Part shown: positions 1 through 64,000 of the stretch, piece by piece | Numbering within the stretch: position 1 is the first letter of the stretch | Layout: the number at the start of each line of letters is the position of its first letter | Source of the DNA: Actinacidiphila yanglinensis | GTDB taxonomy: Bacteria > Actinomycetota > Actinomycetes > Streptomycetales > Streptomycetaceae | Reading direction: 5' to 3' | DNA: 64,000 bases | NCBI RefSeq assembly: GCF_900107965.1 | Contig: NZ_FNVU01000007.1 | Coordinates: forward strand, 310,001-374,000 | The notes under the pieces: model-generated | What the model was told of the DNA's origin: nothing | What the model saw: only the letters and a program-made list of their open reading frames with translations | Databases searched by the model: none | Made by a program: the position numbers and the translations under genes

Positions 1-891
1 GCGCACCCGGACACCGGCGGCCACCAGAGCCGCGTTGAGCTCCGCGAGGTCGGGCGGATCGGCGGGCAACTCTCCGGTGACGCGCTGCCCGGACTCCGCC
101 AGTGCGGTCACGCCGTGATCGGCCAGCACCCGGACCGCGTCGGCCGGATCGGGTGTGGTGACGGCGAGCCGGCTGCGGGTCCCCGCCGACAGTTCGGCGA
201 CCGGACCCTGCGTGATCAGCCGGCCGCGGGCCATCACCGCGGCATGCGTGCAGACCTGCTCGATCTCGTCCAGCAGGTGCGACGACAGGAAGACCGTGGT
301 GCCGTCCGCGGCCAACTCCCGGACCAGCCCGCGGATCTCCCGCATGCCCTGCGGGTCGAGGCCGTTCGTCGGCTCGTCCAGCACCAGCAGGTCGCGCGGC
401 TGGAGCAGCGCCGCGGCCAGGCCGAGGCGCTGCTTCATGCCGAGCGAGTACTGCTTGGCCTTCTTGCCGGCCGCGGCCCCGAGGCCCACCCGGTCCAGGG
501 CTGCGCCGACCCGGGCCCGCCGAGTCCGCGGGTCGGCGGTGGGGTCGGCCGCGTCGTAGCGCACCAGGTTGTCGCGGCCGGACAGGAAACCGTACAGCGC
601 CGGGCCCTCGATGAGCGCGCCGACCCGGGGCAGCACCGAGCGGGCCGAGCGCGGCATCGGCTGGTCCAGCACCCGGGCGGTGCCCGCGGTCGGCTCGATC
701 AGCCCCATCAGCATCCGGATGGTGGTGGTCTTGCCGGAGCCGTTGGGCCCGAGGAAGCCGAAGACGCTGCCGCGCGGTACCCGCAGGTCCAGACCGTCGA
801 CCGCGAGGGTGCCGCGGTATCTCTTGGCGAGGCCGCGGGTCTCGATCACGACCTCGCCGCGCGCTTCCGCCCCGGCCGGCTGTGCCCGCAC
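1..891 (-). CDS. ABC transporter ATP-binding protein (3' end outside window)
   Basis: This is the ATPase subunit of an ABC transporter, probably an exporter or drug-resistance type with a separate permease gene further downstream. The protein begins GTG at 891 and 297 codons are visible before the window edge, so the C-terminus is missing. Visible motifs are the Walker A P-loop GPNGSGKTT near residue 43, a degenerate signature YSLGMKQRL, Walker B LLVLDEPTNGLDP and the switch histidine in LSSHLLDE. This is the layout of the CcmA/DrrA/BcrA family. The start lies one base after the TAG stop of the preceding LolA-like gene (stop at 893-895), so the two are probably translationally coupled. The substrate cannot be deduced. 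Confidence 0.9.
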   Translation of the reverse strand, partial: MRAQPAGAEARGEVVIETRGLAKRYRGTLAVDGLDLRVPRGSVFGFLGPNGSGKTTTIRMLMGLIEPTAGTARVLDQPMPRSARSVLPRVGALIEGPALYGFLSGRDNLVRYDAADPTADPRTRRARVGAALDRVGLGAAAGKKAKQYSLGMKQRLGLAAALLQPRDLLVLDEPTNGLDPQGMREIRGLVRELAADGTTVFLSSHLLDEIEQVCTHAAVMARGRLITQGPVAELSAGTRSRLAVTTPDPADAVRVLADHGVTALAESGQRVTGELPADPPDLAELNAALVAAGVRVR

Positions 892-892
892 G

Positions 893-2173
893 CTACTTCG
901 CGCCCCCGGCAGCCGCGGTCAGCGCGGACTGGGTGACCGCGCCGACGTAGAGCTTGCCGTCGTCGGTGAGCAGCGCGTTCACCAGGCGGGTGTGGAAGAC
1001 GGTGCCGGTGCCGAAGGAGCCGCTGACCTTGGTGCCGAAGCTGTCGAGCAGCGACTGCGGGTCACCGCCGCCGTGACGGGAACCGGCCTTGCCGTCCAGG
1101 CCGAGGTCGGTGCCGCCGTCCTGCTTCGCCTTGCCCGCCGCGGAGGTCAGGGCGCCGGTGTCGATCACCGCGATGGAGTTCCAGCCGGTGCCGAGCACGG
1201 TCGGCTGGCCGGCGGTGTCGCCCGTGGAGCCCTTGGTGGCCCCGGAGCCCGCCTCGGGGGTCCTGCCCTCGGTGACCTTCACCCCCTTGGGCGGCGTGAA
1301 CGCGAAGGTGCTCGCGGCCGGCCTGTCGAAACTCACCCGGGTGAAGCCGAGGTCGAAGACCGCCTTGCCACCGCCCTTCGGGACGACCGTGAACCTCAGC
1401 GGCACGCCGGTCGAGGAGTCGACCGCGATCCGGATCCGACCGACCGTGGTGCTGTCCGCGTGCTCGGGGGTGACCACGAGTTCGTACGCGCTGCGGCCGG
1501 CCACCCGGGCGGTGCCGTCGACCGTGATCGAGGAGGTGCCGTGCGCCGCGTCGAGCACCCGCTCGGCGGCTTCCTGCGGAGTGGTCGGCACGCCCTCGGG
1601 CAGTTGCTGCTCGGAGCGGGCGGCGGTGGGCGCGGGCAGCGTCGAGTGGTAGACCTGGTTCGACCCGCTGTCGTACGCCCACAGCTGGCTGCCGTTGTGG
1701 ATGACGCTGTACTCGGCGGCCTTCTCGATGATCGAGACCTTCTGCCGGTCCTGCCCGTCCGTGGACACGTGCAACTGGTGGGTGCCGGCCAGCAGTTGGG
1801 TGAGCTGGCGCTGCGGCGCCGCGGGTGAGGACGCGTCGCCGCCGCCCGCCTGGCCGCCCGTACCCGACAGCAGGCCGCCCGCCGCGCCCCCCGAGAGCGC
1901 GTCGGGCAGGCCCAGGTCGGTGCTCACCTTCACGGTGCCGTCGACGGTCCGCGTGTCCGAGGCGGCGATCTTCGTCAGCAGCTGCTGCGCGGTGATCTTC
2001 GGGAGCGAGGGGTCGCCCGCGTCGGCGAGCGCCGGGACGAGCGTGATCGTTGCCGCCGCGATGCCCGCGACGGCGACCGGCACGGTGTAGCGCGCGAACT
2101 TCCGGCCACGGCTGCCGCGCGGCTCGTCCGGCTGCTCCGGCTCGGGTCGCCCGAGCGGTTGGATCTGTGCCAT
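893..2173 (-). CDS. LolA-like / DUF2092-type membrane-anchored protein
   Basis: A 426-residue protein with a short charged N-terminus rich in Arg, Glu and Pro, one hydrophobic segment at about residues 30-50, and a long extracytoplasmic region of beta-strand-rich, Thr/Val-rich sequence. The pattern resembles actinobacterial proteins of the outer-membrane-lipoprotein-carrier (LolA/LolB) or sigma-E-regulator fold. Since Gram-positives lack an outer membrane, the family name does not give the function. The start ATG at 2173 has a GGAGGT Shine-Dalgarno about nine bases upstream. It sits immediately before an ABC ATPase gene, a pairing I recall from other streptomycetes. That suggests it handles a lipid or lipoprotein moved by that transporter, which is inference. 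Confidence 0.8.
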   Translation of the reverse strand: MAQIQPLGRPEPEQPDEPRGSRGRKFARYTVPVAVAGIAAATITLVPALADAGDPSLPKITAQQLLTKIAASDTRTVDGTVKVSTDLGLPDALSGGAAGGLLSGTGGQAGGGDASSPAAPQRQLTQLLAGTHQLHVSTDGQDRQKVSIIEKAAEYSVIHNGSQLWAYDSGSNQVYHSTLPAPTAARSEQQLPEGVPTTPQEAAERVLDAAHGTSSITVDGTARVAGRSAYELVVTPEHADSTTVGRIRIAVDSSTGVPLRFTVVPKGGGKAVFDLGFTRVSFDRPAASTFAFTPPKGVKVTEGRTPEAGSGATKGSTGDTAGQPTVLGTGWNSIAVIDTGALTSAAGKAKQDGGTDLGLDGKAGSRHGGGDPQSLLDSFGTKVSGSFGTGTVFHTRLVNALLTDDGKLYVGAVTQSALTAAAGGAK

Positions 2174-2334
2174 TGCGTCCTACCTCCGTCGTGAGCGGCG
2201 GCCTGCTCGCACTCGTCCCACTACCCGGGCCATTGTCGCCCAGTCCGCCGTGCAGCGGGGCACCCCCATCCGACCAAATCCCCCGCGGTCGCACATCCCC
2301 CCGCGGTCGCGCCCTCACGTACACCCCCGGTATG

Positions 2335-2535
2335 ACGTCCCTGGGGTGCCCTGACCCTCCAGGCTGCCCCTGTACGCCCGTTGAGGGACCACCCAGCGGT
2401 GGGTGGGTTCCCCGCGCCCGTGGCTTGTGACGCTCTTTACGCGAAAGGAGCCGCGCACACCGGGGGCGCGGGGAACTGCGCGAGCACCCCACCACCGGCA
2501 GGTGGTCCCCCAACCAGCAGGACGGGGCACCCCGG
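2335..2535. repeat. dispersed streptomycete intergenic repeat, copy 1
   Basis: This is most of the 370-base gap between the polyprenyl synthase and LolA-like genes. It contains inverted arms at 2408-2419 and 2464-2475, the second being GGGCGCGGGGAA, plus an inner hairpin around 2430-2450. The 19-mer at 2463-2481 recurs in reverse complement at 51641-51659, and both copies share flanking motifs such as GGGTGCCC and GCGAAA. Elements built on this GGGGCGCGGGGAACTGCGC core are scattered between genes in many Streptomyces genomes. No coding gene is seen here. The gene-proximal part (2174-2330) should hold the promoter of the LolA-like gene. Confidence 0.7.
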
Positions 2536-2543
2536 AGGGACCG

Positions 2544-3563
2544 TCACCCCGCCCGGTGCACCACCGCGTCGCACAACGCCGCCAGCGAAGCCTTCGCGGG
2601 AAGATCCGGCAGCGGCGCCAGCGCGGCCCGCGCCTCATCCGCGTAGCGGACCGTGTCGCGCCGCGCCTGCTCCAGCGCGGGGTGGGCCCGCAGCAACTCC
2701 AGCGCCTCCGCGTGGAGCAGATCGTCGGTGAGGTCGCCGTCGAGGAGTTCGTTCAGCCGGCGGTCCTCCGGGGTCGCCGACCCGCGCCCCTGGGCGTGCC
2801 AGCGGCGGACGTGCAGGACCGGCAGCGTGGGGATGCCCTCGCGCAGGTCCGTGCCCGGCGTCTTGCCGGACTCGTGGCTGTCGCTCGCGATGTCCAGGAC
2901 GTCGTCGGCGAGTTGGAAGGCCGCGCCGATCCGCTCGCCGTACTGCGTGAGGATGTGCACCACCGACTCGTCGGCGCCGGACATCATCGCCCCGAACCGC
3001 CCGGAGACCGCCATCAGCGAGCTGGTCTTGCCCGCGATGACCTCCAGGTAGTGGTCGAGCGGGTCGCGGCCGTCGCGCGGGCCGACGGTCTCCATGATCT
3101 GGCCGGTGACCAGTCGCTCGAACGCCTCGGCCTGCACCCGCACGGCCTCGGGGCCGAGGTCGGCGAGGATGTGCGAGGCGCGCGAGAAGAGGAAGTCGCC
3201 GGTGAGGACGGCGACCGAGTTGCCCCAGCGGGAGTTGGCGCTGGGCACCCCCCGGCGCACGTCGGCCTCGTCCATGACGTCGTCGTGGTAGAGGGTGGCG
3301 AGGTGGGTGAGCTCCACGACGACGGCGGCCGGCACCACACCGGGCGCGTGCGGGTCGCCGAACTGCGCCCCCAGCATCACCAGGAGTGGCCGGAAGCGCT
3401 TGCCGCCGGCCTGGAGCAGGTGTCGGGCCGTGTCCGTGATGAAGGGGACGTCGCTCTTGGTCGCCTCCAGCAGCCCTTCCTCCACGGCTGCGAGACCGGC
3501 CTGGACGTCGGCATCGAGGTTCTCGTCCCACACGCTCAGCCCGAAGGGCCCGACGACGGTCAC
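2544..3563 (-). CDS. polyprenyl diphosphate synthase (trans-isoprenyl)
   Basis: A 339-residue trans-polyprenyl diphosphate synthase that condenses isopentenyl diphosphate onto an allylic primer. It probably makes the long (about C40-C45) side chain of menaquinone. Family motifs are all present: GGKRFRP at residues 53-59, the first Asp-rich motif DDVMD at 94-98, and the second DDVLD at 220-224 within FQLADDVLD. Length is normal for heptaprenyl/octaprenyl synthases. The neighbourhood contains the menaquinone genes mqnA, mqnC, mqnE, mqnP and menG, plus the nuo operon, which supports a quinone role over carotenoid synthesis. Chain length cannot be read with certainty. The start ATG at 3563 follows a long divergent region shared with egtA. 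Confidence 0.93.
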   Translation of the reverse strand: MTVVGPFGLSVWDENLDADVQAGLAAVEEGLLEATKSDVPFITDTARHLLQAGGKRFRPLLVMLGAQFGDPHAPGVVPAAVVVELTHLATLYHDDVMDEADVRRGVPSANSRWGNSVAVLTGDFLFSRASHILADLGPEAVRVQAEAFERLVTGQIMETVGPRDGRDPLDHYLEVIAGKTSSLMAVSGRFGAMMSGADESVVHILTQYGERIGAAFQLADDVLDIASDSHESGKTPGTDLREGIPTLPVLHVRRWHAQGRGSATPEDRRLNELLDGDLTDDLLHAEALELLRAHPALEQARRDTVRYADEARAALAPLPDLPAKASLAALCDAVVHRAG

Positions 3564-3983
3564 GAGGGGTACTCCTGTCGCTGGTCTGGCATCTGGCGGG
3601 GTCTGAGCTTGGGCGGCTACGGCGGCTACAGCTGCTGGGGCGGTTGCCGCAAGGCCCGTCCGGGGACGGGGACCTGCGATTGCCCCTACCGGCAGGGTAG
3701 CCGGTCAGGTGTTGATCACCGCCGGGGCATCGCCCTGCGACGAGCTACGAGCGATCACCGCCCGTATAATCCTGATCACCTGGTTTATTCATATATGACT
3801 CACTCGTAAGAGTGAAGGGCGCGATCGAGGGAATGCTGGGCCAATATCGAATGCTTGACCGTATAGCTGTTCATCGTTCCGTAAGACCATCGCGCACCAT
3901 GGCGAACTACACTCTCGACAGCAACATGTGACATGTCCTCGCTTCGGATGAAGAACAGGCAGATGAAATGAGGAGGTGGACCG
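3564..3983. promoter_or_regulatory. divergent promoter region between polyprenyl synthase and egtA
   Basis: These 420 bases hold no gene. They include unusually AT-rich stretches, a perfect TATAAT at 3765-3770 on the plus strand without a good -35 box, and a TTGACC at 3855-3860. The heptamer GATCACC occurs three times, at 3714-3720, 3753-3759 and 3774-3780. A near-palindrome ACATGTGACATGT lies near 3923. egtA has a strong AGGAGG Shine-Dalgarno at 3971-3976, seven bases before its ATG. The exact promoters were not resolved. Confidence 0.5.
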
Positions 3984-5366
3984 ATGGCAACCGATCGCGC
4001 CGACCATGGTGAAGACCTCACCGAGGACGAGGCGGAAGCCCACATCAGGGGGGTGTGCTTCAAGACGGGACCGCCCGCGCGGACCGGCGTGGAGCTGGAG
4101 TGGCTCGTCCAGGACCGCTCCGACCCCCGCGAACTGATATCCCTCGAACGGCTGGACGCGGCACTCGCTCCGGTCGAAGCCCCAGGGGCTCTGCCCCGGG
4201 GCAGCAGGCTCACCCGGGAACCGGGTGGCCAGGTGGAGCTGAGCTCTCCACCCGCACCCACGCTCGCGGGGTGCGTGACGGCGATGGCCGAAGACCTCGC
4301 CGTCCTCAGGGAAGCCGTCGACCGAGCCGGACTGGTGCTCGTCGGACACGGCATGGATCCCCATCGCGAGCCGCCCCGGGTCGTCGACCATCCCCGCTAC
4401 CTGGCGATGGAGCGCTTCTTCGACCGCGAGGGCCCCTGGGGCCGCACGATGATGCGCCGTACGGCATCCCTGCAGGTCAACCTGGACAGCGGCGACGAGA
4501 GCGCGGGGGTGACCGGCTACCGCAGGCGCTGGGCGCTGGCCCACAGGATCGGCCCGGTCATGGTCGCCGCGTTCGCGAACTCGCCGTTCCGGGACGGCCG
4601 GCCGACCGGCTGGGTGTCCACCCGGCAGGCCAACTGGGCCCTGATGGACCCGGGCCGCACCCGCCAGCCGCACCATGCCGACGAGCCACGTGACGCCTGG
4701 GCGCGGTACGCCCTGGACGCCAGGCTGCTGTGCATCCGCCCGGACGGCCGGGCGGAGGACGTCCAGAACGTCCAGAACGCAGAGCAGGAGTCCGATCGCG
4801 GCGCGGGCAACAGCTCCGCTCAGGGCTCGAACAACAGCTCTGCATCCGGCACCGGATCCGGCACCTCCTGCGACTGGACCGCGCCTGCGGGGCTCACTTT
4901 CCGCGAGTGGGTACGCGGTGCGCGCGGCGTACGGCGGCCCACCGTCGGCGACCTGGACTACCACCTCAGCACCCTCTTCCCGCCGGTCCGCCCGCGCGGC
5001 TGGCTGGAACTGCGGATGACCGACGCGCAGGACGGCGAGCAGTGGATCGTGCCGACGGTGCTCGCGGCGACCCTGTTGGACGATCCGGTCGCCGCCGAAT
5101 CCGCCTACGCCGCCACCGAACCGCTGAGCGCGGACGGTGATCCTCTGCCCTCGGACGCCATCTGGCGCCGAGCCGCCCGGATCGGCCTGGCCGACCCGGA
5201 ACTGGCCAAGGCGGCACGCGCGTGCTTCGCCGCCGCCGAGAGCGCCCTCGCGCGCCCCGGCGCCTCCCCTGCCCTGCGGCAGGCCGTCTCCGACTTCGCC
5301 GAGCGCTACCCAGAACGCGGCCGATGTCCGGCCCACGACCAGTTGGACGCGTTGAGCCGCGCCTGA
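3984..5366 (+). CDS. egtA: ergothioneine biosynthesis glutamate-cysteine ligase EgtA
   Basis: EgtA joins glutamate and cysteine with ATP to give gamma-glutamylcysteine, the sulfur donor used by EgtB. The 460-residue sequence has the glutamate-cysteine ligase type 2 signature GVELEW near residue 34, followed by QVELSS and a conserved SLQVNLD. The order with egtB, egtC and egtD downstream fixes the assignment. The start ATG has an ideal Shine-Dalgarno. Odd feature: about 40 residues rich in Ser, Asn and Gly (about residues 258-298) interrupt the usual spacing before the conserved GLTFREW. This looks like a low-complexity insertion in a surface loop, and its 5' end carries the tandem repeat GTCCAGAAC. 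Confidence 0.95.
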   Translation: MATDRADHGEDLTEDEAEAHIRGVCFKTGPPARTGVELEWLVQDRSDPRELISLERLDAALAPVEAPGALPRGSRLTREPGGQVELSSPPAPTLAGCVTAMAEDLAVLREAVDRAGLVLVGHGMDPHREPPRVVDHPRYLAMERFFDREGPWGRTMMRRTASLQVNLDSGDESAGVTGYRRRWALAHRIGPVMVAAFANSPFRDGRPTGWVSTRQANWALMDPGRTRQPHHADEPRDAWARYALDARLLCIRPDGRAEDVQNVQNAEQESDRGAGNSSAQGSNNSSASGTGSGTSCDWTAPAGLTFREWVRGARGVRRPTVGDLDYHLSTLFPPVRPRGWLELRMTDAQDGEQWIVPTVLAATLLDDPVAAESAYAATEPLSADGDPLPSDAIWRRAARIGLADPELAKAARACFAAAESALARPGASPALRQAVSDFAERYPERGRCPAHDQLDALSRA

Positions 5367-5384
5367 CCCACCGGAAGGCTTGTC

Positions 5385-6902
5385 GTGACTGACCCACGCA
5401 CCTCTCGCCACAACACTGCCGAAAATCAGGCCACTTCAGTCCCCTCGGCATCTTCGGCACCAGCAGCACCTCACGCACCTTCGGACCCGGCGGGCGCTCC
5501 GCACGCCCCGGCGCCGGGCAGCGCCGCCGCCGGCACGGCGACCGCCGGCTCCGACCCGGCCGCCCGCGCGCTGGCCGCGCTGCGGACCGCGCGGCACCGC
5601 ACCGGCGTCCTCACCGACTCCGTCACCGACGACGACCTCGTCGCCCAGCACTCCCGGCTGATGTCCCCGCTGGTGTGGGACCTGGCGCACATCGGCAACC
5701 AGGAGGAGCTGTGGCTGGTCCGCGAGGCGGGCCGCCGCACCGGGGTGCGGCCCGACCTGGACCACCTCTACGACGCGTTCCGGCACCCGCGCGCCGACCG
5801 CCCCGCGCTGCCGCTGCTCGGCCCGGCCGAGGCGCGCGGCTACGTCGCCCAGGTACGCGACGAGACCCTCGACGTGCTGTCCGGCGTCGACATCGACCCG
5901 GACCACCCCGAGCGGCTGCTGGCCGGCGGCTTCGTCTTCGGGATGCTCGCGCAGCACGAGGCGCAGCACGGCGAGACCATGCTCGCCACCCACCAGCTGC
6001 GGTCGGGACCGGCCGTGCTGGACGCCCCCGCGCCGCCGCCGGCGCCCGCGGACGCCGCCACGCTGCCGCGCGAGGTCCTCGTCCCCGGCGGGCCGTTCAC
6101 CATGGGCACCAGTACCGAGCCGTGGGCCCTGGACAACGAACTGCCCGCGCACCAGGTGGGGGTGGCGCCCTTCTGGCTGGACACCGTGCCGGTCACCAAC
6201 GGGCGCTACGCCGACTTCATCGCGGCCGGCGGCTACCGCGACCCGGCGTGGTGGACGCCCGAGGGCTGGCGGCACGTCCAGGAGGCCGGGCTGGAGGCCC
6301 CGCTGTTCTGGTCCCGGGACGGCGACCGCTGGATACGCCGCCGGTTCGGCCACCTGGAGCCGGTGCCCGCCGACGAGCCGGTGCTGCACGTGTGCTGGTA
6401 CGAGGCCGACGCCTTCGCCCGCTGGGCCGGGCGGCGGCTGCCGACCGAGGCCGAGTGGGAGAAGGCGGCGCGGCACGACCCGGAAACCGGCCGCTCGCGC
6501 CGCTACCCCTGGGGTGACGCCGACCCCGGCCCGCAGCACGCCAACCTCGGCCAGCGCCACCTGCAGCCCGCCCCGGCGGGCAGCTACCCCGAGGGCGCGG
6601 CGCCCAGCGGCGCCCGGCAGCTGGTCGGGGACGTGTGGGAGTGGACGTCCTCGGACTTCTCCCCCTACCCGGGCTTCGCCGCCTTCCCCTACCGGGAGTA
6701 CTCGGAGGTGTTCTTCGGCCCCGACTACAAGGTGCTGCGCGGGGGCGCCTTCGGGGTGGACCCGGCGGCCTGCCGCGGCACCTTCCGGAACTGGGACTAC
6801 CCGATCCGGCGGCAGATCTTCTCCGGTTTCCGCACCGCGAGGGACGCCGACCCGGACCGCGACGGCACGAGCGGCACTCCGGCGGGCGGTGGGGCTGCCT
6901 GA
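5385..6902 (+). CDS. egtB: ergothioneine sulfoxide synthase EgtB
   Basis: EgtB is a non-haem iron enzyme that couples gamma-glutamylcysteine to hercynine with oxygen, giving the sulfoxide intermediate. The 505 residues show a long Ala/Pro/Ser-rich N-terminal tail (about residues 1-60), then a DinB-like helical domain with the iron-binding His residues (LAHIGN and QHEAQHGE), then a C-terminal formylglycine-generating-enzyme/sulfatase-modifying domain with PFTMGT, LPTEAEWEKAA and VLRGGAF motifs. The start is GTG at 5385, 18 bases after egtA stops. The stop TGA overlaps the ATG of egtC by one base, so the cluster is translationally coupled. The N-terminal extension is longer than in most homologues and is probably disordered. 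Confidence 0.96.
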   Translation: MTDPRTSRHNTAENQATSVPSASSAPAAPHAPSDPAGAPHAPAPGSAAAGTATAGSDPAARALAALRTARHRTGVLTDSVTDDDLVAQHSRLMSPLVWDLAHIGNQEELWLVREAGRRTGVRPDLDHLYDAFRHPRADRPALPLLGPAEARGYVAQVRDETLDVLSGVDIDPDHPERLLAGGFVFGMLAQHEAQHGETMLATHQLRSGPAVLDAPAPPPAPADAATLPREVLVPGGPFTMGTSTEPWALDNELPAHQVGVAPFWLDTVPVTNGRYADFIAAGGYRDPAWWTPEGWRHVQEAGLEAPLFWSRDGDRWIRRRFGHLEPVPADEPVLHVCWYEADAFARWAGRRLPTEAEWEKAARHDPETGRSRRYPWGDADPGPQHANLGQRHLQPAPAGSYPEGAAPSGARQLVGDVWEWTSSDFSPYPGFAAFPYREYSEVFFGPDYKVLRGGAFGVDPAACRGTFRNWDYPIRRQIFSGFRTARDADPDRDGTSGTPAGGGAA

Positions 6903-8761
6903 TGTGCCGCCACCTCGCGTACCTGGGTCCTCCGGTGCCGCTGGCCCGGCTGCTCGTCGAGCCCCCGCGCGGGCTGTACGAGCAGTCCTGGCAGCCGCGC
7001 AGGCAGCGGCACGGCACGGTCAACGTCGACGGCTTCGGGGTCGGCTGGTACCCGCCGGAGCCGACCATCGCGCTGCCGTCGCCGGGCGCACCCGGTGGCA
7101 CGCCGGCCGGCCCGCACGGCGCCCCGGCGGCGCGGGCCGGTCGGCCCGGGGACGGGGCGGGCGACCCCGGCTTCCCGCTGCCGGCCCGCTACCGCCGGGC
7201 GCTGCCGGTGTGGGCCGACCCGAACCTCGCCGACCTGGCCCGGACCATCGCCAGCGGTGCGGTCCTGGCCGCGGTGCGCTCGGCCACCGAGGGCACCACG
7301 CCCGACGAGTCGGCGGCGGCCCCCTTCCGGGACGGCCGCTGGCTGTTCAGCCACAACGGGGCCGTGCCGGACTGGACCCGGCTGCCGACCGGCCTCGGCC
7401 CGGCCGAACTGCTCGCCCTGGAGGCGCACTCGGACTCCGCGCTGCTGTGGGCGATGGTCGCGGGCCGGCTGCGCCGCGGCGAGCCGCCCGGCGGCGCGCT
7501 GGCCGCGGTGATCCGCGAGGTCGCCGCGGCCCGCCCCAGCGCGCGGCTCAACTTCCTGCTCACCGACGGCCGCACCATCGCCGCCAGCGCGTGGGGCGAC
7601 ACGCTCTGGTACCGGCTCCGCCCGGGCGCGGTGGTCGTCGCGTCCGAGCCGGACGACGCGGTCGGGGAGTCACTCGGCGAGTGGCGCGAGGTCCCCGACC
7701 GTTCCCTGCTCCTGGCCACCACGGACGGCGTCCGCGTCATCGCGCTGCGCCCCGAACGCAAGGACACCCCCCTCATGAACGCCGAGAATCCGAGCCGCTT
7801 CACCCTCGACGACCGGCTGCCCGCCGACTACTTCACCACCACGCTGCACGCCGACGTGACCGGCGGCCTCACGGCCGTCCCGCGCACCCTGCCGCCGAAG
7901 TGGTTCTACGACAAGCGCGGCAGCGACCTGTTCGAGCAGATCACCAAGCTGCCCGAGTACTACCCGACCCGCGCCGAGCAGGAGATCCTGGTCCGCCGGG
8001 CGCCGGAGATCGCCGAGGCCACCGGCGCGGCCACCCTGATCGAGCTGGGGTCCGGCTCCTCCCGCAAGACCCGCCTGCTGCTCGACGCGCTCACCGCGGG
8101 CGGCACCCTGCGCCGCTACGCGCCCCTGGACGTCAGCGCCTCCGCCCTCGAGGAGGCCGGGCGCGCGATCTGCGCCGACTACCCGGGGCTGACCGTCTCC
8201 GCGACGGTCGCCGACTTCGAGTCCGGCATCCCGCTCTCCGACGAGCCGGGCCCCCGCCTGCTGGCCTTCCTCGGCAGCACCATCGGCAACTTCGACCGGC
8301 CGCAGCGCGCCGCCTTCTACCGCACCCTGGCGCACAGTCTCAGCAGCGACGACATGCTGCTGCTCGGCGCCGACCTGGTCAAGGACCCCGCGGTCCTGGT
8401 CCGGGCGTACGACGACGCGGCCGGGGTCACCGCCGAGTTCGACAAGAACGTGCTGCACGTCCTCAACCGCGAACTGGGCGCGAACTTCGTACCCGATGCC
8501 TTCGAGCACGTGGCGGTGTGGAACACCGAGCAGGAGCGGATCGAGATGCACCTGCGCTCCCGCACCGCCCAGACCGTCAAGATCCCCGACCTGGACCTCT
8601 CCCTCGACCTGGCCGCGGGCGAGGACATCCGCACCGAGCTGTCCTGCAAGTTCCGCCGCGACTCCCTCACCGCAGAGCTCCACGACGGCGGCTTCACGGT
8701 CCGCCACTGGTGGACCGATCCGGCCGACCGCTTCGCCCTCCTGCTGGCGGTCCCGAACTAG
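6902..8761 (+). CDS. egtC: EgtC amidohydrolase open in frame into EgtD (apparent EgtC-EgtD fusion, 619 aa)
   Basis: Residues 1 to about 290 are EgtC, the class II glutamine-amidotransferase-fold hydrolase that removes glutamate from the gamma-glutamyl hercynylcysteine sulfoxide. The protein starts Met-Cys (MCRHLAYLG), leaving Cys2 as the N-terminal nucleophile, and carries SHNGAVPDW and LLTDGRTIAASAWGD. No stop codon separates it from EgtD, and the frame runs on to 8761. The junction is a run of six C at about 7767-7772. With five C the codons would read GAC ACC CCC TCA TGA, ending EgtC exactly at the ATGA overlapping the egtD ATG at 7775. So this is either a real one-base fusion or a homopolymer sequencing error, and EgtC on its own would span 6902 to about 7777. 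Confidence 0.85.
   Translation: MCRHLAYLGPPVPLARLLVEPPRGLYEQSWQPRRQRHGTVNVDGFGVGWYPPEPTIALPSPGAPGGTPAGPHGAPAARAGRPGDGAGDPGFPLPARYRRALPVWADPNLADLARTIASGAVLAAVRSATEGTTPDESAAAPFRDGRWLFSHNGAVPDWTRLPTGLGPAELLALEAHSDSALLWAMVAGRLRRGEPPGGALAAVIREVAAARPSARLNFLLTDGRTIAASAWGDTLWYRLRPGAVVVASEPDDAVGESLGEWREVPDRSLLLATTDGVRVIALRPERKDTPLMNAENPSRFTLDDRLPADYFTTTLHADVTGGLTAVPRTLPPKWFYDKRGSDLFEQITKLPEYYPTRAEQEILVRRAPEIAEATGAATLIELGSGSSRKTRLLLDALTAGGTLRRYAPLDVSASALEEAGRAICADYPGLTVSATVADFESGIPLSDEPGPRLLAFLGSTIGNFDRPQRAAFYRTLAHSLSSDDMLLLGADLVKDPAVLVRAYDDAAGVTAEFDKNVLHVLNRELGANFVPDAFEHVAVWNTEQERIEMHLRSRTAQTVKIPDLDLSLDLAAGEDIRTELSCKFRRDSLTAELHDGGFTVRHWWTDPADRFALLLAVPN
7775..8761 (+). CDS. egtD: L-histidine N-alpha-methyltransferase EgtD
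   Basis: EgtD trimethylates the alpha-amino group of histidine with S-adenosylmethionine to make hercynine, the first ergothioneine intermediate. Read from the ATG at 7775, which has its own AAGGA at 7760-7764 ten bases upstream, the product is 328 residues, the usual length. Landmarks are PKWFYDKRGSDLFEQIT, the SAM-binding IELGSGSSRKTRLLLDAL, the LGSTIGNF loop and the C-terminal substrate region ending in HWWTDPADRFALLL. This independent start and the normal length argue that egtD was a separate coupled gene before (or apart from) the in-frame join to egtC. No egtE lyase gene is nearby, so the last C-S cleavage step must be encoded elsewhere. Confidence 0.95.
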   Translation: MNAENPSRFTLDDRLPADYFTTTLHADVTGGLTAVPRTLPPKWFYDKRGSDLFEQITKLPEYYPTRAEQEILVRRAPEIAEATGAATLIELGSGSSRKTRLLLDALTAGGTLRRYAPLDVSASALEEAGRAICADYPGLTVSATVADFESGIPLSDEPGPRLLAFLGSTIGNFDRPQRAAFYRTLAHSLSSDDMLLLGADLVKDPAVLVRAYDDAAGVTAEFDKNVLHVLNRELGANFVPDAFEHVAVWNTEQERIEMHLRSRTAQTVKIPDLDLSLDLAAGEDIRTELSCKFRRDSLTAELHDGGFTVRHWWTDPADRFALLLAVPN

Positions 8762-8776
8762 GGCCGCCGGCTCGGC

Positions 8777-8799
8777 CGAGGACCGGAGAACGGTCCTCG
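8777..8799 (+). terminator. hairpin after egtD
   Basis: A perfect nine-base-pair stem (CGAGGACCG / CGGTCCTCG) with the five-base loop GAGAA begins 16 bases after the egtD stop. There is no U-tract, which is usual for high-GC actinobacterial terminators. It plausibly ends the egtABCD transcript. Confidence 0.6.
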
Positions 8800-8978
8800 A
8801 AGGCCCCTCCCGACCGCTCCCGACCCCGCCCCGGCGGTTCCCCTGGCGAAGGGCGAACGCCGGGGCGGAGTCGGTGAGTTGGCCCGCCGGATCCGGGTGG
8901 ACGGAGGTGTCCCCGCGCTGCCCTAGAGTGATCGCCTGCAAGTTCCGAGGGATGGCCGGTACGGCACGGAGGTGTGCG

Positions 8979-9788
8979 GTGGGGGACTTCGACGCGTTCG
9001 AACGCGAGGCGTGGTCCGGGCGCGCGGCGGCGTACGCGCGGAGCTTCGGGATGCTGTGCGCGCACACCGTGCCCGAACTGCTCGACGCGGCCGGCGTGGG
9101 CGCCGGGGTGCGGGTGCTGGACGTCGGCACCGGACCCGGCGCCGCCGCCGCCGAGGCGGTGCGGCGGGGCGCGGAGGTGGCCGCGGTGGACGCCGAGCCG
9201 AGCATGGTCGAGCGGGCGGCCCGGGCGGTGCCCGCCGCGGAGGTACGGCTCGGGGTGCTGCCCGGACTGCCGTACGAGGACGGCGAGTTCGACGCGGTGG
9301 TGGCGAACTTCGTGGTCAACCACGTGGGACGGCCCGCCGCGGCGCTGGCCGACCTGCGCCGGCTGGCCGGGCCCGGCGGCCGCGTCGCGGTGACGATCTG
9401 GCCCGCGCCGCGCTCCCCCGGGCAGGCGCTGCTGGGCCGGGCGCTGGAAGCGGCCGGCGTCTCCCGCCCGCCCTCCATACCGGCCCTCGCCGCCGAGGAC
9501 GACTTCGCCCGCACCGAGGAGGGCCTGGCCGGGCTGCTGACGGCCGCCGGGCTGGCCGGTGCCCGCTGCGCGACCCTGCGCTGGAACCACGTGGTCGACC
9601 CGGAGGTCTGGTGGTCCGGCCCGGCCGCCGGGGTGGCCTCGATCGGCCAGATCCTGCAGAGCCTGCCGCCGCACGACGTCGAGGAGGTGCGGCGGCACTA
9701 CGACCTCCTGTCCGCGGAGTTCCGCACCCCGGACGGATCACTGTCCCTCCCCCACACCGCCCTGCTCGGCTGGGCGCTGGCCGGCTGA
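8979..9788 (+). CDS. class I SAM-dependent methyltransferase
   Basis: A 269-residue methyltransferase of the UbiE/type 11 family. Motif I is VLDVGTGPGAAAAEAVRRGAEV, followed by acidic VDAEPSM and the post-motif LPYEDGEFDAVVANF. The substrate cannot be told. I prefer the GTG at 8979 because GGAGGT lies at 8968-8973. The in-frame ATG at 8952 has a poorly placed GAGG and would add nine residues. The gene follows egtD on the same strand after about 215 bases containing a hairpin, so it need not belong to the ergothioneine operon, and no ergothioneine step requires a further methyltransferase. Its codon use matches its neighbours. Confidence 0.88.
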   Translation: MGDFDAFEREAWSGRAAAYARSFGMLCAHTVPELLDAAGVGAGVRVLDVGTGPGAAAAEAVRRGAEVAAVDAEPSMVERAARAVPAAEVRLGVLPGLPYEDGEFDAVVANFVVNHVGRPAAALADLRRLAGPGGRVAVTIWPAPRSPGQALLGRALEAAGVSRPPSIPALAAEDDFARTEEGLAGLLTAAGLAGARCATLRWNHVVDPEVWWSGPAAGVASIGQILQSLPPHDVEEVRRHYDLLSAEFRTPDGSLSLPHTALLGWALAG

Positions 9789-9826
9789 GCACCCGCCGGC
9801 AACCCGGTCACGCGAGGCGCCGGTTG

Positions 9827-9857
9827 CCGCGGCCCCGGACGGGATCGGGGGCCGCGG
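9827..9857. terminator. hairpin between convergent methyltransferase and levanase genes
   Basis: CCGCGGCCCC at 9827-9836 pairs perfectly with GGGGCCGCGG at 9848-9857 around an 11-base loop. It lies between two convergent stop codons and could act in both directions. A second, weaker pair (CGGCAACC / GGTTGCCG) lies just upstream. Confidence 0.6.
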
Positions 9858-9869
9858 CGAGGATCCGGG

Positions 9870-12800
9870 TCAGTGCACCTCGGCGTTCTGCGCGGTCATC
9901 GCGCCGTCGTAGACGTTCAGCCCGAGCAGGCCGCTGCCGTAGGTGGTGTCGGTGACGTCGATGACCGGGGCCGTGCCGTCGCCCAGGAAGACCTGGATGC
10001 GCGGTCCGCTGGTGACGACCTTCAGGTGGTAGGACTTCTGCGGGTCCACGGGGGTGGCGTAGGTCGCGATGTCCTGGCCGGGCCGCCACAGCTTGATCTG
10101 GCCGCCGCCGCTGGTGTTGATGTTCGCCGTGTAGTGCGCGCTCGCCGTGGCGTCCGCCCGGAAGGTCAGGCCCGCGGCGGCCGCACTGCCCAGCGACAGG
10201 TCCGCCTCGTAGCGGAAGTCCGTGCCGCTGCTGCTCGACAGCGAGAACCCGTCGCCGGGGGCCGCGCCCTGCTGCCCGTCCGCCGTGGCGGCCCACGCAC
10301 CGCTGACGGTGTGCCACGGACCGGCCAGGTTGGTGGTGAAGGCCGGCGGCCGGCCCTGGGTCAGCTCCGCCTGCTGGAAGGTGGCGGCGCCGCTGAAGAC
10401 GTTGATGCCGAACCGGCCGCTGCCGTAGGTGGAGTCGAGCGCGTCGATGACGGGATTCGGGTCGTCGCCGAGGAAGACCCGCAGCCGCGCCCCCTCGGCG
10501 ACGACCTTCAGGTGGTAGGTCTGGCCGGGCGTGATGGGCGTGCTGTGGGTGGCGATGTCCAGGCCCGGCCGCCACAGCTTGATCTGGCCGCCGCCGCTGG
10601 TGTTGATGTTCGCCGTGTAGTGTCCGCTCGCCGTGGCGTCGGCCCGGAAGGTCAGGCCGATCGCCACGGCACTGCCCAGCGACAGGTCCGCCTCGTAGCT
10701 GAAGTCCGAACCGGTGGCGCTGTTGAGCAGGAAGCCGTCGGCGGTGGCCCAGCCCCGCCGGCCCGCCGGAGTGTCGGTCCAGATCGAGCCGTCGAGCAGC
10801 TGCCAGTCGCCGGTGAGGTCGCTGAGCAGCCCGGCGTTGGCGTTGCGCAGCGTGGCGGCGCCGTCCTGCACGTTGAGGCCGAACAGGCCGCTGCCGTAGG
10901 TGGTGTCGGTGACGTCGATGACCGGGGCCGGGGCGCCGTCGAGGAACACCTGGAGGTGCGGCCCGACGGCGGTCACGGCCAGATGGTGGGACTTCTTCGG
11001 GTCGATCCGGGCGGTGTGCGTGGCCAGGACGGCGCCCGGGCGCCACAGCGTGACCTGGCCGCCCTGCGCGGCGTCGAGGGTGGCGGTGTAGTGGTGCCGC
11101 GCCGTGGCGTCGGCGCGGAAGGTGAGGCCGGCCGCGGCCGCCCCGTCCAGGCTGACGTCCGCCTCGTAGCGGAAGTCGGTGCCGCTCTGGGCACCGAGGT
11201 AGAAGCCCTGGCCGTGGGCGGTGGCCTTGTTCCCGTCGGCGAGGTCCTTCCACGTCCCACCGTGCGCCTGCCAGGGGCCGGCGATGTTGCTGCCCGGGTT
11301 GGTGGTCGGGATGAAGTCGGGCCAGGCGCGGCGCAGTTCGTGGAACTGGAGCGAGACCAGCCGCACCCGGCCGCCTTCGGCGTGGACGGCTATGCCCCGG
11401 GCGGCGAGGGCCGGGTCGAAGTCGAGGTTGTTGCTGGAGGAGAAGAGGCCGTCGTTGCCGAACACCTCCAGCTGGCCGCGGTCGACGAGCACCCGGATCT
11501 TCACCCGGCCGTTCACCGGGGGCATGGCGGTACCCATCAGGGTCTGCCGGGTCAGGTCGTAGACGACGTCGGCGTTGCCGGTGCCGTCGGCGTAGGTGTG
11601 CACCCTCACGCCGAAGGAGGTGGCGGAGGCGCTGGTGGTGTCGAACTCGGCGATGACCTCGTAGCCGTCGGCCGAGATCCCGGCCAGCGGGTTGCCGGCC
11701 GGGTCGGCGCTGATCATCCGGTCGGACCAGGTCCGGCCGCCGGTGCGCAGCGACGCGATCTCGGCGATCGGCTGCCGGGTGACGCGCAGCCCCGCGGGGG
11801 TGGTGACCAGGCGCAACTCGGCCGGGAAGGTGGCGTTGCCGGTCCAGACGGTGCCGAAGTTGCCCTGCTGCCAGGCCATCTGCACGATCCGGCCGTCGGG
11901 CATGTCGTTGAAGACCTGACCGGCGTAGGCGTTGCGTCCCACGTCCATCTGCTGGGGGGCGGTCCAGTCGGTGGTGAAATGCGTCCCGTCGAAGTCGCCG
12001 ACGACGTACTTCGTACTGGCCGCGTTGATCACCCACTTGACGGTGGAGCCACCGTCGACCCGCATCGGGTACATGTCCGGGCACTCGAAGAGCCAGTCGG
12101 CGGTGAGCCTGCTGGCGTACGTCCAGTCCAGCAGGTTGGTGGAGGTGTAGATGTCGTAGCCGTTGCCGCCTTCGTTCGACCAGAACACCATCACCCACTT
12201 CTGGTGGGCCTCGTCCCACAGCACCTTGGGGTCGCGGCTGTCGGTGCTGGCGGCGGGCGGCGCCGCGACGACGCGTCCGTTGCCGTAGGACGTGAAGGTC
12301 CGCGCGCCGTCGGTGCTGTAGTCCATCAGCACCCCGCCGGTGCCGGTGAACACCACGATCGGGTCGTCGGGGCCCTTCTTGAGGCCGGTGACGTTGTGCT
12401 TGTCGACGACGCCCGCGCCCGACCACAGGTTGCCGGGCTGCACGCCCGGTTCGAGCGCGACGGCCTGCTGCGTCCAGTGCACCAGGTCGGGACTGGTCGC
12501 GTGCCCCCAGTGCATGGTGTCCCAGACCAGCCCGTGCGGGTTGTGCTGGTAGAACATGTGGTAAGTGCCCCGGTAGTACAGCGGGCCGTTGATGTCGTTC
12601 ATCCAGCCGATGCGCGAGCTGAAGTGGAACTGGCCGCGGTAGTACTCGTCGTAGGCGCCGATCTTCGTGGTCGGGTACGGGTACTCGGGATAGTCGGCGG
12701 GGCTGTCGGCGTACGCCTGCGAGCCGCGCAGGGCGGCGGGCAGGAAGGTCAGGGCGGTCACCGCGGCGGCGCCGGTCAGGAAGGTGCGCCGGTTCGCGAG

Positions 12801-12896
12801 AGGTGACGTCAGCGAACCTTCCTGGGGGCGCGGAGCGGGATCGGAGGGTGTGGCCGCGGACGACGCGGGCGCAGGAGGGAACGTACTGTCGACCAT
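9870..12896 (-). CDS. secreted GH32 levanase/fructanase with three C-terminal repeat domains
   Basis: A 1008-residue secreted fructan hydrolase (levanase/inulinase class) that would release fructose outside the cell. A twin-arginine signal NRRTFLTGAAA is at residues 35-45, with probable cleavage after SQAYA (about 63). The GH32 catalytic domain spans about 85-525 with all three acidic residues in context: WMNDING (nucleophile Asp101), SRDPK (Asp222) and ECPD (acid/base Glu271). Three tandem copies of an about 155-residue sugar-binding/concanavalin-like domain follow (about 539-686, 695-845 and 858-1007). Each has DF.YEADLSL, GLTFRADA and a Y-GSGL/R-FG-NV ending. The ATG at 12896 was chosen for its GGGAG site and the Tat signal; the frame stays open far upstream, but only across the ATPase gene. 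It is the last gene of the sugar transporter operon. Confidence 0.92.
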   Translation of the reverse strand: MVDSTFPPAPASSAATPSDPAPRPQEGSLTSPLANRRTFLTGAAAVTALTFLPAALRGSQAYADSPADYPEYPYPTTKIGAYDEYYRGQFHFSSRIGWMNDINGPLYYRGTYHMFYQHNPHGLVWDTMHWGHATSPDLVHWTQQAVALEPGVQPGNLWSGAGVVDKHNVTGLKKGPDDPIVVFTGTGGVLMDYSTDGARTFTSYGNGRVVAAPPAASTDSRDPKVLWDEAHQKWVMVFWSNEGGNGYDIYTSTNLLDWTYASRLTADWLFECPDMYPMRVDGGSTVKWVINAASTKYVVGDFDGTHFTTDWTAPQQMDVGRNAYAGQVFNDMPDGRIVQMAWQQGNFGTVWTGNATFPAELRLVTTPAGLRVTRQPIAEIASLRTGGRTWSDRMISADPAGNPLAGISADGYEVIAEFDTTSASATSFGVRVHTYADGTGNADVVYDLTRQTLMGTAMPPVNGRVKIRVLVDRGQLEVFGNDGLFSSSNNLDFDPALAARGIAVHAEGGRVRLVSLQFHELRRAWPDFIPTTNPGSNIAGPWQAHGGTWKDLADGNKATAHGQGFYLGAQSGTDFRYEADVSLDGAAAAGLTFRADATARHHYTATLDAAQGGQVTLWRPGAVLATHTARIDPKKSHHLAVTAVGPHLQVFLDGAPAPVIDVTDTTYGSGLFGLNVQDGAATLRNANAGLLSDLTGDWQLLDGSIWTDTPAGRRGWATADGFLLNSATGSDFSYEADLSLGSAVAIGLTFRADATASGHYTANINTSGGGQIKLWRPGLDIATHSTPITPGQTYHLKVVAEGARLRVFLGDDPNPVIDALDSTYGSGRFGINVFSGAATFQQAELTQGRPPAFTTNLAGPWHTVSGAWAATADGQQGAAPGDGFSLSSSSGTDFRYEADLSLGSAAAAGLTFRADATASAHYTANINTSGGGQIKLWRPGQDIATYATPVDPQKSYHLKVVTSGPRIQVFLGDGTAPVIDVTDTTYGSGLLGLNVYDGAMTAQNAEVH

Positions 12897-12973
12897 GGAA
12901 GTGCTCCCAAGGGGCGGTCGGTAAGGGTGTGGTGCCGGCGGGGCCGCGGCAGACGGCTGCCGGGCCCGGTCGC

Positions 12974-13746
<773 letters not shown>

Positions 13747-13750
<4 letters not shown>

Positions 13751-14781
13751 GCCTTCACGCTCCTGATCCACTGGTCGACGGACACGGCAGCGATCACCAG
13801 CACGCCCACCGACAGGACTTGGTAGTTCGGGTCGAACCCGGCCAGCGCCAGGCCGTTGTCGAAGACCTGGACGATGACCGCGCCGATCAGCGAGCCGACG
13901 ACGGCTCCGCGCCCGCCGAACAGGCTGGTACCGCCGATGACCACCGCCGTGATGGACTCCAGGTTGGCGTTCAGACCGCTGTTGGGGTCACCGCCGCCCA
14001 CCCGGCCGACGAGGATCCAGGCCGCCACCGCGATGGCCAGGCCGGCCACCATGTAGGCGCTCAGCAGCACCCGGTTGACGGAGATACCGGCCAGGCGGGC
14101 GGCTTCGGCGTCGTCGCCCACTGCATAGAGGTGACGGCCCCAGGCGGTGTAGCGCAGCGCGAAGCCCATGACCACGTACAGGGCGATCATCAGCAGCACG
14201 CCGTTGGTGAGGTGGAGCGAGCCGATGGAGACGGTGTCCGCGCTCCACAGCAGGAAGCCGCCGGGTTGCAGGGACACCGTCTGGCCCTTGGCGTAGATGA
14301 GCGTCACCGCGGTGAAGATGCTGAGCGTGCCCAGGGTGACGATGAACGGCGGCAGTTTGATCCGCGTCACCAGCAGCCCGTTGAGCGTCTGCGCGGCGAC
14401 CGCGAGCACCGCACCGGCCAGCAGCGCCAGCACACCGGGGACGCCGTGGTCGAAGACCAGCTTCGACATCACCAGCGACGAGAGCACCATGACCGCGCCG
14501 ACCGACAGGTCGATGCCCGCGGTGAGGATCACGAGGGTCTGGCCGACGGCGAGCGACCCCACGACGGCCACCTGCTGGGCGATCAGCGAGAGGTTCTGGA
14601 GGTGGTAGAAGCGACTGTTCAGGAGGGTGAAGGCCACCCCCGCGAGGATCAGGACGATCGCCGGGCTCAGCGCCGGCTGGCGGTGCAGGACGGCGTGCAC
14701 GCGCTGGCCCGGGCCGGCCGGCCGTTTGAGGAGGTCCTCCGCCAACTGCGGGGTGGATTCACTGCCCACGTCGGTGGTCAT
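13747..14781 (-). CDS. sugar ABC transporter permease (RbsC/FrcC type)
   Basis: A 344-residue integral membrane permease of the BPD_transp_2 family, with about eight to ten hydrophobic segments between residues 35 and 340. It has the family-typical stretches SLAVGQTLVILTAGIDLSVG and, near the C-terminus, GGTSLFGGRGAVVGSLIGA. The ATG at 14781 with AAGGGA upstream is preferred over an upstream in-frame start at 14829 that lies in a hairpin-rich leader. Its stop overlaps the ATPase start. It forms the membrane channel of the importer encoded by this operon. Confidence 0.93.
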
Positions 14782-14835
14782 CTGCGGTCCCTTCGCCGCC
14801 CGCCGCAGGACGGCGGCAGGCGGTGGCATGGTGGT

Positions 14836-14930
14836 GGAGGCGCCGGCGGGGGTCGGGTCGAGTGGCGCCCGCCGGCGCCTCCGGTCTTGGAGGGCAGGTC
14901 AGGACGCGGGGCCGGGCCCGCCGGGCCCGG
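14836..14930 (-). promoter_or_regulatory. two intercistronic hairpins between binding-protein and permease genes
   Basis: A perfect 15-base-pair stem (arms 14836-14850 and 14868-14882, loop 17) and a second stem of 8 base pairs (14912-14919 with 14923-14930, loop GCC) lie between the stop of the sugar-binding lipoprotein gene and the permease start. Such structures commonly protect the upstream message or partly terminate transcription, so that binding protein is made in excess of membrane components. That role is inferred, not shown. Confidence 0.65.
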
Positions 14931-14951
14931 TCGCGCGCTCCGTGTGGTGGT

Positions 14952-16118
14952 CTAGCTGCCCCAGCAGGCGGAAGCGGCCTGCGTCGGGGACTGGACGGTC
15001 ACCCCGTTGAGCGGCTTCGCGGCGACCAGCGCGGTGCCGGTGTCGTAGAAGGTCTTGCCCTGGGTGACGCTCGGCTTGGAGCCGCCGCGGGCCAGCTTCG
15101 CGATGGAGTCGACGCCCAGCGAGGCCATCTTGCCCGGGTACTGGACGGCGTCCGTGGCGAACTCCCCACTGCTCACGAGCTTGAGGCCGCTGCAGCTGCC
15201 GTCGATCGCGTAGACCGCGACCTTGCCGGCCTTGCCCGCGGCCTTGAGCGCGTTGTAAGCGCCCTGCGCGGCGGGCTCGTTGATCGCGTACACGACGTTG
15301 ATGTCCGGATGGGCCGACAGGCAGTTCTCCATCGCGGTGCGCCCACCGTTGATCGCGCCCTGGGTCGGCTGGTGGCAGGCGATGCTGTAGGAGCCGCCGG
15401 GACCACCGGCAACCCCCTTGTACTGGCCGGACTTGGCTTCCTTGGCGTTCTGGGTGGTGCTGCCCGGGTCGATGCCCATTCCTTCGAGGAAGCCGTGGTC
15501 GCGGTCGATGTCGACCGACACGACCTGGTTGTTGAACAGGTCGAGCATCGCGACGACCGCGGGCTTGCCGGCCAGCGCCGCCGCGGCGTACTGCCCGTCG
15601 AGCTTGCCGGCGGCGGTGTTGTCGGTGGCGTAGGTGATGTCGGCGACGCTGGTGGGGTTGGTCGCCGTGTCCAGCGCGATCACGAACAGCCCGGCCTGCT
15701 TGGCCTGCCGCAGCGCCGTGTTGACGGCGTCCCCGTTGGTCGTGATGAGGATGCCCTTGTCGCCGCGGGCGATCGCGTTGTCGATGGCGCTGATCTGGCT
15801 CTGGGTGTCGCCGTCGCTGCTGCCGGCCGCGACCGTCAGCTTCACGTTGTCCTTGGCGGCGGCGGCCTTGGCGTCCTTCTCCATCGACACGAAGTACGGG
15901 TTGGTGAGCGTCTTGACGATCAGGGACACTCCGACCTTCGCGCCGGAGTTGCTGCCGGCGGAGGACCCCGACGATCCCGAGGACCCGGAGGACGAGCCGC
16001 CGTTGGACCCGCAGGCCGCGAGCGCCGCCGCCAGACAGACCGTCAGACCGGCCGCCGCGAGACGGGAACCGCGCGCGCGGCGAGAGGCCGCGGTCACGCC
16101 GGATGGGGAGACGTTCAT
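14952..16118 (-). CDS. sugar-binding lipoprotein of the ABC importer
   Basis: A 388-residue periplasmic-binding-protein-like lipoprotein (Peripla_BP_4 / ribose-type family) displayed on the outer face of the membrane. The signal peptide ends in the lipobox LAAC with Cys36, followed by a Gly/Ser linker. Family segments VGVSLIVKTLTNPYFVSMEKDA, ARGDKGILITTNGDAVN and TDAVQYPGKMASLG are present. I took the ATG at 16118 (GAAGGG eight bases upstream), as the longer frame adds residues not part of a signal peptide. First gene of the levan operon, divergent from the LacI regulator. Similarity in type to FrcB suggests fructose binding. Confidence 0.92.
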   Translation of the reverse strand: MNVSPSGVTAASRRARGSRLAAAGLTVCLAAALAACGSNGGSSSGSSGSSGSSAGSNSGAKVGVSLIVKTLTNPYFVSMEKDAKAAAAKDNVKLTVAAGSSDGDTQSQISAIDNAIARGDKGILITTNGDAVNTALRQAKQAGLFVIALDTATNPTSVADITYATDNTAAGKLDGQYAAAALAGKPAVVAMLDLFNNQVVSVDIDRDHGFLEGMGIDPGSTTQNAKEAKSGQYKGVAGGPGGSYSIACHQPTQGAINGGRTAMENCLSAHPDINVVYAINEPAAQGAYNALKAAGKAGKVAVYAIDGSCSGLKLVSSGEFATDAVQYPGKMASLGVDSIAKLARGGSKPSVTQGKTFYDTGTALVAAKPLNGVTVQSPTQAASACWGS

Positions 16119-16156
16119 CTCGATAACCCTTCTGTAACCAATCGCGACCCGACTCT

Positions 16157-16172
16157 GAGACAACGTGGTCTC
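16157..16172. promoter_or_regulatory. candidate LacI-family operator
   Basis: GAGACAACGTGGTCTC is palindromic at 14 of 16 positions with a central CG, the usual form of a LacI/GalR-family operator. It lies in the 148-base region between the divergent sugar-binding lipoprotein and LacI genes, so one site could control both. Nearby direct repeats GTGCGAAAG (about 16191 and 16221) and TCTGTAAC (about 16131 and 16237) may also matter. Confidence 0.6.
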
Positions 16173-16266
16173 GACGTCAGACTGGCGGTTGTGCGAAAGT
16201 GCGTCAAGATGCTGTTCGAAGTGCGAAAGCAACGAGTCTGTAACGCAGCCCCCGTGGGAGACAACG

Positions 16267-17325
16267 ATGCCTCAGGACAACTCTGAGCCGCCGAAAAGGC
16301 CGGGCCGCCCCACCATGCGCGAAGTCGCGCTGCTGGCCGGGGTGGCCCCCAAGACCGTGTCGCGCGTGGTCAACGGGGTGAGCACGGTCGATCCGGCGCT
16401 GGCCGCACGCGTGCGGGCGGCGGCCGAGAGGCTCGGCTACCGGCCCAACCTCACTGCCAGCAGCCTGCGTCGGGGCGACGGCCGCACCGCCAGCGTCGGC
16501 ATGCTCGTGGAGGACGCGGCCAACCCGTACTCCTCGGCGCTGATCCGTACCGTCGAGAACGTCGCGCGGCAGAGGGGCGTGCTGCTGCTGATCGGCAGCC
16601 TGGACGAGGACCCGGCCCGCGAACGGGCGCTGGCCCACACGCTGATCGACCGGCGCGTCGACGGGCTGGTGATCGTGCCCTCGGGCCGCGACCAGAGCTA
16701 CCTGATCAGCGAGCAGAACGCGGGGACGGCACTGGTCTTCGTCGACCGCGAGCCGAAACTGCTGGACGCGGACGCGGTGGTCTCGGACAACCGCGCCAGC
16801 GCGATCACCGCGGTCGACCACCTGCTGGCCGGCGGCCACCGGCGGATCGCCTACCTCGGGGACCTCGCGTCGATCTCCACCGCCGCCCAGCGGTACGACG
16901 GGTACACCCACGCCCTGGAACTGGCCCAACTCCCCGTCGACGAGGCCCTCGTACGCCAGGGCCTGGTCACCGAGCAGGCGGCCATCGACGCCACCCGCGA
17001 GGTGCTCGCGCTGCCGGACCCGCCCACCGCGCTGTTCACCAGCCAGAACGTCGTCACCATCGGATGCAGCCGCGCGCTGCGGGAGTTGGGCCTCCAGGAC
17101 CGGGTGGCGATGGTGGGGTTCGACGACTTCCCGCTGGCGGACATGCTCCGGCCGGGGATCTCGGTCATCGCCCAGGACGTGGAGGGCATCGGCCGGATCG
17201 CCGCGGAGACGTTGTTCCGGCGGCTGGACGGCGACCAGTCGCCGCCGGCCACCACCGTGCTGCCCACCCGCCTGATCACCCGCGGCTCGGGCGAGATCCG
17301 GCGCGGGGAGCCGTCCGGTGACTGA
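16267..17325 (+). CDS. LacI-family transcriptional regulator
   Basis: A 352-residue LacI/GalR repressor. The N-terminal helix-turn-helix (TMREVALLAGVAPKTVSRVVNG, about residues 16-37) is followed by the hinge helix NLTASSLRRG and a periplasmic-binding-like sugar-sensing domain with GLVIVPSGRDQ and VGFDDFPLADMLRPGIS. The ATG at 16267 has GGGAG six bases upstream; in-frame codons further upstream lie in the operator region. It is divergent from the sugar transporter/levanase operon and overlaps the sugar kinase gene by eight bases, so it is very likely the local repressor. The inducer is probably fructose or a fructose phosphate, which is inference. Confidence 0.93.
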   Translation: MPQDNSEPPKRPGRPTMREVALLAGVAPKTVSRVVNGVSTVDPALAARVRAAAERLGYRPNLTASSLRRGDGRTASVGMLVEDAANPYSSALIRTVENVARQRGVLLLIGSLDEDPARERALAHTLIDRRVDGLVIVPSGRDQSYLISEQNAGTALVFVDREPKLLDADAVVSDNRASAITAVDHLLAGGHRRIAYLGDLASISTAAQRYDGYTHALELAQLPVDEALVRQGLVTEQAAIDATREVLALPDPPTALFTSQNVVTIGCSRALRELGLQDRVAMVGFDDFPLADMLRPGISVIAQDVEGIGRIAAETLFRRLDGDQSPPATTVLPTRLITRGSGEIRRGEPSGD

Positions 17326-18337
17326 CGGCGCGCCCGGGGAGGACGAACCGCTGGTCACGGTGATCGGCGAGGCCCTGATCGATCTGGTGGCCAACGGCGG
17401 GCCGTGCGACTTCCAGGCCAGGCCCGGTGGCAGCCCGTTCAACGTCGCGGTCGGGCTGGCGCGGCTGGGCCGGCACACCGCGCTGATGGCACGACTGGCT
17501 GACAACGCCTTCGGCCGGCTGCTGCGGGAGCACGCCGAGGCCGAGGGGATCGACCTGTCCCGCGCGGCCCACGCCCACGAGGCGACCACGCTGGCCGCGG
17601 TCTCCCTGGACACCGAGGCGCGGGCCAGCTACGACTTCTACGGCCAGGGGACCGCCGACTGGCAGTGGACCGCCGCCGAGGCCGCCCGGGTCCCGGACCG
17701 CACGTCCGTGCTCCACTTCGGCTCCCTCGCCTCCTGGATCCCGCCCGGCGACGGGTACATCCACGCCGCGGTGACCTCCGTACGCGACCGCGGCGAGGCG
17801 CTCGTCAGCTACGACCCGAACGTCCGGCCCAGCCTCATGCCCGACCGCGCCCGGGCACGGTCCATGGTCGAGCGCTCGGTGGCCACCGCGCATCTGGTGA
17901 AGGCAAGCCGCGAGGACGTGGAGTGGCTCTACCCCGGCGGCGTCCGCCAGGCGGGTCTGCGCTGGACCGAGTTGGGCGCGCGACTGGTCGTCGTCACCGA
18001 CGGCCCCGACGGCGCGCACGCCTTCCGCGCGGACGGCAGCGCGCTCGACCGCCCCGGCCGCAAGGCCGCCGTGGCCGACACGGTGGGCGCGGGCGACGCC
18101 TTCACCGCGGGGCTGCTCAGCGCGCTGGTCCGCCGCGGGCTGCACGCCCCCGAACCGCTGGCGGGCGCCTCGACGGGGGACCTGGCCGCAGCCCTCGACG
18201 AGGCCGTGCTGGTCTCCGCGCTGACTTGCGAGCGGATCGGGGCGGACCCGCCGGTGGCCCGCCCGCGCCCCGGTGTGCCGGCCGGCACACCGCTGACGGC
18301 GGCGGATCTGGGGACCAAGGAAACACCGGCGGGGTAG
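17318..18337 (+). CDS. PfkB-family sugar kinase (probable fructokinase)
   Basis: A 339-residue carbohydrate kinase of the ribokinase/PfkB family. The N-terminal signature is GEALIDLV, followed by PGGSPFNVAVGLARLG. The C-terminal ATP-binding and catalytic signature is DTVGAGDAFTAGLLSAL, whose second Asp (GAGD) is the catalytic base. The sequence is of the bacterial fructokinase type (compare YDPNVRPSLMPD). The start GTG at 17318 overlaps the end of the LacI gene. Following extracellular levan cleavage and import, it would phosphorylate fructose to fructose 6-phosphate and complete the pathway encoded here. It ends before a strong bidirectional terminator. Confidence 0.92.
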   Translation: MTDGAPGEDEPLVTVIGEALIDLVANGGPCDFQARPGGSPFNVAVGLARLGRHTALMARLADNAFGRLLREHAEAEGIDLSRAAHAHEATTLAAVSLDTEARASYDFYGQGTADWQWTAAEAARVPDRTSVLHFGSLASWIPPGDGYIHAAVTSVRDRGEALVSYDPNVRPSLMPDRARARSMVERSVATAHLVKASREDVEWLYPGGVRQAGLRWTELGARLVVVTDGPDGAHAFRADGSALDRPGRKAAVADTVGAGDAFTAGLLSALVRRGLHAPEPLAGASTGDLAAALDEAVLVSALTCERIGADPPVARPRPGVPAGTPLTAADLGTKETPAG

Positions 18338-18431
18338 CGCCGGGGGCCGGGGTGGCGCGAGGACCGGCCGGCGGGGCGATCGGGCGGCGCGAGCGGCACC
18401 GCGGCCGGTGCCCCGCCCCGCACGCACGGGA

Positions 18432-18461
18432 AGGGGCCCGGGGTACGCACCCCGGGCCCCT
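18432..18461. terminator. bidirectional terminator between sugar kinase and nuoN
   Basis: A 13-base-pair stem, with GGGGCCCGGGGT at 18433-18444 matching ACCCCGGGCCCC at 18449-18460, closes on the tetraloop ACGC. It sits between two convergent genes, 16 bases before the nuoN stop. Confidence 0.85.
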
Positions 18462-18476
18462 CCGTTTCCGTCCCTG

Positions 18477-20138
18477 CTAGCGGACGAACACGCCCGCCTT
18501 GTCGGCCAGGTCGAGGAAGTACTGGGGGGCCAGGCCCAGCACGAGGGTGACCGCGACGCCCACGGCGATGGCGGTCGAGGTGAGCGGGGAGGGCACGGCG
18601 ACCGAGGGGCCGTCGGCCTTGGGCTCGCTGAAGAACATCAGCACGATGACGCGGATGTAGAAGAAGGCCGCGATCGCCGAGGAGATCACACCGACGATCA
18701 CCAGGGGCATCGCACCGCCCTGCGCCGCGGCCTTGAAGACCGCGAACTTCCCGGCGAAGCCGGAGGTCAGCGGGATACCGGCGAAGGCCAGCAGGAAGAC
18801 CGCGAAGACCGCCGCGACCAGCGGCGAGCGGCGGCCGAGGCCGGCCCAGCGGGAGAGGTGGGTGGCCTCCCCGCCGGCGTCACGGACCAGCGTGACGACC
18901 GCGAAGGCGCCGAGGGTCACGAACGAGTAGGCGGCGAGGTAGAAGAGCACCGAGGACACGCCGTCCTTGTCGGTGGCGATCACACCGGCCAGGATGAAGC
19001 CCGCGTGCGCGACCGAGGAGTAGGCCAGCAGCCGCTTCACGTCGGTCTGGGTCACCGCGATCACCGCACCGGCGATCATGGTGGCGATGGCCACGCCCCA
19101 CATCACCGGCCGCCAGTCCCAGCGCATCCCGGGCAGCACCACGTACAGCAGCCGCAGCAGGGCGCCGAACGCGGCGACCTTCGTGGCGGCGGCCATGAAC
19201 CCGGTGACCGGGGTGGGCGCGCCCTGGTAGACGTCCGGCGTCCACATGTGGAAGGGCACCGCGCCGACCTTGAACAGCAGGCCGACCGTGACCATCGCGA
19301 TGCCGATCAGCAGCAGCGCGTCGTTGCCGGTGGTGTCGGCGAGCGCCGGGGTGATCTTGGCGGTGCCGTCGATCACCGAGGAGATCCCGGAGTACGACAC
19401 GGAGCCCGCGTAGCCGTACAGCAGCGCGATGCCGAAGAGCAGGAACGCCGACGAGAAGGCGCCGAGCAGGAAGTACTTCACGGCGGCTTCCTGCGACATC
19501 AGCCGGTTGCGGCGGGCCAGCGCGCACAGGATGTACAGCGGCAGCGAGAAGACCTCCAGCGCGACGAAGAGCGTCAGCAGGTCGTTCGCGGCCGGGAAGA
19601 TGAGCATGCCGCCGACCGCGAAGAGCAGCAGCGGGAAGACCTCGGTGGTGGTGAACCCGGCCCGGACCGCGGCCTTCTCCTGGTCGCCGCCGGGCACCGC
19701 GGAGCCCTGGGCGGCGAAGGAGTCGACGTGCTGCCCGTGCGCCATCGGGTCCAACCTGCGCTCGGCGAAGGTGAACACCGCCACCAGGGCGACCAGCAGG
19801 ATCGTGCCCTGGAGGAAGAGCGCCGGGCCGTCCACGGCGACCGCGCCCATGGCCGCGATGTGCGCCTTGGTGGTGCCGTAGCCCTTCTCGGCGAGCGCCA
19901 CCACGGCGGCGAACGCGGCGGCCAGGCCGACGATGGCCAGCACCACCTGCGCGGTGTAGCGGGACCGGCGGGGCACGAACGCCTCGGCGAGCACGCCCAC
20001 CATCGCCACACCGAAGACGATCAGCACCGGTGAGAGCTGCGCGTACTCGATGTGCGGGGTGGGGAAGCGGTCCGTGGTGGACGCGGCGCTCGTCCACATG
20101 CTGTGGACAGCGGGTCCCGTATGCAGTGCGGCGCTCAC
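18477..20138 (-). CDS. nuoN: NADH-quinone oxidoreductase subunit N
   Basis: The 553-residue NuoN subunit is one of three antiporter-like, proton-pumping membrane subunits of complex I. About fourteen hydrophobic helices are visible, with the family segments EVFSLPLYILCAL, HMWTPDVYQGAPTPVTGFM and LAYSSVAHAGFILAG. The last contains the broken-helix region, and Lys residues expected in the proton path are present. The GTG at 20138 overlaps the nuoM stop (GTGA). It is the last gene of the operon and runs into the terminator at 18432-18461. Its N-terminal about 30 residues are longer than usual and hydrophilic. Confidence 0.97.
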   Translation of the reverse strand: MSAALHTGPAVHSMWTSAASTTDRFPTPHIEYAQLSPVLIVFGVAMVGVLAEAFVPRRSRYTAQVVLAIVGLAAAFAAVVALAEKGYGTTKAHIAAMGAVAVDGPALFLQGTILLVALVAVFTFAERRLDPMAHGQHVDSFAAQGSAVPGGDQEKAAVRAGFTTTEVFPLLLFAVGGMLIFPAANDLLTLFVALEVFSLPLYILCALARRNRLMSQEAAVKYFLLGAFSSAFLLFGIALLYGYAGSVSYSGISSVIDGTAKITPALADTTGNDALLLIGIAMVTVGLLFKVGAVPFHMWTPDVYQGAPTPVTGFMAAATKVAAFGALLRLLYVVLPGMRWDWRPVMWGVAIATMIAGAVIAVTQTDVKRLLAYSSVAHAGFILAGVIATDKDGVSSVLFYLAAYSFVTLGAFAVVTLVRDAGGEATHLSRWAGLGRRSPLVAAVFAVFLLAFAGIPLTSGFAGKFAVFKAAAQGGAMPLVIVGVISSAIAAFFYIRVIVLMFFSEPKADGPSVAVPSPLTSTAIAVGVAVTLVLGLAPQYFLDLADKAGVFVR

Positions 20139-21730
20139 TTCTTCGCCTCCAGCGCGGGCTTGGGGTCGGTCTTGTGCACGTCGGAGAGCGTGTGCTTGAC
20201 CGACGGGTTGACGATGTCCGCCACCGGCTTCGGGTACACGCCGAGGAAGAGCAGCAGCGCGATCAGCGGTGCCACGACGACCACTTCACGCACCTTGAGG
20301 TCGGCCATGCCCTCGATGCCCGCCTTGACCGGACCGGTCATGGTCCGCTGGTAGAGCACCAGGACGTACAGCGCCGCGAGCACGATGCCGAGGGTGGCGA
20401 TGATGCCGAGCACCGGGTAGCGGCTGAACGTGCCCACCAGCACCAGGAACTCGCTGACGAACGGTGCGAGCCCGGGGAGCGACAGCGTGGCCAGACCGCC
20501 GATCATGAAGGTGCCGGCCAGCACCGGCGCGACCTTCTGCACCCCGCCGAAGTCGGCGATGATCCGCGAGCCGCGCCGGGTGATCAGGAATCCGGCGACC
20601 AGCATGAGGGCGGCCGTGGAGATGCCGTGGTTGACCATGTACAACGTCGCGCCGGACTCGCCCTGGCTGGTCATCGCGAAGATGCCCAGGATGATGAAGC
20701 CGAAGTGCGACACGGACGCGTAGGCGATCAGCCGCTTGATGTCGCGCTGGCCGACCGCGAGCAGGGCGCCGTAGATGATGCTGATCAGCGCGAGCACCAG
20801 GATCACCGGCGTGGCCCACTTCGACGCCTCCGGGAAGAGCTGGAGGCAGAAGCGCAGCATCGCGAAGGTGCCGACCTTGTCGACCACCGCGGTGATCAGG
20901 ACCGCCACCGGCGAGGTGGCCTCCCCCATCGCGTTCGGCAGCCAGGTGTGCAGCGGCCACAACGGCGCCTTCACCGCGAAGGCGAAGAAGAAGCCGAGGA
21001 ACAGCCACCGTTCGGTGTCGGTGCCCAGCTTGAACTGCCCGGAGGCGCGGGCGTCCAGGATCTGCTGCAACGAGAAGGTCCCGGTGCCCAGTTGCCTGGC
21101 CGTCGCGGCGTACAGGCCGATGATCGCGGCCAGCATGATGAGCCCGCCGACCAGGTTGTACAGCAGGAACTTCACCGCCGCGTATGACCGCTGGCGGGCC
21201 GCCTCCTCCTCGCCGCCCGGGTGCGCGCGGTCGCCGAAGCCGCCGATGAGGAAGTACATCGGGATCAGCATGGCTTCGAAGAAGATGTAGAAGAGGAAGA
21301 CGTCGGTGGCCTCGAAGGACAGCACCACCATCGCCTCGACCAGCAGGATCAGCGCGAAGAAGCCCTGGGTGGGCCGCCAGCGCCGGTTCGGGTCGGGCCC
21401 CTCGAGGGGGTCGGCGTCATGCCATCCGGCCAGCATCACGAAGGGGATCAGCAGTGCGGTCAGCGCCACCATGACGACGGCGATGCCGTCGACGCCCAGG
21501 TCGTAGTGGAGCCCGAAGTTCTTCACCCAGGTGTGCGACTCGGTGAGCTGGTAGCGGGCACCGCCGGGATCGAAGCGCACCATCGCGATGATCGCGAGCA
21601 CCAGCGTGCCGAGCGAGAAGGCCAGCGCCGTGTACTTGGCGGCGACCCTTCGCGCGGCGGGCACGGCCGCGGTGGCGATGGCGCCGACCGCGGGCAGTGC
21701 CGCAGTGGCGGTCAGCAGAGGAAACGACAT
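20135..21730 (-). CDS. nuoM: NADH-quinone oxidoreductase subunit M
   Basis: The 531-residue NuoM antiporter-like subunit is part of the proton-translocating arm of complex I. It has about fourteen transmembrane helices and the conserved ATDVFLFYIFFEAMLIPMYFLIG segment holding the key membrane glutamate. PLWPLHTWLPNAMGEATSPVAVL and LIAYASVSHFGFIILGIF follow. The ATG at 21730 lies six bases after the nuoL stop. The stop overlaps the nuoN start. Confidence 0.97.
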   Translation of the reverse strand: MSFPLLTATAALPAVGAIATAAVPAARRVAAKYTALAFSLGTLVLAIIAMVRFDPGGARYQLTESHTWVKNFGLHYDLGVDGIAVVMVALTALLIPFVMLAGWHDADPLEGPDPNRRWRPTQGFFALILLVEAMVVLSFEATDVFLFYIFFEAMLIPMYFLIGGFGDRAHPGGEEEAARQRSYAAVKFLLYNLVGGLIMLAAIIGLYAATARQLGTGTFSLQQILDARASGQFKLGTDTERWLFLGFFFAFAVKAPLWPLHTWLPNAMGEATSPVAVLITAVVDKVGTFAMLRFCLQLFPEASKWATPVILVLALISIIYGALLAVGQRDIKRLIAYASVSHFGFIILGIFAMTSQGESGATLYMVNHGISTAALMLVAGFLITRRGSRIIADFGGVQKVAPVLAGTFMIGGLATLSLPGLAPFVSEFLVLVGTFSRYPVLGIIATLGIVLAALYVLVLYQRTMTGPVKAGIEGMADLKVREVVVVAPLIALLLFLGVYPKPVADIVNPSVKHTLSDVHKTDPKPALEAKK

Positions 21731-21736
21731 GAGCTA

Positions 21737-23641
21737 TCAGACCGCCCTCATGAGAAGGGTCGCGGCGACCACCACCGCGGTACCGCCGAGCATGGAGACG
21801 GCGTACGACCTGACGTAGCCGTTCTGGAGCCGGCGGAGCCGCCCGGACAGGCCGCCGACGGAGGCGGCCGAGCCGTTGACGACACCGTCGACCAGGGAGT
21901 GGTCGAGGTAGACCAGCGAGCGGGTCAGGTGCTCGCCGCCCCGGACCAGCACCACGTGGTTGAAGTCGTCCTGGAGCAGGTCGCGGCGGGCCGCCCGGGT
22001 GACCAGGCTGCCGCGCGGCGCGACGGCCGGCACGGACCTGCGCCCGTACATCAGCCAGGCGATGCCGACGCCGATCACCAGGCAGACCATGGTGGCGGCG
22101 GTGACGGTGCCGGTACTGACCGGCGAGTTGCCCTCGCTGTGCCCGGTGACGGGCTCCAGCCACTTCACGAACGAGGAGTTGATGCTGAACAGCCCGCCGG
22201 CGAAGACCGATCCGAACGCCAGGATGATCATCGGGACGGTCATCGACTTCGGGGACTCGTGCGGGTGCGGCTCGTGGCCCTCGGCGTCGGGGACCCAGCG
22301 CTTCTCGCCGAAGAACGTCATCAGCATCACCCGCGTCATGTAGAACGCGGTGATCGCGGCGCCCAGCAGGGCCGCGCTGCCGAGGATCCAGCCCTCGGTG
22401 CCGCCCTTGGCGTACGCCGCCTCGATGATCTTGTCCTTGGAGAAGAAGCCGGACAGCCCCGGGAAGCCGATGATGGCCAGGTAGCCCAGGCCGAACGTGA
22501 CGAAGGTGATCGGCATGAACTTCCGCAGGCCGCCGTAGCGGCGCATGTCCACCTCGTCGTTCATGCCGTGCATCACCGAGCCGGCGCCGAGGAACAGCCC
22601 CGCCTTGAAGAAGCCGTGCGTGACCAGGTGCATGATCGCGAACACGTAGCCGATCGGGCCGAGCCCGGCCGCCATGATCATGTAGCCGATCTGCGACATC
22701 GTGGAGCCGGCCAGCGCCTTCTTGATGTCGTCCTTGGCGCAACCGACGATCGCACCGAACAGCAGCGTGACCGCGCCGACGGTGACCACCGCGGTCTGCG
22801 CGTCGGGCGCCGCGTTGAAGATCGCCCCGGAACGGACGATCAGGTAGACGCCGGCGGTCACCATCGTCGCGGCGTGGATCAGGGCCGAGACCGGGGTCGG
22901 GCCCTCCATCGCGTCGCCGAGCCAGGACTGGAGCGGCACCTGCGCGGACTTGCCGCAGGCGGCCAGCAGCAGCATGAAACCGATGCCGGTGATCGTCGCG
23001 TGCTGGGTGCCGGCCGCCTGCGCGGCCCTCGGCAGCACGTTGGAGAAGGCGAACGACCCGAAGGTGGTGAACATCAGCATGATGCCGATGGACAGCCCCA
23101 TGTCGCCGACCCGGTTGACCAGGAACGCCTTCTTCGCCGCGGTCGCCGCGCTCGGCTTGTGCTGCCAGAAGCCGATCAGCAGGTAGGACGCCAGGCCGAC
23201 GCCCTCCCAGCCCGCGTACAGCAGCAGGTAGTTGTCGGCGAGCACCAGCAGCAGCATCGCCGCCAGGAACAGGTTGAGGTAGCCGAAGAAGCGGCGGCGG
23301 CGCTCGTCGTGCTCCATGTAGCCGATCGAGTAGATGTGGATCAGCGTGCCCACACCGGTGATCAGCAGCACGAACGTCATCGACAGCTGGTCGAGCTGGA
23401 AGCCGACCTGCGCCTGGAAGCCCTCCACCGGCACCCAGGTGAACAGGTGCGAGTGCAGGGCCCGGTCGTCGGCGTTCTTGCCGAGCATGTTGACGAAGAG
23501 CACCATGCCGAACACGAAGGACAGCAGCGCGAACAGCGTGCCCAGCAGATGGCCGGTGCGGTCGAACCGGCGGCCGCCGGTGAGCAGGACGCCCGCACCG
23601 AGCAGTGGTGCCGCGACGAGCAGTCCGATCAGGGTTTCCAC
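21737..23641 (-). CDS. nuoL: NADH-quinone oxidoreductase subunit L
   Basis: The 634-residue NuoL is the distal antiporter-like subunit carrying the long lateral helix of complex I. The sequence shows the conserved [46 protein letters not shown] and [16 protein letters not shown] regions. A C-terminal membrane anchor follows an amphipathic segment. Length and motif order are normal. The ATG at 23641 is 13 bases downstream of the nuoK stop, one of the few non-overlapping junctions in the operon. Confidence 0.97.
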
Positions 23642-23654
23642 GTCTCGCAGCCCC

Positions 23655-23954
23655 TTACAGCTTCATCAGGTTCGCGTCGTCGACCGAGGCCGAGTGGCGG
23701 GTTCGGTAGATCGACACGATGATCGCCAGGCCCACCACGACTTCGGCGGCGGCCACGACCATCGTGAAGAACGCGATGACCTGACCGTCGAGGTTGCCGT
23801 GCAACCGGGAGAAGGTGACGAACGCCAGGTTGCAGGCGTTCAGCATCAGCTCCACGCACATGAACACGACGATCGCGTTGCGCCGGATGAGCACTCCGGC
23901 CGCGCCGATGGTGAACAGCAGTGCCGCCAGGTACAGGTAGTTGGCCGGGTTCAC
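23655..23954 (-). CDS. nuoK: NADH-quinone oxidoreductase subunit K
   Basis: The small 99-residue NuoK has three transmembrane helices and the conserved membrane glutamates in [12 protein letters not shown] and [11 protein letters not shown] that couple quinone chemistry to proton movement. The start GTG at 23954 overlaps the nuoJ stop (GTGA) and gives the exact family length. It ends with TAA, uncommon in this window. Confidence 0.96.
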
Positions 23955-24832
23955 TTGGCACCCTCCTCGGCGGAGGCCGGTGCCCGCTCGCCGTCGTGCT
24001 CCAACTCGGGCTGTTCCGGAGCGCGTTCCAGCCACTCGTCGGAACGCTGGTCCAGTTCGGCCAGCCGCCGCATCGCGTCCCGCGACACGTCGCGGATCTG
24101 GCCGCGCTCGCGGAGCGTGGAACTGACCGACAGCTCCGAGATCGAACCGTCGGGCAGCAGTGCCGGTACGTCCACCGCGTTGTGCCGGGCGTAGGTGCCC
24201 GGCGCCGGCAGCGGGGTGACCTGCTTGCCCTCGCGCACCCGGGCCTCGGCCTGCTCGCGCTGGGTGAGCCGCTCCTCGGTCCGCTCGCGGTGGGTGAGCA
24301 CCATCGCGCCGATCGCGGCGGTGATCAGCAGGGCGCCGGTGATCTCGAACGCCCACACGTACTTGGTGAACACCAGGTGGGCCAGGCCCTGGACGTTGCC
24401 GCCGTCGGCCGCGTTGGCCTGGCCGGTGCCGGCGAAGCTGTGCAGCGAGGCGTTGGCGATCCCGGCGATCAGCAGGATGCCGAAGCCGAGGCCGCACAGC
24501 GCGGCCATCCAGCGCTGCCCCTTGAGTGTCTCCTTCAGCGAGTCGGCGGCGGTGATGCCGACCAGCATGACGACGAAGAGGAAGAGCATCATGATCGCGC
24601 CGGTGTAGACGACGATCTGCACCACGCCGAGGAAGTACGCGCCCTGCGCGAGGTAGAACACCGCGAGGACGATCATCGTGCCGGCCAGCGACAGCGCGCT
24701 GTGCACCGACTTCTTCATCAGGACGGTGCCGAGCGCGCCGATCACGGCGACGGTGCCCAGCACCCAGAACTGCACGGCCTCGCCGGTGGAGGTCTGGTAC
24801 GCCGCGGCGGCGAGCGACATCGAGCCGGTCAT
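23951..24832 (-). CDS. nuoJ: NADH-quinone oxidoreductase subunit J
   Basis: NuoJ is a membrane subunit with five predicted helices and the conserved [32 protein letters not shown] block. The product is 293 residues, well above the about 170 of Escherichia coli. The last about 110 residues form a charged, Glu/Arg-rich cytoplasmic tail with [17 protein letters not shown], a pattern typical of actinomycete NuoJ. The ATG at 24832 overlaps the nuoI stop. Confidence 0.95.
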
Positions 24833-25488
24833 GCCTCGTCCCCCGTCCCGGCCGGGGCGCTGCCGCCGGGGGCGACGGTCTCCGCCGCCTCGGGCTCGCC
24901 GGTGAACGGGTTCTCGACCGGCACCGACTCGTCGGGCTTCTCGCCCTTGGAGACGGCCACCTGCCGTACGGTGCCGGGCGCGGCCTCGGTGACCGCGCCG
25001 CGGTAGTAGTCGCCCTCGTCCATGCCCGGGAAGATCGAGTGCGGCGACTCGACCATGCCCTCCTCCAGGCCGGCGAGCAGCTGCTCCTTGGTGAAGATCA
25101 GCGACTCGCGGGTGCGGTCGGCGAGTTCGTACTCGTTGGTCATGGTCAGCGCGCGAGTCGGGCACGCCTCGATACACAGGCCGCACAGGATGCAGCGGGC
25201 GTAGTTGATCTGGTAGACGCGGCCGTAGCGCTCGCCCGGGGAGTAGCGCTCCTCCTCGGTGTTGTCCGCGCCCTCCACGTAGATCGCGTCGGCCGGGCAG
25301 GCCCAGGCGCACAGCTCGCAGCCGACGCACTTCTCCAGCCCGTCCGGGTGCCGGTTGAGCTGGTGGCGGCCGTGGAACCGCGGTGCGGTGGGCTTCTTGT
25401 ACTCGGGATACTGCTCGGTCAGCCGCTTCTTGAACATGGCCTTGAAGGTCACGCCGAAGCCCGCGACCGGATCCAGGAACTCAGGCAT
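24829..25488 (-). CDS. nuoI: NADH-quinone oxidoreductase subunit I
   Basis: A 219-residue ferredoxin-like subunit carrying two [4Fe-4S] clusters (N6a and N6b) that pass electrons toward NuoB. The two motifs are [12 protein letters not shown] and [12 protein letters not shown], about 45 residues apart. An Ala/Pro/Glu-rich tail follows. The ATG at 25488 is preceded by the end of nuoH, which it overlaps by eight bases. An upstream extension of the frame would lie wholly inside nuoH and is not needed. Confidence 0.96.
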
Positions 25489-26905
25489 CGCCGTCCTCCG
25501 TGTTCTCCGTCTGCGCGGCGTCCTGTCCGGACGAGCCGGACACGCCGGACGCACTTGGTGCGCCTACGAGTTGGGCCTGCGCGCGGCTGGGCCGCCGTGG
25601 CACCCGCTCGGCCGTCTGCCCCGGCAGCGGCGGCACGGGATAGCCGCCCGCCATCGGGTCGAACCTGTCCGGCGGGGCCAGCGCGCCACCGGCGCCGGCC
25701 TCCTTCCGCTTCTCCTCGCGGTCCCGGAAGACGTCGACGACGAGCGAGATCAGCAGCAGTGCCACCACCGCGCCGCCGATGTACAGCACGATCTTCGTGA
25801 AGTCGTAGTTCTCGTTGCGCATCGCCTTCACGGCGGCGACCAGCATGAGCCAGACCATCGAGACCGGGATGAGCACCTTCCAGCCGAGCTTCATCAGCTG
25901 GTCGTAGCGGACCCGGGGCAGGGTGCCGCGCAGCCAGATGAAGAAGAAGAGCAGCAGCTGCACCTTGATCACGAACCAGAGCAGCGGCCACCAGCCGTGG
26001 TTGGAGCCCTCCCAGAAGGTGCTGATCGGCCAGGGCGCCCGCCAGCCGCCGAGGAAGAGGGTGGTGGCGACCGCGGAGACCGTCACCATGTTGACGTACT
26101 CGGCGAGCATGAACAGCGCGAACTTGATCGAGCTGTACTCGGTGTTGAAGCCGCCGACCAGGTCGCCCTCGGACTCCGGCATGTCGAACGGCGCCCGGTT
26201 GGTCTCGCCGATCATCGTGCAGATGTACACCAGGAAGGAGACCGGCAGCAGGATGATGTACCAGCGGCCGTGCTGGGCCTCGACGATGGTCGAGGTGGAC
26301 ATCGAGCCGGAGTAGAGGAAGACCGCCGCGAAGGACAGGCCCATCGCGATCTCGTACGAGATCATCTGCGCCGACGCGCGCAGCCCGCCGAGCAGCGGGT
26401 AGGTCGAGCCGGACGACCAGCCGGCGAGCACGATGCCGTAGATGCCGACCGACGCGGTGGCGAGGATGTAGAGGATGCCGATCGGCAGGTCGGTGAGCTG
26501 CATCGCGGTGCGGTGGCCGAAGATGGACACCTCGTTGTCGGCCGGGCCGAAGGGGATCACCGCGAAGGACATGAACGCGGGGATCGCGGCCACGATCGGC
26601 GCGAGGACGAAGACCACCTTGTCCGCGCGCTTGACGGTGAGGTCCTCCTTCAGCATCAGCTTGATGCCGTCCGCGAGCGACTGGAGCATCCCCCACGGAC
26701 CGTGCCGGTTCGGCCCGATCCGCAGCTGCATCCAGGCGACGACCTTGCGCTCCCACACGATGGAGAACAGCACGGTCAGCATCGCGAACGCGAAGCAGAA
26801 CACCGCCTTGATGACGATCAGCCACCACGGGTCGGTGCCGAAGAACGACAGGTTCTCCGTGGTGGTGGCGGCGAGCTGGCTGCCACCGGCGAACAGGGCG
26901 GTCAT
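25481..26905 (-). CDS. nuoH: NADH-quinone oxidoreductase subunit H
   Basis: The 474-residue NuoH membrane subunit forms the quinone chamber together with NuoB and NuoD. It has eight hydrophobic helices and the signatures [32 protein letters not shown] and [12 protein letters not shown], plus [20 protein letters not shown]. About 90 C-terminal residues are hydrophilic and Pro/Ala-rich, an extension usual in streptomycetes. The start overlaps the nuoG stop (ATGA). Confidence 0.97.
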
Positions 26906-29423
26906 GACTGGACCTCCGCACTGAGCTGGACGACCTGCCCGGGACGGGCACCCGTGTCCGAAGTGACGCCGCCGCCCACGGAGTTGAGCGGCACCCAGAC
27001 CACCCGGTCCGGCATCGGGGTGACGGCCAGCGGCAGCGTCACCACACCGGCCGGCCCGGAGACGGTGAGGGGTTCGCCGTCGAGCACCCCGACCTCCGCG
27101 GCGGTCGCGGCCGACAGCCGCGCCACGGCGGCGTGCCGGGTGGCGGCCAGCGCGTCGTCGCCGTCCTGGAGCCGGCCCTGGTCGAGCAGCAGCCGGTGTC
27201 CGGCGAGCACCGCCTGGCCGGCGTCGGGCCGCGGCAGCGGCACCGACACCTCGGCGGGCGCGCTCGCGGCGTGCGCCGACGACCCGGCGAGCCGGTCGAG
27301 TTCACGGCGGGCGGACCGGACGTCGGACAGGCCGAGCGTGACGTCCATCGCGTCGGCGAGCATGGTCAGCACCCGGGCGTCCGGGAGCTGGTGGCGGGTC
27401 GTGGCCTGGTCGGGCTTGATCGCCGCCTCGAACATCCGGGCCCGGCCCTCCCAGTTGAGGAAGGTGCCGGACTTCTCGGCGACGGCGGCGACCGGCAGGA
27501 CCACGTCGGCGCGCTCGGTGACCTCGCTCGGTCGCTGCTCCAGGCTGACCAGGAACCCGACGTTGCCGAGCGCGGCCCGGGCCCGGGCCGGGTCCGGCAG
27601 GTCCGCGATCTCGACCCCGCCGACCACGAGTGCGGCCAGCTCGCCGGCCGCGGCGGCCTCCAGGATCTGCCCGGTGTCGCGTCCGAACCGGCTCGGCAGC
27701 GCGGGCAGCCCCCAGACGCGGGCGACCTCCTCGCGACCGCGCGGGTCGGTGACCGGGCGCCCGCCGGGCAGCAGCCCGGGCAGCACCCCCGCCTCGACCG
27801 CGCCCCGCTCGCCGGCCCGGCGCGGGATCCACGCCAGCCGGGCCCCGGTCGCGGTGGCCAGCCGCAGCGCGGCGGTCAACCCGCCGGGCACCGCCGCCAG
27901 CCGCTCGCCGACCAGGATCACCGCGCCCGGCGCGCGCAGCGCCTCGGCGGCGAGCCGGCCGGCCTCGTCCAGTCCGACCCCGCCGGCCAGCGCGTCCAGC
28001 CATTCCGGTTCGGTGCCGGGAGCGGCCGGCAGCAGGATGCCGCCGGCCTTCTCCAGCCCGCGGGAGGCGTGGGTGGCCAGGGCGTAGGCCTGCTGCTTGT
28101 TCTTGCGGTGGGCCTTGCGCAGCCGCAGGAAGACCCCGGGGGCCTCCTCCTCGGCCTCGAGTCCGGCCAGCAGGACGGCCGGTGCCTGCTCCAGCGCCCG
28201 GTTGGTCGGCGCGCCGCCCCGTCCGCCGGCGTCCGCACCGTCGAGGTCGACGCCGTGGCCGGCCACGTGGGCGGCGAGGAAGTCGGCCTCCTCGGCGGAG
28301 TGCGGGCGGGCCCGGAAGTCCACGTCGTTGGTGCCGAGCACGACCCGGGCGAACTTGCCGTACGCGTAGGAGTCCTCGACGGTGAGCCGGCCGCCGGCCA
28401 GCACCGCAGCCCGGCCGTGTGCCGCGGTCAGCCCGGCGGCCGCGGCGGCCAGCGCCTCCGGCCAGCCGGCCGGGACGAGTTCACCGTCCTCGGCGCGGAT
28501 CAGCGGGTGGGTGAGGCGCTCGGGCCGCTGCGCGTACCGGAAGCCGAAGCGGCCCTTGTCGCACAGCCACTCCTCGTTGACCTCCGGGTCGTTGGCCGCC
28601 ATCCGCCGCATCACCTTGCCGCGGCGGTGGTCGGTGCGGGTGGCGCAGCCGCCCGCGCAGTGCTCGCACACCGACGGCGAGGAGACCAGGTCGAAGGGGC
28701 GGGAGCGGAACCGGTAGGCGGCGGAGGTGAGCGCGCCGACCGGGCAGATCTGGATGGTGTTGCCGGAGAAGTACGACTCGAACGGGTCGCCCTCGCCGAT
28801 TCCGACCTGCTGCAGCGCGCCCCGCTCCAGCAGCTCGATCATCGGGTCGCCGGCGATCTGCTGGCTGAACCGGGTGCAGCGCGCGCACAGCACGCACCGC
28901 TCGCGGTCCAGCAGCACCTGCGGCGAGATCGGCACCGGCTTCTCGTAGGTGCGCTTGCGGCCCTCGAAGCGGGTGTCGGGGTCACCGGTGGACATCGCCT
29001 GGTTCTGCAGCGGGCACTCGCCGCCCTTGTCGCAGACCGGGCAGTCCAGCGGGTGGTTGATCAGCAGCAGCTCCATCACGCCGCGCTGCGCCTTCTCGGC
29101 GACCGGCGAGGTGAGCTGGGTGGTGACCACCATGCCGTCGGTGCAGGTGATGGTGCAGGAGGCGACCGGCTTGCGCTGCCCCTCGATCTCCACGATGCAC
29201 TGGCGGCAGGCGCCGACCGGGTCGAGCAGCGGGTGGTCGCAGAACCGGGGGATCTCGATGCCGAGTTGCTCGGCGGCACGGATGACCAATGTGCCCTTGG
29301 AGACGGAGATCGGGATGCCGTCGATGGTGACCGAGACGAGGTCTTCGGGGGGCGGTGCGGGCTGCCCGTTGTCATGAGGCGCGCGTTTCCCCGCGGCGGA
29401 GCCGCTGATGGACGACGAGATGG

Positions 29424-29427
<4 letters not shown>
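26902..29427 (-). CDS. nuoG: NADH-quinone oxidoreductase subunit G
   Basis: The 841-residue NuoG is the large iron-sulfur subunit. The N-terminal [2Fe-2S] domain has [15 protein letters not shown] and a downstream Cys. The His-Cys region contains [14 protein letters not shown], then [11 protein letters not shown], then the molybdopterin-oxidoreductase-like region opens with [15 protein letters not shown]. The GTG at 29427 overlaps the nuoF stop. The frame stays open upstream to 31119, but that is high-GC antisense-style readthrough of nuoF. The last about 500 residues are Ala-rich and diverged from molybdenum enzymes, as in other complex I proteins. Confidence 0.96.
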
Positions 29428-30757
<1,330 letters not shown>

Positions 30758-30761
<4 letters not shown>

Positions 30762-31669
30762 TCGCCCTCCTCCTCGGTGGCGTGGTCGCCGGTGCGGTCC
30801 GCGACCGGGTCCGCGGGGTTGTCAGGGTCGGACTCGGCGGTCCGGCCGGGCGCGTCGTGCGAGCTGGGGTGCTGGGCGGGCGACGGCGAGGTGGGGGTGT
30901 CGTACGCCCCGGCGTCCTCGGTCGCCGACTCGCCGCGCTGGCCGACCACCTTGGGGGCGGGGACCTCGCCGCGGTGCAGCCGCAGCCCGGCCAGGGAGGC
31001 GGGTCCGGCGCCGCCGGTCGCCTCGACCGCTCCCGCGCGCTGGTCGGGGAAGCCGGCCAGGATGCGCGCGGTCTCCTTGTACGTGCACAGGGGCGCGCCG
31101 CGGGTCGGGCGGACCTCACGGCCGGCGATGAGGTCGTCGACGAGTTGGCGGGCCGACTCGGGCGTCTGGTCGTCGAAGAACTCCCAGTTGACCATCACCA
31201 CGGGCGCGAAGTCGCAGGCCGCGTTGCACTCGATGTGCTCGAGGGTGACCTTGCCGTCCTCGGTGGTCTCGTCGTTGCCGATCCCGAGGTGCTGCTTCAG
31301 CTCGTCGAAGATGGCGTCGCCGCCCATCACCGCGCACAGCGTGTTGGTGCAGACCCCGACCTGGTAGTCGCCGGACGCCTTGCGCCGGTACATGGTGTAG
31401 AAGGTGGCGACCGCGGTGACCTCGGCGGTGGTGAGCTCCAGTTGCTCGGCGCAGAACCGGATGCCGGTGCGGGTGACGTACCCCTCCTCGGACTGCACCA
31501 GGTGCAGCAGCGGCAGCAGCGCGCTGCGCGAGCCGGGGTAGCGGGCGATCACCTCCTTGGCGTCGGTCTCCAACCGGGCCCGGACGTCGGCCGGGTAGTC
31601 GGGGGCGGGCAGTTCGGGGATGCCCAGGGACACACCGCGGGAGGCACCTCCCTGCGAGACCTCGGTCAT
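30758..31669 (-). CDS. nuoE: NADH-quinone oxidoreductase subunit E
   Basis: NuoE is the thioredoxin-like [2Fe-2S] (N1a) subunit. Its four cluster cysteines are in CTNTLC and [10 protein letters not shown]. The canonical domain ends near residue 200 and is followed by about 100 residues rich in Pro, Ala, Asp, Glu and Ser, giving 303 in total against about 165 in E. coli. Actinomycete NuoE is often extended, but this tail has no recognisable fold. The ATG at 31669 overlaps the nuoD stop. Confidence 0.95.
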
Positions 31670-33003
31670 CGGTCGACACCTCCCATCACGGGGTCGATGG
31701 ACGCCACCGCGACGATGACGTCGGCGATCTGGCCGCCCTCGCACATCGCGGCCATGGTCTGAAGGTTGGTGAAGGAGGGGTCGCGGAAGTGCACCCGGTA
31801 CGGGCGGGTGCCGCCGTCGCTGACGACGTGCACGCCCAGCTCGCCCTTGGCCGACTCGACGGCGGCGTACGCCTGCCCGGGCGGTACCCGGAAGCCCTCG
31901 GTGACCAGCTTGAAGTGGTGGATCAGGGCCTCCATGGAGGTGCCCATGATCTTCTTGATGTGGTCCAGGGAGTTGCCCATGCCGTCCGGGCCGAGCGCGA
32001 GTTGCGCGGGCCAGGCGATCTTCTTGTCCTCGATCATCACCGGCCCGGGGGCGAGCCGGTCCAGGCACTGCTCGACGATCCGCAGGCTCTGGTGCATCTC
32101 CTCCAGGCGGACCCGGAAGCGGCCGTAGGAGTCGCAGGTGTCGGTGGTCGGCACCTCGAAGTCGTAGTTCTCGTAGCCGCAGTACGGGTCGGACTTGCGC
32201 AGGTCGTGCGGCAGGCCGGCGGCGCGCAGGATCGGACCGGTGGCGCCGAGCGCCATGCAGCCGGTCAGGTCCAGGTAACCGACGTCCTGCATCCGGCCCT
32301 TGAAGATCGGGTTGCCGGTGGCGAGCTTGTCGTACTCCGGCAGGTTCTTCCGGAACTTCTTCACGAACTCACGGATCTGGTCGACCGCGCCCGGCGGCAG
32401 GTCCTGGGCCAGGCCGCCCGGCCGGACGTACGCGTGGTTCATCCGCAGGCCGGTGACCAGCTCGAAGATGTCGAGGATGTACTCGCGGTCGCGGAAGCCG
32501 TAGATCATGATGGTGGTGGCGCCCAGCTCCATGCCGCCGGTGGCGATGCACACCAGGTGGGAGGAGATCCGGTTCAGCTCCATCAGCAGCACCCGGATGA
32601 CGCTGGCCCGGTCCGGGATCCGGTCGGTGATGCCGAGCAGCCTCTCCACCGCGAGGCAGTAGGCGGTCTCGTTGAACAGCGGCGTGAGGTAGTCCATGCG
32701 CGTCACGAAGGTGGACCCCTGGGTCCACGTCCGGAACTCCATGTTCTTCTCGATGCCGGTGTGCAGGTAGCCGATGCCGGAGCGGGCCTCGGTGACCGTC
32801 TCGCCGTCGATCTCCAGGATCAGCCGGAGCACGCCGTGGGTGGACGGGTGCTGCGGGCCCATGTTGACGATGATCCGCTCGTCGTCGGCCTTGCCCACGG
32901 TCTCGGCGAGTTCGTCCCAGTCGCCGCCGGTGACGGTGAAGACCCGGCCCTCGGTGGTCTCCCGCTCCTCCGCTTGCTGCGGAGCGGTGTATCCATAGCT
33001 CAT
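31666..33003 (-). CDS. nuoD: NADH-quinone oxidoreductase subunit D
   Basis: The 445-residue NuoD is the 49-kDa-type subunit lining the quinone site. Conserved segments are [14 protein letters not shown] (quinone-site His), [25 protein letters not shown] and [12 protein letters not shown], and the protein ends in DPVMGGVDR. The ATG at 33003 gives MSYGYTAP; there is a 79-base gap to the nuoC stop, the largest inside this operon. No separate structure was seen in the gap. Confidence 0.97.
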
Positions 33004-33082
33004 GAACAGCCTCCCGCAGGGAGTCGTTGAGGGGTGGCGGTCGATGGGGTCGCCCGTGGCGAAGCCCAGGGGAGGTGTGGGG

Positions 33083-33820
33083 TCATGAGTACGACCTCCG
33101 CTGGTCGGGAGCCGGGATCTGGGCACCCTTGTACTCGACGGGGATGCCGCCGAGCGGGTAGTCCTTGCGCTGCGGGTGGCCGGGCCAGTCGTCCGGCATC
33201 ATGATCCGGGTGAGCGCGGGGTGGCCGTCGAAGACGATGCCGAAGAAGTCGTACGTCTCGCGCTCGTGCCAGTCGTTGGTCGGGTAGACCGGGACCAGCG
33301 AGGGGACGTGCGGGTCAGCGTCGGGGGCGCTGGTCTCGATCCGGATCAGCCGGCCGTGGGTGAGCGAGCGCAGGTGGTACACGGCGTGCAGCTCGCGGCC
33401 CTCGTCACCCGGGTAGTGCACGCCGCTGACGCCGGTGCACAGTTCGAACCGGAGCGCGGGGTCGTCGCGCAGGGTGCGGGCGACCCGGACCAGGTGCTCG
33501 CGGGCGATGTGGAAGGTGAGTTCGCCGCGGTCGACGACGGTCTTCTCGATCGCCTCGCCCGGCGGCAGGCCCTGCTCCTCCAGCGCGCCCTCCAGCTCGT
33601 CGGCGATCTCGTCGAACGGGTCGCCGTAGGGGCGGTTGGCGGCACCGGGCAGCCGGACCGTGCGGACCAGGCCGCCGTACCCGGAGGTGTCGCCGCCGTT
33701 CTGGGCGCCGAACATCCCGGTCCGGACGCCGATCACCTCGCCGGCGTCGTGGCGCTGCGCGGGCACCGCGCCCTCGGCGGGCTCCTCAGGCAGCTCGGGC
33801 GGGTTCGGGGTGGCGGTCAT
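33083..33820 (-). CDS. nuoC: NADH-quinone oxidoreductase subunit C
   Basis: The 245-residue NuoC is the 30-kDa-type peripheral-arm subunit. The family signature [27 protein letters not shown] is present near the C-terminus, followed by [11 protein letters not shown]. The ATG at 33820 overlaps the nuoB stop. The first about 60 residues are Pro/Glu-rich, again a lineage-typical extension. NuoC and NuoD are separate genes here rather than fused as in E. coli. Confidence 0.97.
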
Positions 33821-34371
33821 CGCAGGAGCCCCTTCATCTCGATCGTCGGGAGCGCCTTGCGCGCCGCTTCCTCCGCCTCGCGGGCGGCGGCCTCGCGGTT
33901 CACGCCGAGCTTGCCGTGCTGGATCTTCTCGTGCAGCTTGAGGATCGCGTCGAGCAGCATCTCGGGGCGGGGCGGGCAGCCGGGCAGGTAGATGTCGACC
34001 GGTACGACGTGGTCGACGCCCTGCACGATGGCGTAGTTGTTGAACATGCCGCCGCTGGAGGCGCACACGCCCATCGAGATGACCCACTTGGGGTTCGGCA
34101 TCTGGTCGTAGACCTGGCGCAGCACCGGGGCCATCTTCTGGCTGACCCGGCCGGCCACGATCATCAGGTCGGCCTGGCGCGGCGATCCGCGGAAGACCTC
34201 CATGCCGAACCGGGCCATGTCGTACCGCCCGGCGCCGGTGGTCATCATCTCGATGGCGCAGCAGGCCAGGCCGAAGGTGGCCGGGAAGACCGACGCCTTA
34301 CGCACCCAGCCCGCCGCGGTCTCCACCGTCGTCAGCAGGAATCCGCTCGGCAGTTTCTCTTCGATACCCAT
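33817..34371 (-). CDS. nuoB: NADH-quinone oxidoreductase subunit B
   Basis: The 184-residue NuoB carries the terminal N2 [4Fe-4S] cluster next to the quinone site. The tandem cysteines are in [11 protein letters not shown], and the remaining ligands are in GVCASSGG and LPGCPPRPE. Length is normal. The ATG at 34371 follows nuoA by 46 bases. Confidence 0.97.
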
Positions 34372-34417
34372 GGGTTGGCTCCTGGTCTCCTCGGTCCCCT
34401 GGTCCTCTGACGTCCCG

Positions 34418-34777
34418 CTAGTCCCACTCCAGGCCGCCGCGCCGCCACACGTAGGCGTAGGCGACGAAGACGGTGAGCACGAAGAGGAGCATCTCGACGA
34501 GTCCGAACATCCCCAGCCGGTCGAAGGTGACCGCCCAGGGATAGAGGAAGACGATCTCGATGTCGAAGACGATGAAGAGCATCGCCGTCAGGTAGTACTT
34601 GATCGGGAAGCGGCCGCCACCGGCCGGCTGCGGAGTCGGCTCGATGCCGCACTCGTACGCTTCCAACTTGGCCCGGTTGTACCGTTTCGGCCCGATGATC
34701 GAGGCCATGAAAACGGAGAAGATCGCGAAGCCGGCCGCGAGGCCGCCCAGCACGAGGATGGGCGCGTAGGCGTTCAC
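34418..34777 (-). CDS. nuoA: NADH-quinone oxidoreductase subunit A
   Basis: The 119-residue NuoA is a three-helix membrane subunit and the first gene of the operon. The family motif YECGIEPT (Cys of the quinone-loop switch region) and [12 protein letters not shown] are present. The GTG at 34777 has AAGGAG nine bases upstream and gives the exact family length; an upstream in-frame extension to 34846 lacks support. The region upstream holds a Rex-type operator at 34868-34885. Confidence 0.96.
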
Positions 34778-35343
34778 CGTCCCCCGCTCCTTCCAGTCGA
34801 CTGTGACTGATGTACGGACCGTGACCGGGGCGGTGCGCCGCGCCACAGAATCGCGAAGATCGCGCCTATGTGAGGCAGTTCACAAGCCCAAGCCGCCTGC
34901 ATCCTATGCCTCCCGGTCTGTGATCTGCGACACGGGGGTGCGCACGAGCTTTGTGATCTCCACCACCTGACCAACGATCATGAAGTCGGATGAGCGGTGA
35001 TGTTGCGGCGGATGGCACCCAAACGATCACTTCACGTCATAATCGCGGGCGTTCTCGCTGGTCAGAGCGACGTACGCACTATCAGAACGAGCCGCCCACA
35101 GGCAAATTGGCGATGGACGAATCGCCGTGATAGCGCCGCGGAATCCGCCCGGGTGAGCCCCGGAACCCGGGAATGACGCGCGTGAAACCGTGCACGAGCG
35201 CATACGGCACCGGAGCCATGAAAACGGACCAAAGCACCTGTCAAGCAAGATCGTGAATCGGGCAATTGGGCCGTGAGCACGTCAACTGTGGCGCATCCCA
35301 CCTTTATTGAACGGAACCATTCGTTCCTGATAGCCAGAGACCC
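34778..35343. promoter_or_regulatory. divergent region between nuoA and the NlpC/P60 gene
   Basis: These 566 bases hold no convincing gene. Besides the Rex site, a weaker Rex-like TGTGATCTGCGACACG is at 34919-34934. A short palindrome GGAAC-N5-GTTCC is at 35313-35327 just before the hydrolase gene. I looked for the c-di-AMP riboswitch that often precedes wall hydrolases in streptomycetes and did not see its hallmark GACAGCTAAC. Confidence 0.5.
34868..34885. promoter_or_regulatory. Rex-type redox operator upstream of nuoA
   Basis: The core TGTGAGGCAGTTCACA (34869-34884) matches the Streptomyces Rex consensus TGTGAACGCGTTCACA at about 12 of 16 positions, with both TGTGA/TCACA half-sites. It is about 90 bases upstream of the nuoA start. 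Rex senses the NADH/NAD+ ratio and is known to control nuo and cyd genes in S. coelicolor. This site therefore predicts that the operon is induced when NADH is high. Confidence 0.8.
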
Positions 35344-36240
35344 ATGTCCCCGAACACATCCCGGACACAGGTGTCCGACACGCATACCCATAGCCGCCGC
35401 CGACGGCACGCGGCGCCCCGCCACCCGAACTGGGTGCGCCGGGCCGGACTCGTCGGCGGTGTCGTCAGCGCGTTCGCCCTGTGCGGCGCGGCCGCTCCGG
35501 CCATAGCCGAGACCACGCACCCCACCACGACCGGCGGCACGCCGTCCGCCGCCGGTTCCTCGCAGGCACGGTCGGCCGGCGCTCGCACGGCGACCCTGTC
35601 CACGGCGGCCTCCGCTCAGCAGGCCGTCGTCGCGGTGCAGCGCGAGGCGCTGGCCGCCGCGCTCTCCGCCGACCAGGAGCAGGCCGCCAAGGACGCGGCC
35701 AGGACGGCCGCCAAGGCGCACAAGGCAGCACGCCACAAGGCCGAGGCCGCCGCGAAGGCGGCGAAGGCGCGCGCCGCGCAGGCCGCCGCGCCGTCCGCCG
35801 GCAGCAGCACGTCCGGCTCGTCCGGGCAGAGTTCGTCCTCGACCGCGACGGCCACGCCCGCGGCCGAGGTCACCGCCGCCTCCTCCAGCAAGGTCGACCA
35901 GCTCATCGCCTTCCTGAAGTCGCAGCTCGGCAAGCCCTACGTGTACGGCGCCACCGGCCCCGACTCGTACGACTGCTCCGGCCTGACGCAGGCGGCGTTC
36001 GCCTCCATCGGCGTCAGCATCCCGCGGACCTCGCAGGAGCAGTCCACCGCCGGCACGCCCGTGTCCGTCTCCGCCCTCCAGCCCGGCGACCTCATCTTCT
36101 GGGGCGGCGAGGGCAGCGCCTACCACGTGGGCGTCTTCATCGGCGACGGCCAGTACCTGGACGCGGCCAACCCGTCCACCCCGGTGGCCATTCACCAGCT
36201 CGCCGACTACATGCCCGACTGGGCGGTCAACGTCCTCTGA
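35344..36240 (+). CDS. secreted NlpC/P60-family cell-wall hydrolase
   Basis: A 298-residue secreted peptidoglycan endopeptidase. A basic N-terminus is followed by a hydrophobic signal (about residues 33-54, cleavage near AIAET), then an Ala/Lys-rich probable coiled coil (about 80-150), a Ser/Thr linker, and the C-terminal NlpC/P60 domain. The catalytic triad is visible: Cys211 in YDCSGLTQ, His261 in AYHVGVFIG and Asn276 in DAANP. The start ATG at 35344 has a weak Shine-Dalgarno, so the true start could be the nearby in-frame GTG about nine codons later. It is divergent from nuoA and probably acts on muropeptide cross-bridges during growth or sporulation. Confidence 0.92.
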   Translation: MSPNTSRTQVSDTHTHSRRRRHAAPRHPNWVRRAGLVGGVVSAFALCGAAAPAIAETTHPTTTGGTPSAAGSSQARSAGARTATLSTAASAQQAVVAVQREALAAALSADQEQAAKDAARTAAKAHKAARHKAEAAAKAAKARAAQAAAPSAGSSTSGSSGQSSSSTATATPAAEVTAASSSKVDQLIAFLKSQLGKPYVYGATGPDSYDCSGLTQAAFASIGVSIPRTSQEQSTAGTPVSVSALQPGDLIFWGGEGSAYHVGVFIGDGQYLDAANPSTPVAIHQLADYMPDWAVNVL

Positions 36241-36291
36241 GCCGCGCCCCCGTGGGGGTTCGCTCCACCGGTTACCCCTCTTCTCCGTCCT

Positions 36292-36355
36292 GAGCGGCGG
36301 GAGGCGGCCCCGCCATGCCCTCCGACGGGCCCGGCCCGACCGCCTCCCGCCGCTC
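36292..36355. terminator. long inverted repeat after the NlpC/P60 gene
   Basis: Perfect 16-base arms, 36292-36307 (GAGCGGCGGGAGGCGG) and 36340-36355, flank a 32-base GC-rich loop. It lies 50 bases after the hydrolase stop and 120 before the kinase start, and is probably a terminator without a U-tract. Other roles are possible. Confidence 0.55.
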
Positions 36356-36475
36356 CTCGGCGTACCGGCGCACGCGTTCCGGACCGATCCGGCGCCGGCA
36401 CCGATCACGGCGGTCCAGCGCACCCGCGCACGGTAACCTCCCGCGAGGACAACGTCATCGGGGGAAGGGGTCGTC

Positions 36476-38392
36476 GTGCGCGCGGGAGACACGGGAGACA
36501 ACGGAGCCAACGGAGCCAACAACGTCTTCGAGCCTTTGGAGGAGGGCGCTCCTCGGGCCCTCGGGGATTACCGGCTGGCCGCCCGGCTCGGCGCGGGCGG
36601 CATGGGCAAGGTCTACCTGTCGTACACGCCCGCCGGCCGCCCGGTCGCGGTGAAGGTGATCCGCCCGGAACTGGCCGAGGACCCGGAGTTCCGGCAGCGC
36701 TTCCGGCAGGAGGTCGCCGCGGCGGGCCGGGTGCAGGGCCTTTACACCGCACCCGTGCTGGACAGCGACACCGAGGGGCCGGTGCCCTGGCTGGCGACGG
36801 CGTTCGTGCAGGGCCCGAGTCTCGCGGCGGCCGTCGCGAGCCACGGCGTGCTGCCGGTGCCGACCGTCCTGCTGCTGACCGCCGGCGCCGCCGAGGCGCT
36901 CCAAGCCGTCCACGCGGCCGGGTTGGTGCACCGCGACCTCAAACCGTCCAACGTGCTGCTGGCCGCGGACGGCCCCCGGGTGATCGACTTCGGCATCGCC
37001 CGCGCGGCCGACGCCACCGCGCTGACCGGCAGCGGGGTCACCGTCGGCACACCGGCGTTCATGTCGCCCGAGCAGGCTGCCGGGCGGAAGATCACCCCGG
37101 CCACCGACATCTTCGCGCTCGGCGCCGTGGCCGCCTACGCGGCCGCGGGCGCACCGGCGTTCGGCGAGGGTTCCAGCCACGCCGTGCTCTACCGGATCGT
37201 GCACGAGGAGCCGGACCTCACCGGCGTGCCGGACGTGCTGCGCCCCCTCGTGGTCCGCTGCCTGGCCAAGGACCCCGCCGAACGCCCCGGACTCGACGAG
37301 GTGGTGGCGATGTGCCGGGCCGCGGCCGAAGGCGGTGAACTGGTCAGGACCGAGCAGTGGCTGCCCGCCGCGGTGGCCGCCGACATCACCGCGCACCACG
37401 TGCCCGCGCGATCCACGACCCGCCCCGACGTGGTCACCCCGATACCGACGGCTCCCGCAACACCCGCCTCACCCGCCACAGCCGCCGCGCCCCCGGCGCC
37501 CGCCGGCCCGCCGGTGCCCACCGCGCCGCCCACTCCGGCCGGGCCGCCGCAGGACGTCGCGGGCGCCCCGACGCACGCCGCCGGTCCGCAGTACGGCGGC
37601 GCTCCGACGTACACCACCCCCGCGTACCCCGCTTCGACCGCCGGCTACGGCTATCCCGCCGCCGCGCAGGGACGGCAGAATCCGCACGGTCCGCAGACGC
37701 CGTACCCCGGCGCGGTGCCCGCACCCGGCGGATACGGCTCGGGCCCTTACGGCAGCGGCACCCACCCCGTCGGGCCCGGGACCGGCGCCGGCGGCCCCGG
37801 GCGGAAGAAGCGGTGGCTCGTGCCGGCCGGTGTGCTCGGCGCGGTCCTGCTCCTCGGCATCGCGCTCGTCGCAGTGCACGCCCTGAACAGCCACAAGAAG
37901 ACCGGCGACGACGCAAGTGGCGCCCAGCACGGCACCGCCAAGGCCACGGGCGGCGGCACCGCCACGAGCCGCGCGCCGAGCGGGACCGCCCAGCCGGTCG
38001 GCCCCGAGCCGGAGACGCACAAGGGTGTCAACCTGCCCGACAGCTACCACCTGGAGTTCGCCGACAACCCGTTGACACCGAAGTACAACAACCTCGACGA
38101 CTTCTACTACGGCTGCGACGACAAGTGCGTCTACGGGTCGTACAACACCAAACTCGTGCTGCTCGACACCGGCGAGAAGGGCTCCCTGGAGGCCTGCCGC
38201 GCCGACACCCGCTACACCACGCAGATCTCCGAAGCCAGGCTGGCGGCCGGCTCCCAGATCTGCGCGACCACCCAGGACGGCATCGTCGCGCTGCTCACCT
38301 ACCGCGGCCACTCCCCCAGTTCCTCACCGAGCGAGTACTCGACGTTCGACGTCACGGTGTGGCGCAACGCGGTGAAGAGCGACAACGACTGA
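36476..38392 (+). CDS. membrane Ser/Thr protein kinase (PASTA-less)
   Basis: A 638-residue eukaryotic-type kinase. The catalytic domain (about residues 30-280) has the Gly-loop LGAGGMGKVY, ATP-binding Lys60, catalytic loop HRDLKPSN (Asp154), DFG (Asp171) and GTPAFMSPEQ. An about 150-residue Pro/Ala/Gly/Tyr-rich juxtamembrane region leads to one transmembrane helix (about 446-468). An about 165-residue extracytoplasmic domain with five cysteines follows, which could form disulfides and bind a ligand. There are no PASTA repeats. The start is GTG at 36476 after GGGGAAGGGG. The signal it senses is unknown; it is not obviously in an operon. Confidence 0.92.
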   Translation: MRAGDTGDNGANGANNVFEPLEEGAPRALGDYRLAARLGAGGMGKVYLSYTPAGRPVAVKVIRPELAEDPEFRQRFRQEVAAAGRVQGLYTAPVLDSDTEGPVPWLATAFVQGPSLAAAVASHGVLPVPTVLLLTAGAAEALQAVHAAGLVHRDLKPSNVLLAADGPRVIDFGIARAADATALTGSGVTVGTPAFMSPEQAAGRKITPATDIFALGAVAAYAAAGAPAFGEGSSHAVLYRIVHEEPDLTGVPDVLRPLVVRCLAKDPAERPGLDEVVAMCRAAAEGGELVRTEQWLPAAVAADITAHHVPARSTTRPDVVTPIPTAPATPASPATAAAPPAPAGPPVPTAPPTPAGPPQDVAGAPTHAAGPQYGGAPTYTTPAYPASTAGYGYPAAAQGRQNPHGPQTPYPGAVPAPGGYGSGPYGSGTHPVGPGTGAGGPGRKKRWLVPAGVLGAVLLLGIALVAVHALNSHKKTGDDASGAQHGTAKATGGGTATSRAPSGTAQPVGPEPETHKGVNLPDSYHLEFADNPLTPKYNNLDDFYYGCDDKCVYGSYNTKLVLLDTGEKGSLEACRADTRYTTQISEARLAAGSQICATTQDGIVALLTYRGHSPSSSPSEYSTFDVTVWRNAVKSDND

Positions 38393-38443
38393 CGGCCGGG
38401 TCGGGGCGCCCCGGGACGGTCGGGGCGCCCAGGCAGGGACGGC

Positions 38444-39730
38444 TCAGGCGCGGGGGGTGATCTTGGTGAGGCCGTTGATGATGCGGTCCATCGCGTCGCC
38501 GCCGGTGGGATCGGTGAGGTTCGCGAGCAGCTTGAGGCAGAAGCGCATCAGCATCGGGTGCGTCAGGCCGCGCTGGGTGCACATCTGGAGGACCTTCGGG
38601 TTGCCGATCAGCTTCACGAAGGCGCGGCCCAGGTTGTAGTAGCCGCCGTAGGTGTCCTTCAGGATGCGCGGGTAGGCGGCGAGCGCGAGTTCACGCTGCC
38701 CGATGGTGGCGCGCGCGTGCGCCTGGGTGATCACGTCCGCGGCGAGCTGGCCGGACTCCATCGCATAGGCGATGCCCTCGCCGTTGAACGGGTTGACCAG
38801 CCCGCCCGCGTCGCCGACCAGCAGCAGGCCGCGGGTGTAGTGCGGCTGGCGGTTGAAGGCCATCGGCAGTGCGGCGCCGCGGATCGGCCCGGTCATGTTC
38901 TCCGGGGTGAAGCCCCAGTCCTCCGGCATCGAGCCGACCCACGCCTTCAGCACCTCGCGCCAGTCCAGCTCGCGGAAGGCCGCGGACGAGTCGAGGATGC
39001 CCAGGCCCACGTTGGAGGTGCCGTCGCCGAGGCCGAAGATCCAGCCGTAGCCCGGCAGCTGGCGCGCCGAGGGCCCGCGCCGGTCCCACAGCTCCAGCCA
39101 GGACTCCAGGTAGTCGTCCTCGTGCCGCGGCGAGGTGAAGTAGGTACGCACCGCGACACCCATCGGGCGGTCGTCGCGGCGGTGCAGCCCCATCGCCAGC
39201 GACAGCCGGGTGGAGTTGCCGTCGGCGGCGACCACCAGCGGCGCGTGGAAGGCGGCCGGCACCTTGTCCTCGCCGAGCTTGGTGGTGACCCCGGTGATCC
39301 GCCCGGTGCGCTCGTCGATGATCGGCGCGCCGACGTTGCACCGCTCGTACAGCCGCGCGCCGGCCTTCACCGCCTGCTGGGCGAGGAGCTCGTCGAAGTC
39401 CTCGCGCCTGCGCACCAGTCCGTAGTCCGGGTAGGCGGCGAGCTCGGGCCAGTCCATCTCCAGTCGCATGCCGCCGCTGATGATGCGCAGGCCCTTGTTG
39501 CGCAGCCAGCCCGCTTCCTCGGAGACGTCGATGCCCATCGACACGAGCTGCTTGGTCGCGCGCGGGGTCAGCCCGTCGCCGCAGACCTTCTCGCGCGGGA
39601 ACGCGGTCTTCTCCAGAAGGAGGACGTCCAGACCGGACTTGGCCAGGTAGTACGCGGTCGTGGAACCGGCGGGCCCGGCACCTACGACGATCACGTCGGC
39701 GCTGCGCTCGGACAGGGCAGTGTCGGTCAC
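38444..39730 (-). CDS. geranylgeranyl reductase-family FAD oxidoreductase
   Basis: A 428-residue flavoprotein of the geranylgeranyl reductase/MenJ group. The dinucleotide-binding motif GAGPAGSTTAYYLAKSG begins at residue 17, with EKTAFPREKVCGDGLTPRA, then LVGDAGGLVNPFNGEGIAYAMESG, the second FAD motif. In mycobacteria a related enzyme saturates one isoprene unit of menaquinone, and streptomycetes have partly saturated menaquinones. With menG, mqnC and nuo nearby, that role is plausible, but substrate is inferred. The GTG at 39730 is used; a longer frame upstream is readthrough. Confidence 0.88.
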   Translation of the reverse strand: MTDTALSERSADVIVVGAGPAGSTTAYYLAKSGLDVLLLEKTAFPREKVCGDGLTPRATKQLVSMGIDVSEEAGWLRNKGLRIISGGMRLEMDWPELAAYPDYGLVRRREDFDELLAQQAVKAGARLYERCNVGAPIIDERTGRITGVTTKLGEDKVPAAFHAPLVVAADGNSTRLSLAMGLHRRDDRPMGVAVRTYFTSPRHEDDYLESWLELWDRRGPSARQLPGYGWIFGLGDGTSNVGLGILDSSAAFRELDWREVLKAWVGSMPEDWGFTPENMTGPIRGAALPMAFNRQPHYTRGLLLVGDAGGLVNPFNGEGIAYAMESGQLAADVITQAHARATIGQRELALAAYPRILKDTYGGYYNLGRAFVKLIGNPKVLQMCTQRGLTHPMLMRFCLKLLANLTDPTGGDAMDRIINGLTKITPRA

Positions 39731-39840
39731 GTGGGCTCTCCCGGTTCGGCGAACGGCTCTTGCAGCGTGCAGAGGTGTCATGCCGAGTGTATGAGGCCGC
39801 CGCTCCGAGTGGAGCGGCGGCTCTCGGGAGGGCGACCGGC

Positions 39841-42000
39841 TCAGCGGTGCTCGGGCGGCTGCTTGCGCAGCCGGTCCGGCTCCACGACGCCCAGGTCGTG
39901 CACGGTCGGCTCGGCCGGCGCCGGCGGCCCGGGCGGCTGCGCCGGCCCGTACGCCCCCGCGGGCGGGCCGGGTTGGGGCGGCACGGCGGCGCCGTACGTA
40001 CCGCCGTAGGTCGCACCGCCGCGGGTCCCCGTGCCGTACGGCGACGGGGCGCCGGGGCCGGTGGCGTACGGTGCGACGCCGGCCGGGGGCGGCACCTGGC
40101 CGCCGAACAACCGCCACACGTACGGGGCGACCAGCACCCCGCCGAAGGTCCACAGCAGACTCAGGCCCAGCAGTTCGGGCACCTCCGTGCCGACCGAGAG
40201 GTGGGACAGCACCCCGGGCAGCCGCTCGTCGCCGCCGGTGTGCCCGCCGCTGACCGCGGCCAGGATCACCAGCAGCACCGTGAACAGGCCGGCCACCGCG
40301 AACTGCTCCGGCCTGGTGCGGCAGCGCCGGACCGCGAGCACCCCGATCAGCAGCGCGCAGCAGAGCGCGCCCGCGACCACCCCGGTCACCGACCAGCCGC
40401 CCCAGACGTGGTTGAGGTCGCCCAGGCCGAACGACACGTGGTGGGAGCTGTCCTCGCTGCCGCTGGCGCTGACGCCGACCCGGAACGGTGCCCCCCAGCC
40501 GAGACCCAGCCCGGACACGCCGAGATTGAGCAGCAGCAGACCGGCCGCGGCCACGCCCCAGCCGGTGAGGTCGTCGTAGTGGGCGAGGGCGATGACGAAG
40601 ACGGTGGCCCCGGCGATGAGGAGGGTGGCCAGCAAGGCTGTCGCGGTGGTGGCGAGCACCCGGTAGGCGGCCGCGGCGCCCGGCCTTGCGGCCAGCCACT
40701 CCAGCAACGACGGGCGGCACAGCACCAGCAGGGCCGTCACCAGGCTGAGCACGAAGGTCCACAGCGCGGCCAGGAAGGGCGCGGTGGTGAAGTGCGCGGG
40801 GCCGATCTTCGGCTCGGCGGCGAAACCGAGCGCGAGGGCCGCGGCGGCGGCGAGCAGCGCGACCCGGACGGCCGCGGCAGCGCTCTCGGCCTTCGCCCCG
40901 GCGCCGAGCGCGCCCGCGCCGAACGCGGTGCCGTCGTCGGTGGCGCCCGCGGCGGCTGCCGCGGCCACCGCGGACTGCTGCCGCCTGCGCATCACACGCA
41001 GGCCGAGCACCAGTGCCAGCACCCACACCAGCGTGACCGTCCACGGCAGGACGGACAGCGTCCAGTGGTAGGTGAGCGAGTGGGCGCCGCTGCCGCTGGC
41101 GGTGTACCCGATGTCGCTGCCGCCGTCGGAGAAGTCGATCCCGTCGGAGCCGTCGGTGCCGCCGTCGGAGAGGTCCCCGCCGTCCGAGCCGTCGCTGCCC
41201 CCGTCGGAGAAGTCCCCGCCGTCCGAGCCGTCACTGCCGCCGTCGGAGAAGTCCCCGCCGTCGCTGCCGTCGCTCCCGCCGTCGGAGAAGTCGAACCCGC
41301 CGTCGCTGCCGTCGCTCCCGCCGTCGGAGAAGTCGAACCCGCCGTCGCTGCCGTCACTGCCGCCGTCGGGGAACTCGTCCCCGCCGTCCGAGCCGTCACT
41401 GCCGCCGTCGGAGAACTCGTCCCCGTTGTCGCCGTCGTCGCTCGGGTCGGTGAAGTCCTCGTCGGTGGTGACGGTCGTGGTCTGCTTGAGGTTGCCGCCG
41501 AGTCCCTGGACGAGCACCGCGAGGGCCGCCCGGGTCCGCGTGGCCATCCCGATCGTGCCGCCGGGCAGTGCGGCGCCCGCGGCACCCGCGATCGCGAGGC
41601 CCGCCACGAGTATGGTCAGTGCCGGTCCGAGCGCGACCAGCAGCGGCGCCTCCCAGCGGCCGGTGAACACCCGTCGCACGAACACCGCGCCGGGCCCGGG
41701 CGCGACCGGCCCGGGCGGCGGATAGCCCGGCCCGTACCCCGGTTGGGCCGGCCCGTAGACGGGTTGGCCCGGCGGCGGCAGTGCGGTCGGCACGTGCGCG
41801 GTCGGGGCGGCGTGCACCGACGGCGGCGCGTCGGTGGGAGGCGGCGGAGGAGGAGGGGGCGGCAACGCCCCGCCTGCCTGGGTCGGCGCAGGCGCCTGCC
41901 CGGGAAGAGCGGGCGAGGTCAGGTCGCGGCCGCAGCGCGGGCAGAAGCGGATGCCTTCCGCCTCGGCGACCTGGTTCCCGCAGGCGGGACAGAACGGCAT
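39841..42000 (-). CDS. zinc-ribbon polytopic membrane protein with Asp/Gly/Ser repeats
   Basis: A 719-residue protein of unknown function. It starts with a zinc ribbon (CPACGNQ then CPRCGRD, residues 4-24), then a Pro-rich stretch, one transmembrane region near residue 120, and an acidic region of about 7.5 repeats of a 13-14 residue unit based on DFSDGGSDGSDGG (nt about 41110-41430). At least eight hydrophobic segments follow in two groups, and a Pro/Gly/Tyr tail ends the protein. The ATG at 42000 starts right at MPFCPACG. The repeats probably form a disordered or cation-binding loop outside the membrane. I do not recognise a named family beyond streptomycete zinc-ribbon membrane proteins. 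It lies between menG and the flavoprotein on the same strand. Confidence 0.8.
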   Translation of the reverse strand: MPFCPACGNQVAEAEGIRFCPRCGRDLTSPALPGQAPAPTQAGGALPPPPPPPPPTDAPPSVHAAPTAHVPTALPPPGQPVYGPAQPGYGPGYPPPGPVAPGPGAVFVRRVFTGRWEAPLLVALGPALTILVAGLAIAGAAGAALPGGTIGMATRTRAALAVLVQGLGGNLKQTTTVTTDEDFTDPSDDGDNGDEFSDGGSDGSDGGDEFPDGGSDGSDGGFDFSDGGSDGSDGGFDFSDGGSDGSDGGDFSDGGSDGSDGGDFSDGGSDGSDGGDLSDGGTDGSDGIDFSDGGSDIGYTASGSGAHSLTYHWTLSVLPWTVTLVWVLALVLGLRVMRRRQQSAVAAAAAAGATDDGTAFGAGALGAGAKAESAAAAVRVALLAAAAALALGFAAEPKIGPAHFTTAPFLAALWTFVLSLVTALLVLCRPSLLEWLAARPGAAAAYRVLATTATALLATLLIAGATVFVIALAHYDDLTGWGVAAAGLLLLNLGVSGLGLGWGAPFRVGVSASGSEDSSHHVSFGLGDLNHVWGGWSVTGVVAGALCCALLIGVLAVRRCRTRPEQFAVAGLFTVLLVILAAVSGGHTGGDERLPGVLSHLSVGTEVPELLGLSLLWTFGGVLVAPYVWRLFGGQVPPPAGVAPYATGPGAPSPYGTGTRGGATYGGTYGAAVPPQPGPPAGAYGPAQPPGPPAPAEPTVHDLGVVEPDRLRKQPPEHR
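41110..41430. repeat. tandem 39/42-base coding repeats
   Basis: In-frame units of 39 or 42 bases repeat about seven times inside the zinc-ribbon gene, each built around GTCGGAGAAGTC and CCGTCCGAGCCGTC. Adjacent units are nearly identical, implying recent slippage or unequal exchange, so copy number probably varies between strains. Confidence 0.85.
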
Positions 42001-42139
42001 CGTCAACTCCGTCGGATGGCGGGGCTGCTGTCCCCCCGCGGACACCGCAGCTTATGGCCCCGACCGGCACCGATCACCCGGAATACGTCACTCCGTGGTT
42101 CCGGCCGCCGCGCCGGGAGTTCCGGGACGGGGCCCCGGC

Positions 42140-42832
42140 CTACGGGTTCGTACCGCGGTGCAGCGCGACGATCCCACCGGTGAGATTCCGCCAGGCGACC
42201 CGCACCCAGCCCGCGTCCTTCAACCGCCGGCCCAGCGCCTGCTGGTCGGGCCAGGCCCGGATCGACTCGGCGAGGTAGACGTACGCGTCGGGATTGCTGC
42301 TCACCTTCGTCGCCACCGGGGGCAGCGCGCGCATCAGGTACTCCGTGTACACCGTGCGGAACGGCCGGTACGTGGGATGGCTGAACTCGCAGATCACCAG
42401 CCGCCCGCCGGGCCTGGTCACCCGCCGCATCTCGCGCAGCGCCGCGTCGGTGTCCTGCACGTTGCGCAGCGCGAAGGAGATCGTCACCGCGTCGAACACC
42501 CCGTCGGCGAACGGCAGCCGGGTCGCGTCCCCCGCGGTGAGCGGGAGTTCGGGATGGCGCTTCTTGCCCTCCCGCAGCATGCCGAGCGAGAAGTCGCACG
42601 GCACGACCTCCGCGCCCGCGGCGGCGAACGGCAGCGACGACGTCGCCGTCCCCGCCCCCAGGTCGAGCACCCGCTCGCCCGGCCGCACGTCCAGCGCCTG
42701 CCCGACGGCCCGCCGCCACAGCCGTGTCTGGCCCAGCGACAGCACGTCGTTGGTGAGGTCGTACTTCTCCGCGACGCCGTCGAACATCGCGGCGACGTCC
42801 TTCGGCTGCTTCTCCAGGGATGCGCGGGTCAC
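42140..42832 (-). CDS. menG: demethylmenaquinone methyltransferase MenG/UbiE
   Basis: A 230-residue SAM-dependent methyltransferase that makes menaquinone from demethylmenaquinone, the final step. The family signatures are [41 protein letters not shown] and [26 protein letters not shown]. The GTG at 42832 gives the correct N-terminus. Located with mqnC and mqnA on the same strand. Confidence 0.95.
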
Positions 42833-42881
42833 GTGCTCACCCTAGCGCCGGACCCGGGTCCGTCCCCCAGGGGCCCGGCCG

Positions 42882-44081
42882 CTAACGCTCCGCGAGGAGC
42901 TTCAGTTCGGGGTGCGCGGTGCCGCCCTCGATCGCGGTCGAGGACAGGTGCGAGACCACGTGGTCGTCGACCGGGTCGTTCGCCGGGTCGTCGTGCACGA
43001 CGAGGTGCTCGTACGTCGTCGCGCGCTGCGCCGGGACGCGTCCGGCCGAGCGGATGAGGTGGATCAGCTCCATCCGGTTCGAGCGGTGCTTCGCCCCGGC
43101 GGAGGACACCACGTTCTCCTCCAGCATGACCGAGCCGAGGTCATCCGCCCCGTAGTGCAGGGAGAGTTGGCCGACCTCCTTGCCGGTGGTCAGCCAGGAC
43201 CCCTGGATGTGGGCGACGTTGTCGAGGAAGAGCCGCGCGATCGCGATCATCCGCAGGTACTCGAAGAGGGTTGCCTGCGTCTGGCCCTTCAGATGGTTGT
43301 TCTCCGGCTGGTAGGTGTACGGGATGAACGCCCGGAACCCGCCGGTGCGGTCCTGCACGTCGCGGATCATCCGCAGGTGCTCGATCCGCTCCGCGTTGGT
43401 CTCGCCGGTCCCCATCAGCATGGTGGTGGTGGACTCGACGCCGAGCCGGTGCGCGGTCTCCATGATCTCCAGCCACCGCTCGCCGGACTCCTTCAGCGGC
43501 GCGATCGCCTTGCGCGGGCGCTCCGGCAGCATTTCGGCGCCGGCCCCGGCGAAGGAGTCGAGCCCGGCGGCGTGGATCCGGCGGATCGCCTCCTCCGCGC
43601 TCACCCCGGAGATCCGCGCCATGTGGTCCACCTCGGACGCGCCGAGCGAGTGGATCACCAGCTGCGGGAACTCCCGCTTGATCGCGGCGAAGTGCTCCTC
43701 GTAGTACTCCACGCCGTAGTCGGGGTGGTGGCCGCCCTGGAACATGATCTGGGTGCCGCCGAGTTCGACGGTCTCCGCGCACCGGCGCAGGATGTCGTCC
43801 AGGCCGCGGCTCCAGCCCTTCTCCGTGTCCTTGGGCGCCGCGTAGAACGCGCAGAACTTGCACGCGGTCACGCACACGTTCGTGTAGTTGATGTTGCGCT
43901 CGATGATGTACGTCGCGATGTGCTCGGTGCCCGCGAACCGGCGGCGGCGCACCGCGTCGGCCGCCGCGCCGAGCGCGTGCAGCGGGGCGGAGCGGTAGAC
44001 GTCGAGCGCTTCCTCCGCGGTGATCCTGCCCCCTGCGGCGGCGCGGTCGAGGACGGCTGCGAGGTCGGTCGGAGAAGTCAC
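42882..44081 (-). CDS. mqnC: cyclic dehypoxanthinyl futalosine synthase MqnC
   Basis: A 399-residue radical-SAM enzyme of the futalosine menaquinone pathway. It cyclises dehypoxanthine futalosine. The cluster motif is CVTACKFC with Cys70, Cys74 and Cys77, and the family ending GSWLTTGKEVGQLSLHYGADDLGSVMLEENVV distinguishes it from MqnE and CofG/H. The start is GTG at 44081. It sits between menG (49 bases downstream) and a 387-base gap before mqnA. Together with mqnA, mqnE and mqnP, this shows the organism uses the futalosine route, not the classical o-succinylbenzoate route. Confidence 0.95.
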   Translation of the reverse strand: MTSPTDLAAVLDRAAAGGRITAEEALDVYRSAPLHALGAAADAVRRRRFAGTEHIATYIIERNINYTNVCVTACKFCAFYAAPKDTEKGWSRGLDDILRRCAETVELGGTQIMFQGGHHPDYGVEYYEEHFAAIKREFPQLVIHSLGASEVDHMARISGVSAEEAIRRIHAAGLDSFAGAGAEMLPERPRKAIAPLKESGERWLEIMETAHRLGVESTTTMLMGTGETNAERIEHLRMIRDVQDRTGGFRAFIPYTYQPENNHLKGQTQATLFEYLRMIAIARLFLDNVAHIQGSWLTTGKEVGQLSLHYGADDLGSVMLEENVVSSAGAKHRSNRMELIHLIRSAGRVPAQRATTYEHLVVHDDPANDPVDDHVVSHLSSTAIEGGTAHPELKLLAER

Positions 44082-44119
44082 CGTGGCAGGCCCTTCAGAG
44101 GGTTCGGGATCGGACCCGG

Positions 44120-44437
44120 TCAGCCTACGCCAGCGGTCCGGGCCGCTCTGAGGGCGCCGCCCGCGGGCGGCGTGCCGGCCCCGCTCGCCGCCACCTGCCC
44201 GGCTCCCGGACCCCCCGCCCCGGGTCCCCCGGTCCCCCGCTCACCCGCCGGACCGCCGCAGGGGACCGGCGGGTCGACGACGATCCGCCGGCCGCGCCAG
44301 AGGGCTCCCCGCACGGCGGTGAACCGCAGGACGGCGGCCGGCCGTTCGGCGCCCACCCCGTCGACCGGGCGCGGGGCCGGCGCGCGCCGCTTCTCCTGCG
44401 GCGCGGCCGGGAACGCGGTGAGCGCGTCGACGAGCAC
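44120..44437 (-). CDS. possible small hypothetical protein
   Basis: A 105-codon frame from GTG at 44437 lies in the 387-base gap between mqnC and mqnA on the same strand. It is Arg/Ala/Pro/Gly-rich; only the middle (VLRFTAVRGALWRGRRIVVDPP) looks at all protein-like. No Shine-Dalgarno is convincing and the C-terminal third is low complexity. It may be a decayed gene or chance open frame. Nothing else was seen in this gap. Confidence 0.25.
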   Translation of the reverse strand: MLVDALTAFPAAPQEKRRAPAPRPVDGVGAERPAAVLRFTAVRGALWRGRRIVVDPPVPCGGPAGERGTGGPGAGGPGAGQVAASGAGTPPAGGALRAARTAGVG

Positions 44438-44468
44438 GCGATGCCCCTCCCCCGGCAGGCCGGACCGG

Positions 44469-45350
<882 letters not shown>

Positions 45351-45472
45351 TCACCACGGCCCTGTGCGGGGGTGGCCCGGCGAGCCGTAAGAAGGATCTT
45401 GCAACCCTTCCCTGCGCCAGACCCCCCATGCTAGGCTCGACGCAAGTTGCAGTTTGGTTTCCTTGCAGTACT

Positions 45473-45505
45473 AAAGCCTGCGGATCATGTAACCCGCAGG
45501 CTTTT
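45473..45505 (+). promoter_or_regulatory. terminator-like hairpin in the cspA leader
   Basis: An 11-base-pair perfect stem (AAAGCCTGCGG / CCGCAGGCTTT) with a 10-base loop, ending in TTTT, lies 68 bases before the cold-shock start codon. An extended -10-like TGCTAGGCT at 45429-45437 would place transcription start near 45444, so the hairpin is inside the leader. Two AGTTGCAG repeats (about 45445 and 45523) flank it. It could attenuate transcription or be temperature-responsive, or be the end of a small RNA. Confidence 0.6.
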
Positions 45506-45572
45506 GTAGTTTTCAGACTTCGCAGTTGCAGGTTCTGGAGCAGGGCAACCCTTTGGGCCCAAGGAGGGCTTT

Positions 45573-45776
45573 ATGGCTACCGGAACCGTGAAGTGGTTCA
45601 ACGCTGAAAAGGGCTTCGGCTTCATCGCCCAGGACGGCGGCGGCCCGGATGTCTTCGTTCACTACTCCGCGATCAACGCGACCGGCTTCCGCTCCCTCGA
45701 GGAGAACCAGCCGGTGACCTTCGACGTCACCCAGGGTCCGAAGGGCCCCCAGGCGGAGAACGTCACCCCGAACTAG
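45573..45776 (+). CDS. cspA: cold-shock domain protein
   Basis: A complete 67-residue cold-shock (CSD) protein binding single-stranded RNA/DNA. Both RNP motifs are present: KGFGFIAQ (RNP1) and VFVHYSAI (RNP2). AAGGAGGG lies five to six bases before the ATG. It has a structured leader upstream and a strong terminator downstream, so it is a stand-alone gene. Streptomycetes have several paralogues, and the symbol is by family. Confidence 0.96.
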
Positions 45777-45832
45777 TTCTCCACTAGTCGGACGGACAGC
45801 GGCGCGATCGCGCCCAGAACCTGCAGTACCAA

Positions 45833-45857
45833 GGGGCCCCGCACTGCGCGGGGCCCC
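45833..45857 (+). terminator. intrinsic terminator of the cold-shock gene
   Basis: GGGGCCCCGC at 45833-45842 pairs with GCGGGGCCCC at 45848-45857 around the loop ACTGC. It is followed within seven bases by five T. It is the most canonical terminator in the window. Confidence 0.9.
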
Positions 45858-45921
45858 TGCCTCTTTTTGTCCTCTTTCTTGCCGCCGTCCCGCCTCCGCC
45901 CTTCGGCTCGACGGCTGCAAC

Positions 45922-46036
45922 GGGCAAACCGTGGGCTCGCCGACTGCATTCGGGGCAACTGCGGGTTCGGCGGGTGTATTCGGGCACCGTTGGACGCTAT
46001 TGGGCATCGTCGGGCAATGCCGGGCAAGAGTGGGCA
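45922..46036. repeat. phased GGGCA repeats next to the acyl-CoA ligase stop
   Basis: GGGCA begins at 45922, 45953, 45982, 46002, 46012, 46022 and 46032. The last four are exactly ten bases apart, and the earlier steps are 20 and about 30, close to whole helical turns. The array ends two bases before the acyl-CoA ligase stop codon. It is intergenic and on one face of the helix, suggesting a protein-binding array or residual repeat expansion. Confidence 0.6.
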
Positions 46037-46038
46037 GG

Positions 46039-47928
46039 TCAGCGGCGGGGGTAGAGGGATTCGATGTCCTCGGTGAAGTCCGTGGCGACCGCGGACCGGC
46101 GGAGTTTCATCGACGGGGTGAGGTGGCCGCTCTCCTCGGTGAAATCGACCGGGAGCACCCGGAAGGCGCGGATGGATTCCGCCCGGGACACCGTGGAGTT
46201 CGCGTCGTCGACGGCCTTCTGCAACTCCGCGAGCAGATCGGGATCGGTGACCAGCTGCGCGATCCGCAGGTCCTCCTTGTGGCGCATCCGCTGCCAGTGC
46301 TTGAGGCCGTCCGCCTCCAGGGTGAGCAGCGCGGTCACGAACGGCCGGTTGTCGCCGACCACCATGCACTGGCCGACCAGGGGGTGGGCCCGCAGCCGGT
46401 CCTCCAGGGGCGCCGGTGCCACGTTCTTGCCGCCCGCGGTGATCAGGATCTCCTTCTTGCGGCCGGTGATGCTGAGGTACCCGTCCGCGTCCAACTCGCC
46501 GATGTCACCGGTCGGGAACCAGCCCTCCACCTGCGGCACCCCGCTCGGGTCGTTCCAGTAGCCGCGGAAGACCTGCCCGCCGCGCAGCAGCACCTCCCCG
46601 TCGTCGGCGATCCGTACCGCGGTGCCCGGCAGCGGCCGGCCGACGGTGCCCAGCCGGGGCGCCAGCGGCGGCGTGACGGTGGCGGCCGCGGTGGTCTCGG
46701 TCAGGCCGTACCCCTCGAAGATCATCACCCCGGCCCCCGCGTAGAAGGCCGCCAGCCTCTTGCCCAGCGGGGAACCGCCGCAGATCGCGTACCGGACCTT
46801 GCCGCCGAGCGCGGCCCTGATCCGCCGGTAGACCAGCGGGTCGTAGAGGGCGTGTGCCAGCCGCAGGCCCAGCGAGGGGCCGGGGCCGGTGCCGGTCTGA
46901 CGGGCGACCAGCGCCTGGCCGTAGCGCTGCGCGATCGCGGCGGCGCGGTCGAAGGAGGCGGCGCGGCCCATCTTCTCCGCGGTGGCCCGGCCGGTGTTGT
47001 AGACCTTCTCCAGCACGTAGGGGATGGCCAGCAGGAAGGTCGGCCGGAAGCCGGCCAGGTCCGCGAGCAGGTCGTCGGTGGCGATGCTGGGCGCGTGGCC
47101 GAGCCGGACCCGGGCGCGCAGGCAGCCGACGGCGACCATCCGGCCGAAGACGTGCGACAGCGGCAGGAACAGCAGGGTCGAGGCGGGCTCGGTGCTCACC
47201 GACTTGAAGACCGGGTGCAGCAGTTCGGTGGCGTTGTCGACCTCGGCGAAGAAGTTGCCGTGGGTCAGCACGCAGCCCTTGGGGCGGCCGGTGGTTCCCG
47301 AGGTGTAGATCAGCGTGGCGGTGCTCGCCGGAGCCAGGCCCTGCCGCCGCGAGGTGACCAGCGCGTCGGGCAACTCCGCTCCGTCCGTGCTGAGTTGCGC
47401 GATCGCGCCCGCGTCCAGCTGCCACAGGTGGCGCAGTTCGGGCAGCCCGGCGCGGCGGCCGGTGACCAGCCGGGTCTGCTCGACGTTCTCCACCGCGCAG
47501 GCCGCGGCGCCGGAGTCGGCGAGGATCCACGCGGTCTGGGACGCCGACGAGGTCGGGTAGATCGGCACGGTGACCAGGCCCGCGGCCCACCCCGCGAAGT
47601 CCAGCAGCGTCCACGCGTAGGTGGTCCGTGCCATGATCGCCAGCCGCTCGCCCGGCTTCAGCCCGGCCGCGATCAGCCCCTTCGCGACCGCGGTCACCTC
47701 CGCGGCGAACCGCTCCGCGGTGACGTCGCGCCAGGTCCCGTCGGCGTCGTCCTTGCGGCTCAGCACCACCTCCCGCGGGGCCTCGGCCGCGTTGGTGAAC
47801 GGGATGTCGGCCAGGCTGCCGCTGCGCGGCGGCTCGACCAGCGGGGGGACGGCCGCCTGCACGACCCGGCCTCCTTCGGCCACGATCTGCGGCGCCGGAC
47901 TCTCCAGTTGCCCTGTTTCGGTTGACAT
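46039..47928 (-). CDS. long-chain acyl-CoA synthetase (FadD15-like)
   Basis: A 629-residue AMP-forming ligase that activates fatty acids as acyl-CoA. Motifs are the P-loop-like YTSGTTGRPKGCVLTHGN, VGCLRARVRL, GYGLTETTAAATVTPP, GWFPTGDIG and GRKKEILITAGGKNVAP (catalytic Lys in the last). The ATG at 47928 with AGGAG nine bases upstream is preferred to 47949. It lies 148 bases downstream of the thiolase on the same strand. With the divergent FabG and MaoC genes it forms a complete set for building or breaking 3-hydroxyacyl chains. The 148-base gap carries a small hairpin (GGGTCC / GGACCC at about 48060). Confidence 0.93.
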   Translation of the reverse strand: MSTETGQLESPAPQIVAEGGRVVQAAVPPLVEPPRSGSLADIPFTNAAEAPREVVLSRKDDADGTWRDVTAERFAAEVTAVAKGLIAAGLKPGERLAIMARTTYAWTLLDFAGWAAGLVTVPIYPTSSASQTAWILADSGAAACAVENVEQTRLVTGRRAGLPELRHLWQLDAGAIAQLSTDGAELPDALVTSRRQGLAPASTATLIYTSGTTGRPKGCVLTHGNFFAEVDNATELLHPVFKSVSTEPASTLLFLPLSHVFGRMVAVGCLRARVRLGHAPSIATDDLLADLAGFRPTFLLAIPYVLEKVYNTGRATAEKMGRAASFDRAAAIAQRYGQALVARQTGTGPGPSLGLRLAHALYDPLVYRRIRAALGGKVRYAICGGSPLGKRLAAFYAGAGVMIFEGYGLTETTAAATVTPPLAPRLGTVGRPLPGTAVRIADDGEVLLRGGQVFRGYWNDPSGVPQVEGWFPTGDIGELDADGYLSITGRKKEILITAGGKNVAPAPLEDRLRAHPLVGQCMVVGDNRPFVTALLTLEADGLKHWQRMRHKEDLRIAQLVTDPDLLAELQKAVDDANSTVSRAESIRAFRVLPVDFTEESGHLTPSMKLRRSAVATDFTEDIESLYPRR

Positions 47929-48076
47929 GCCTGCGGCTCCTGAGATCAAGGGCGGTTGAGCTTGCCGGAATGGCTGCGGCCGAGGCGGCCGGTCGCGCGG
48001 TCCCTCCCCCGGCCTGGCGGGCGGGAGCGGCGCCTCTGGGGTGGCTGCCGCCCTCCACGGGGTCCGGGCGGACCCG

Positions 48077-49366
48077 TCAGGGACGTTCGAGGATCGCGGT
48101 GACCCCCTGCCCGCCGGCCGCGCAGACGGAGATCAGGCCCCGCCCGGGTGAGCCGCGCTCCGCGAGGAGTTGGGCGAGGGTTCCCACGATCCGGGCCCCG
48201 GTCGCGGCGAAGGGGTGCCCGGTGGCGAGGGAGGAGCCGGCGACGTTGAGCCGGGAGCGGTCGATCGGGCCGAGCGGTGCGGACCGGCCGAGCCGCTCGG
48301 CGCAGAACGCCTTGTCCTCCCATGCCGCGAGGGTCGCCAGGACCTGGGAGGCGAAGGCCTCGTGCACCTCGTAGAGGTCGAAGTCGCCCAGCCCGCACCC
48401 GGCCCGGTCGAGCATGCGCGGTACGGCGTAGGCGGGCGCCATCAGCAGCCCGTCGGCGTCGGGCCGGTCGGAGACGAAGTCGACCGCCGCCGTCTCGTAC
48501 GCGGTCAGGTACGCCAGCGGGGTCAGCCCCCGCTCGGCGGCCCACTCCTCGGAGCCGAGCAGGACGACGGCGGCCCCGTCGGTGAGCGGGGTGGAGTTGC
48601 CCGCGGTCATCGTCCCGCCGGGGCCGCCGTAGACCGGTTTGAGGCGGGCCAGCCTCTCGGGCGTGGAGTCGGGCCGCAGGTTCTGGTCGCGGTCCAGGCC
48701 CCGGTAGGGGCTCAGCAGCGGCGCGAAGAAGCCGCGGTCGTAGGCGGCGGCGAGGTTGCGGTGGCTGGCCGCGGCCAACTCGTCCTGGGCGGCACGGGTG
48801 ATGCCCCAGCGCTCGGCGGTGACGGCGGCGTGCTCGCCCATCGACAGGCCGGTGCGCGGCTCGGCGTTGCGCGGCACGTCGGGCACGAGGTGGCGGGGGC
48901 GCAGCCCGGCCAGCGCGCGGAGCCGGCCGGCCGTGGACTTCGCGCGGCGGGCGGCGAGCAGGGCGCGGCGCAACTCGTCGTTGACGCCGAGCGGCGCGTC
49001 GCTGGTGGTGTCGGCGCCGCCGGCGATGCCGGAGTCGATCACGCCGAGCGCGATCTTGGCGGCGACCGCGAAGACCGCTTGGAGGCCGGTGCCGCAGGCC
49101 TGCTGGATGTCGTAGGCGGGGGTGGCCGGGTCGAGCACCGAGCCGAGCACGGTCTCACGGGCGAGGTTGAAGTCGCGGGCGTGCTTGAGCACGGCCCCGG
49201 CCGCGAACTCCCCCACCTTCTCCCCGGTCAGCCCGTTGCGCGCGGCGAGCCCGTCCAGCGCGGCGGTGAGCATGTCCTGGTTGGACGCGGTGGCGTAGGG
49301 GCCGTCCGAGCGGGCGAAAGGGATGCGGTGGCCGGCGATGACGGCGACGCGGCGAACGGTATGCAT
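48077..49366 (-). CDS. thiolase (acetyl-CoA C-acyltransferase)
   Basis: A 429-residue thiolase for acyl-CoA condensation or cleavage. The nucleophilic Cys91 is in QQACGTGLQAVFA, the His in TGHPFAATGARI, and the second Cys in SVCAAGGQGVTAI near the end. The sequence most resembles FadI-type trifunctional thiolases. The ATG at 49366 is preferred because AGGAG lies six bases upstream; TTG at 49372 adds two residues. It is divergent from fabG, with a palindromic operator between. Confidence 0.92.
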   Translation of the reverse strand: MHTVRRVAVIAGHRIPFARSDGPYATASNQDMLTAALDGLAARNGLTGEKVGEFAAGAVLKHARDFNLARETVLGSVLDPATPAYDIQQACGTGLQAVFAVAAKIALGVIDSGIAGGADTTSDAPLGVNDELRRALLAARRAKSTAGRLRALAGLRPRHLVPDVPRNAEPRTGLSMGEHAAVTAERWGITRAAQDELAAASHRNLAAAYDRGFFAPLLSPYRGLDRDQNLRPDSTPERLARLKPVYGGPGGTMTAGNSTPLTDGAAVVLLGSEEWAAERGLTPLAYLTAYETAAVDFVSDRPDADGLLMAPAYAVPRMLDRAGCGLGDFDLYEVHEAFASQVLATLAAWEDKAFCAERLGRSAPLGPIDRSRLNVAGSSLATGHPFAATGARIVGTLAQLLAERGSPGRGLISVCAAGGQGVTAILERP

Positions 49367-49414
49367 ACGCAACTCCTGAGGGCTCTTGGCCGGAGCGACA
49401 ACTCACCAGTAGCC

Positions 49415-49444
49415 TTACCGGCGGTAAACTTACTCCAGAGTAAG
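49415..49444. promoter_or_regulatory. overlapping palindromic operators between thiolase and fabG
   Basis: TTACCGGCGGTAA (49415-49427) and CTTACTCCAGAGTAAG (49429-49444) are both palindromic, and the second overlaps the AAGGAG ribosome-binding site of fabG. Palindromes of this TTAC(T/C)...(A/G)GTAA type are usual for TetR-family regulators. Both divergent genes would be controlled. The TetR gene at 51741-52376 is the nearest candidate, but this is unproven. Confidence 0.65.
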
Positions 49445-49454
49445 GAGAAGGCCA

Positions 49455-50750
49455 ATGGCCGACCGCTATCTCCGCCTCTCCGGGACGGCCCCCGGCCGCT
49501 TCCTGACCCGTCGGCTCGGCCTGCCCCAACCGACCGCGCTGCGGCGGTGGTCGGCCACCACCCCCGAACTGGACGGTCCGGTGCTGCGGTTGGCCGCGGG
49601 CGAGACCGCGCCGCCCTCCGCCCCCGGGGAACCGGCCCCGGCCGCCGTGGTGCTGGACGCGACCGGCGTCACCGACCCGGCCGGCCTGCGAGCGGTGCGC
49701 GACAGCCTTCACCCGCTCGTACGGTCGCTCGCGGCATGCGGCCGGGTGGTGGTCCTCGGCTCCCCGCCGGACCCCGCGGACGTCCACCAGGCGGCCGCCC
49801 AGCAGGCGTTGGAGGGTTTCGTCCGCTCGCTCGGCAAGGAGATCGGCCGCGGCAGGACGGTGCAGCTGGTCCGGCTCGCGCCCGGCGCCGAGGCCGGCTC
49901 GACCCTGGAGTTCCTGCTCTCGCCCAAGTCGGCGTACGTCAGCGGGCAGGTGATCGAGGTCGGCCCCAGGACCGGCCCGGCCGCGGTCGAACCGGAAGGG
50001 GCGGGGGGAGCCGACGGCGCCGCCGCGACGCGTACCGCCCTGGTCACCGGGGCGGCCCGGGGCATCGGCGCGGCGGTCGCGGCCACGCTCGCCCGGGACG
50101 GCGCGCACGTGGTGTGCCTGGACGTGCCGCAGGCGGGCGAGGCGCTCACCGAGACCGCGACCCGGATCGGCGGCACCGCGCTCCCGCTGGACATCACCGC
50201 ACCCGACGCCGCCGAGCGGATCGCCGCGGCGGTACCCGGCGGGCTCGACATCCTCGTGCACAACGCCGGCATCACCCGGGACCGCAAGCTCGCCAACATG
50301 ACCGCCGAGGGCTGGGACGCGGTGATCGAGGTCAACCTCGCCGGCGTGCTGCGCGTCACCGACCACCTGCTGAAGACCGGCGCGGTCCGGCCGCACGGGC
50401 GGATCGTCGGTACCGCCTCCATCGCGGGCATCGCCGGCAACGTCGGCCAGACCAACTACGCCGCGTCCAAGGCGGGCATCATCGGCTTCGTCCGCGCGCT
50501 CGCCGCCTCCGCCGAGGTCCGTGAGCGCGGCATCACCGTCAACGCGGTCGCCCCCGGCTTCATCGAGACCCGGATGACCGCCGCCGTGCCGCTGGTCATC
50601 CGCGAGGCGGGGCGCCGGATGAACTCCCTCGGCCAGGGCGGCCTTCCGCAGGACGTCGCCGAGACGGTGGCCTGGTTCGCGGCGGCGGCCTCCGGCGGTG
50701 TCACCGGGCAGGTCGTCCGGGTCTGCGGGCAGTCCCTGCTGGGGGCGTGA
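49455..50750 (+). CDS. fabG: high-molecular-weight 3-oxoacyl-ACP/CoA reductase (FabG4-like)
   Basis: A 431-residue short-chain dehydrogenase. The first about 190 residues are a degenerate Rossmann-like domain (no Gly motif), followed by a complete SDR domain with TGAARGIG near 199-206, NAGI and the catalytic Ser plus Tyr335/Lys339 in NYAASKAG. This architecture is HMW-FabG (mycobacterial FabG4 type), which acts on 3-oxoacyl-CoA. The ATG at 49455 has AAGGAG overlapping the operator. It is followed directly by the MaoC gene, ATG one base after the stop. Confidence 0.93.
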   Translation: MADRYLRLSGTAPGRFLTRRLGLPQPTALRRWSATTPELDGPVLRLAAGETAPPSAPGEPAPAAVVLDATGVTDPAGLRAVRDSLHPLVRSLAACGRVVVLGSPPDPADVHQAAAQQALEGFVRSLGKEIGRGRTVQLVRLAPGAEAGSTLEFLLSPKSAYVSGQVIEVGPRTGPAAVEPEGAGGADGAAATRTALVTGAARGIGAAVAATLARDGAHVVCLDVPQAGEALTETATRIGGTALPLDITAPDAAERIAAAVPGGLDILVHNAGITRDRKLANMTAEGWDAVIEVNLAGVLRVTDHLLKTGAVRPHGRIVGTASIAGIAGNVGQTNYAASKAGIIGFVRALAASAEVRERGITVNAVAPGFIETRMTAAVPLVIREAGRRMNSLGQGGLPQDVAETVAWFAAAASGGVTGQVVRVCGQSLLGA

Positions 50751-50751
50751 G

Positions 50752-51582
50752 ATGCCGCTGCTGCTCACCCTGGGGCGCGGCGCACTGACCGGCCTCGCCA
50801 AGAAGCCCTCGGCCGGGGCCGTGCTGCCGGACCTGCGGCTGACGGCGCCGGGCGTCCGCGTCGACCCGGCGCGGCTGGCCCGGTACGCCGAGGTGTGCGG
50901 CTACTCCCCCGGTTCGGAACTCCTTCCCCTGACCTACCCGCACATCCTCGGATTCCCGCTGGCCGCGCGCATCATGGCGGCCAGGGAGTTCCCGCTGCCG
51001 CTGATGGGGCTGGTGCACACCTCGATCGAGATCACCGCGCACCTTCCGCTGACCGTTCGGGACCGGCCCGAACTCGCCGTCCACGCGGAGGAGTTGCGAC
51101 CCCACCGGCGCGGCACCGAGGTGACCTTCGTCACCGAGGCGCGGCTGCCCGGGGAGGAGTTGCCGCGGTGGACCGACCGCAGTACGTACCTGGCCCGGCA
51201 CCCCGTCGCCGAGTCCCCGCCCGGCGCGCCCGCCGCGCCCGAACTCCGTGAGGTTCCCGCGCCTCCCGCGCTTCCCGCGGTCGAGGAGTGGCGGCTGCCC
51301 GCGGACCTCGGGCGCCGCCATGCCCGCGTGTCCGGCGACTACAACCCGATCCACCTCCACCCCTGGACGGCCCGCCCGCTCGGCTTCCCCCGCGCGATCG
51401 TCCACGGCATGTGGTCGGTGGCCCGCGTAGCCGCTGCGCTCGGCCTGACGGAAAGGGTGCGCGCCGAGTTCCGCGCGCCGGTCCCGCTGCCCTCCACGGT
51501 CACCTTCGCCGCCCACGGCCCCCGCTTCGAGCTCCGCTCCCTCCACAAGGTCCACCTCGTGGGCTCCTCAGGGTGCCCCTGA
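50752..51582 (+). CDS. MaoC-type dehydratase/hydratase
   Basis: A 276-residue double-hotdog (R)-3-hydroxyacyl dehydratase. The hydratase-2 motif is DYNPIHLHPWTARPLGFPRAIVHGM, where the usual DxNPIHxDxxxAxxxGF has His-Pro in place of the second Asp; the catalytic Asp and His are present. The ATG at 50752 follows fabG by one base (TGA-G-ATG), indicating coupling. With the reductase it would interconvert 3-oxoacyl and enoyl thioesters. The frame ends in the dispersed repeat. Confidence 0.9.
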   Translation: MPLLLTLGRGALTGLAKKPSAGAVLPDLRLTAPGVRVDPARLARYAEVCGYSPGSELLPLTYPHILGFPLAARIMAAREFPLPLMGLVHTSIEITAHLPLTVRDRPELAVHAEELRPHRRGTEVTFVTEARLPGEELPRWTDRSTYLARHPVAESPPGAPAAPELREVPAPPALPAVEEWRLPADLGRRHARVSGDYNPIHLHPWTARPLGFPRAIVHGMWSVARVAAALGLTERVRAEFRAPVPLPSTVTFAAHGPRFELRSLHKVHLVGSSGCP

Positions 51583-51735
51583 CCCGCCCGGCTGCCCCGT
51601 TCTGCCGGCTACGGGACCTTGCGGTCCGCGGTGGTTGTCCGCGCAGTTCCCCGCGCCCCTGGTGGGTGCGGGTCCTTCCGCGAAAAGAGGGTCGCAACGA
51701 GTTGGTGAGCTTCTTTTCTCGGAGAAGCCGCACCT
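51560..51735. repeat. dispersed streptomycete intergenic repeat, copy 2
   Basis: The gap between MaoC and TetR (and the last bases of MaoC) contains GCGCAGTTCCCCGCGCCCC at 51641-51659, the exact reverse complement of 2463-2481. It is preceded by GGGTGCCCCTGA and followed by CCGCGAAAAGAGG. A short hairpin GCTTCT / AGAAGC lies at 51709-51728. Being convergent with no other terminator, it may serve as one. Confidence 0.65.
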
Positions 51736-51740
51736 ACAGC

Positions 51741-52376
51741 TCAGGGCGCCCAGGTGACTCCGGTGAGGAGGTTGCCGAGCCCCGCCCAGGCAAAGTTCAT
51801 GAGGGTCGCGGCGGCCTCCCGCCCCCCAAGGGACGACCCCGCCAGGGACTCCGCCGCACCCACCAACGCAAGCGCCAGCCCCCTCGCCTCGTCCTCGGGA
51901 AGCCGCGGCCCGCACGGCGCTGCCCGCGCGGCGGACCCGATCAGGGACGTGACGAAGTCGACGATCTCCACCCGCATCGCGGCCACCTCCTCCCCGGACG
52001 GCGCCCCGCTGCTGCGGGCGTGCCCGTGGAGGAGGGTCCAGCCGTCACGGTGCTCGGCGGTGTGCCGGAAGAACCCGAGCAGCCCGGACCACAACTGGCG
52101 GTCCGGCGGCGCGCCGGTCTCGACCGCGGCCCGCACCGCCGCGCTGAGCGCCCCCGCCTCGCGCCGCACGCACGCGGCGAACAACTCGTCCTTGGACTTG
52201 AGGTAGAGGTAGACCAGCGGCTTGCTGACCCCGGCCGCGACCGCGATCTCGTCCATGGAGGTGGCGCGGTAGCCGCGGCGGGCGAAGACCGCCACCGCCG
52301 CGTCCAGCATCTGCTGTTCGCGGACCGCCCGCGGCACCCGCGGGGCGCGCTTGCCGTGCGTCTCCACTGGCGCCAC
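51741..52376 (-). CDS. TetR-family transcriptional regulator
   Basis: A 211-residue repressor. The helix-turn-helix is RATSMDEIAVAAGVSKPLVYLYLKSKDELFAACV (about residues 35-68), and the remaining C-terminal domain is ligand-binding, Ala/Leu-rich. The ATG at 52376 is the first in-frame start. It lies at the end of the thiolase/FabG/MaoC/acyl-ligase block and is convergent with MaoC, so it may control that block through the operator at 49415-49444 with acyl-CoA as ligand, which is inference. Confidence 0.9.
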   Translation of the reverse strand: MAPVETHGKRAPRVPRAVREQQMLDAAVAVFARRGYRATSMDEIAVAAGVSKPLVYLYLKSKDELFAACVRREAGALSAAVRAAVETGAPPDRQLWSGLLGFFRHTAEHRDGWTLLHGHARSSGAPSGEEVAAMRVEIVDFVTSLIGSAARAAPCGPRLPEDEARGLALALVGAAESLAGSSLGGREAAATLMNFAWAGLGNLLTGVTWAP

Positions 52377-52421
52377 CCCCCCTTGGTCTGCGCGCGGTCG
52401 CGGTCGCGGGGACCGGCCCGG

Positions 52422-52736
52422 TCAGACGGTGTGCGGCTCCCCGCCGCGGGCGACCTCGCGGGCCTCGTCGTCGGCCTCGTCCTCCTGGCCGGCGGCGGCC
52501 GCGAGGTTGAGCCGGGTGCGCTCGACCCGGTCGGAGACCTGGGCGGCGGCCTGCTCGCGAACGCCGCGCAGCAGCACCCAGCTCAGCGGCGCCGAGACGA
52601 CCAGGGCGAGCAGGGCGACCCACAGGTAGTTCGAGTCACCGAGCCCGGCCGGCAGGGCGTGCAGCCGGACGAGGCCCCAGATGACCCCGAAGCTGGCGAC
52701 GATGAGGCCGAAGCGCAGTGCGGTGTATCGGAGCAT
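52422..52736 (-). CDS. DUF4229-like small membrane protein
   Basis: A 104-residue protein with two transmembrane helices at about residues 5-25 and 38-58, followed by a charged Glu/Asp/Ala-rich cytoplasmic tail. The helices and VREQAAAQVSDRVERTR resemble actinobacterial DUF4229 proteins of unknown function, commonly near menaquinone genes in this lineage. The ATG at 52736 starts directly at the first helix (MLRYTALRF); the longer frame to 52826 is less likely. Confidence 0.75.
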   Translation of the reverse strand: MLRYTALRFGLIVASFGVIWGLVRLHALPAGLGDSNYLWVALLALVVSAPLSWVLLRGVREQAAAQVSDRVERTRLNLAAAAGQEDEADDEAREVARGGEPHTV

Positions 52737-52856
52737 GCGTCCAGTGAAGCACGCGGCGATCCGGACCTTCGGAGCGCCCCCGCCCGAAGGGCCCGGCCGG
52801 CGCCGCGAACCGCGGGACCGCCGCACCTGACGGGCGCGGCGCGTGACGCTCCCGGG

Positions 52857-53378
52857 TCAGAGCGGGAGCAGCAGCACGATGTCGTCGCGGTCGTCGCCGG
52901 GGGCGACCCGGATCGCGCCCGGCACCCGGCCGACCTCCTTGTATCCGCAGGAGGCGTAGAAACGCTCGACGCCGACCCCGCCACGGCAGGTCAGCCGGAT
53001 CGCCTCGATGCCGTCCAGGCCGCGCGCGGCCTGCTCGACCGCGGCCATGAGGTCCCGGCCGTACCCCTTGCCCTGGTGGCGCGGGTGGACCATGACCGTG
53101 TAGAGCCAGATCCAGTGGGTCATCAGCCGGTGCGCGTTGTAGGTGAGGAACGCGGTCGCGGCGATCCGGCCGTCCTCGTCGCGGCCGACCAGCAGCCGGC
53201 GCCGCCCCGCCTCGACCGCGCCGATCGACTCCGCCATGGTCGGCGCTATCTCCTCGGCGGTGGCGGGCGGCACGAAGCCGACCGCGCCACCCGCGTTGGT
53301 CACGTCCGTCCACAGCGCGAGGACCCCCGCGCGCAGGTCGTCGTCGAGCACCGGATCGAGCTGGAAGGTAAGCGCCAT
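52857..53378 (-). CDS. GNAT-family N-acetyltransferase
   Basis: A 173-residue acetyltransferase. The acetyl-CoA binding motif A is VMVHPRHQGKGYGRDLMAAVEQAARG, followed by VERFYASCGYKEVGRVPG near the end. The substrate is unknown. It is 56 bases from mqnE and transcribed in the same direction, but no menaquinone step needs an acetyltransferase. Confidence 0.9.
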   Translation of the reverse strand: MALTFQLDPVLDDDLRAGVLALWTDVTNAGGAVGFVPPATAEEIAPTMAESIGAVEAGRRRLLVGRDEDGRIAATAFLTYNAHRLMTHWIWLYTVMVHPRHQGKGYGRDLMAAVEQAARGLDGIEAIRLTCRGGVGVERFYASCGYKEVGRVPGAIRVAPGDDRDDIVLLLPL

Positions 53379-53434
53379 AACAGCAGACTACCCATTACCG
53401 CCGACCGGCTCCCACCGATTTCGTGTCGGCCGGA

Positions 53435-54598
53435 TCACACCCGCATCGGCTGCGGCGACTCCCGGCGGTCCCCGTCCGGACCCGGGTACTCGCGGATGAT
53501 CTCGTACCGGGTGTTGCGCTCCACCGGGCGGAAGCCGGCGTCCCGGATCAGGTCGAGGATGTCGTCGCGGGTGAGCTTGTTGGGCGTGCCGTAGTCGTCC
53601 GCGTCATGGGTGATCTTGTACTCGACGACCGAGCCGTCCATGTCGTCCGCGCCGTGGTTGAGGGCGAGTTGGGCCGTGGACAGGCCGTGCATCACCCAGA
53701 ACACCTTCACGTGCGGCACGTTGTCGAACAGCAGCCGGGACACCGCGAAGGTCTTCAGCGCCTCCGCCCCGGTGGCCATGGTGGTGCGGGCCTGGAGGGT
53801 GTTGCGGATCTTGCCGTCCTTCATGTCCACGAAGTCGTGCTGGTAGCGCAGCGGGATGAAGACCTGGAAACCGCCGGTCTCGTCCTGGAGTTCGCGCAGC
53901 CGCAGCACGTGGTCGACGCGGTGCCGGGGCTCCTCGATGTGGCCGTAGAGCATCGTCGCCGGGGTCTTGAGGCCCTTGGAGTGCGCCAGCCGGTGGATGC
54001 GGGACCAGTCCTCCCAGTGGGTGCGGTGGTCGACGATGTGCTGCCGCACCTCCCAGTCGAAGATCTCGGCGCCGCCGCCGGTGAGCGACTCCAGGCCCGC
54101 GTCGATGAGTTCGTCCAGGATCTCGGAGGCGGGCAGGCCGGAGATCGTCTCGAAGTGGTGGATCTCGGTGGCGGTGAACGCCTTCAGCGACACCTGCGGC
54201 AGCGCCTCCTTCAGCGCCTTCAGCGACCGCGGGTAGTACCGCCACGGCAGGGTCGGGTGCAGGCCGTTGACGATGTGCAGTTCGGTGAGGTTGTCGCCCT
54301 CCATGGCCTTGGCCAGCCGGACGGCCTCCTCGATCCGCATCGTGTACGCGTCCTTCTCACCCGGCTTGCGCTGGAAGGAGCAGTACGCGCAGGACGCGGT
54401 GCACACGTTGGTCATGTTCAGGTGACGGTTGACGTTGAAGTGGACCACGTCGCCGTTCTTGCGGGTGCGCACCTCGTGGGCGAGGCCGCCCAACCACGCG
54501 AGGTCGTCGGACTCGTAGAGCGCGACCCCGTCCTCGCGGGTCAGCCGTTCACCGGCGTGGACCTTCTCCTCCAGCTCGCGCTTGAGCCCAGCGTCCAT
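53435..54598 (-). CDS. mqnE: aminofutalosine synthase MqnE
   Basis: A 387-residue radical-SAM enzyme joining 3-enolpyruvylbenzoate to SAM to form 6-amino-6-deoxyfutalosine. The cluster motif CTASCAYC has Cys66, Cys70 and Cys73. Family segments are HIVNGLHPTLPWRYYPRSLKAL, GGGAEIFDWEVRQHIVDH and FWVMHGLSTAQLALNHGADDMDGS. GAGGAGAG precedes the ATG by eight bases. It is the partner of mqnA and mqnC. Confidence 0.95.
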   Translation of the reverse strand: MDAGLKRELEEKVHAGERLTREDGVALYESDDLAWLGGLAHEVRTRKNGDVVHFNVNRHLNMTNVCTASCAYCSFQRKPGEKDAYTMRIEEAVRLAKAMEGDNLTELHIVNGLHPTLPWRYYPRSLKALKEALPQVSLKAFTATEIHHFETISGLPASEILDELIDAGLESLTGGGAEIFDWEVRQHIVDHRTHWEDWSRIHRLAHSKGLKTPATMLYGHIEEPRHRVDHVLRLRELQDETGGFQVFIPLRYQHDFVDMKDGKIRNTLQARTTMATGAEALKTFAVSRLLFDNVPHVKVFWVMHGLSTAQLALNHGADDMDGSVVEYKITHDADDYGTPNKLTRDDILDLIRDAGFRPVERNTRYEIIREYPGPDGDRRESPQPMRV

Positions 54599-54697
54599 GT
54601 GTGTCGTCTCTCCTCGTACCCGTTGTGCCTGCGGCCCTGCTGCCCTGCTCGGCCCACCCGACGGTACTCCCCTGGTCCCGGGCCGGATCGACCCCCG

Positions 54698-55153
54698 TCA
54701 CACCTCTTCGGGAAGCTGCCCGACGCGGTTCTCCCACTTGGTGGAGAGCACGATGGTGGTCCGGGTCCTGGCCACGCCCTTGGTGCCGGACAGCCGGCGG
54801 ATGGTGTGTTCGAGGCCGTCCACGTCGCCGACCCGCACCTTGAGCATGTACGAGTCGTCGCCCGCGATGAACCAGCAGTCCTCGATCTCGCCCAGGTCCG
54901 ACAGCCGCCGGGCCACCTCCTCGTGGTCGGCGGCGTCCGAGAGCTGGAGGCCGACCAGGGCGGTCACCCCCAGCCCCATCGCGGCGGGGGCGACGGTCGC
55001 GCGGTAACCGGTGATCACGCCCGCCTGCTCCAGGCGGTTGATCCGGTCGGTGACGCTCGGTCCCGACAGGCCGACGAGCCGGCCCAGCTCCGCATAGGAC
55101 GCCCGGCCGTTCTCGCGCAACGCCTGGATGAGCTGCCTGTCCACCGCGTCCAT
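54698..55153 (-). CDS. Lrp/AsnC-family transcriptional regulator
   Basis: A 151-residue feast/famine regulator. An N-terminal winged helix-turn-helix (DRQLIQALRENGRASYAELGRLVGLSGPSVTDRINRLEQAGVI) is followed by the RAM/ligand-binding domain. The ATG at 55153 with GGGAGG about ten bases upstream gives the normal length. It sits between mqnE and a UbiX-type gene; whether it controls either is unknown. Confidence 0.92.
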   Translation of the reverse strand: MDAVDRQLIQALRENGRASYAELGRLVGLSGPSVTDRINRLEQAGVITGYRATVAPAAMGLGVTALVGLQLSDAADHEEVARRLSDLGEIEDCWFIAGDDSYMLKVRVGDVDGLEHTIRRLSGTKGVARTRTTIVLSTKWENRVGQLPEEV

Positions 55154-55317
55154 CGGATTGGACCCTCCCGTTCGCCTGGTGACTGCGCTGTCAGGACACG
55201 AATCTAAGGCATGAAACGGTTCCTGCCCTCTCCATTGCCGCCTCTCGGCCCCCCAAGGCTTCGACCCGCTGCCGGCGCCCGGCCGCGACCGGTCCCCCGC
55301 CTCCGGACCGCGGCGGC

Positions 55318-56094
55318 CTACTCCGGGCGCTCGGCCTCGCCCGCCGCGCCCGGCTCCCCCGGGGCCGCCCCGCCCAGTTCCCCGGTCCACCGCCGGTAGA
55401 GCCGGTGCGGCACCCCGGCGGCGTCCAGCACCCGCCCGGCCACGAAGTCCACCAGCTCCTGCGCGGTGGTACCACCCGCGTAGAACGCCGGCGAGGCGGG
55501 CAGCACCACCGCGCCCGCGTCGTCCAGCGCGGTGAGCTGACGCAGCGTCTGACCGCTGAGCGGGGTCTCGCGCACCGCGACCACCAGCGGCCGGCGCTCC
55601 TTGAGGGTCACCCCGGCCGCACGCTGGAGCAGGTCCTTGGACAGGCCCAACGCCACCCCGGCCACGCACGCGGTGCTGGCCGGCACGATCAGCATGCCCT
55701 TGGCCGGATACGAACCCGAGGACGGGCCGGCCGCGAGGTCACCGGCGGACCAGTACCGGACGGCCGCCAGGTCGGGGCCGGGCCGGAAGGCGTCCGGACG
55801 GCCGTCCGCGCCGCGGGCCAGCCACCGCGACAGGTCCTCGCGCCAGTGCCCGTCCCGGATCGCCGCCCCGGTCTCGTCGAGCAGGGTCAGCCGGGCGGCG
55901 CGGCTGACCACCAGGTCCACGCTCTCCCCCGCGTCCAGCAACGCCCGCAGCACGGACGCCGCGTACGGGGTGCCCGAGGCACCGGAGACACCGACGATCC
56001 ACGGGGTGCGCCCGCCGCCGTCCGGGCCCGCGGACACGCTTGCGCCCACACCCGCACTTGCACCCGCATTCCCATCCGTGCCCGTGTCGTCCAC
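55318..56094 (-). CDS. ubiX: UbiX-type flavin prenyltransferase
   Basis: A 258-residue flavin prenyltransferase that makes prenylated FMN for a UbiD decarboxylase. Motifs are VGVSGASGTPYAASVLRALLDAG, GSYPAKGMLIVPASTACVAGVALGLSKDLLQRAAGVTLKE and RPLVVAVRETPLSGQTLRQL. An about 30-residue Gly/Ala-rich N-terminal and a Pro/Glu C-terminal tail extend the fold. The start is GTG at 56094. With UbiD at 59342-60793 and the mqnP-type gene it belongs to the late futalosine pathway; names such as MqnM/MqnL are used for these partners. Confidence 0.9.
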   Translation of the reverse strand: MDDTGTDGNAGASAGVGASVSAGPDGGGRTPWIVGVSGASGTPYAASVLRALLDAGESVDLVVSRAARLTLLDETGAAIRDGHWREDLSRWLARGADGRPDAFRPGPDLAAVRYWSAGDLAAGPSSGSYPAKGMLIVPASTACVAGVALGLSKDLLQRAAGVTLKERRPLVVAVRETPLSGQTLRQLTALDDAGAVVLPASPAFYAGGTTAQELVDFVAGRVLDAAGVPHRLYRRWTGELGGAAPGEPGAAGEAERPE

Positions 56095-56269
56095 GCGGTC
56101 GAGCGTAGCCGCGACCTGCGGAAGGCGCGGCCCCGGGCGGTTTCGGACCGTTCTCCGACGCTACGAGCGATTCGGTCCGTTCGCGCCCCGTGTGACGGGA
56201 ACCGCAGCCGATGTCGGTCGCGTCGTGCACACTGGGAGGACTGAACGATGGGGGAATCGGGGGGATTCG

Positions 56270-56923
56270 GTGGCGTACGGACGTACCGCGTCACGCGCCG
56301 GTCACCGGGGGGTGCTGCCGGCGCCGCTGCGCGTCACGAACCGGGCCGCGTGTGCCGCGCTGCTGATGCTGGCCTGGGTGGCGCTGCTGTGGGGGCTGGA
56401 GATCGCCGACGTGGCGACCGGTCACCGGCTGGACGGCTTCGGCATCGAGCCGCGCCGGGCGAGCGAGCTGGCGGACATCGTGCCGTCGGCCTTCACCCAC
56501 TTCGGGTTCGCGCACCTGGCCTCCAACACCCTTCCGCTGCTGGTGCTCGGCTTCATCGCCGCCCTGCGCGGGATCGGCCGCTTCCTGGCGGTGGCGTTCG
56601 CCATCATCGTGATCGACGGGCTCGGGGTGTGGGCGCTCGCTCCCGCGCACAGCAACACCGCCGGCGCGTCCGGCCTGATCTTCGGGCTGTTCGCCTACCT
56701 CGTGGTGCGCGGCTTCGTGGACGGCCGCGTGCTCGACCTCGTGGTGGGCCTGCTGGTCGGGGCGTACTACGGCACCTCCATCCTCTGGGGCGTGCTGCCG
56801 GTGCACTCCGGCGTCTCGTGGCAGGGCCATCTCTTCGGCCTGGTGGGCGGGGTGGCCTCGGCCTACCTGTTCCGGGACCGGCCCGCCGAGGTGCGCCCCC
56901 GCGAATCGCCCCACCCGGTCTGA
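56270..56923 (+). CDS. rhomboid family intramembrane serine protease
   Basis: A 217-residue membrane protease with six to seven helices. The active-site motif is GASG (Ser134) in NTAGASGLIFGLFAYLV, with His187 in WQGHLFGLVGGV and Asn86 in AHLASNTLPL. All three expected residues are present. The start is uncertain: GTG at 56270 has GGGGGA before it, and the longer frame upstream lies antisense to ubiX. The substrate is unknown. Confidence 0.9.
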   Translation: MAYGRTASRAGHRGVLPAPLRVTNRAACAALLMLAWVALLWGLEIADVATGHRLDGFGIEPRRASELADIVPSAFTHFGFAHLASNTLPLLVLGFIAALRGIGRFLAVAFAIIVIDGLGVWALAPAHSNTAGASGLIFGLFAYLVVRGFVDGRVLDLVVGLLVGAYYGTSILWGVLPVHSGVSWQGHLFGLVGGVASAYLFRDRPAEVRPRESPHPV

Positions 56924-57066
56924 GCGTTGCCGGACCCCGGCAACCAACCGACCCGAAACTCGCCGCGAACAACCCCGGTGAAGGCACAGCCCCCGCACAG
57001 TTACGCTTCTGCTCCGCTGGTCAGCTCACCACCACTTCTTCTTCCTAGGAGTTCGTCATCATCAGC

Positions 57067-58179
57067 ATGCGCAAGGGCCTCTCCGCCGCCGCCGTGGTGG
57101 CCCTCATATCCGCCGGGGCCGCAGCGTGTGGTGGGGACGACCCCGCCTCGCCGCAGGGGAAGGTCTCCGACGCCTTCCAGAAGCTCGGCAAGCAGAACAC
57201 CATCTCCGTCGACCTGGGCTTCTCCGGCACCTCCGCCCAGATCTACTCCGCCATGAAGAACGAGGACGGCTTCACCCAGGCCGACGCCGACCTGCTGGCC
57301 TCGCTGCACCTCACCGTCGGCGGCAGCTCGCAGAAGTCGCTGGACCTGCTGGGCAAGAGCTTCGGCAAGGACAAGGACGCCACCAAGGACTCCTCGGCGG
57401 GCTTCGTGCTCTCCACCGACGGTGCCGGCGGCAAGAAGCTGATCGAGGTGCGCGCGGTCGGCCAGAAGGTCTACCTGCGGGCGGACATCAAGGGCCTGGA
57501 GGGCCTGGACACCGACAAGTCCGACGCGGGCGACATCGCCGGGTTCAACCAGCAGTACCTGGACACCCTGAGCTCCACGCCCGGCTCGGTCGGGGCGGCC
57601 CTCACCGGCAAGTGGGTCAGCATCGACCCGACGGTGTGGAGCGCGTTCGTCAAGAGCGCCCTCGCCGCGCAGGGCGGTGGCACCACCAACTCGGCCACCC
57701 CGACGCTCGACGCGCAGACGCAGAACCAGATCGTCACCGGGCTGCGCGCCGCGCTGACGAAGGACGCCACCTTCACCGACGGCGGCAGCAAGGGCGGCGC
57801 GGACCACGTCAAGGTCACCGTGCCCGCGCAGCAGTTCGCGAAGGACGTGGCCACCGACCTCACCCCGGCGCTGAAGCAGATCCCCGGGATGAAGCAGTCC
57901 GACCTGGACAAGTTCCAGCAGGCCGAGGGCGTGCCCAACAAGAAGGTGACCGCCGACGTCGCCATCAAGGACGGCAGCATCGCGTCGATCACCTTCGACA
58001 TCCACCAGTTGGACAGCGAGTCGACCGGCCCGCTGCCGCTGACCCTGGGCTTCCGGGGCAGCGCCGCGCCGATCAGCGCGCCGGCCGGCGCGGTGGCGCT
58101 CAACCCGCAGGACGTGATCGGGGCGATCACGAGCAACCTGCACAGCGGCGACGGCGGTTCGGACGACTCGGTCTTCTGA
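57067..58179 (+). CDS. LppX/LprG-like lipoprotein of unknown function
   Basis: A 370-residue lipoprotein. The signal peptide ends in the lipobox GAAAC with Cys21. The rest is soluble, rich in Ser, Lys, Asp and Thr, with no Trp-rich or enzyme motif. The fold may be LolA-like, similar to mycobacterial LprG/LppX, judging by the pattern of beta-strand-like alternations. I do not recognise a specific family. The ATG at 57067 has AGGAG about 15 bases away, which is far; an alternative start was not found. It ends at a strong terminator. Confidence 0.85.
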   Translation: MRKGLSAAAVVALISAGAAACGGDDPASPQGKVSDAFQKLGKQNTISVDLGFSGTSAQIYSAMKNEDGFTQADADLLASLHLTVGGSSQKSLDLLGKSFGKDKDATKDSSAGFVLSTDGAGGKKLIEVRAVGQKVYLRADIKGLEGLDTDKSDAGDIAGFNQQYLDTLSSTPGSVGAALTGKWVSIDPTVWSAFVKSALAAQGGGTTNSATPTLDAQTQNQIVTGLRAALTKDATFTDGGSKGGADHVKVTVPAQQFAKDVATDLTPALKQIPGMKQSDLDKFQQAEGVPNKKVTADVAIKDGSIASITFDIHQLDSESTGPLPLTLGFRGSAAPISAPAGAVALNPQDVIGAITSNLHSGDGGSDDSVF

Positions 58180-58210
58180 TCGCGCCGTGCTCGACGCACC
58201 GACGTACGCG

Positions 58211-58244
58211 AACGGCCCCGGCGGACTCTTCCGCCGGGGCCGTT
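58211..58244. terminator. bidirectional terminator between lipoprotein and mqnP
   Basis: A perfect 15-base-pair stem (AACGGCCCCGGCGGA at 58211-58225 with 58230-58244) closes on CTCT. It lies 31 bases after the lipoprotein stop and 65 before the mqnP stop. Confidence 0.88.
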
Positions 58245-58308
58245 CCCCGTGCACCGTTCCCTCGTGTCCCCGCACGGCAAGGCGCCCGGCCGCGACCGGG
58301 TCAGGCCG

Positions 58309-59226
58309 CTACCAGGTCAGGCCGCGCGCGATCAGGTCGAAGAGCGCGAAGACGAACAGCGTGATGCCGATGACGCCGTTCACCGTGAAGAACGCCCGGT
58401 TCAGCCGGCTGAGGTCGTGCGGCTTGACGATCGAGTGCTCGTACAGGAACGCCGCGGCCACGATCGCCATGCCGAACCACCAGAAGCCGCCCGCCCCGGT
58501 CGTGGCGCCGTACCAGACCAGCAGCGCGGTGGTGACCACGTGGCAGGCCCGCGCCCCGTACAGGGCGACCGGGACGCCGAAGCGGGCCGGCACCGACATC
58601 ACGCCGTGCGCGCGGTCCGCGGCCACGTCCTGGCTGCCGAAGATGAGGTCGAACCCGCCGATCCACACGCCGACCGCCAGCCCCAGCACGACCGGGTGCC
58701 AGTCCCAGGAACCGGTCACCGCCAGCCAGGCGCCGATCGGGCCCATCGCCTGGGCCAGGCCCAGGATCGCGTGCGGGAAGTTCGTGAACCGCTTGCCGTA
58801 GGGGTAGACCACCATCGGCACCACCGCGACCGGGGCCAGCGCCAGGCACAGCGGGTTGAGCAGTGCGGCGGCGCCCAGGAAGACCACGACGGCGACCAGC
58901 GCGCCGGTCCACGCCGAGCGCACCGACAGCGCGCCGGTGACCAGTTCGCGCCTGGCGGTGCGCGGGTTGCGCGCGTCGATCTCCCGGTCGATGATCCGGT
59001 TGCAGGCCATCGCGAAGGTCCGCAGGCCCACCATCGCCACGGTGACCAGGAGCAGTTGGCCCCAGTGCACCGTCTGGTCGTCGCGGAACATCGCGGTCAG
59101 CGCCGCGATGTAGGCGAACGGCAAAGCGAAGACCGAGTGCTCGATCATCACCAGCCGCAGGAACGCCCGTACTTTGCTGTCGGGCCTCGGCTCCGACTCG
59201 AACAGGTCCGGCGTCGTGGCGCTCAC
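58309..59226 (-). CDS. mqnP: UbiA-family prenyltransferase MqnP
   Basis: A 305-residue membrane prenyltransferase with about eight helices. The first Asp-rich motif is NRIIDREIDARN at residues 76-87, and the second (DVAADRAHG) follows DLIFGSQ. It most resembles the menaquinone-pathway enzyme that prenylates the 1,4-dihydroxy-6-naphthoate-type ring. The start is GTG at 59226. UbiD lies 115 bases upstream on the same strand, so the two form one unit. Confidence 0.92.
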   Translation of the reverse strand: MSATTPDLFESEPRPDSKVRAFLRLVMIEHSVFALPFAYIAALTAMFRDDQTVHWGQLLLVTVAMVGLRTFAMACNRIIDREIDARNPRTARRELVTGALSVRSAWTGALVAVVVFLGAAALLNPLCLALAPVAVVPMVVYPYGKRFTNFPHAILGLAQAMGPIGAWLAVTGSWDWHPVVLGLAVGVWIGGFDLIFGSQDVAADRAHGVMSVPARFGVPVALYGARACHVVTTALLVWYGATTGAGGFWWFGMAIVAAAFLYEHSIVKPHDLSRLNRAFFTVNGVIGITLFVFALFDLIARGLTW

Positions 59227-59341
59227 GCCTTGTCTCCGTTCTCCCCCAGGGCTACCGCCTGGGCGGTGCCCCCACAGCTCGCTCGGTGCAAGAGTGCAGC
59301 TTTCGTCTCCCGCCGCCGCCCGGCGGCCTCGCGTGCGTCGC

Positions 59342-60793
59342 TCACAATCCGTACTCCCTCCACCGTTTGCTCACCAGATCCGCCGTCCGCGGGTCGGAGA
59401 CGACCATCTCCGGCCAGCCTCCGTCGCGGGTGTAACCCTCCTCGGGCAGCTTACGGGTCGCGTCGATACCGGCCTTCCCTCCCCAGAACTGCTGGTACGA
59501 CGAGTGGTCGAGGTGGTCGACCGGGCCCTCCACCACCGTGAGGTCCCGCGAGTAGTCGGTGTTGCCGAACGCCCGCCAGGCGACCTCGTGCAGGTCGTGC
59601 ACGTCGCAGTCGGCGTCCACCACGACGATCAGCTTGGTCAGCGACATCATGTGGGCACCCCACACCGCGTGCATCGTCTTCTGCGCGTGCTTGGGGTACT
59701 TCTTGTCGATCGAGACGATCGCGCAGTTGTGGAAGCCGCCCGCCTCCGGCAGGTGGTAGTCCACGATGTCCGGCACGATGATCTTCAGCAGCGGCAGGAA
59801 GAACCGCTCGGTGGCCCGGCCGAGCGGGCCGTCCTCGGTCGGCGGCCGGCCGACCACGATCGACTGGAAGACCGGCCGCTTGCGCATCGTCACGCAGTCC
59901 ACGGTCAGCGCCGGGAACGGCTCCTGCGGGGTGTAGAAGCCGGTGTGGTCGCCGAACGGCCCCTCCGGCAGCGTCCGACCGGGCTCCAGCCAGCCCTCCA
60001 GCACCACCTCGGCCTGCGCGGGCACCTGCAGCGGCACCGTCTTGCAGTCCACCAGCTCCACCCGCCGGCCCTGCACGAACCCGGCGAAGAGGTACTCGTC
60101 GATGTCGCCGGGCAGTGGCGCGGTCGAGGCATATGTCACAGCGGGCGGGCAGCCGAACGCGATGGCCACCGGCAGCCGCTCGCCGCGCCGCTGGGCGACC
60201 TGGTAGTGGTTGCGGCTGTCCTTGTGGATCTGCCAGTGCATGCCGATGGTGCGCTTGTCGTGCCGCTGGAGCCGGTACAGGCCGAGGTTGCGCACCCCGC
60301 TCTCGGGGTCCTTGGTGTGGGTCAGGCCGAGGTTGAAGAAGGAGCCGCCGTCCTGCGGCCAGGTGAACAGGGCGGGCAGCCGGTCCAGGTCCACGTCGTC
60401 GCCGGTGAGCACGACCTCCTGCACGGGGCCGTCCTTCACCTTCTTCGGCGGCACGTGCACCATGCCGGCGAGCTTGCCGAACGCCTCCCGCACCCCGACG
60501 AAGCCGTGCGGCAGCTCCGGTTTGAGCAGCCCGCCGATCTTCTCCCCGATGTCCGCGTACGACGTCAGGCCCAGGGCCTTCAGCAGCCGCCGGTCGGTGC
60601 CGTACACGTTGGTCGCCAGCGGGGCGAGCGAGCCGCGCACGTTCTCGAAGAGCAGCGCGGGCCCGCCGGCCTTGTTCACCCGGTCGGTGATCTCGCCGAC
60701 CTCCAGGTAGGGGTCCACCTCGACGGTGATCCGCCGGAGATCGCCGTCCTTCTCCAGTGCCCTCAGGAGCGAGCGGAGATCGTCGTAAGCCAT
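59342..60793 (-). CDS. ubiD: UbiD-family menaquinone biosynthesis decarboxylase
   Basis: A 483-residue prenylated-FMN-dependent decarboxylase. Family segments are LFENVRGS, GGSFFNLGLTHTKDPESGVRNLGLYRLQ, the E..D.TGFYTP region (GPFGDHTGFYTP), and WAFG-like loops. The active-site Glu-Arg-Glu set of UbiD appears consistent with RLQ...R and E in EGPFGD, though I did not trace all three with certainty. The ATG at 60793 is used; ORF extension upstream is antisense. In the futalosine route it removes the carboxylate after prenylation. Confidence 0.93.
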   Translation of the reverse strand: MAYDDLRSLLRALEKDGDLRRITVEVDPYLEVGEITDRVNKAGGPALLFENVRGSLAPLATNVYGTDRRLLKALGLTSYADIGEKIGGLLKPELPHGFVGVREAFGKLAGMVHVPPKKVKDGPVQEVVLTGDDVDLDRLPALFTWPQDGGSFFNLGLTHTKDPESGVRNLGLYRLQRHDKRTIGMHWQIHKDSRNHYQVAQRRGERLPVAIAFGCPPAVTYASTAPLPGDIDEYLFAGFVQGRRVELVDCKTVPLQVPAQAEVVLEGWLEPGRTLPEGPFGDHTGFYTPQEPFPALTVDCVTMRKRPVFQSIVVGRPPTEDGPLGRATERFFLPLLKIIVPDIVDYHLPEAGGFHNCAIVSIDKKYPKHAQKTMHAVWGAHMMSLTKLIVVVDADCDVHDLHEVAWRAFGNTDYSRDLTVVEGPVDHLDHSSYQQFWGGKAGIDATRKLPEEGYTRDGGWPEMVVSDPRTADLVSKRWREYGL

Positions 60794-60908
60794 GCGGCCA
60801 GTCTTCCATCCCGAGGTGGCGGTACGCGGCCGGGCCGCCGGGTCCGGGCGCCGCCCGGTTAACCTGGGTGGGGTCAAGGATTGGTCAACATGGGGGCCGG
60901 GGTTTCGA

Positions 60909-61319
60909 ATGACGCGCTACATGCCGTTCCTGCTGGTGATCGCGGTATGGATATACGCCTTCGTGGACTGCCTGGGCACCCCCGAGCGGCAGGTGCGCGG
61001 GCTGCCGAAGGTGGTCTGGCTGCTGATCGTGCTGTTCTTCGGCGAGATCATGCTCGGCCCGCTGGCCTGGCTGGCCTTCGGCAAGCGGCGCGTGGCCGGG
61101 CAGTGGGGCGCGGGCCGGGTCGAGTGGGGCCGGGAGCCGGCCCGCGGGATGCGGGCGGCGGGGCGCCACCCGCAGGACGGCCGGCCGCTCGAAGCGCCGC
61201 AGGAGGACCGGGAGGACTGGGTGCCCCCGGACGACAACCCGGCGTTCCTGCGCTCGCTCGCCGAGCTCAACCGGCAGAAGCGCGGGGACGGCCCCGGCTC
61301 CTCGCCCGAGAGCGAGTGA
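60909..61319 (+). CDS. PLDc_N-domain small membrane protein
   Basis: A 136-residue protein. The first 65 residues form two transmembrane helices with the PLDc_N signature (VWIYAFVDCLGTPERQVRGLPKVVWLLIVLFFGEIMLGPLAWLAFGK), and the rest is a charged, Gly/Pro-rich tail. It has no phospholipase catalytic motif. The ATG at 60909 gives a normal family length. It is convergent with resC and divergent from UbiD. Function unknown. Confidence 0.85.
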   Translation: MTRYMPFLLVIAVWIYAFVDCLGTPERQVRGLPKVVWLLIVLFFGEIMLGPLAWLAFGKRRVAGQWGAGRVEWGREPARGMRAAGRHPQDGRPLEAPQEDREDWVPPDDNPAFLRSLAELNRQKRGDGPGSSPESE

Positions 61320-61362
61320 GCGGAACCGTCCCCGGTCGAACCGCGGCGTCAGGCCCGGCGCG

Positions 61363-62451
61363 TCACACCCCTGCGTAGGAGTGCTTGCCGGTCACGAAGA
61401 TGTTCACGCCGTAGTAGTTGAACAGGAAGCACGCGAAGGCGACCAGCGCGAGGTACGCGGCCTTGCGGCCCTTCCACCCGGCGGTCGCGCGGGCGTGCAG
61501 GTAACCGGCGTACACGACCCAGGTGATGAACGACCAGGTCTCCTTCGGGTCCCATTCCCAGTAGTGGCCCCACGCGGCCTGCGCCCAGATCGCGCCCGCG
61601 ATGATGGTGAACGTCCACAGCGGGAAGACCAGCGCGTTCATCCGGTAGGCGAACTTGTCCAGGCTCGCGGCGGCCGGCAGCCGGCGCATGATGTCGCCCC
61701 AGCGGGTGTTGCTCGCCTGCCCGGTCATCAGCGCCACCTCGTAGTGGTCGCGGAACAGGTAGAGCATCGTCCCGACGGCGGCGAGGTAGAACACCGCGCC
61801 GGAGATGATCGCGCACGACACGTGGATCCACAGCCAGTACGAGTGCAGCGCCGGCACCAGCTGCTCGCTGGAGGTGTAGAGCACCGACAGTGCCAGGCCC
61901 AGGTCGAGCAGCACCGACGTGGTGAGGAACAGCCCGATCCAGCGGACGTTCTTCTTCAGCGCGAGCAGCAGCAGGTAGGCGCCGACCGCGACCGCGCCGA
62001 ACGTGGTGGAGAACTCGTACATGTTGCCCCAGGGCGCGCGCTGCACCGAGGCGGCCCGGAAGGCGACCCCGCAGACGTGCAGCACCCACGCCAGGACGGT
62101 GAAGGAGATCGCGATCCTGCCGTACAGGTCGCCCTTCTCGTTGCCGCCCGCGGCGCCGGGGCCGTCGGAGATGTCCCGGTCGCTGGCGGAGGCGCGGGTG
62201 ATCACCTTCGGCCGCTCGATGGTGGTCGTGCCGGCCTGCCCGGCGGCGCGCACGGTCACCGCCGGTACGGCCGTCGGAGGCGCGGCGTCGGAGGTGAGCG
62301 CCGCCGACTGCACGGCGATCTTGCTCCGGCCGCCGAAGACCCACTCCGCGAGGTGCGCGAGGAAGGCCAGCGCGTACACGAACATCGCCGAGCGGATCAG
62401 GTAGTTGCTGTAGTTAGCGAAGTTCTCGTTGACCGCGGCCGCCATCATCAC
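61363..62451 (-). CDS. ccsB: cytochrome c biogenesis protein ResC/CcsB
   Basis: A 362-residue CcsA/ResC-type membrane protein of system II cytochrome c maturation. It delivers haem for attachment. About eight helices are visible, plus the tryptophan-rich haem-handling motif WGHYWEWDPKETWSFITW and flanking His residues. The GTG at 62451 overlaps the resB stop (GTGA). An insertion of about 60 residues (about 45-105) in the first cytoplasmic loop is hydrophilic. Confidence 0.95.
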   Translation of the reverse strand: MMMAAAVNENFANYSNYLIRSAMFVYALAFLAHLAEWVFGGRSKIAVQSAALTSDAAPPTAVPAVTVRAAGQAGTTTIERPKVITRASASDRDISDGPGAAGGNEKGDLYGRIAISFTVLAWVLHVCGVAFRAASVQRAPWGNMYEFSTTFGAVAVGAYLLLLALKKNVRWIGLFLTTSVLLDLGLALSVLYTSSEQLVPALHSYWLWIHVSCAIISGAVFYLAAVGTMLYLFRDHYEVALMTGQASNTRWGDIMRRLPAAASLDKFAYRMNALVFPLWTFTIIAGAIWAQAAWGHYWEWDPKETWSFITWVVYAGYLHARATAGWKGRKAAYLALVAFACFLFNYYGVNIFVTGKHSYAGV

Positions 62452-64000
62452 GGGCGGGCTCCTTCGTCGTCGGTCCGGGTGGTCGGTTCGTCGGGGGCGT
62501 GGGATGCGCCGGGCACGCGTGCGGTCCCCGGCTCGTCCCCGCCCTCGTCAGCGGTGTCCGCGGGTTCGTCCGGGGTCGTTCTGACCGGTGCGTCCGGCTG
62601 GAGCTGCGCGATGAGGTCGCCCAGCTCGTCGGCGATCCGGGCCGACTCGCTGCGGCCGAGGCCGCCCATCTCGACCAGGGTGCCGTGCTCGGACGGCAGC
62701 GCGCGCACCCAGATCCGGCGCCGCTGGATGAACAGCGACCCCATCAGGCCGAGGATCGCGATCACCCCGCTGACCAGCGCCAGCTTGTTGCCGGACTGGT
62801 GGGAGATGCTGAAGCTGGCCCAGGTCTTCACGCCGTTGAAGGTGAGGCTGCCCGCGCCGCCCGGCAGTTGCATGACGTCGCCGGGGCTGAGCGCGACACC
62901 GTTGACGCCGGTCTTGGTGTTGAGCTGGAACTGCTTCATGTGGGTGGCGTCGAGCTGGTAGACGTTCTGCGCGATGCCCGAGTCCAGCCCCAGGTCGCCG
63001 TGGTAGGCGTTGAGCCACAGGATCGGCGCCACCTCGCCCGGGAAGAGCGACATCGGGCCGCGGGTGAGGTCACCGGTCGGCGTGAAGTAGCCCTTGAAGG
63101 CGAGCTGGTCGGACGCGCCGTTCTTGCCCAGCGCGTCCGGGACCTTGATCACACCGGTGGACGTCAGGTTGGTGTCCTGCGGCAGGAACGGCACCGGGCC
63201 CTGGTACGCGACGTTGCCCTGGCCGTCCCTGACGGTCACCACGGGCGCGTAGCCGTGCGAGATCAGGTAGACCTTCTCCCCGCCGATGCTCAGCGGGTGG
63301 TTGGTGGAGATCGCGCCCTTCTTCGCGTCCTTGCCGCTGGTGCCGCTCCAGTAGTGGATGTTCGCCTGGAACTTCAGCGCCGTGCCGCGCTCCGGGCCGC
63401 TGGTGGCGTACTTGTCGTCGAAGCTGTCCAGCGTGAAACCGAACGGCTTGAGGTCGTCGGCGTTGTAGAGCGTGCCGCCGGAGAAGTCGTCGTACTGGGT
63501 GAGGTTGTTGACGAAGCCGTCGTCGCCCTCGACCACCAGCTTGCCGCCGGACGCCGCGTTCAGCGAGGTCCACGCGAAGCCGATCAGCAGGCCGAACAGG
63601 GCCACGTGGAAGAGCAGGTTGCCGGCCTCGCGCAGGTACCCCTTCTCCGCGGCGACCGAAGTCCCGCTGGCGTTGATCCGGAACCGCCGCCCGCGCAGCG
63701 CCTTCTGGGCCGCCTGCGCGACCTGCTCCGGGCTCGCGTCGGTGTGCCAGGTGCTGTAGGCGGGCAGCCGGGTCAGGTGCCGCGGCGCGGCCGGCGGCCG
63801 GGCCCGCAGCTGGCCGACGAACTGCCAGGTGCGCGGCACGATGCAGCCGGCCAGCGAGACGAACAGCAGTATGTAGATCGCCGAGAACCACGGCGATCCG
63901 TAGACGTGGAAGAGGTCCAGCCGCGAGTACAGCGGGCTGATGTCCGGGTGCGCCTTCTTGAACGCGTCGACCTTGAGCTGGTCGCTGTGCTGCGGGATCA
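62448..64000 (-). CDS. resB: cytochrome c biogenesis protein ResB (5' end outside window)
   Basis: ResB/Ccs1 partners ResC in system II. The frame is open to the window edge at 64000 and the N-terminus is missing. Visible are the segment SPLYSRLDLFHVYGSPWFSAIYILLFVSLAGCIVPRTWQFV (63714-63950), the large periplasmic domain and the final membrane helix before a Pro/Glu-rich tail. The apparent start at 63839 is internal and not the gene start. Confidence 0.93.
   Translation of the reverse strand, partial: IPQHSDQLKVDAFKKAHPDISPLYSRLDLFHVYGSPWFSAIYILLFVSLAGCIVPRTWQFVGQLRARPPAAPRHLTRLPAYSTWHTDASPEQVAQAAQKALRGRRFRINASGTSVAAEKGYLREAGNLLFHVALFGLLIGFAWTSLNAASGGKLVVEGDDGFVNNLTQYDDFSGGTLYNADDLKPFGFTLDSFDDKYATSGPERGTALKFQANIHYWSGTSGKDAKKGAISTNHPLSIGGEKVYLISHGYAPVVTVRDGQGNVAYQGPVPFLPQDTNLTSTGVIKVPDALGKNGASDQLAFKGYFTPTGDLTRGPMSLFPGEVAPILWLNAYHGDLGLDSGIAQNVYQLDATHMKQFQLNTKTGVNGVALSPGDVMQLPGGAGSLTFNGVKTWASFSISHQSGNKLALVSGVIAILGLMGSLFIQRRRIWVRALPSEHGTLVEMGGLGRSESARIADELGDLIAQLQPDAPVRTTPDEPADTADEGGDEPGTARVPGASHAPDEPTTRTDDEGARP

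Follow-up and report, generated by a model that had tools for sequence, protein, structure and literature searches.

The egtC and egtD genes of the soil bacterium Actinacidiphila yanglinensis form a single stop-free reading frame in the 64,000-nucleotide stretch of DNA that was analysed (the window), and, judging from the genomes of relatives, this fusion is genuine and inherited. From the sequence, we consider it probable that this one gene has two predicted products, a 66.8-kDa EgtC-EgtD protein and a free EgtD of 36.1 kDa. Ergothioneine is an antioxidant, and EgtC and EgtD are enzymes of its synthesis; EgtD performs the first step of the pathway, yielding hercynine, and EgtC acts two steps later.

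The fused frame and its distribution

The fused gene lies on the forward strand in a cluster with egtA, encoding glutamate-cysteine ligase (3984..5366; TIGR03444, 415.9 bits versus a cut-off of 370.8), and egtB (5385..6902; TIGR03440, 445.4 bits versus 360), while EgtE had no match above the cut-off. The egtB stop codon (TGA, 6900-6902) overlaps the egtC start codon (ATG at 6902) in the sequence TGATG. From this ATG, a single frame of 619 codons extends to a TAG stop codon at 8759-8761, with an EgtC part of 291 codons (6902..7774; TIGR03442, 257.3 bits versus 218.65) followed by an EgtD part of 328 codons (7775..8761; TIGR03438, 373.1 bits versus 290.9). The whole frame also passed both profiles (253.5 and 370.4 bits, respectively). 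The letters and the profile cut-offs thus confirmed the continuous frame at 6902..8761 that an earlier note on this DNA had described, and that frame supports its suggestion that hercynine synthesis and the EgtC hydrolysis would be carried by one predicted polypeptide.

The earlier note had also attributed the join to a single C in a run of six at about 7767-7772, and had pointed out that with one C fewer EgtC would stop at a TGA. The run occupies exactly 7767-7772 on the forward strand, and the letters bear out that five C would bring the TGA of the ATGA into the EgtC frame. However, the join does not depend on this one C, as the fusion in relatives is independent of the run, which they do not keep. 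The junctions of the nearest relatives (L003, ACC ACC CTC ATG; L004, ACC ACC CCC ATG) equal that of the window in length and are in frame without the six-C run.

In Actinacidiphila, egtC and egtD occupied one stop-free frame in 25 of the 35 genomes, close relatives without the C run among them, and so the fusion is not a one-base error; the remaining ten genomes were checked and found to be split. Fusion was also present in 16 of 79 fetched loci from the rest of the family Streptomycetaceae, and in none of the 54 loci of the class from outside this family; it is common to Actinacidiphila, Streptacidiphilus and Embleya loci. This locus set leaves out the EgtD-like matches in G063 and G069 that fell short of the cut-off and the second matches of G207, G208 and G237, and its class of loci lacking EgtC (two from the family and 14 from the class) was assigned by tblastn with the EgtC of the window as query, in some cases over stretches that stop at contig ends (L264, L267).

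In an EgtD tree of 216 rows, obtained by removing identical rows (257 of 276 left) and thinning, the window and other fused rows formed one clade of 85 fused rows (support 94), and other EgtC-EgtD fusions, among them L103, were placed apart from it. The tree left out L220 and L276 (short EgtD), the loci without EgtC and the P rows with an EgtD part of fewer than 290 residues; most Met-bearing P rows were dropped (18 kept), all 45 P rows without Met were kept, and L036, L037, L053, L058 and L103 were the only loci of their set to be considered. We rejected P0064 (933 aa, MCRH at residue 310) as an EgtB-EgtC-EgtD fusion, its upstream part resembling, by eye, another frame over egtB. The N-terminal part of P0052 looks out of frame, yet this protein is included in the 120 fused proteins counted below. 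A viral scan with P0083 as query found no relative.

Start signals at the junction

The linker between the two parts carries an embedded Shine-Dalgarno sequence, AAGGA (7760..7764), 10 nt upstream of an in-frame ATG (7775..7777), and both lie on the forward strand. We propose this ATG as an inner start, from which a free EgtD of 328 aa (7775..8761) is predicted. The ATG was present in all 25 fused loci of the genus and AAGGA in 24 of them, the remaining locus having AGGA. GTG replaces ATG as the linker start in three family loci, and AAGGAG with GTG is retained in L103, a fusion that stands apart on the tree. In split family loci, a Shine-Dalgarno core lay upstream of the EgtD start in 59 of 61 cases, at the same position as the embedded core.

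Ranking by duplex energy alone was weak: the junction start had the top anti-Shine-Dalgarno energy among in-frame ATG, GTG and TTG codons in just 3 of 29 loci, was second of 14 in-frame starts in the window, and a core of five or more also preceded 17 of 76 other internal ATGs. After this result we scanned for core and spacing against background windows, and evaluated RNA structure. In 39 of 41 fused loci the linker contained a Shine-Dalgarno core together with an ATG or GTG, compared with 9.4% of equal-length windows elsewhere in these genes (drawn from 43 loci, namely these 41, L103 and L053), and linker cores of five or more in 27 of the 41, compared with 6.7% of background windows; the linkers of L184 and L203 had no core. 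About 91-95% of gene positions had more RNA structure than the junction. Values for the egtD starts in 60 split relatives were close to this (93 and 94%), but those for the start-less control, a single fused locus (L053), were not (63 and 59%).

It is possible, but a good deal less likely, that the 619-aa protein is the sole product, and that the Shine-Dalgarno sequence and ATG are relics of the split state, retained through common ancestry or on account of the Lys-Asp/Glu...Met residues that they encode. The 41 fused loci are related, and so are not 41 independent cases, and by duplex energy alone the junction does not stand out. Moreover, hardly any Met occurs in the linker of one fused subclade of 19 rows, and 45 of the 120 fused proteins have no Met within 30 residues; as some fused lineages lack an inner start, fusion alone can suffice. 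However, linker letters near the signals have often changed (each of the ten bases preceding the ATG three to eight times on the tree) while the start codon and AAGGA stayed constant, although in an alignment anchored on the start codon zero changes at the start are partly automatic. The base after AAGGA may be G, C, A or T within the genus, so that Glu and Asp alternate with AAGGA unchanged, and both these and the Met/Val swaps preserve the signals. The low RNA structure at the junction, as at genuine starts, also argues against relics.

The predicted protein and its linker

In the EgtC part of the predicted protein the nucleophile, Cys2, adjoins the start Met (MCRH at 6902), and all 54 aligned proteins share this residue; C2A is the variant in the title of structure 4zfl, and the fold of this part matches 4zfk (target TM 0.93). 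This EgtC-first order fits an enzyme with an N-terminal nucleophile, which needs a free N-terminus. The EgtD part matches 4pim (target TM 0.94) and 4uy5 (0.95), with a residue offset of 297 from the fused protein to 4uy5. M549 and E579 correspond to M252 and E282 in the title of 4pip, and we take Y353, N463, Y503 and S581 to be the substrate-site residues Y56, N166, Y206 and S284 of EgtD; all six were invariant in the 54 proteins.

The core of the linker (residues 286-295; 7757..7786, forward strand) is predicted to be disordered (pLDDT below 50). A rigid pairing of the EgtC and EgtD domains was unsupported (pTM 0.56, with a linker both disordered and variable in length). Such disorder would also suit a protease that cuts the linker and yields two proteins, but we regard this as very unlikely, since across the 41 fused loci the linker varies in sequence and in length (14 to 76 codons) except at the start signals. 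Finally, an error of sequencing, with five C in truth restoring the usual overlap of two separate genes, is suggested by the homopolymeric nature of the run but is scarcely credible, as the 25 fused genomes of the genus come from separate assemblies, mostly with different junction letters.

A proposed gene within a gene

We propose that the ancestor was probably an ordinary adjacent egtC/egtD pair, in which the egtC stop codon would have been lost while egtD retained its own ribosome-binding site. Ribosomes initiating at 6902 would make the 619-aa EgtC-EgtD, with EgtC at the N-terminus, where the catalytic Cys2 could be exposed after Met removal, and EgtD attached through the flexible linker. 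De novo initiation by other ribosomes at the embedded signals (AAGGA...ATG, 7760-7777) would give the free EgtD. The inner start at 7775 is probably used, going by its sequence context; both predicted products may be active, and the benefit may be a surplus of EgtD, the enzyme of the first step. We lean toward a conserved dual-product gene, in which selection would have kept the egtD ribosome-binding site after fusion and some lineages would later have lost the inner start. The earlier note had expected either one fused protein or two of normal size; the fused frame stands, but given the embedded Shine-Dalgarno sequence and start codon this is probably not a strict either/or, and the expected products are probably the fused protein and free EgtD, without free EgtC.

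In Streptomyces and other actinomycetes, neighbouring but split egtC and egtD genes share gene order and enzymes with the fused locus, but there EgtC ends at its own stop, gone in the fused locus, and EgtD has a separate frame or cistron. An EgtC-EgtD fusion is already named automatically in databases: UniRef calls P0022 and P0054, from Actinacidiphila and Streptacidiphilus relatives, 'Multifunctional fusion protein', a name that covers one product without mention of an inner start. Among the literature matches listed there was no paper on an EgtC-EgtD fusion, and those on fusions with an internal start or fusions of overlapping genes held nothing on EgtC-EgtD. Fungal Egt1/EgtA is a fusion of EgtD and EgtB that likewise places ergothioneine enzymes on one chain, but its partner is EgtB (the next step), its EgtD-type domain comes first, and those fungi are without EgtC (PMC5066259, PMC11993508). 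Two further papers describe experiments in which Cas11b is made from an internal in-frame start in cas8b (PMC11899642) and Rpn genes use an internal in-frame start (PMC10327210). There, too, one frame gives a full-length protein and its C-terminal part, as proposed for EgtC-EgtD, but the inner start of EgtC-EgtD is predicted and its parts are two fused metabolic enzymes.

A seeming homopolymer oddity has thus turned out to be a fused enzyme across a lineage, and a candidate bifunctional gene that retains the second enzyme's own start. This is relevant to the way in which neighbouring genes with coupled translation turn into fusions and to enzyme amounts in ergothioneine synthesis, and annotation that calls a single product may overlook a second protein. 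If the proposal is true, these loci would show neighbouring operon genes caught at successive stages of fusing.

The joined EgtC-EgtD frame and its nearest relatives

The window, from a source genome of 9.59 Mb in 43 contigs, carries egtA (3984-5366), egtB (5385-6902) and, from a start that shares bases with the egtB stop (TGATG), a joined EgtC-EgtD frame at 6902-8761 on the forward strand. The earlier note had described EgtC and EgtD as one continuous frame, and this was borne out. The EgtC part scored 257.3 bits against TIGR03442 (cut-off 218.65) and the EgtD part 373.1 bits against TIGR03438 (cut-off 290.9), and the whole product, scored as a single chain, also exceeded both cut-offs. The six C lie at 7767-7772, where that note had placed them, and the in-frame egtD ATG lies at 7775. 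With the joined protein as query, matches were found in all 35 Actinacidiphila genomes, and in 25 of these (L002-L026) EgtC continues into EgtD in a single frame, uninterrupted by a stop codon. The suggestion that a single C of the run causes the join had to be given up, because close relatives remain in frame with other letters at the junction (GAC ACC ACC CTC ATG in L003, GAC ACC ACC CCC ATG in L004 and GAC ACC CTC ATG in L012). On this comparison of sequences, the six-C run is a peculiarity of the window's genome that does not cause the join, and the join itself is no sequencing error.

The other ten genus genomes carry a split egtC/egtD pair, with EgtD identities of 57-62%, and these split loci fall in two Streptomyces-like groups of the EgtD tree; the cassette was probably replaced there by transfer, more than once. 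The genomes concerned are G007, G008, G010, G014, G019-G022, G026 and G030 (loci L027-L031 and L277-L282). Second EgtD-like matches, in addition to the fused locus, were seen in two genomes (G003:C32:3197-4192, 67% identity; G034:C2:95985-96980, 57%).

Distribution and history of the fusion

EgtD was present in 99 of the 101 Streptomycetaceae genomes drawn, the source genome among them, and in 65 of 148 genomes of the class. The family sample outside the genus (79 loci from 77 EgtD-bearing genomes) comprised 16 fused loci, 61 split loci and 2 in which EgtC was not found; by genus code the fused loci were 11 g3, 4 g5 and 1 g4, with g3 and g5 tied to Streptacidiphilus and Embleya. No fusion was found among 54 class loci outside the family (40 split, 14 with no EgtC found). 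Eleven of 80 named loci scored as fused, including those of Embleya hyalina, Streptacidiphilus fuscans, Streptomyces zagrosensis and an Acidimicrobiales MAG; most of the named relatives that carry the fused type are Actinacidiphila. Each of the 120 proteins among the search matches listed scored as C then D in a single chain, in a list chosen by similarity and length that gives no frequency of fusion.

In the EgtD tree (FastTree, 216 rows, midpoint root) 85 fused rows clustered with the window in a single clade (support 94), and 13 protein-search rows formed another fused clade (support 99). Fused rows L103 (S. zagrosensis), L053, P0101, P0102 and P0116 were placed apart, while L215/P0086 and P0078 adjoin the main clade, P0078 pairing with the split row L058 (Actinospica). 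The minimum number of fused/split state changes on this tree is eight, which makes several independent fusions, or some re-splitting, likely; lone metagenome rows scored as fused could be frameshift errors.

An embedded Shine-Dalgarno core and candidate start codon

At the window junction (CGC AAG GAC ACC CCC CTC ATG AAC), AAGGA ends 10 nt upstream of the inner ATG. Among the fused loci of the genus, AAGGA occurs in 24 of 25 and AGGA in one, and ATG is present in all 25. The base 3' of AAGGA varies (G in 10, C in 9, A in 4, T in 1), so that Glu and Asp alternate and the Shine-Dalgarno sequence is unchanged. On the genus tree, positions -10 to -1 underwent 3-8 changes per site and the ATG none, a zero that is partly automatic because the alignment was anchored on ATG. 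Across genus and family, the linker of 39 of 41 fused loci held an ATG or GTG preceded at 4-12 nt by a core of at least 4, against a background of 9.4%, and 27 of 41 had a core of at least 5, against 6.7% of background windows (22,480 windows matched in length, taken from the rest of these frames). No core with a start was found in the linkers of L184 and L203, and L164, L172 and L173 have GTG at the position of the other loci's ATG. The linker of L103, apart from the main clade, has 108 codons and ends in AAGGAG and GTG.

RNA structure around the junction start, averaged over 28 loci, was weaker than at 91% and 95% of the codon positions in the same gene (two window placements), the 16 family fusions giving 91% and 93%. 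These values are near those of egtD starts in 60 split relatives (93% and 94%); the linker of L053, the one fusion without an inner start that was covered as DNA and a thin control, gave 63% and 59%.

Several observations count against the inner start. By duplex energy alone it ranked at the top in 3 of 29 loci, and in the window it took second place among 14 in-frame start codons; a core of at least 5 also occurs at 17 of 76 other internal ATGs. A main-clade subclade of 19 rows (P0072 to P0098) lacks a linker Met in the stretch inspected except in P0095, whose lone Met has no Lys-Asp/Glu upstream; this subclade and the smaller Met-less groups (P0073/P0075/P0099, P0069 and P0082) were read as protein, in which Val codons are not distinguishable. 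Among the 120 proteins listed, 45 lack a Met in the 30 residues preceding the EgtD anchor, some with Val where relatives read as DNA show GTG; in P0027, P0044 and P0045 a Met lies farther upstream. Some of the 75 Met-bearing proteins have it where there is no start (e.g., P0056). Judged from these sequences, the inner start is common among fusions and is not required everywhere.

Protein halves, pathway and predicted products

The model of the fused protein (mean pLDDT 88.7, pTM 0.56) has a low-confidence stretch at residues 286-295. Its EgtD half matches folds 4pim and 4uy5 (target TM 0.94 and 0.95) and its EgtC half 4zfk (0.93). EgtC Cys2 and six EgtD substrate-site residues are invariant in a 54-protein alignment. 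EgtC residues 63-86 (7088-7159) form a Gly/Pro/Ala-rich insertion, with pLDDT below 50 in 63-67 and 69-86.

The nucleophile of EgtC is residue 2, exposed by removal of Met, and the N-terminal placement of EgtC fits such an enzyme. The EgtC frame stays open 5' as far as GTG 6635 (stretch 6635-6901; a 708-codon ORF), and a gene caller choosing this GTG would bury the catalytic Cys2; P0064 appears to be an example of a start called too far upstream. No EgtE (TIGR04343) match exceeded the cut-off in the whole source genome (top 95.3 bits against 400), matches in 14 control genomes likewise fell below it, and the final pathway enzyme may be a different PLP enzyme. Beside the cluster, a long ORF with repeated C-terminal domains (9870-16232, reverse strand) resembles, by eye, a levanase-type glycosidase and adjoins apparent ABC sugar-transport genes.

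In databases the fused protein appears with automatically assigned names, for example 'Multifunctional fusion protein' (P0022, P0054). Among the matches listed from open-licence full texts, none described an EgtC-EgtD fusion or an embedded egtD start. Most likely, an ancestral neighbouring pair lost the egtC stop and retained the egtD initiation site. Termination-reinitiation is described for overlapping gene pairs (PMC10666635); as there is no termination at the junction, it cannot serve egtD, and free EgtD would have to be initiated de novo from the embedded start. The predicted products (computed masses) would be 66.8 kDa and 36.1 kDa, and a free 30.8-kDa EgtC is not expected. Direct EgtD-EgtC channelling is not the obvious gain of fusion because, in the pathway order given in PMC11993508, EgtD acts first and EgtC only after EgtB. 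Two products from a single frame have precedents in Cas11b within cas8b (PMC11899642) and in Rpn genes (PMC10327210), and we class the fused gene as a combination of two known kinds, an enzyme fusion and a probable internal in-frame start.
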